DNA from: a virus
DNA length: 20,443 nt
IMG/VR virus record: IMGVR_UViG_3300009503_000625
Span: 1-20,443 of that record
Direction: 5' to 3' (one strand)
Position 1 is the stretch's first letter, and each line of letters starts with the position of its first letter. Shown here piece by piece: positions 1 to 20,443 of this stretch. The notes below the pieces were generated by a model. That model had not been told where the DNA came from. It ran no database searches and worked only from the letters and a program-made list of their open reading frames with translations. The translations under genes and the position numbers were made by a program.

Positions 1-49
1 CCTCTGGATGCATCGCTTTGCATCGCGGGGGACAACGCGCGGGGTGAAG
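1..49. other. possible host flank with small hairpin
   Basis: No gene is visible here. Positions 7-12 (GATGCA) and 19-24 (TGCATC) form a 6-bp stem with a 6-base loop, lying just downstream of the tRNA fragment when read on the minus strand. There is no T-run, so it is a weak terminator candidate at best. If the tRNA fragment is the attachment core, these bases belong to the host chromosome. Confidence 0.25.
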
Positions 50-113
<64 letters not shown>

Positions 114-142
114 CCTTCCGCTGGCGGGGGGAACAACGTTGA

Positions 143-170
143 TTGACCTGGAGCACAGTCGAACTATCAT
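143..170 (+). promoter_or_regulatory. sigma70-like promoter for the 235-480 gene
   Basis: TTGACC at 143-148 and TATCAT at 165-170 each match the sigma70 consensus hexamers at five of six positions and are separated by 16 bases. Transcription would start near 177 and lead into the only convincing plus-strand gene, whose ATG is at 235. A private promoter on a gene facing the late operon is typical of genes expressed from the lysogen. The match was made by eye. Confidence 0.5.
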
Positions 171-175
171 GGACC

Positions 176-193
176 CCCAGCGGTCCCGCTGGG
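176..193 (+). other. 7-bp hairpin in the leader of the 235-480 gene
   Basis: CCCAGCG (176-182) and CGCTGGG (187-193) form a perfect 7-bp GC-rich stem with the loop GTCC. It lies at the predicted transcription start or in the leader of the plus-strand gene. No T-run follows, so it is not an obvious terminator. It could stabilise the 5' end of the mRNA or be an operator-like inverted repeat. Confidence 0.35.
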
Positions 194-234
194 TGGCGGG
201 TGCCGGATAGCATTGACCGATTCGAGGGGGAGAT

Positions 235-480
235 ATGGACCGTCCAGGTTGTCCGGATTGCGGGGAAGAGATGGTCGCCAGGTGGAGGCGCCAGCCAAGT
301 TTGCTCCGCGGATTTTTGCGACTGATTGGCCTTGGCGTGGCGGCAGCCCTTTGCCTGGGCGGGAGGACGGATACCATCGTGGCTGGATCGTGCGTCGCCG
401 CCTTGGCGATCTTATGGCCCGGGAAAAAACGGCGGGTATGGCTTTGCCGCGAATGCGAGAAGGAATACGACTTCAGCTAG
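235..480 (+). CDS. small zinc-ribbon membrane protein (moron candidate)
   Basis: This 81-aa protein has CPDC (Cys6, Cys9) near the N-terminus and CREC (Cys71, Cys74) near the C-terminus, the two halves of a four-cysteine zinc ribbon. Between them are two hydrophobic stretches, about residues 26-42 and 46-62, joined by a short hinge, so a two-pass membrane hairpin bringing both zinc knuckles to the same face is inferred. The start is chosen because a purine-rich GAGGGGGAG precedes the ATG by a few bases. It is the only convincing plus-strand gene, has its own promoter-like sequence, and ends 8 bp inside the convergent sulfotransferase gene. Its position beside the attachment site suggests lysogenic expression, but no specific function is recognised. 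Confidence 0.6.
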   Translation: MDRPGCPDCGEEMVARWRRQPSLLRGFLRLIGLGVAAALCLGGRTDTIVAGSCVAALAILWPGKKRRVWLCRECEKEYDFS

Positions 481-1084
481 CCAAGAGCTCGTAATCCATC
501 CAGCAAACCGCGCAGACGGCGGCTCGGAGTCCGTCCGTCCACTCGGCTGGCCTGGTCGCTCGGCCTACGTTGAGCCACGGCAGGTCGCTAAGGCCGTAGC
601 GCTCGCACAGCCGCCGCCAGTCCTCAGCCAGCCGGTCGAATCGCAGCATTTCGACCCCCAGGTCCTCACCAGCCGGCCCCAGGCACCAGGTCCGCCAGAA
701 TCCTCCGGGCCGAAGCGGGCTGTACAGCCCAAGCCATTGGTTCCGCACAAACTGCGGGAAGTCCCAGCCGGCCACTCGCTCCACGTACTCGGCCCAATCG
801 ACGGGAACGTGAAGGCGGTACTCGGGCAATACCTTGGCGGCTGCGGTTACGTTCCGCCAGCTGGATTCGATGATTTCGCAGGGGTCGCGGAGGACGGCAA
901 ACTTCAACCAGCCGACCATTTTCGGGCCGAATCGGCACCACGCTGCGTATGCGGTCGCGTGCTTGCCACCGAAGTTGTCCACCCGGGCTGCCGGATAGGC
1001 GTCCAGTAAGGCCTGCGTGATAGATGTTCCGCCGGTGCGGGGGATATGGATGAACACAAACCCCGGGTTCTCGCACCAAATCAT
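473..1084 (-). CDS. sulfotransferase family protein
   Basis: This 203-aa protein resembles the PAPS-dependent sulfotransferase superfamily (Sulfotransfer_2-like). Residues 11-21, FIHIPRTGGTS, match the 5'-phosphosulfate binding loop. LRDP at 65-68 followed by Ser74 matches the 3'-phosphate binding segment, and KHATA at 41-45 fits the usual early histidine region. Such enzymes move sulfate from PAPS to a hydroxyl, often on a carbohydrate. The start at 1084 is chosen because the ATG overlaps the stop of the upstream gene (ATGA) and the IPRTGG motif then falls close to the N-terminus, as usual. It is the last gene of the late operon, after the PRTase-HAD gene. I infer modification of a surface or virion glycan; the acceptor cannot be read from sequence. 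Confidence 0.75.
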   Translation of the reverse strand: MIWCENPGFVFIHIPRTGGTSITQALLDAYPAARVDNFGGKHATAYAAWCRFGPKMVGWLKFAVLRDPCEIIESSWRNVTAAAKVLPEYRLHVPVDWAEYVERVAGWDFPQFVRNQWLGLYSPLRPGGFWRTWCLGPAGEDLGVEMLRFDRLAEDWRRLCERYGLSDLPWLNVGRATRPAEWTDGLRAAVCAVCWMDYELLAS

Positions 1085-2328
1085 GGCCTGGATTCTAAGT
1101 TTAGCACCATCTTCAGGGCCGGACAAAGCACCGGCTTGCCGGCATTGGCCGCAATCATGCGGGCCTGGTCCGGGTCGGATTCCACGAACAGGGTCGCCCC
1201 GAGCCTGCGGTAGTGCTCCGCCTTCCAAGCGGCAATTTCCTTGGGGCTAGGCACCTCGTCCCAGGGTCCCATCACCAATTCCCGATATTTGACCCCCCAG
1301 CGCTGAAGCCAGGCTACGGTCGGTTCTCGTTCCCGCTTCGGTCTGCCAGTAACGATGGCCAGCACCGGCCGCCGCCGGGGCACCTGCTTGGGCCTGCCGG
1401 CTTCGTCGCACAGCACGCCATCAAGGTCCGTCGCCATGCCTTCCGGATGGCCGCTATTCCAGAGATTCCACTCCAGGTAGTGCCACCCCGGGTACAAGGC
1501 CCAGTACAGGTCCACTTCCTCGATGGCTTGCGGATGGCAGTACACCACGGCGCGGCACAGCTCGGTCTCCGGCCACCAGTCTTTGACGATTGCGGTCCAT
1601 CGTCTCATCTCGTGGCCATTCCAGGCGGTGTCATCAATCAGCACAGCCCGCCGCACCCGCCGGGCCAATTTGTCATCCATGCGCAACCCAGCCCCCAGGT
1701 CTGCCAGCCCGACAGTCGTAAAAGGTGACGTGGCCATCAGTGGCGCGTGCCAGTGCGTCGCCAGGATCGTCGCGGGAATAAGTCCAGACCGAGCGATCCC
1801 CACAACTACATCCGGCACCCAAGGCAACTGCGCGGCCAGCGCTTCGCTGTCGCCGGCCAGACGCTCCGTAGTGATATACGTAGCCGGCTGGATCACCCTC
1901 GACTGGTCTGCTGCCTCCGCTCGCCGCAACGCCAGGTCCAGTATCCTCGAAGCCATCTGCCGCTTGAACGGCAGCCACCCAAGGAAGGTCCGCTTCTCGG
2001 CCTCGTGGACGAGGCGGTCGAGAATCTCTTCCCGCCTTTGGCGGCAGCCCTCGACTCCCCACGCGTCCATCTGACGGGCGAACTCCTCGCAGCCGCAACC
2101 GCGCGTCGGCCTGACGCCCATCGCTTGAAGCAGCTTGTGCAGCTCAGTGCCGGGACCTCGGATTGGGGCTACCGAGGGGTCGAATCGCTGCGGTTCAGCG
2201 GGGTTGGGGGGCGGCTCCACAACCAAGCACTCACGGTTTACACCACAGCGTATTGGCCGCAGCCGCCGCGGGTCGCATCGCGGGCAGAAGCACACACCGC
2301 CGAGGCCCGGCTGCAAATCACACAGCAT
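1081..2328 (-). CDS. phage domain-PRTase-HAD phosphatase fusion
   Basis: This 415-aa protein has three parts. Residues 1-35 are cysteine-rich (CFCPRC), and 58-140 resemble a conserved region of phage proteins (GPGTELHKLL, CGC at 78-80, Cys95). Residues about 150-280 are a type I phosphoribosyltransferase domain, with GIARSGLIPA at 177-186 and the PRPP loop VLIDDTAWNG at 229-238. Residues about 296-405 are a HAD hydrolase with motif I DLDG (D301, D303), motif II VTGR (T327), motif III K369 and motif IV ESD (E383, D385). PRTase-HAD pairs of this pattern occur in capsule and polysaccharide loci. The ATG lies just after the previous stop at 2331, with GAGGGGG upstream. All HAD residues are present, so enzyme activity is plausible; the substrate is unknown. 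Confidence 0.75.
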   Translation of the reverse strand: MLCDLQPGLGGVCFCPRCDPRRLRPIRCGVNRECLVVEPPPNPAEPQRFDPSVAPIRGPGTELHKLLQAMGVRPTRGCGCEEFARQMDAWGVEGCRQRREEILDRLVHEAEKRTFLGWLPFKRQMASRILDLALRRAEAADQSRVIQPATYITTERLAGDSEALAAQLPWVPDVVVGIARSGLIPATILATHWHAPLMATSPFTTVGLADLGAGLRMDDKLARRVRRAVLIDDTAWNGHEMRRWTAIVKDWWPETELCRAVVYCHPQAIEEVDLYWALYPGWHYLEWNLWNSGHPEGMATDLDGVLCDEAGRPKQVPRRRPVLAIVTGRPKREREPTVAWLQRWGVKYRELVMGPWDEVPSPKEIAAWKAEHYRRLGATLFVESDPDQARMIAANAGKPVLCPALKMVLNLESRP

Positions 2329-2330
2329 AC

Positions 2331-4043
2331 CTAAACCCCCTCAACACTCCACGAGCCCGTTGGAACTCCTGAAAACAAGTTCTCGTCTCCCGATGCCTCG
2401 CAGAACAATTGAATCTGCTGCCAGCAGTTATACGATGGGTCCGATTCTCGAAATTGCTGGCCGCTAATCATTGTCCCAAAACAATTGGCCCAAGCCTCGA
2501 ACACGTCGCCTGGCGGTGCCAGCCGAACACGCTGATGCACGTTGAGCGTCCAGTCAGTGCCAATTGGCGCGTACACCCACAGCTCGATATGCCGCTGGCA
2601 GGGGTCTTGGGGGTCCCCGTCGCCACTAAGTTTTACCAGCAGAATCACATAGGCCGAGTAGCCAACGACGTTCCAATTGCTGTCGTAGATTCGCACGCGC
2701 CCGCCGCTGAACTTCTGGCCCCAAGCTGGGCAGCCGTACTGTCGAATCATCGCGTCGGAGCTATCCGGGGCAGGGGGCAAAGCCCAAGTGCCGTTCAAAT
2801 CCGTCCAATCGAGCCGCAGGCCACTGCCGCACCTGGAATCCTGAATGGTCTCTTGAACCAGGCCCGCGAACGTCAGCAGCATCGTCTGAGGCTTGGGGCA
2901 CTCTCGGCACGTGGGGTAACGGATGGTGCCGCCTCCTGGCTCGTAGAACTCCAAGGCCGCGCTCGGCCCCTTGCTTCTCTCGGCCTCGGCCTGCGGGGAG
3001 GCGTGCAGAGTGACCGTCGCATTGGACAGGTCGCAGCCGTGAGTATTCCCCCTCGCATAGCGCAGGACCAGACCTTCCAGCCTTTCACAGCTCCCGTTCC
3101 ACTGCGCCTCAAACTCCGGGTCGCCGTACTTGAACACGACTCTTTGCCCGGCCTGCAAGCTCAGCGATATGCTGGAGGGCCCCAGTTCCGTAGGCAAGCA
3201 ACCCGTGGCTCTGTCGCCCGTAGCGCAGGCCCAGTGCGCTTGCTCGACGAGATTCAACCGGTACGTCCAGCCGCTATGACAGCCGCAGCCTCCAGCCCCT
3301 CCGAATCCGGCCAACGTCGCGTAAATCGTCCGTGGCTCCTCGCCTACGGGCGCGCCGTAGCAGCAGCACGAGGGAATCTCCTGGTGGTAGCAGCACTCAA
3401 CCAGTTGAAGCGCAACCCTCGGTGGTTCGCTAGCGTTACACAGCCAGGCACAATCAGAGCACCCGTAGTTGGAGCCGTCCTCTAGAATCCACGAATCGTA
3501 CTGGCTGTCGCAGCATGTGCAGCCAGGCCAGCAGGGCCACATATCCAGCCCGAGTTCGCCGCCTGGGCAGAGGTGGAAGTTCATGCCAGGGTCCTCGCAC
3601 GGCCCGCGAGGGTTCAAGACAAACTCTTTCGTAAGCACCCAGGCCGGCGAATGATCCAGCGAAATGTACGGCTTCTCTTTGGTGATGTGGATTCGGGCCA
3701 CGCACCTTTCCTGCCCAAGGCTTTGCAGCACCACAGACATCCAGTATTGCGGGCAGGTATCGCACGCCGGCCGGTAAACAGGCCCCCACCAGACACACCC
3801 GTAATTTTCGGACGTTCCGTGCCCTATCCAACGCTGCCCTGGCACCAGCCTGGTGAAATTGTGCAGCCAGTGGCTTCCGTTCAGCCGCAGGCAGCAATCG
3901 CCCTCTCCGCTATGGTATCCGGTCCTCCGGCCGTGCCCTCCTATGTAGACGGCTAGGCACGTAGGCACAAGCGCGCCGGGGTCGGTGCCTGTGCATTCGC
4001 GGCAGTAATCCTTGCAGCTTTTCCACGTGCCTCCACAGCCCAT
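2331..4043 (-). CDS. cysteine-rich tail protein
   Basis: This 570-aa protein contains dozens of cysteines in clusters such as CTCCDS, CCYH, CCCYG and CGCH, with many Trp, Gly and Tyr residues and little predicted helix. Two segments look like diverged repeats: one around RLNGSHWL in the N-terminal quarter and one around DLNGTWALP in the C-terminal third, each followed by a YGC[VP]W-type sequence. No enzyme motif is recognised. Position after the tape measure and two tail-tip genes, plus size, suggests a tail-tip, fibre or receptor-binding protein. The cysteines could bind metal or form disulfides after release from the cell. The start at 4043 is chosen because its ATG overlaps the upstream stop as TGATG. 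Confidence 0.65.
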   Translation of the reverse strand: MGCGGTWKSCKDYCRECTGTDPGALVPTCLAVYIGGHGRRTGYHSGEGDCCLRLNGSHWLHNFTRLVPGQRWIGHGTSENYGCVWWGPVYRPACDTCPQYWMSVVLQSLGQERCVARIHITKEKPYISLDHSPAWVLTKEFVLNPRGPCEDPGMNFHLCPGGELGLDMWPCWPGCTCCDSQYDSWILEDGSNYGCSDCAWLCNASEPPRVALQLVECCYHQEIPSCCCYGAPVGEEPRTIYATLAGFGGAGGCGCHSGWTYRLNLVEQAHWACATGDRATGCLPTELGPSSISLSLQAGQRVVFKYGDPEFEAQWNGSCERLEGLVLRYARGNTHGCDLSNATVTLHASPQAEAERSKGPSAALEFYEPGGGTIRYPTCRECPKPQTMLLTFAGLVQETIQDSRCGSGLRLDWTDLNGTWALPPAPDSSDAMIRQYGCPAWGQKFSGGRVRIYDSNWNVVGYSAYVILLVKLSGDGDPQDPCQRHIELWVYAPIGTDWTLNVHQRVRLAPPGDVFEAWANCFGTMISGQQFRESDPSYNCWQQIQLFCEASGDENLFSGVPTGSWSVEGV

Positions 4044-4807
4044 CAGCACTCGGCTCCATCGACGACAAGCCGCATGGCCTGATCGTGCCAGTACGCAGTC
4101 ACCTTCTTATTGGCCGGGATGGTCGTGCCGAGAAACCGTGGAGCAAACACCGTTGCGTTCCAGGTGGTATCCTGCCAGCCAAGACCGGTCAACTGCCAAA
4201 TGCTCATGGTAGCGCTGCCATCAGGAGCCAACGCAAAATCCAACACCCCGTCGTACTTCACGAACGGATTGACGCCCACAAGCAGCGTGGCCCACTTGGT
4301 GCCGACGCTACTGCGATCAATGTCCAGAATCAGCGCCCTGCCCCCAGGGTAGGACCGCAGCCGCGCGTATTGGCCATCCTCGATGTCTGCCCTGAAGTGC
4401 CAGGTATCGGCCAGGTAGACCTGCGCCCGTACCACGCCGGCGACGAACGCCAGGCCAACCGCTCCCCGGGGCACTGGGTCCCGCAGCACGCCCCAACGCC
4501 CTGCCACGTGCGAGCTGCCGTAAGTCCCGACCGCAGGGACTTCGCCGACGAACACTGGGCTGGCCCAGTATTGGCTCTCGTTCTCCGCCGGCGAGAACAC
4601 TGCGCTGCCCAGCCCGACCACTCCGCCGCGCGGCCAGTCGTAAGCGGAGTCGTTCCGCACCAGCACGGCCGTCGGCCTGAGCGCCGCCCTTTGCTCAGGA
4701 AGCAGGGCCGCGTGCGCCTGGCGTTTCACCCACTCGGCCGCATCGATGAAGCTATTCCACTCGGCCGCCGAGGGTCGGAATTTCTCACCTGGCAGGACCT
4801 TCGCCAT
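4043..4807 (-). CDS. tail-tip or virion protein, unknown family
   Basis: This 254-aa protein begins with a short basic/helical segment (MAKVLPGEKFRPSAAEWNSF) that looks like an attachment region. The rest is rich in Val, Gly and aromatic residues and appears mostly beta. No catalytic motif is seen. The start lies 3 bases after the stop of the upstream gene at 4811, and the stop overlaps the start of the cysteine-rich gene, so the three are translationally coupled. I infer a tail-tip or baseplate-like structural part from position alone. An N-terminal helix followed by beta modules is common in fibre adaptors. Confidence 0.6.
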   Translation of the reverse strand: MAKVLPGEKFRPSAAEWNSFIDAAEWVKRQAHAALLPEQRAALRPTAVLVRNDSAYDWPRGGVVGLGSAVFSPAENESQYWASPVFVGEVPAVGTYGSSHVAGRWGVLRDPVPRGAVGLAFVAGVVRAQVYLADTWHFRADIEDGQYARLRSYPGGRALILDIDRSSVGTKWATLLVGVNPFVKYDGVLDFALAPDGSATMSIWQLTGLGWQDTTWNATVFAPRFLGTTIPANKKVTAYWHDQAMRLVVDGAEC

Positions 4808-4810
4808 GGG

Positions 4811-5602
4811 TCAGACCAAGAGCAAGCTGAAGTCGGTGTAGAGATACACCTGGTGAACGAAGACGCATAGCGGGGATTTCACTGCCTTTTTGGCGTTCTC
4901 GTCCACTTTGTCCTCAAAAAGGACCTCCAGATATTCCCAGCCGCGCTTCAAGGGGACAAAGATGGGGCCGACGTAGAAATTGAAGAGATTCGGGCTGATG
5001 GCGAACTTGTAATCCAGATCCCACTCTTCCTGCGTTTTCTGGGAAGCTGAGACCCCCAGAAAAAGCACTTCGCCGGCGGAGAACCCCTTCCAGGCCGCAT
5101 TATTCACCGTGCCGGTCAACGAATATAGCACGTTGATGTAAGCGGGCGTCATGTAAGCCGCCGGCAGGCTCATGCGTAAGGACAATTCCATGCGCGGGCG
5201 CGTCACGTCCACGCCCTCGATGCCGTTGTCCGTTATGCCGATGGCCCCGCCGTAATTAGGGGGCGTTTTGCCTTCCGGGGCGTAGGCTGCCGTTGCGAAG
5301 CTTAGAGTCGCCTTCTCCGTGCCTCCACTAGTGTCGAAAGACCAAAGGGGCGAATCGACCGAAGGTCGGCCCCTCGGGCTGTATGTCACGGTTCCCCGCC
5401 ACCAGCCATTATGGGCGATTCGTTCGACAGACCGCGATTGCCTGGGCATTCCGTTGTAGACCGCCGGCGTGTTATCCAGCAGTGCGCCGATCGCCTCTAG
5501 CTCATCGTCGGTTCCGCGAATGAAGAAGCTGAACTCCGCCGAGGGGTTCGCGCCCTCCGTAACGCGGGGGCTATCCCAGGTTTGTTCCACGACCACCGTC
5601 AT
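4811..5602 (-). CDS. tail protein following tape measure
   Basis: This 263-aa protein directly follows the tape measure gene. In lambda-like order this is where distal tail or hub proteins sit. The N-terminus (MTVVVEQTWDSP, then EFSFFIRGTDDE) is beta-rich, and a conserved-looking middle contains YAPEGKTPPNYGGAIG and VDVTRP. I recognise the type as a recurring phage tail protein but cannot name a characterised family. The start at 5602 is chosen because the ATG overlaps the tape measure stop (ATGA); a longer reading upstream would run into the tape measure gene. A distal tail or minor tail protein is inferred from position. Confidence 0.65.
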   Translation of the reverse strand: MTVVVEQTWDSPRVTEGANPSAEFSFFIRGTDDELEAIGALLDNTPAVYNGMPRQSRSVERIAHNGWWRGTVTYSPRGRPSVDSPLWSFDTSGGTEKATLSFATAAYAPEGKTPPNYGGAIGITDNGIEGVDVTRPRMELSLRMSLPAAYMTPAYINVLYSLTGTVNNAAWKGFSAGEVLFLGVSASQKTQEEWDLDYKFAISPNLFNFYVGPIFVPLKRGWEYLEVLFEDKVDENAKKAVKSPLCVFVHQVYLYTDFSLLLV

Positions 5603-7509
5603 GGCTCGAACTCCAGTCCGAGCTTCTCTCGCTGCCACATGCGGACGAGTTTTTCCGTATTTTCCGCGATTTTTTCGGTATTTTTCGCAGTAGCGTTGAT
5701 GGGGCTGAGCATACCCAAACCGGGCGCGCCGAAGGCTGAGAAGGTCCCGATGGTGCCGAGCTTGCTCTCCATCGTTTGCTTGGCGGCCGCCGGCAGATTG
5801 AGCGCGGGCAGATTTCGGGCCGTCTCGCTAGCCGCTTTCTCGGCCGCCTTGGCATGGGCCTCAGCCACCGACTGCGTAAGTTCGGCCCGTGCCAGGTCTA
5901 CCGCCTTTCGCGCGTCTTCGAGTTCGCGGTCGAGGACTTCTCGCCGCTTCGCCGGGTTGGCCAGGACCTTGATTCGCTCTTCCGCCGCCTTGCGCTGGGC
6001 TTCGACGGCCTCGATCTGGGCCTTGCGCCAATCTTCGACTTTGGCCACGAAGTCGGAAATATCGGCCGGCTTGCGCGTCCGCGCCCAATCTTCCTCCAAG
6101 GTTTGCAGCACCTCTTCCGGCCGCAAGCCTTGGGTTTTGGCGATGATCCAGGCCACGCCTTGGGCTACAACGTTCTGAGCGCCCTGCCAGGCGTCGTGCA
6201 ATGCTTTGAAGACTACCGCCAACGCCTCGACGGCCCAGGCTACGGCCTGGACGACCTTATCCAGCACCCAATGAAAGGCGTCGCTTACAATCTGGGCGGC
6301 ATCCCAGCCCGTATCGCCAAAGGCATTGCCGAACCAATCGAGGAAATCGTTCCATTTGGCCGTCAGCCAGGCCTTGAGTTCTAGCCAGGCCACGCGCAAA
6401 AGATTCAGGGCTATTTTGCCGGCCAGGGCCAGATCGCCCGATTTGAGGGCGTCGACGATCCCTCCCCAGGCGGCAAGCGCCGTCTCCTTGAGATTCTGCC
6501 AGCCGGCGGCGATGCTCTCGAAGCTTCCGGTACTGACCAGTTCCAGGGCAACCATGGCGGCTGCAACGCCCCCGATCATCGCCGCCACGGGAAGCAGGGC
6601 CACAAGCACCTTGCTTTGCAGGATAGTACCGACGACCTGCAATGCTTTCCCCAAGCCGAAAATCGCACCGCCGGCGACCGTCAAGGCCGCCGAAACCTTG
6701 AAGGCGGTGGCGATGAGGCTCTGGTTTTCCCGGATCCAGCCCACGATGCCCCTGACGAGCCCGAGAATTGCAGGGGTCATCTGGTTAATGACCGGCGCGA
6801 CGCCGGCACCAATGGTTTTGACGACCCCGAGCAATCCGCCTTGCAACCGCCCAAGATTGTCGTTCAATTCGGCGGCCGCAGCGGCTTGCTCTCCAGTCAT
6901 CACCTGGCCCAGCGCCCGGCCTTCTTCCATCATGTCCCGCAGGCCGGCAGCCCCCTTTTCAAACATAGGAAGCAGGCTTGTGCCGGACTTGCCGAAAATC
7001 TCCATCGCCAAAGCGGCCCTTTTGGTCGGGTCGGAAATACGGCTCAACCGGTCGCCGATCGCCTCGAATTGCTCTTCCGGTTTCAGGGCGGCCAGTTCGC
7101 TGGCCGACAAGCCCAACTCCGCCAAAGCTTCCTGGGCGCTTGCAGAACCGCTGGCCGCCTCGACCAGGCTCTTCTGCATCTTCCGGATGGTCCCTTCCAC
7201 GGTCTCCAGGTCGGTGCCGCTCAGGCCGGCCGCGTAACCTAGGGCCGAAAGCGCTTCAGCACTGATGCCAGTGCGCTTACTCATCTTGTCCAGTGCGTCG
7301 CCGGCATCCGAAAAGATTTTGGCCGCGCCCAGAAGCCCGCCAAAGCCGGCCGCGCCGGCCGCAGCGATCTTTTTGCCGACGCTAGCGACCGACTTGCCCC
7401 AATCACTGATCATCTTCCCTGCCTTGGCCAGATCGCGCTGCAGGCCTTTGAGCGTCGCGCCGATTTCCACGAAGGCCCCGCCGGCCCGAATGGACTTAGC
7501 GCCCGCCAT
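5599..7509 (-). CDS. tail tape measure protein
   Basis: This 636-aa protein has the tape measure layout. An N-terminal helical region rich in Ala, Lys and Gly (GKKIAAAGAAGFGGLLGAA) is followed by a conserved block on Ile, Ser and Leu (KMSKRTGISAEALSALGYAA). Next comes a hydrophobic centre with membrane-like stretches (VAGGAIFGLGKALQVVG and VALLPVAAMIGGVAAAMVAL), then long coiled-coil helices (VEDWRKAQIEAVEAQRKAAEERIK). It ends with NATAKNTEKIAENTEKLV. The ATG at 7509 is preferred over 7515 because AAAGGG then sits about 7 bases upstream. The gene overlaps the chaperone extension ending at 7496. At roughly 1.5 angstrom per residue the tail would be near 95 nm, with no contractile sheath gene present. 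Confidence 0.9.
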   Translation of the reverse strand: MAGAKSIRAGGAFVEIGATLKGLQRDLAKAGKMISDWGKSVASVGKKIAAAGAAGFGGLLGAAKIFSDAGDALDKMSKRTGISAEALSALGYAAGLSGTDLETVEGTIRKMQKSLVEAASGSASAQEALAELGLSASELAALKPEEQFEAIGDRLSRISDPTKRAALAMEIFGKSGTSLLPMFEKGAAGLRDMMEEGRALGQVMTGEQAAAAAELNDNLGRLQGGLLGVVKTIGAGVAPVINQMTPAILGLVRGIVGWIRENQSLIATAFKVSAALTVAGGAIFGLGKALQVVGTILQSKVLVALLPVAAMIGGVAAAMVALELVSTGSFESIAAGWQNLKETALAAWGGIVDALKSGDLALAGKIALNLLRVAWLELKAWLTAKWNDFLDWFGNAFGDTGWDAAQIVSDAFHWVLDKVVQAVAWAVEALAVVFKALHDAWQGAQNVVAQGVAWIIAKTQGLRPEEVLQTLEEDWARTRKPADISDFVAKVEDWRKAQIEAVEAQRKAAEERIKVLANPAKRREVLDRELEDARKAVDLARAELTQSVAEAHAKAAEKAASETARNLPALNLPAAAKQTMESKLGTIGTFSAFGAPGLGMLSPINATAKNTEKIAENTEKLVRMWQREKLGLEFEP

Positions 7510-7804
7510 ATTCATTCCCTTTCAAGATGCCTAATTGCACGAGGTCTTTCAGCCTTACGCTGGCCGCCTGCGCCTTGAAGTACGGGTGGAAATCCTTGGC
7601 GTCCATCGCTCTGGCATTTTTGGACCGGTTGATGTTGTAGAGCATGGCCAGCAAGGCCGAGGTGTGCCACCAGGCCTCAATCCGCCGGCCTTCGGCCATC
7701 CAGACCAGTTGTCGCAGGGTAAAAGGCCTTGGATTCACGCCCAAGGCCCCAGCTAGTTGCCAGACTGTTCGCCAAGTCGCTTCCGGATCTCCGCCTCGAT
7801 CCCC
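7496..7804 (-). CDS. tail assembly chaperone, -1 frameshift extension
   Basis: This open frame lies -1 relative to the chaperone gene that ends at 7753 and runs on to just inside the tape measure gene. From DPEATWRTVWQLAGALG onward it reads as real protein (PFTLRQLVWMAEGRR, then HTSALLAMLYNINRSKNA). No well-placed ATG opens it; the only plausible internal start is a GTG at 7738 without a clear ribosome site. This matches the lambda G/GT arrangement, where a fraction of ribosomes slip to make a longer chaperone that recruits tape measure and tail tube. The exact slip point is inferred at about 7804-7810. Independent initiation at 7738 is the alternative. Confidence 0.6.
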   Translation of the reverse strand, partial: GDRGGDPEATWRTVWQLAGALGVNPRPFTLRQLVWMAEGRRIEAWWHTSALLAMLYNINRSKNARAMDAKDFHPYFKAQAASVRLKDLVQLGILKGNEYGGR

Positions 7805-8226
7805 TTTTCCGCGAAGATCGCCATCTTTTCCGGCATCTCGTCGTAAGCCTTCTCCAGGGCCATCCGTACCGCTACGAATAGATTCTTCCTCTGTTGATCC
7901 TGGCGGAAAAAATCGACGATCTCGCTCAAAAGGGCCTCCCTGGCAGCGCAAAAACTGGGGCCGTCAAGCAGTTCCAGGAATTGCTCCTCGCTTGTGGGCC
8001 TCGGCGCCTTCGCCTGATGCTGGCATAGCTGCCATAGCACCTTGCCCGCAGCGACCGGATCGGTCATTACGCGGACGAAGCCGTCGGTATCGAGAATGTC
8101 CAGCCTGGTCGGTTTGGGCTGGCCGTCGGCAGCGTCCACCACAATGGTGCTGCGAATCTTAGCAGCCCCCGCAATGGTCAGCTTGAAGCTCCAGACGTTG
8201 CCTGCCGCATCGGTAAACTCGGCCAT
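7753..8226 (-). CDS. tail assembly chaperone (gpG-like)
   Basis: This 157-aa protein sits between the tail tube and tape measure genes, the invariant place of the tail assembly chaperone. It begins MAEFTDAAGNVWSFKLTIAG, then has a mainly helical body ending MPEKMAIFAEKGIEAEIRKR. A strong ribosome site (GAGGAGG) lies about 7 bases before the ATG. Its 3' end overlaps a -1 open frame, as in lambda G/T. The chaperone keeps the tape measure protein unfolded while tail tube subunits polymerise round it, and it is not in the finished virion. Assignment rests on position, size and the overlapping second frame more than on residue-level similarity. Confidence 0.75.
   Translation of the reverse strand: MAEFTDAAGNVWSFKLTIAGAAKIRSTIVVDAADGQPKPTRLDILDTDGFVRVMTDPVAAGKVLWQLCQHQAKAPRPTSEEQFLELLDGPSFCAAREALLSEIVDFFRQDQQRKNLFVAVRMALEKAYDEMPEKMAIFAEKGIEAEIRKRLGEQSGN
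7804..7810 (-). other. candidate -1 slippery site (GGAAAAG)
   Basis: On the minus strand the chaperone frame reads GCG GAA AAG GGG. A -1 slip on A-AAG lets the Lys codon re-pair as AAA, giving EKGDRGGDPEATW and entering the long second frame just before its convincing part. The same GGAAAAG also occurs at 7825-7831. It is not a perfect X-XXY-YYZ heptamer, since the P-site GAA would re-pair imperfectly. Confidence 0.35.
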
Positions 8227-8248
8227 TTGCGGTCCTCCTCACCGAGTC

Positions 8249-8635
8249 TTACAGGGCAGTCGGCTTCAAGGTGAAGTCAATCGTCATCACGTCTTCCAGC
8301 GGCTGCGGCGTGCTCAGGCTGATTACCTGCCACTTGCCCATGTACGTCAGCGTGGGATCGGAGAGCGTCACGCTCAGCGGGCTCCCGCTGTTATAGCTCG
8401 TGAAAAGGTCCTGAATCGCCTGGTCGTCCGAATCGTAGACGGCCGTACCGGAAATCTGCAGCTCCTTCAGGGCCAGGACCGACTGCCGGAAGCCGCTGGA
8501 GCCGCGGCTGGTCACGTCAGCTTCGGCGCCACCCAATTCGACCGTCACTTCTTTGGCCAGGGTCAATTCGTGCTGGTTCGGCGATTCGCCGAACTTGATG
8601 GTGGCCTCCCGGCCGAGTTTGTACGTGGTAGCCAT
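8249..8635 (-). CDS. major tail tube protein
   Basis: This 128-aa protein matches the pattern of lambda gpV-type tail tube subunits. A beta-rich N-terminus (TYKLGREATIKFG) leads to a central EADVTSRGSSGFRQSVLALKE stretch, then GTAVYDSDDQAIQDLF and a final beta strand region (VMTIDFTLKPT). Such subunits stack as hexameric rings to form the tube. The ATG is preceded by an excellent ribosome site, AAGGAGG with 7-base spacing, as expected for a protein needed in many copies. It lies immediately before the chaperone gene. Confidence 0.8.
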   Translation of the reverse strand: MATTYKLGREATIKFGESPNQHELTLAKEVTVELGGAEADVTSRGSSGFRQSVLALKELQISGTAVYDSDDQAIQDLFTSYNSGSPLSVTLSDPTLTYMGKWQVISLSTPQPLEDVMTIDFTLKPTAL

Positions 8636-8661
8636 CGTTTATCCTCCTTGTTCTCTCTGGG

Positions 8662-9150
8662 TTATTGCGGGTCTTCATCGATTTCCACTTGCCAGAATAG
8701 CCCTGTTCCCAGCGTTCCGGTGCCGGCGTTGGCGGTTACCACGACCTCCAACCAGTCGCCCACCACAAGCCCGGCGCTGGCGATGCTGGCCGCGTAGAGC
8801 GTGCGGGCGGATTTCGTCGAGTCCAGGGTGATGGCGCTGGCCAGAATCGAAGTCCCGTTCTTTTTCAGGTCCACCGTAATCGTGGCGTTCCCTGTACAAG
8901 GGGTGATGCTTCCTACCTTGAACGCCACCACGGTTCCGGTAGCCCCGAAGACCCCATGGATCGCCCGCGTTTCGCTCGCCGCCGTACCGGCTTGCCCATA
9001 GCTTTTGCGGTGCTTGTGGACCAATTTGCTCGCAGCGATCTTCGCGCCGGCGGCAACCTGGTCATTGGAAACCGCCCCCGCAGGAAGAACAACGTCCTTG
9101 AAAGTGATCGTGTCGGCGAAATAGATTTTTTCCTCGATTCGTCCGGCCAT
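8662..9150 (-). CDS. beta-rich virion structural protein
   Basis: This 162-aa protein starts MAGRIEEKIYFADTITFKDV and has a short repeat-like stretch, GAVSNDQVAAGAKIAASKL, often seen in phage surface or fibre-like proteins. A jelly-roll-like beta region follows, with TVVAFKVGSITP and TITVDLKKNGTSIL. No enzyme motif is visible. It has a good ribosome site (GAGGAG about 9 bases upstream) and lies directly upstream of the tail tube gene. A decoration or tail-surface protein is inferred. It could also be a second tail tube-associated protein. Confidence 0.6.
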   Translation of the reverse strand: MAGRIEEKIYFADTITFKDVVLPAGAVSNDQVAAGAKIAASKLVHKHRKSYGQAGTAASETRAIHGVFGATGTVVAFKVGSITPCTGNATITVDLKKNGTSILASAITLDSTKSARTLYAASIASAGLVVGDWLEVVVTANAGTGTLGTGLFWQVEIDEDPQ

Positions 9151-9165
9151 CCTTCGTTCTCCTCT

Positions 9166-9702
9166 CTATTTGATTGCATTCTTCCAGGCTTCGGCGATTT
9201 TGTCCTTCTCCTTTTCCATGGCGACCCGCATGTAGGGCCGGGCCGCGATATGCGCTGTACGGTATCGCTGCGGGTAGGCACGGCCGCGGATTCTGTACCG
9301 CAGGTCGCGCCGGAACCACGTTCCGCCGATCAATTCCTCCAAAAGGGTGATTTCGCCGCCATGCTCCAGGACCCCCGGCACGGCGCCTTTGACGGGCTGG
9401 CGATGCCGGTCGAAGTACACGATATGCACGGCTTCGGGACCGACGACGCACACCCGGTTGTCCGGGTCCCAGGCGAAAAACAGCCGGCTCCGCAAGAGGC
9501 TTTTCTGCCCGCCCGTATCGTGCGTCGAAGGCGGTTCCCCGGGGCGGCTGATCCTCTTGCGGCTGCGGAGGAGCTTATGGGCCGTCCGCCAGACGAAAGC
9601 CCCGCCCTTGGACAGCACGCGCGCCTCTGCCCGGCCGACGGCCTCGATTACCGCCTCCTTATCGAAGAACCAGTTTTTGGAATCCGGCTTAAGAGCAATC
9701 AC
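9166..9702 (-). CDS. gp10/gpZ-like tail completion protein
   Basis: This 178-aa protein has an N-terminal helix (FFDKEAVIEAVGRAEARVL) and a segment RSRKRISRPGEPPSTHDTG. That pattern of basic residues followed by S-x-PG-x-PP is typical of HK97 gp10-like and lambda gpZ-like tail completion proteins. The C-terminal part contains ARPYMRVAMEKEKDKIAEAWK, also characteristic. The start is taken as the GTG at 9702, which overlaps the previous stop as GTGA; reading further upstream would run in a second frame of the tail terminator-like gene. The role inferred is joining or finishing the tail before it attaches to the head. Confidence 0.65.
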   Translation of the reverse strand: MIALKPDSKNWFFDKEAVIEAVGRAEARVLSKGGAFVWRTAHKLLRSRKRISRPGEPPSTHDTGGQKSLLRSRLFFAWDPDNRVCVVGPEAVHIVYFDRHRQPVKGAVPGVLEHGGEITLLEELIGGTWFRRDLRYRIRGRAYPQRYRTAHIAARPYMRVAMEKEKDKIAEAWKNAIK

Positions 9703-10133
9703 GGATGTCCGTAACTCACGAAAGTCAGCGAAATCACGCTGGTGAAACACTCCCCTTGATCGAGCTGTTCGATGGCGATCGCCGGCTCGATTTCCGTAGC
9801 CGTGCAAACCGCCCTTTGGCCGTCGGGCGTCAGTTCCAATAGCGAAGCCCAGCTAGCCAGATCTTCCACGAGGTCCAGAAAATCCTTCTGGTAGAAGCCG
9901 TTGCCGCTGTTACGCCAGGCCAGTGCCAGATTCAACTTGCAGGTCCGGGATTCGGTGGCGCGTCCGCCTAGCTCGATCTTTACGCTTTCGGGCACGACCC
10001 ATGCGCGGTAGGGCCTCCCGGTGGGCAATTCCTCGAAGCTCGGGCGCGGACGCAACCCGGCCGACACCTCCAGGGTCCCGGAAAACTCCGAGGCGAGCCG
10101 GGCCGCCAAATCCTCCATCAGGGCATAAAGCAT
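9699..10133 (-). CDS. tail terminator-like protein
   Basis: This 144-aa protein has an N-terminal helix (MLYALMEDLAARLASEF) followed by strands and ends with FTSVISLTFVSYG, an ending like tail terminators of the gpU kind, which cap the tube at its head-proximal end. Position between the head-tail adaptor and the gp10-like gene supports this. The start at 10133 is chosen because the ATG overlaps the upstream stop as TGATG; the longer upstream reading is a shadow of the adaptor gene. It could instead be a head-tail connector component. Confidence 0.6.
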   Translation of the reverse strand: MLYALMEDLAARLASEFSGTLEVSAGLRPRPSFEELPTGRPYRAWVVPESVKIELGGRATESRTCKLNLALAWRNSGNGFYQKDFLDLVEDLASWASLLELTPDGQRAVCTATEIEPAIAIEQLDQGECFTSVISLTFVSYGHP

Positions 10134-10498
10134 CACTGCACCTGCTTGGCATGGACCCGCAAGATCGTGCGGTACGGATCGGCCCAGCGCCATTCGGGCT
10201 CGCCGGCCGGGGCAAGCACCTCGTATACCGCTCCGTCGCCCAGCCGGACCCTATCGCCCCGCCGTGGGGTGCTGGGGGAACCGGCCAGAACCAACTCGGC
10301 AGCAGGTATCAAGAAATCGCATTCGGTCCAGCGCATTTGCACGCCGCCGAAGTCGGCCAGTTTCAAAAGGCTGCGACCGCGGCTGGCAAATACCTCGACC
10401 GCGCCCACACCGGGCCGCTCATAAGTCGCCGCGCCGGCGGCATTTTCGCTCAGTTGTTCGGCCAGCCATTGGGCCGCGGCGCTCAGCACGTCGCTCAT
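10133..10498 (-). CDS. head-tail adaptor-like protein
   Basis: This 121-aa protein begins with a helix (MSDVLSAAAQWLAEQLSENA). It is otherwise beta-rich, with TECDFLIPAAELVL, a PRRGDRVRLGDGAVYEVL hairpin and EPEWRWADPYRTILRVHAKQV at the end. The RGD-R-near-D-G-YEV and W-DPYR-LRVH pattern is that of head completion or adaptor proteins of the gpFII/stopper type, which dock below the portal. The start at 10498 overlaps the preceding stop as ATGA. A much longer open frame extends upstream but is antisense-like noise over the peptidase and TM genes, so it was trimmed here. Confidence 0.65.
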   Translation of the reverse strand: MSDVLSAAAQWLAEQLSENAAGAATYERPGVGAVEVFASRGRSLLKLADFGGVQMRWTECDFLIPAAELVLAGSPSTPRRGDRVRLGDGAVYEVLAPAGEPEWRWADPYRTILRVHAKQVQ

Positions 10499-10764
10499 GG
10501 CCCGGACTCCCGAAGCTGTTTCAGGACTTGCTTGCTCTCCACGGCGAAGCTCCGCATGGTTTGTTCCACGCCGCAGAGGACCGTTTGGAATTTCTCGAAG
10601 GCTCTCTCGAAGCGGCCGAAGGCGTCGGCGTTCCTCTGCATGGCCGCCGAGAACTCCCGGGTCAGTTTCAAAAGCTCGCGGATCTGCCAGACCACGATCC
10701 CCAGAAGGACCACGGAGAAGCCGGCGAAACCGTATTGGATGTAGGGGTCCATGAGATCCCGCAT
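10495..10764 (-). CDS. single-TM coiled-coil protein, holin-like
   Basis: This 89-aa protein has one clear hydrophobic helix at about residues 9-27 (IQYGFAGFSVVLLGIVVW). A long charged, heptad-like helix follows (LLKLTREFSAAMQRNADAF and beyond). Size and layout resemble class III holins or spanin-like membrane proteins, but a tethering or signalling role is equally possible. The start is set at 10764, 2 bases after the peptidase stop, giving a short N-terminus before the TM segment; a downstream Met at 10752 is also possible. It overlaps the adaptor gene as ATGA. Its direct linkage to the C1 peptidase suggests they act together. Confidence 0.6.
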   Translation of the reverse strand: MRDLMDPYIQYGFAGFSVVLLGIVVWQIRELLKLTREFSAAMQRNADAFGRFERAFEKFQTVLCGVEQTMRSFAVESKQVLKQLRESGP

Positions 10765-10766
10765 CG

Positions 10767-11546
10767 CTACTCTGCTCCTTCCGGATCCACGACGCCGCGC
10801 ACGGCCCATCCGTCCGTCCAGCGGGTATCGCGGAAGTAACTTTCAGGCACGACGCCGAAGCCGGCCTGGCCCCAATCCGATCCCCAGGAATTGGCCACCT
10901 CGATGCCCCAGGTACTGCCGCGCTTGGCGAGCCCGACGCCGCACATGGCGTGGCCACCGCCACCGCCTCGGCGGTCGGGCACCCAGCCGTCCGAATCGAC
11001 GTTGACGAAATTTGCCCCCACCAGAACGCCGAAGGCCACCAGGAAGCCGAACTGCAAAGCGCTGGCCAGTTGATCAAAGCTGGGGCAGTCCCAAGCTTCT
11101 AGCACCCGGAATTTGGCCGCCTCTTCCTGCCAATTGGCCGGCCAATTTCTGCGATGCCAATCCAATTGTCCCACCGTGCTGGCTTTACAAACGCCCTCTT
11201 TCTCCAGCGCCACGATGGCATCCGACAATAACGACCCGGCATCCATTCCGCCGTTGATTCGGCCGTAAAGGTTGCCCGCTGACAGTTCTACGAAAGGAAG
11301 CCCTACCTCGGCCCTCAACGTTTGCAGGGTTTGGACCGACGCGAACGCGGTGCAGGCTCCTTGCCCGTCCTGGTCCAAAATTTTCGGCACCAGGTGCCGA
11401 TAAGAAACCGGTTTCCACTCGGAGCGGGGCAAGGTGCGGGCACCTACCCGCTCTTCCCACAGTGGCAGCACTTCGCCGGGAGCGTGGATTCTGGGCCTAC
11501 AGCCCAGGATAATCGGCCGATTTTTGAACTCGATTACCGTTACCAT
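10767..11546 (-). CDS. papain-like (C1) cysteine peptidase
   Basis: This 259-aa protein carries the C1 peptidase layout. DQDGQGACTAFASV supplies the oxyanion Gln62 and catalytic Cys65. A papain-type LSAGNLY segment follows at 89-95, with DAGSLLSDAIVALEKEGVC after it. GGGGHAMCGVG gives His199, and VANSWGSDWGQAGF gives Asn219 in the classic NSWG motif. All catalytic residues are therefore present. The N-terminal 55 residues could be a short propeptide; no signal peptide is seen. The ATG at 11546 overlaps the upstream stop (ATGGTAA) and has AGGTG upstream; a GTG at 11558 is the alternative start. Neighbours are a secreted protein and a TM protein, within the virion operon. A role in lysis, virion entry or cleavage of host or virion protein is inferred. 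Confidence 0.85.
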   Translation of the reverse strand: MVTVIEFKNRPIILGCRPRIHAPGEVLPLWEERVGARTLPRSEWKPVSYRHLVPKILDQDGQGACTAFASVQTLQTLRAEVGLPFVELSAGNLYGRINGGMDAGSLLSDAIVALEKEGVCKASTVGQLDWHRRNWPANWQEEAAKFRVLEAWDCPSFDQLASALQFGFLVAFGVLVGANFVNVDSDGWVPDRRGGGGGHAMCGVGLAKRGSTWGIEVANSWGSDWGQAGFGVVPESYFRDTRWTDGWAVRGVVDPEGAE

Positions 11547-12337
11547 GGCAGTGGGCACCTACCGGAGGGGCAATTGGGCACTACGGGCACAAGCCTCGGC
11601 ACTAGAGGCACGAGCCGGCGCGGGGCCGCCTTCGGGAGGATCCCGAACTCGGCCAGAATCGACCGAAACTCGTTGGCCGATTCCGGCACCTTGCGGAAAT
11701 AAGCTTTCGTGCCCCCGTCGTAGATGTAGAGCAGCGGCAGACCTTGTTTCAAGGCCTCGGCCAGCACGGGCTTCAATTCGCTTGGCGTCTGCCCATGCTC
11801 GTCCCGTACGTCCTTGTCGAAGACCCGGAAATTCCAGCCGGCGGCCGCCATCGCCTGCCGGCTGACCCGATCTGTGATGGCTTCCGCTTGCCCAGGCGTC
11901 CGCTCGGCGGTTTCTTCCAGCCACCAGATCGACTTGCCCACGGGGCTCGGCTTGGGCGGCTCAGGCGGTACGGGGCCGGGGGGAGTAGGGGGCACAGGTG
12001 GCACCGGGCCGGGGCCGGGGCCGGCGCCATTACGGCACTCATGGAGGAGGAGCGTTACCCTATCCCCCTCGGCATACCCGTACAGCACGAGGAAGGTCTG
12101 CTCCGTGCGGCTGGCGAATACCACCGCCGTTCCGCCGCCGGGCAGAAGCACCGGGAGTGACTTTTCTTCGGCAGTCTTCGGCCAGAGTCGCCAAAGGCCA
12201 TTTGCTGGAGCGTCCTGCACTTTGAAAACGGCCATGTCGCCGGGCAGCACCGCCTCCGGGCCGACGATCTTCGGTTCACCGGCAAGACCTCCCAGCGGCC
12301 AGAAGGCGACAAGAATCCACAGGGCCCCTTTGCGCAT
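11540..12337 (-). CDS. secreted protein with proline-rich linker
   Basis: This 265-aa protein has a Sec-type signal peptide (basic MRK, then a hydrophobic core to about residue 20, LAG|EP). Residues 22-103 form a beta-rich domain with GPEAVLPGDMAVFKV, resembling the Ig- or PKD-like modules of exported proteins. Residues 105-135 are a Gly/Pro repeat linker. Residues 136-235 look alpha/beta, with LPLLYIYDGGTKAYF like a thioredoxin-fold strand-turn-strand but without a CxxC active site. The tail ends CPSGRCPLPW. The ATG follows the stop of the small helical gene by 3 bases. Such exported multi-domain architecture is common in Planctomycetota. It overlaps the peptidase gene and could be its exported partner or substrate. 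Confidence 0.65.
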   Translation of the reverse strand: MRKGALWILVAFWPLGGLAGEPKIVGPEAVLPGDMAVFKVQDAPANGLWRLWPKTAEEKSLPVLLPGGGTAVVFASRTEQTFLVLYGYAEGDRVTLLLHECRNGAGPGPGPVPPVPPTPPGPVPPEPPKPSPVGKSIWWLEETAERTPGQAEAITDRVSRQAMAAAGWNFRVFDKDVRDEHGQTPSELKPVLAEALKQGLPLLYIYDGGTKAYFRKVPESANEFRSILAEFGILPKAAPRRLVPLVPRLVPVVPNCPSGRCPLPW

Positions 12338-12340
12338 CGC

Positions 12341-12505
12341 CTACTCTCTCTTCTCGATTGCCGGGGGCAGGAGTTGGCCCAGTAGGACCAGCAAATCCCC
12401 GATCTCTCGCATGATGCTCACGAGTTCGCGCAGGGTTATCCTGCCGTCCTCGCTGGCCTTGCGGATTTCGTCGATCACGTCACGGATTTCTTTCACCAGA
12501 TCCAT
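12341..12505 (-). CDS. 54-aa helical protein
   Basis: This is a small gene with good support. ATG at 12505 is preceded by GAGG about 6 bases upstream, and it begins 8 bases after the capsid cement stop and ends 3 bases before the secreted protein's ATG. The product (MDLVKEIRDVIDEIRKASED, then GRITLRELVSIMREIGDLL) is almost wholly helical. An EDGRITLRE turn separates an acidic amphipathic helix from a hydrophobic one (IGDLLVLLGQLLPPAI). This helix-turn-helix with D-G-x-I-T at the turn is common in small phage proteins near lysis genes. The second helix may associate with membrane. Function unknown. Confidence 0.7.
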   Translation of the reverse strand: MDLVKEIRDVIDEIRKASEDGRITLRELVSIMREIGDLLVLLGQLLPPAIEKRE

Positions 12506-12513
12506 GGCTCACC

Positions 12514-12840
12514 TCACTGTTCCAGCCGCACCCGTACCGTCGCATCGGCGGACGCAGCCGCTTTGACCGCCTTGCCCATGTACTTGGTGCCGGTTGCGCT
12601 GGTAGTCGCGTACTTGTTGGTGTCGTCCCAGTAGACCTTGGTCCCAGCGCTGATGGCGCCGGTGGTCTTCACTACATCGAAGACGCCTGTCACCGCGATC
12701 GCGCCGAGCTTGTTGGCCTCGATAGCCTGGACGGCCACACCAACCAGGTCGCCTTGAACGACCACCTGCCCCGCCGCGACGGCGGACGAAGGCGTGTAGT
12801 CCACTTTGTCGCCTTCCTGAACGAAGGTTGCTTCAGCCAT
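12514..12840 (-). CDS. capsid cement/decoration protein (DUF2190-like)
   Basis: This 108-aa protein matches the DUF2190 pattern. MAEATFVQEGDKVDYTPSSA is followed by AAGQVVVQGDLVGVAV, then AIAVTGVFDVVK and AGTKVYWDDTNKYATTS, ending VRVRLEQ. These proteins bind the outer capsid surface at the symmetry axes and brace the expanded shell. It lies just after the major capsid gene, its standard position, and has AGGAG about 9 bases before the ATG. Confidence 0.85.
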   Translation of the reverse strand: MAEATFVQEGDKVDYTPSSAVAAGQVVVQGDLVGVAVQAIEANKLGAIAVTGVFDVVKTTGAISAGTKVYWDDTNKYATTSATGTKYMGKAVKAAASADATVRVRLEQ

Positions 12841-12858
12841 TGTGGTTTCTCCTGTTTT

Positions 12859-14976
12859 TTAGGTCGCCACGTTCTTGATCGCCCCGCGGTAGTCCAATTG
12901 GGCGGTGCCGAAGTCGAAATAGCACCGCATGGACAACCCAAGCACTTCGAACGAAGCGTCCGTGGATTCGATGGTCGGAGCGCGGCGGCCGTCCAGATAG
13001 GCCACCTGGAAGGCCGGTAGTAGCGCCGGGTTGGCCAGCAAGTACCAGGTCGTGCTTGAGTAGCCCGGAATCGCCGAGCTGGCCAGATAGGGGCTGACCA
13101 CCACCGGGAATCGCCCGCGGAAGGGATTGTCCGTCGGCTCCTTCTTGTCGGTCGAACCGGCCACGGCCAACGTGCGGCTCACGAAAATCTGGTCGGCCAG
13201 CGGCTTCAATTGGGGCGGCACCAGCAAGTACCAGGGCGTGGCGTAGATCGGGTCCCCGCCGGCATCGGTCATCCCGAACATGGCCGCCTCGGCCTTGCCC
13301 AGGCCGTCGATGCTGAGCGGATTGGCGGTCAGCTTGTTGCCTTTGGTCGTGGCGTAGAAGCTGTCCGAAGCCTCCATCACCTTCTGGTACAGGGCCTTTT
13401 CCACGGCCAGCCGGGCCTTGCGGGCCAACTGGGCCGTCAGGCTGCGGAACGCCCCAAGATCGTCGTTGACGATGGCCTGGCGGCTCAGAGTGAGCATCTG
13501 CCCATAGGTGTCCAGCTTGTTGGTATAGCTGGTCTCGGACAATTGGCCGTGCTTCAACTCGCCAGTCGGGGCCACCTGGGCGAACTCACCAAGATGATCC
13601 AACCGATAAAGCGTGTGAACATGGAAGTTCGAGAAGTCGGCCTGGTCCGCGATGGTCTCGTAAGTGGCCTCGACGGCAGTAAAGGCGTCCAGGAGCAGCT
13701 TGTTGGCCGTCGCGCCTAAGATCCCGGGCAAGTTGATGCTCGAAAAGCCGGCTGCCTGCACATGGCTGTGTTGCGCTTCCCGGAGCGTTTCGTAGAAGGC
13801 CCGGGCGCCGTGCGGCGCATCAAAGCCTTGGGCCTTGAGGGCCGTCGCCAGCACGCCGCGCATTCCCAGGCGGCGGAATTGCCAGGCCCGTTCCACCACG
13901 TCGGGGCCGAAATCGCGATCCTTCGCCAGTGTCTCGTCGCTCACGCCGGCGGCCAGGCATAAAGCGGCCACCAGCACTTCCTGGGTCGGGGCTTTGTCCG
14001 CGCGCAGTTTGGGCGGCTGCGGCCTGGTCGCCCGCAAGATCGCCAACTCGGCCTGCTCGGGCGTCCATCCTTCGGATTCGGCCTGCGCGGCAATCTTTTC
14101 TAAGACTTCCATGTCCACACCTGGCCGGCTGGCCGCTTCCTCGACCAAGGCCCTGATGGTATCGAGCCGCTGCCGCTCCCGCTTGGCACGGGCGATGACT
14201 GCGGCGGGCGTCAAGTCTTCCGGCGGCGGACCGCCCTTAGGTTCGTTGTCGTCCTTGTTGGCGTCCATCCTGCTTTCTCCTTTCTTCTGAAAATTTACGT
14301 TCGGGGCTTGGGCCGCAATCGCCGCGAACGAATTGCGGTCGGCGCCCAAATCCACGAGGCTGATTTCATCCAGTTGGCTTTGTCGCACGAGATACAAGGG
14401 GCCGTCGAAACTCTTGCCGTTGGCCTGGGCCTGCGTGCCCGGTTTGACGAATTCGTAGGTCAACACGGTGGCCCCGATGGAAGCACGCCACGGAAAGCCG
14501 TTTTTGGCGCTGGCGATGATCTCGCGGGCCGCCGGCGTGTCGCGGGAAATCACGCCGGCCGCCACGACCTGGTTCTGGGAAACCTGGATCGTATCCGTAT
14601 GGCCGACGCCATTGTCGGGGTTGTGGTTGTAGCGAAGGGGCAAGGTCTGGCTCGGTACTTGCAGGCCGGCCAGGTCGATCACGACCGGAAGCCGCCAGCC
14701 TTGCAAGCGCAAAGGCCCGCCCGTGTAGACGAGAATCTTCACCCGGGGCAGAGCGGAGGAGCCTTCGCCGGCCTGGGCCTCGATCTTCACGTTGCCCGCT
14801 TCGCAAAGCAATTGCAGCGTCTTGGCCGCATTGGCCTTGGCTTCATCCCACTGATGAATGCAAACCGCCGCGCGCTGCGATTGATCGGGGAACTCTTTGT
14901 TCATAACGTCATCTGCCATACAACGCCGGATAAAGTCTTCTCTGCTTTCATCAGGGGCAGGTTCAGGCAGTGGCAT
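12859..14976 (-). CDS. prohead protease-major capsid protein fusion
   Basis: This 705-aa protein joins two virion functions. Residues about 75-225 form a prohead serine protease of the U35/S78 type, with LRYNHNPDNGVGH (His117), WRASIGAT (Ser166) and DEISLVDLGADRNSF. Residues about 240-330 are charged and helical, scaffold-like. Residues about 330-700 resemble the Mu gpT-type major capsid protein, with HTLYRLDHLGEFAQVAP, TYGQMLTLSRQAIVNDDLG and GGDPIYATPWYLLVP. A ribosome-like AAAGGAG lies 8 bases before an in-frame ATG (Met237, 14268), so a second product lacking the protease may be made. The start overlaps the end of an upstream portal remnant. The N-terminal 30 residues (MPLPEPAPDESREDFIRRCM) are a short motif repeated in the chimeric ORF upstream. 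Confidence 0.85.
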   Translation of the reverse strand: MPLPEPAPDESREDFIRRCMADDVMNKEFPDQSQRAAVCIHQWDEAKANAAKTLQLLCEAGNVKIEAQAGEGSSALPRVKILVYTGGPLRLQGWRLPVVIDLAGLQVPSQTLPLRYNHNPDNGVGHTDTIQVSQNQVVAAGVISRDTPAAREIIASAKNGFPWRASIGATVLTYEFVKPGTQAQANGKSFDGPLYLVRQSQLDEISLVDLGADRNSFAAIAAQAPNVNFQKKGESRMDANKDDNEPKGGPPPEDLTPAAVIARAKRERQRLDTIRALVEEAASRPGVDMEVLEKIAAQAESEGWTPEQAELAILRATRPQPPKLRADKAPTQEVLVAALCLAAGVSDETLAKDRDFGPDVVERAWQFRRLGMRGVLATALKAQGFDAPHGARAFYETLREAQHSHVQAAGFSSINLPGILGATANKLLLDAFTAVEATYETIADQADFSNFHVHTLYRLDHLGEFAQVAPTGELKHGQLSETSYTNKLDTYGQMLTLSRQAIVNDDLGAFRSLTAQLARKARLAVEKALYQKVMEASDSFYATTKGNKLTANPLSIDGLGKAEAAMFGMTDAGGDPIYATPWYLLVPPQLKPLADQIFVSRTLAVAGSTDKKEPTDNPFRGRFPVVVSPYLASSAIPGYSSTTWYLLANPALLPAFQVAYLDGRRAPTIESTDASFEVLGLSMRCYFDFGTAQLDYRGAIKNVAT
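14268..14284 (-). promoter_or_regulatory. internal ribosome site within protease-capsid gene
   Basis: The sequence AAAGGAG followed 8 bases later by an in-frame ATG (Met237) lies exactly between the protease and scaffold/capsid regions. It could start a shorter protein of 469 aa lacking the protease, as lambda Nu3 starts inside gene C. The motif is as good as the sites in front of the other genes. Confidence 0.5.
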
Positions 14977-15016
14977 CTTGATTCTCTCCGTCGGGCTCCT
15001 CCTAGTTTTCCCGAGC
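14891..15016. repeat. portal-protease junction repeat, copy 1 (true protease start)
   Basis: This matches 15198-15323 at a constant offset of 307 bp. The part around the protease ATG and ribosome site (about 14959-15016) is nearly identical. The part encoding the first 29 protease codons is much more diverged, at roughly 70 percent by eye. The abrupt change in identity suggests mosaic recombination between two related phages. Confidence 0.8.
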
Positions 15017-15197
15017 TTCCAGAAGCCGATCGAGAACGATTCGCTCGATCTCGGCCTAGGTCACGCCAATCGCCCGCAAAAAGACTTGCAGGTCCAGCCG
15101 GCCGCTGGCGTAGTTGTAGCCCGAGAAATTGCCCATCACGATTCCCGGCGGCATCCCCAAGGCCCGCCCGATTTCCTGGAGGAATTGCCGGACGAAG
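15014..15197. repeat. portal gene fragment, duplicated copy
   Basis: These 184 bp match 15597-15780 inside the intact portal gene with about six mismatches by eye. They encode the counterpart of portal residues about 310-371. One mismatch turns a Gln codon into TAG. The fragment is joined directly to the portal's last codons at an agct/gagc boundary, so about 90 portal codons are missing from this copy. Confidence 0.85.
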
Positions 15198-15283
15198 AAT
15201 TCTTTGTTCATTAGTTCATCTCCCATGCACCTGGCGATGAACTCGTTCCTCTTTTCATCGGGATGAGGTTCAGGCAGTGGCAT
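15056..15283 (-). CDS. chimeric ORF: protease N-terminus joined to portal fragment
   Basis: This 75-aa ORF starts with the N-terminus of a protease-capsid gene allele (MPLPEPHPDEKRNEFIARCM, then GDELMNKEF). It continues in frame into a portal segment (FVRQFLQEIGRALGMPPG, on to YNYASGRLDLQVFLRAI) and stops at a TAG where the intact portal has a CAG codon. It keeps the natural ribosome site (GGAG) and overlaps the real portal end by 14 bp, as the genuine protease start does. It is most likely a recombination by-product and not a functional protein, though it may be translated. Confidence 0.5.
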   Translation of the reverse strand: MPLPEPHPDEKRNEFIARCMGDELMNKEFFVRQFLQEIGRALGMPPGIVMGNFSGYNYASGRLDLQVFLRAIGVT

Positions 15284-15323
15284 CTTGATTCTCTCCGTCG
15301 GGCTCCTCCTGGCTTTCCCGAGC
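15198..15323. repeat. portal-protease junction repeat, copy 2
   Basis: This is the second copy of the portal end/protease start junction, 307 bp upstream of the functional one in the direction of transcription. It overlaps the real 3' end of the portal gene and the start of the chimeric 75-aa ORF. Confidence 0.8.
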
Positions 15324-16709
15324 AGCGCCCGGGCCGCCTGCTTCCAGCCCGAGTTCCTGCATCAACGCCTTCTCCTTTGCCCTCTGGCGGAGGGCTTCCT
15401 CCCAATCGAACCCGAGCTTCCCGTACTCCTGTGCCAGGGTCGTGGCGTTGACGGCCAGAAGCGTGGCGGCCGCGTTGGCTTCCGCTTGCGGGTCCACGTG
15501 CGGTACGGCGTCCCAGAACCATTGATGCGGCAAGTCCTCTACGGGGCCGATCTGCTCGGGCAGAAGATTGCGCACCAATACAGCCTCATCGAACCAAGCT
15601 TCCAGAAGCCGATCGAGAACGATTCGCTCGATCTCGGCCTGGGTCACGCGAATCGCCCGCAAAAAGACTTGCAGGTCCAGCCGGCCGCTGGCGTAGTTGT
15701 AGCCCGAGAAATTGCCCATCACGATTCCCGGCGGCATTCCGAAAGCCCGCCCGATTTCCTGGAGCAATTGCCGGACGAAGTCCGGGTAAGTCGTAGAGGG
15801 CTGCTCGGCTTGCAGCTGAACGACCTTCCAGCCGGCCGGCACGGTAAGCATGCCGCTGCGTTGCAGCGGGATCTCTTCCCAAGCCTCGGCATCCTCCACG
15901 CCGTTGGCGGGCGGCAAATCAGTGTAAAGTAGCGCGGCGAAACTGGCGGCCGTTTCCGCCGCGCCTAGTACCGCCATCGTGTAACGCCGCAATTGGGCGA
16001 AAAGTCCCAGCACGGGCGTGAACTCGGGAATCCCCCGGGCCTGGCCGGGACGATCGGCCCTGAACCAGTGGATCATCGATTCCGCCGGCACACGTTCGAA
16101 ATCGGCCTTCGGATTCCACCGCAAAGAACCAGGGTGGTCCTTCAGGACGTGGTACTCGATGGGATTGCCGACCGAATCGAATAAGATGCCATCTACTTCC
16201 TGTTCCGGCAGTAAAGTCTGGTCCGTTACCTGATCGGCCTCCACCAGCCGCAGGTCGAGGCTCACCGGGCCAATGCGCCCGTTGGTGATAAGCAGCGCGA
16301 AAGCCTCCCCGTCCACCGCCCGGGCAATCCGCATCGTCCGCAGCTTTTCGGCCAGGCGGATTTGCTTTGCCCATTTGGTCCATAGCCGCTCGATCCGGTT
16401 ATTCGCCTCCTCATCGTCCAAGCGCATCTGAAGGCGGGGCCCGGTGCCGATAGTGTAGTTCGCCAGCGTCTGTACGATGCCGGCCGCATAGGCATTGTTG
16501 CTCACCTCGTAACGCGTGCGGTTGCGAAGTACAGCCCGGACCGCAGCGCTATTGGCCGCGTTGGCCGAAAGGGCATCGGCATTGGCCCAGTGCCGCTGGT
16601 TTTCCGCGGTAGTCTGCGCCGCATCGTACTTGGCCCGGATCAGCCGCAGCTGCGGCTTCGGCTTTCTGAAGAATCTGGACAGCGGCCAGGCCAACATCCA
16701 GGCCAACAT
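15270..16709 (-). CDS. portal protein (lambda gpB-type)
   Basis: This 479-aa protein matches lambda-type portals. An early RNRTRYEVSNNAYAAGIVQT segment is followed by NYTIGTGPRLQ, then RTMRIARAVDGEAFALL and RLVEADQVTD. Next are MIHWFRADRPGQARGIPEF and, in the C-terminal half, GMPPGIVMGNFSGYNYASGR. The portal dodecamer forms the packaging vertex and binds the terminase. The start at 16709 is chosen because its ATG overlaps the previous stop as TGATG and has AGGGA upstream; the longer reading begins inside the previous gene. The C-terminal tail (ESQEEPDGENQDATA) overlaps the chimeric ORF. Residues 310-371 are duplicated downstream. Confidence 0.92.
   Translation of the reverse strand: MLAWMLAWPLSRFFRKPKPQLRLIRAKYDAAQTTAENQRHWANADALSANAANSAAVRAVLRNRTRYEVSNNAYAAGIVQTLANYTIGTGPRLQMRLDDEEANNRIERLWTKWAKQIRLAEKLRTMRIARAVDGEAFALLITNGRIGPVSLDLRLVEADQVTDQTLLPEQEVDGILFDSVGNPIEYHVLKDHPGSLRWNPKADFERVPAESMIHWFRADRPGQARGIPEFTPVLGLFAQLRRYTMAVLGAAETAASFAALLYTDLPPANGVEDAEAWEEIPLQRSGMLTVPAGWKVVQLQAEQPSTTYPDFVRQLLQEIGRAFGMPPGIVMGNFSGYNYASGRLDLQVFLRAIRVTQAEIERIVLDRLLEAWFDEAVLVRNLLPEQIGPVEDLPHQWFWDAVPHVDPQAEANAAATLLAVNATTLAQEYGKLGFDWEEALRQRAKEKALMQELGLEAGGPGAARESQEEPDGENQDATA
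15597..15780. repeat. portal gene segment duplicated at 15014-15197
   Basis: This is the source-like copy of the duplicated fragment, lying inside the intact portal gene. Confidence 0.85.
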
Positions 16710-16903
16710 CAGATCGTCCCTGGAAATTGAATCTTCTGCAGCAGCAAGCCCTTCCATTTCTTCTTTTGGGCTTGCTTGCCCTGGAGATAGCGGTCAGCCG
16801 CGATTTGGTCAGGCAACGGATGCTGGGTAGCCGTCATGCCATCGACGGACACCGTCTGTGGCTTGGTGGCATTGTCGGCGAGAATCTCTTCCAAATCAGC
16901 CAT
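16709..16903 (-). CDS. short protein in gpW position
   Basis: This 64-aa protein lies between the packaging genes and the portal, the same slot as lambda gpW. It reads MADLEEILADNATKPQTVSV and DGMTATQHPLPDQIAADRYL, then a basic segment QAQKKKWKGLLLQKIQFPGT. I recognise this as a recurring small phage protein in terminase-portal intervals but would not claim gpW homology. An excellent ribosome site (AAGGAGG, 7-base spacing) precedes the ATG, and the stop overlaps the portal start. Confidence 0.7.
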   Translation of the reverse strand: MADLEEILADNATKPQTVSVDGMTATQHPLPDQIAADRYLQGKQAQKKKWKGLLLQKIQFPGTI

Positions 16904-16924
16904 TTTTTCGCCTCCTTGCTGATT

Positions 16925-17002
16925 CTAGGCGAAAAAACAGGCATCGCACGCCGCCCAATAGATCGCGGCATTGCTACCGGTAGCACTATTTCCGCCAGTC
17001 AC
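16925..17002 (-). CDS. possible 25-aa micro-ORF between zinc-ribbon and gpW-slot genes
   Basis: A GTG at 17002 opens a 25-codon frame that starts inside the zinc-ribbon gene and fills most of the 82-bp gap before the next gene. It ends YWAACDACFFA, a C-x-x-C ending that could bind metal. There is no clear ribosome site, so it may be noise or the remnant of a longer gene's C-terminus. Confidence 0.2.
   Translation of the reverse strand: MTGGNSATGSNAAIYWAACDACFFA
16972..16985. other. 14-bp perfect palindrome after zinc-ribbon gene
   Basis: TGCTACCGGTAGCA is a perfect 14-bp palindrome placed directly after the zinc-ribbon stop codon and before the gpW-slot gene, in one of the few real gaps of the operon. 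It could be an RNA hairpin tuning transcript stability, or a protein-binding dyad. Confidence 0.4.
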
Positions 17003-17177
17003 GATCGGCTGACCAGTGAGCAAGCTCGACCGTCACCGTGCGGTAGCCGCAATGACGGCACTGGCGACGCCTCCGGATCCGATCGCCCGGCAGTCGCTCG
17101 GTGTGGGTAACGTACCAGTGCGCGCAGCCGCAGCGCGGACACCGGATACCCGGTACTTCCTTGAATTCAGGCTCCAT
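16986..17177 (-). CDS. small zinc-ribbon protein
   Basis: This 63-aa protein has CPRCGCAHWYVTHTE in the first half and CRHCGYRTVTVELAH in the second. The paired CxxC motifs, with Arg-rich residues between them (LPGDRIRRRRQC), make a typical zinc ribbon like the small DNA- or RNA-binding proteins of phages (Com-like or NrdR-like ribbons). A ribosome site AAGGA lies 6 bases before the ATG, which follows the terminase stop by 9 bases. It may help DNA packaging or regulate late expression; the sequence does not decide. Confidence 0.75.
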   Translation of the reverse strand: MEPEFKEVPGIRCPRCGCAHWYVTHTERLPGDRIRRRRQCRHCGYRTVTVELAHWSADRDWRK

Positions 17178-17186
17178 GCACCATCC

Positions 17187-19265
17187 TTATCTTCCCATCT
17201 TCTTTTGCAGCCGTTGCTCGGCGAAAGAAATCTTCCGTCTGAGGATAGGGCCTTGTCCTGCGAGTTCTACGCCCAGTGTCGAGGCCCCGACGCAGCAACC
17301 CACCAAACAATCCAACCAATGGTTGTCCGTGCATCCGGGCCGCAGCTTCCACTCATCGACCGTTCGTCCTCTGGCCGTCGTGCGAATGGGTTGTTCCGCT
17401 AAGAGATGGTCGGCCAACAGGACGTGTTCCTTCCGCTCGGTCCCATTGAGCACCAAGGCGCCGGCTGCTCCGGGCGAACAAGTCAGCCGGGCGCGCAGGA
17501 ACGACTTCCAGAAGTTCGTGTCAAAGACGATGTGCCGAATGGCGCGATCCGCACGAATCGGCGGGATTCGCCAGTTCAGGCCCATTCGCTCCCCGTGCTG
17601 CATCCGATGCTCAGAGAATGGCAGACTGGACGCCCCCACGTATCGCCCATGGCTCGGCAACAGGACGCTGGCATAGGTGGATTGCCGGCAGAAACGATAA
17701 ACGACATTGGTCATCGTACCCCAATTGGCATCGACCAAGCACCGCTCCACCCGCAGTTCGCCCCCCTCCTGCTTTGCCCATGCCTTTCCCAGAATCCGCT
17801 CGCTAAGGCGTCCCAGGCCTTCATACAGCGTGGCCTCCAGGCTTGGGGTCCGTAGATATTCGGCCAGCGTCGGGGCCGCGTCGTACAGCGTGAAATACCG
17901 CCTTCCCTGATCAGGAAAAGCCCCGTAGTCCACGAGGTGCCCACTGAAAGTGCCCTCCCATCCGACCACTGCCCAATAAAGCAGGTTTTCGTGGCAGTCG
18001 ATAAAGGCGGTCAAGTGGATACATCCGCTCGGCACAACGCCCCTTGGACAGCGGTTCAATCTGGATACGATGTCGTCCGGGCTCAAGTCCGTTGCTTGCT
18101 GCTCCGTCGCCGGCAGCGGTTCATTCTGATACTCAGCCCAAAAAGCCGCCTCATCCTGGAGTTTTAAGTTCATCGCGTGCTGTACCGCCGATAGCTCGTC
18201 CGCGTTATACCGGGCAGGCCAAGCCACGAGCGCCCCCTCGTCCATGGCCTCCCGATTCTGGCGATAGAAGTCCGTGGCGTCGGCTAGGCCCCGCCCGGCC
18301 CGCAAGCTCTCCGCCAGGATTTCAGCGTACTGTTTCCAGAGGGCTTCATTTTTCGGGAACTGATAGATGAGCTTCGTTCGTTCTCCGTTCCACTCCGGAT
18401 GCTTTTGGGGATTGAGGATGTTATCGGCCATGTCCCCTGGTCGGATGACCGTGCAGGGCATGATGCCACTGATCTTTTTGCCCGGGCCGGCCAGCCCTAG
18501 CACGGCCCCAGCCAAAATCGCCTCCCGCTGGGCGCACTGGCTCGGCGATCTGGCGCTTTCGTCCGTCTGCGGATCATCGATCACGACGAGGCTGGGCCGG
18601 ACCATCCTGCCGTCCGGCCGGCGGAACTTCATGCCCCGCAGGCCTCCCGTGATTCCCGTCACCCGGAGAATGGCCCCGCTCGCTCGGCTGTTGGGAACGG
18701 TTGGCAGCACAATCTGGCGGGCGGTCCATTCGATATGCGTCCGCTGGCCCCCTACGAGCTGGCCCCGACAGCGGTTGGCGATGCCTTCCAGGGCATGTAT
18801 GGGGCCAACCGCCTCCGAGAAGTCCTCCTCCAAAAGCTCATTGCTCTCCAGCTCAGCTTTGATGTTGGCCAGCATGTTCTGGGCGTGACCTTCGTCGGAG
18901 CCGATTAAGCACACGAATTCACGGTGTCCAAAGAGGACTGCCCACAGGCAAGCGATTTCGGCCAGCGTCGTCTTGCCGGAACCCCTGGGCATAGCCACGG
19001 CGAATAGGCCCCCTTCGAGAACGGCCTTCTCGATCTTGGTTATGACCCGCAGGTGATCGTCGGACCAGGGGAGGGTAAAGACCTGGGGGAAGTAGGTTTC
19101 GCAGAAATAGCGAAAACTTCTGGCCGCTTTGCGTTTTTTGCGGGGGTGTTTGGGCGGGTGGACGGTCTGAGATACGTCCCGACCCAGAAGGGATTGGGTC
19201 CGGAGGATTTTTGCAACTTGTTGCCGCCTTTTTTCGTACTGTTTGTTTGGCGGCTGCCGATCCAT
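17187..19265 (-). CDS. terminase large subunit
   Basis: This 692-aa protein powers DNA packaging. The ATPase domain has Walker A in MPRGSGKTT (residues 92-100) and Walker B in SLVVIDDP (225-232). The C-terminal nuclease domain has acidic residues in FIDCHE (Asp423), LVDANWG (Asp512) and CTDNHWLDC (Asp648 and Asp652), consistent with a RNase H-like metal site. The basic N-terminus (RKKRKAARSFRYFCETYFP) is typical of the class. A GGAGG sits just before the ATG at 19265. The zinc-ribbon gene follows directly, with the portal two genes on. No clear small terminase subunit is seen upstream. Confidence 0.92.
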   Translation of the reverse strand: MDRQPPNKQYEKRRQQVAKILRTQSLLGRDVSQTVHPPKHPRKKRKAARSFRYFCETYFPQVFTLPWSDDHLRVITKIEKAVLEGGLFAVAMPRGSGKTTLAEIACLWAVLFGHREFVCLIGSDEGHAQNMLANIKAELESNELLEEDFSEAVGPIHALEGIANRCRGQLVGGQRTHIEWTARQIVLPTVPNSRASGAILRVTGITGGLRGMKFRRPDGRMVRPSLVVIDDPQTDESARSPSQCAQREAILAGAVLGLAGPGKKISGIMPCTVIRPGDMADNILNPQKHPEWNGERTKLIYQFPKNEALWKQYAEILAESLRAGRGLADATDFYRQNREAMDEGALVAWPARYNADELSAVQHAMNLKLQDEAAFWAEYQNEPLPATEQQATDLSPDDIVSRLNRCPRGVVPSGCIHLTAFIDCHENLLYWAVVGWEGTFSGHLVDYGAFPDQGRRYFTLYDAAPTLAEYLRTPSLEATLYEGLGRLSERILGKAWAKQEGGELRVERCLVDANWGTMTNVVYRFCRQSTYASVLLPSHGRYVGASSLPFSEHRMQHGERMGLNWRIPPIRADRAIRHIVFDTNFWKSFLRARLTCSPGAAGALVLNGTERKEHVLLADHLLAEQPIRTTARGRTVDEWKLRPGCTDNHWLDCLVGCCVGASTLGVELAGQGPILRRKISFAEQRLQKKMGR

Positions 19266-19291
19266 CAGGCCTCCGAGCCGTCAGTTGCTAG

Positions 19292-19471
19292 CTAAGTGTA
19301 CCCAGATTTTCGGGTGTTCCCGTAGGGCCGATCGCCGCCGCAAAAGTTTGTAGGACCCATAGCTTGGGCCAGCGCCACGCGCACGGCACAGCGGGCCGGC
19401 CTAGGGCACAACGGCAGGAAAGGACAAGCGTCCGTCGTGTTTCCGGTTACGAGTCGCCATTGGCTTCCCAT
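19292..19471 (-). CDS. possible 59-aa cysteine-containing protein
   Basis: A minus-strand frame from ATG 19471 fills the gap before the terminase gene. Its middle has CPFLPLCPRPARC and then NFCGGD, a spacing reminiscent of small metal-binding proteins. It overlaps the end of the broken gene before it. There is no clear ribosome site, so it may be non-coding; otherwise the 19266-19446 gap holds no gene. Confidence 0.22.
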   Translation of the reverse strand: MGSQWRLVTGNTTDACPFLPLCPRPARCAVRVALAQAMGPTNFCGGDRPYGNTRKSGYT

Positions 19472-19706
19472 TGGCGCGGGTCCGCCAGGGCCCACCTGGG
19501 CACGTCGATGGCGTGCAGCCATCGTCCTGCGTCCAGCCAGGTGGGAGCATATCTGGCCAGTGCGATTGCACCCAGGCCAGTGGCTTACGCAGACGCACGT
19601 CATCGGCACCCTCCAGCAGGCGATCCAGCCAGACCCGGTGCTCGGGCAGGCACCAGGCCATCGCTTGCTCGTCCACCGGCAGGTCTCCCAGTCTTCCTGC
19701 CAACAA
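19447..19706 (-). pseudogene. frameshifted gene sharing C-terminus with the right-edge gene
   Basis: Two frames each look partly real. The first (from TTG 19706, or a GTG a few codons later) reads DEQAMAWCLPEHRVWLDRLL and DDVRLRKPLAWVQSHWPDML. The second, -1 to it, reads PTWLDAGRWLHAIDVPRWA and LADPRQWEANGDS, ending at TAA 19447. The second frame's ending matches the end of the gene cut by the right edge (RQIDVPQWAMADPRDW). A single indel between about 19510 and 19584 would join them. It is therefore either a frameshifted gene, a sequencing error, or programmed slippage; no slippery heptamer was seen. It sits where a small terminase subunit could be, but no helix-turn-helix was recognised. 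Confidence 0.45.
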
Positions 19707-19723
19707 TCATCCACGCAGCCAAG

Positions 19724-20203
19724 CTACCCATCCTGAGTGGATCGTGGCACCAGCGTCAGCTCGATCAGGCCACGCCGGGTCGTGCGGATCCGCCGAAAGC
19801 CGGCCCGGCGAAAACAATACCCAGGCACCGCAGAATCCACGCGGCGCGGGTCTACCCAGGTGGTAATGGCTTGCCCAGGCCACCGCTGCCAGGCCAGGCG
19901 GCAGACCTGCCGGATCAGCTCCGAGGCTCGTCCCCGGTGGTCCTCACGCCGGAAACACGTCAGCCACACTCCACTGCGACCATCCGCCAAGCGTCCCCGC
20001 CGAAAGATCGCCAGGCTGCGCAGGTCCGGCGTCACGAGGATCAGATACTCCCCAGGACCGACGATCCGCCGCAGGCGTCTCCCTGAGGTGTGCCGATACC
20101 GCCGGGCTGAGTAGTGCCGACGGTAGATCGCCGCCGCGTCAAGGTCGCCGTCTCGCACGCTCCAGAGCGCGTAGCACGGCAGCAATAGCTGGCGCTCCGT
20201 CAT
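19724..20203 (-). CDS. GNAT-like acetyltransferase
   Basis: This 159-aa protein has an acetyltransferase-like arrangement. Central strands (GEYLILVTPD, LRSLAIFRRG) lead to VWLTCFRREDHRGRASELIR, where the strand and following R-x-x-x-x-G-x-A-x-x-L helix resemble the acetyl-CoA binding motif A of GNATs. PGYCFRRAGFRRIRTTRRG follows, resembling motif B. It is unusually rich in Arg. The ATG at 20203 is preferred over 20233 because AAGGAG sits 7 bases before it and none precedes the other. The gene lies between two copies of the same unknown C-terminal motif, in the early part of the late operon. Substrate unknown. Confidence 0.6.
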   Translation of the reverse strand: MTERQLLLPCYALWSVRDGDLDAAAIYRRHYSARRYRHTSGRRLRRIVGPGEYLILVTPDLRSLAIFRRGRLADGRSGVWLTCFRREDHRGRASELIRQVCRLAWQRWPGQAITTWVDPRRVDSAVPGYCFRRAGFRRIRTTRRGLIELTLVPRSTQDG

Positions 20204-20238
20204 GGCGACTCCTTCACGAGGAGTAAGCGGCATTAGTA

Positions 20239-20346
20239 CTACACATCATCCCTATGCTCTATCAAGACAGCCGAGTAGGTACACCCATCGGGCGCCACTA
20301 TCTCGGCCTCGCTCTCGCCGTTGCAACCATAGTGTTTTTCACTCAA
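20239..20346 (-). CDS. possible 35-aa acidic small protein
   Basis: From TTG 20346 a short frame reads MSEKHYGCNGESEAEIVAPD and GCTYSAVLIEHRDDV, then stops at 20239. Both AAGGAG and GGGAG lie upstream of the TTG. It is acidic with two cysteines and fills the gap between the edge gene and the GNAT-like gene. The rare start codon and small size keep confidence low. Confidence 0.35.
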   Translation of the reverse strand: MSEKHYGCNGESEAEIVAPDGCTYSAVLIEHRDDV

Positions 20347-20365
20347 GAAACTCCCAACTCCTTAC

Positions 20366-20443
20366 CTACTTGGGCCAGTCTCGGGGATCAGCCATCGCCC
20401 ACTGCGGCACGTCGATCTGCCGCAGCAAGCGACTGATCTCCAC
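20366..20443 (-). CDS. 3' end of unknown gene (cut by window edge)
   Basis: Only the last 25 codons are inside the window: VEISRLLRQIDVPQWAMADP followed by RDWPK and a TAG at 20366. The ending RxLxxIDVPxWAxADPRxW also occurs at the end of the broken gene at 19447-19706, so the two are related. Nothing can be said about its function from this piece. Confidence 0.5.
   Translation of the reverse strand: MEISRLLRQIDVPQWAMADPRDWPK

Follow-up and report, generated by a model that had tools for sequence, protein, structure and literature searches.

A phage gene module pairing a papain-like peptidase with an exported Ig/thioredoxin-like protein, a probable lysis module in phages of inferred planctomycete hosts

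Described systems closest to the module

The lytic cassettes of Bacillus prophages, XhlA-XhlB-XepA-XlyA in PBSX and BhlA-BhlB-BlyA in SPbeta, place small membrane proteins beside a lytic enzyme and include, in XepA, a two-domain accessory protein with a linker of ~30 aa (PMC6834076). The four-gene module described here resembles them in these respects; however, its enzyme is a C1 peptidase rather than a peptidoglycan amidase, and its exported protein is predicted to combine an Ig-like with a thioredoxin-like domain, whereas XepA consists of two beta-sandwiches. In the Thermoanaerobacterium phage THSA-485A, the C1A peptidase Tsac_2838, which matches the HMM of the module family at 43.8 bits, is encoded directly after a GH25 endolysin. 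Both of these proteins end in a similar tail of ~35 aa; an XhlA-like ORF and a holin-like one are found a short way upstream. As in the module, the C1A peptidase of THSA-485A has no signal peptide and is encoded close to small transmembrane (TM) proteins, in its case in a lysis region; unlike the module, THSA-485A carries a canonical GH25 endolysin alongside, and no gene for an exported Ig/thioredoxin-like partner was seen.

Other described proteins share single features with the module. Xylellain (PDB 3ois) and the C1A papain family have the papain fold and the Gln/Cys/His/Asn residues in common with the module peptidase, but xylellain is a bacterial peptidase and no member of a phage operon, whereas the module enzyme belongs to a phage gene set. 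PHROG 16701 (category other) holds C1-type phage peptidases and is matched by the peptidase of the window at 4e-7 and by that of a relative (L117) at 8e-14; its annotation reads only "peptidase" and connects it neither with lysis nor with an exported partner. The spanins of Gram-negative phages offer a further likeness, since the module also encodes an exported Pro-rich protein, which is a lipoprotein at two loci (L037 and L038). The exported protein of the window, however, is not a lipoprotein, is large and two-domain, and is paired with an enzyme.

Organization, linkage, and position of the gene set

The window, by which we mean the whole analyzed stretch of 20,443 bases from an IMG/VR virus record, reads on its minus strand as a phage structural cluster in the order terminase, portal, capsid, cement, four module genes, head-tail joining, and tail genes. 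The large terminase (PF20454) and the portal (PF05136) are assigned by Pfam, and PF25209 matches the C-terminal part only of the capsid protein, which is 705 aa long and has an extended N-terminal region. We infer a planctomycete host because relatives of the peptidase and of the capsid gene occur there: the host-linked relatives are Thermogutta (Planctomycetota), and 58 of 119 Thermogutta-family genomes contain relatives of the capsid gene.

An earlier note on this DNA had described four coupled genes between the capsid cement gene and the head-tail adaptor, an arrangement that proved sound. Four intact minus-strand ORFs occupy positions 10495-12505 and encode a 54-aa protein (p54), an exported protein, the C1 peptidase, and a one-TM coiled-coil protein. 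Pfam confirms the flanks, which lie outside the module, as a cement gene (12514..12840, minus strand; PF09956, 4e-28) and a head-tail joining gene (10133..10498, minus strand; PF25138, 6e-29). The four genes are nearly contiguous, with a 3-nt gap between p54 and the exported gene, an overlap between the exported and C1 genes, a 2-nt gap between the C1 and TM genes, and an ATGA-type overlap between the TM gene and the head-tail joining gene; this spacing is operon-like. In L002, the closest relative, the order of genes is unchanged, with 80-91% protein identity. Comparison with this 91%-identical relative gave dN/dS values of 0.18 for p54, 0.10 for the exported protein, 0.06 for the C1 peptidase, and 0.09 for the TM protein. 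All four genes are therefore under purifying selection, and none of the ORFs is spurious.

Searching by the peptidase and by the exported protein brought up relatives in IMG/VR as well as in genomes of the Thermogutta family (Planctomycetota). The combined set comprises 71 C1 loci, or 49 clusters at 90%. At G127, the C1 gene lies behind an antisense ORF and was overlooked by a greedy gene call. An exported or thioredoxin-like gene stands directly upstream of C1 in 47 of the 49 clusters, with a spacer between the exported gene and C1 of mostly -4 to +11 nt; the remaining two are a contig truncated upstream of C1 and a locus (L052) at which C1 is fused to its own signal peptide. This count is not circular, because searching with the peptidase imposed no selection for the exported partner. 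Three loci found via the exported protein alone (L043-L045) have an adjoining C1 gene, and C1 searches later recovered these contigs independently. The divergence of the exported protein mirrors that of C1 (r = 0.89; 0/2000 permutations), a correlation to which shared phylogeny contributes.

The full set, p54/p150, exported protein, C1, and TM protein, is present in 17 of 17 close relatives. A p54 homologue lies upstream in 14 of these 17, its place being taken in the other three by a protein of ~150 aa with a hydrophobic C-terminal helix, and a small TM coiled-coil protein is encoded downstream of C1 in all 17. At G013 and L032 (L095), the downstream TM protein was read inside longer ORFs. 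Far from being rarely linked in relatives, the outcome that would have spoken against treating the four genes as one cassette, the exported-protein/C1 pair is almost obligate and the four genes form a real unit. A lone host-derived peptidase was also considered and rejected: the examined C1 matches in Thermogutta-family genomes have either phage genes or this same partner next to them.

Conservation of the block in relatives is accompanied by variation of its position between phage types. In the window and L002, the module sits between the cement and head-tail joining genes. L004 carries it behind the head-tail joining gene, and L006, L034, and L049 carry it behind the capsid gene; in L005, L008, L027, L029, L031, L032, and L036, it precedes the terminase genes. 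As is typical of a lysis cassette, the set is compact, in 17 of 17 close relatives, and varies in position, with at least three placements; by changing position in differing backbones, it behaves like a lysis module and not like a structural gene. In the window, L004, L006, and L034, the module stands amid head and tail genes, which would suit a packaged, virion-borne peptidase serving head maturation or entry. We nevertheless give that explanation very little credence, given that the partner is exported with a signal peptide and that elsewhere the module stands outside the head-to-tail cluster, before the terminase genes. In addition, the N-terminal region of the 705-aa capsid protein resembles, by inspection, a prohead protease, an activity for which the window would then already be provided.

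Predicted architecture of the four proteins

The C1A papain-like cysteine peptidase (10767..11546, minus strand) was assigned from PF00112, a structural model, and its catalytic residues. It is 259 aa long from an ATG at 11546, probably the true start as the comparison with L002 suggests, or 263 aa from a GTG at 11558. The PF00112 match (2e-6, 28.3 bits) exceeds the curated cut-off of 20.7. The intact Gln/Cys/His/Asn set that had been read from the letters is present as Q63/C69/H203/N223 (GTG numbering, used throughout) and is conserved across 71 loci. Among aligned residues, the catalytic Cys69 (codon 11352..11354, minus strand) is Cys in 70/70 loci and the catalytic His203 (codon 10950..10952, minus strand) is His in 69/69, with Gln in 69/70 and Asn in 65/68. 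The model (pLDDT 92.5, pTM 0.91) has a papain-like fold, and its best PDB match by Foldseek is xylellain (TM-score 0.71, 23% identity). The Foldseek matches listed are C1A peptidases such as xylellain and cathepsins; none of those listed is a CHAP or NlpC/P60 protein. Sequence and model together place the enzyme in the C1A papain family, with predicted proteolytic activity. The window peptidase has no signal peptide. C1 peptidases, which the earlier note had called uncommon as phage lysis enzymes, are rare in phages: tblastn with the window peptidase matched 1 of 50,697 phage records, and more diverged members retrieved that record again, along with two THSA-485A entries.

The exported protein (265 aa; 11540..12337, minus strand) was delineated from its ORF, an alignment, an AlphaFold model, and Foldseek. 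It consists of a Sec signal (~1-20), an Ig-like domain (23-103), a Pro-rich linker (~104-133), and a thioredoxin-like domain (134-232; 11642..11938, minus strand), in agreement with the initial description of a Sec-exported protein with a proline-rich linker. Both domains are modeled with pLDDT over 90, and Foldseek returned Ig-like and thioredoxin matches with weak E-values. Structure prediction of the secreted C-terminal domain, which the earlier note had recommended, points to a thioredoxin-like fold: the model has the order beta-alpha-beta-alpha-beta-beta-alpha, BFVD thioredoxin matches reach E about 1e-3, and a family alignment and HMM cover the same region. Neither the window domain nor the family alignment contains a CxxC redox motif, so the domain cannot be a classical disulfide reductase. 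The protein ends in CPSGRCP (conserved as CPxGxCP); the C-x4-C motif within it (CPSGRC; 11555..11572, minus strand) is kept in most relatives, and C256 and C261 are invariant in seven sequences. Pfam and PHROG searches with the exported protein gave no match. The window signal peptide has no lipobox, which is present in the exported proteins of L037 and L038. In a comparison with chagasin-like (I42) proteins, the N-domain was Ig-like, no I42 protein occurred among the best 50 Foldseek matches, and a by-eye look for the I42 loops NPTTG, GxGG, and RPW noticed none.

The two small proteins enclose this pair. The amphipathic helical p54 (54 aa; 12341..12505, minus strand), recognized by its ORF, its homologues, and its dN/dS value, combines an EF-hand-like turn (DGRITLRE) with a hydrophobic C-terminal helix. 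A weak resemblance to CII/Phage_CP76 is confined to the helical stretch, and no function was taken from it. The gene for the one-TM protein (89 aa; 10495..10764, minus strand), backed by its ORF, its dN/dS value, and relatives, probably starts at 10764; relatives give no support to a 104-aa ORF starting at 10809. The one-TM coiled-coil description given earlier is borne out: a TM helix at the N-terminus precedes a coiled-coil-like segment. The gene at this position encodes the reverse order in most close relatives, with the coiled coil first and a C-terminal TM helix after it. In architecture only, both orders fit the small membrane proteins of lytic cassettes and may be called BhlA/UviB-like, or holin-like; ten TM proteins of the module matched none of the Pfam holin families, XhlA and BhlA included.

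Lysis as the favored function

Two genomes, G126 (36.2 kb) and G131 (34.5 kb), were taken as complete because of exact 127-bp end overlaps. Pfam scans of their six-frame ORFs of at least about 80-95 aa recognized no peptidoglycan hydrolase; the matches covered portal, terminase, capsid, recombination, and other genes, and Peptidase_C1 was the only candidate lytic enzyme. Family searches of 13-14 related records found no Amidase_2, SLT, or phage lysozyme, and an M23 search gave only sub-threshold matches, in two relatives of 135-144 kb. These scans and family searches are the basis for the absence of hydrolases, which is absence from known families and not proof: because peptidoglycan is present in planctomycetes (PMC5147048), an unrecognized endolysin may exist. 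In a control prophage that lacks the module (G019:C498) and looks truncated, no canonical endolysin appeared among the 25 of 44 Pfam families listed.

With reasonable confidence, we interpret the set as a lysis (egress) module, in which a papain-like protease is released by a holin-like membrane protein and acts on the envelope with its exported partner. Lysis was the first option of the earlier note, and it gains from the position independence of the module, from the lack of another recognizable lytic enzyme in G126 and G131, and from the THSA-485A precedent; we infer the holin role, the release, the lysis, and the substrate. The four genes would presumably be expressed late, together with the surrounding structural genes. 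In the cytoplasmic membrane, the one-TM coiled-coil protein could serve as a holin or as the partner of one, perhaps together with the amphipathic p54, and let the signal-less peptidase leave the cytoplasm. The Sec-exported Ig/thioredoxin-like protein, already outside the membrane, may position, activate, or assist the peptidase, which would then break the load-bearing envelope.

We favor an envelope protein as the likely substrate, given the cathepsin-like fold and an older description of the planctomycete wall as a disulfide-bonded protein sacculus (PMC2754498). Peptidoglycan stem peptides are the alternative; planctomycete peptidoglycan makes peptide cross-links a possible substrate. Under this sub-case of the lysis module, the peptidase would be a true endolysin that cuts stem peptides or cross-links, a reading favored by the presence of peptidoglycan in these hosts (PMC5147048) and by the peptidase standing in for the endolysin in two genomes that look complete and lack another recognizable one. 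The model and Foldseek group the enzyme with classical C1A peptidases rather than with CHAP or NlpC/P60, and the C1A enzyme of THSA-485A accompanies a separate GH25 endolysin, which suggests a different substrate; we therefore consider a peptidoglycan endolysin unlikely. NlpC/P60 and CHAP endolysins do have a distant papain-like fold in common with it, which counts for that assignment. To our knowledge, C1A has not been established as a family of peptidoglycan hydrolases.

Other loci vary the theme. L052 encodes a 432-aa protein with an N-terminal signal peptide, a C1 domain (PF00112, 8e-16), and a C-terminal CPDGHC motif; having its own signal peptide, the C1 domain acts outside the cytoplasm there, a point in favor of the lysis module. 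A thioredoxin-like N-domain in this protein was rejected (11.7 bits by HMM, hhalign probability 1.2%), and only the fusion of signal peptide and C1 is claimed. The prophages L084 and L085 lack this C1 family but have the window-type head module; in the slot that follows their head-tail joining gene, they encode an exported protein with a homologous Ig-like N-domain, followed by an ORF that, as a motif reading without Pfam support, appears peptidase-like. In L085, the exported N-domain (46.7 bits to that of the window) runs in frame into the peptidase-like region; an exported-peptidase fusion is suggestive only, as this region has no Pfam match and an internal ATG is present. Some distant members (L044, L130, L133, and L135) have a separate CxxC thioredoxin-like protein in the cluster, which is consistent with a target rich in disulfides.

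In two prophages that lack this C1 family but have a related head module (L088 and L089), the same slot is occupied by an exported trypsin-like protease with a CxxC stretch that may be thioredoxin-like by motif reading, without Pfam support. This exported protease, the exported Ig-like domain with its Pro-rich linker, and the lipobox at L037 and L038 would also suit a module that acts during infection on host surface or defense proteins, in superinfection exclusion, envelope remodeling, or immunity, rather than in lysis. We judge such a role improbable: the exported/C1 pair is kept near-universally in unrelated backbones beside a holin-like TM protein, most C1 members lack a signal peptide, and the apparently complete genomes have no other recognizable lysis gene, all of which speaks for an essential part in egress.

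Lysis by the module is thus the reading we retain. The literature searched held no paper that names planctomycete phages or C1 lysins, and no account of the way planctomycete phages lyse their hosts. A lysis cassette with a C1 peptidase as its only recognizable enzyme and an almost obligate exported Ig/thioredoxin-like partner is undescribed in the literature and databases searched. Lysis cassettes as such are a known kind of system; a protein substrate, if proven, would approach a new category. We tentatively raise, as a possibility short of an even chance, that phages of planctomycetes, and perhaps of other bacteria with protein-rich, disulfide-bonded envelopes, lyse by means of a papain-like protease and an exported thioredoxin-fold partner instead of a peptidoglycan hydrolase. 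The module offers a testable function for PHROG 16701 and for an uncharacterized family of exported phage proteins. If the proposal is true, it would provide a new enzyme class for phage lysis, a marker to recognize such phages in metagenomes, and a handle on planctomycete phage lysis and on the planctomycete envelope, whose nature was long disputed.

Variants of the cassette proteins in relatives

On two contigs of 135-144 kb, the exported partner of the C1 peptidase carries a lipobox (LSIVGC in L037, 8933-9952; IPILGC in L038, 8940-9962) and a very long Pro-Glu-Pro-Lys linker. In L132 (2726-4630), the C1 domain lies within a 634-aa ORF, ~360 residues above the usual length. Homologues of p54 in L008 (6615-7091) and L031 (4866-5327) lie in frame and C-terminal to a helix-turn-helix and zinc-ribbon ORF, an arrangement that may reflect either a fusion or an internal start. 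Shortly 3' of C1, three loci (L130, 5010-5501; L133, 4681-5163; L135, 4189-4659) encode an N-terminal TM and coiled-coil protein ending in a thioredoxin/glutaredoxin-like domain with a CxPC-type motif (GCGPC / GCEPC).

Protease-like genes in the slot of the cassette

Where related prophages have the cassette, L088 (7973-9607) and L089 (7185-9383) encode exported trypsin-like proteases that contain a thioredoxin-like stretch bearing CxxC and have a TM at the C terminus. The same slot in prophage L084 (4345-6357) holds a peptidase-like gene that appears to be split by a HINT/HNH insert (PF13392 match, 1.8e-6; PT-HINT match, sub-threshold), possibly an intein. The cassette-free control prophage L150 (G019:C498), which has a head module of the window's type and seems truncated, adjoins the BREX genes BrxA and BrxB.

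Window genes outside the cassette

Between the portal and capsid genes, a 75-aa mosaic ORF (15056-15283, minus strand) resembles the N-terminal start of the 705-aa capsid protein over residues 1-29 and a portal segment over the remainder; it looks like the remnant of a partial tandem duplication. Past the tail genes lie two auxiliary genes on the minus strand. The product of one (1081-2328) is phosphoribosyltransferase-like and appears to contain a HAD-like region; that of the other (473-1228) is a P-loop sulfotransferase-like protein (PRTGGTSI), an assignment for which Pfam gives no support.

Endolysin and C1A peptidase of THSA-485A

In Thermoanaerobacterium phage THSA-485A (L148, 4960-6714), the GH25 endolysin (Tsac_2839) and the adjoining distant C1A peptidase (Tsac_2838) have a similar C-terminal tail of ~35 aa (YTIVFDDQNQANLVAQVLGGKVRQI / YEIYFDDINKAKNVANLFKGNIKI), which is perhaps a wall-binding module.
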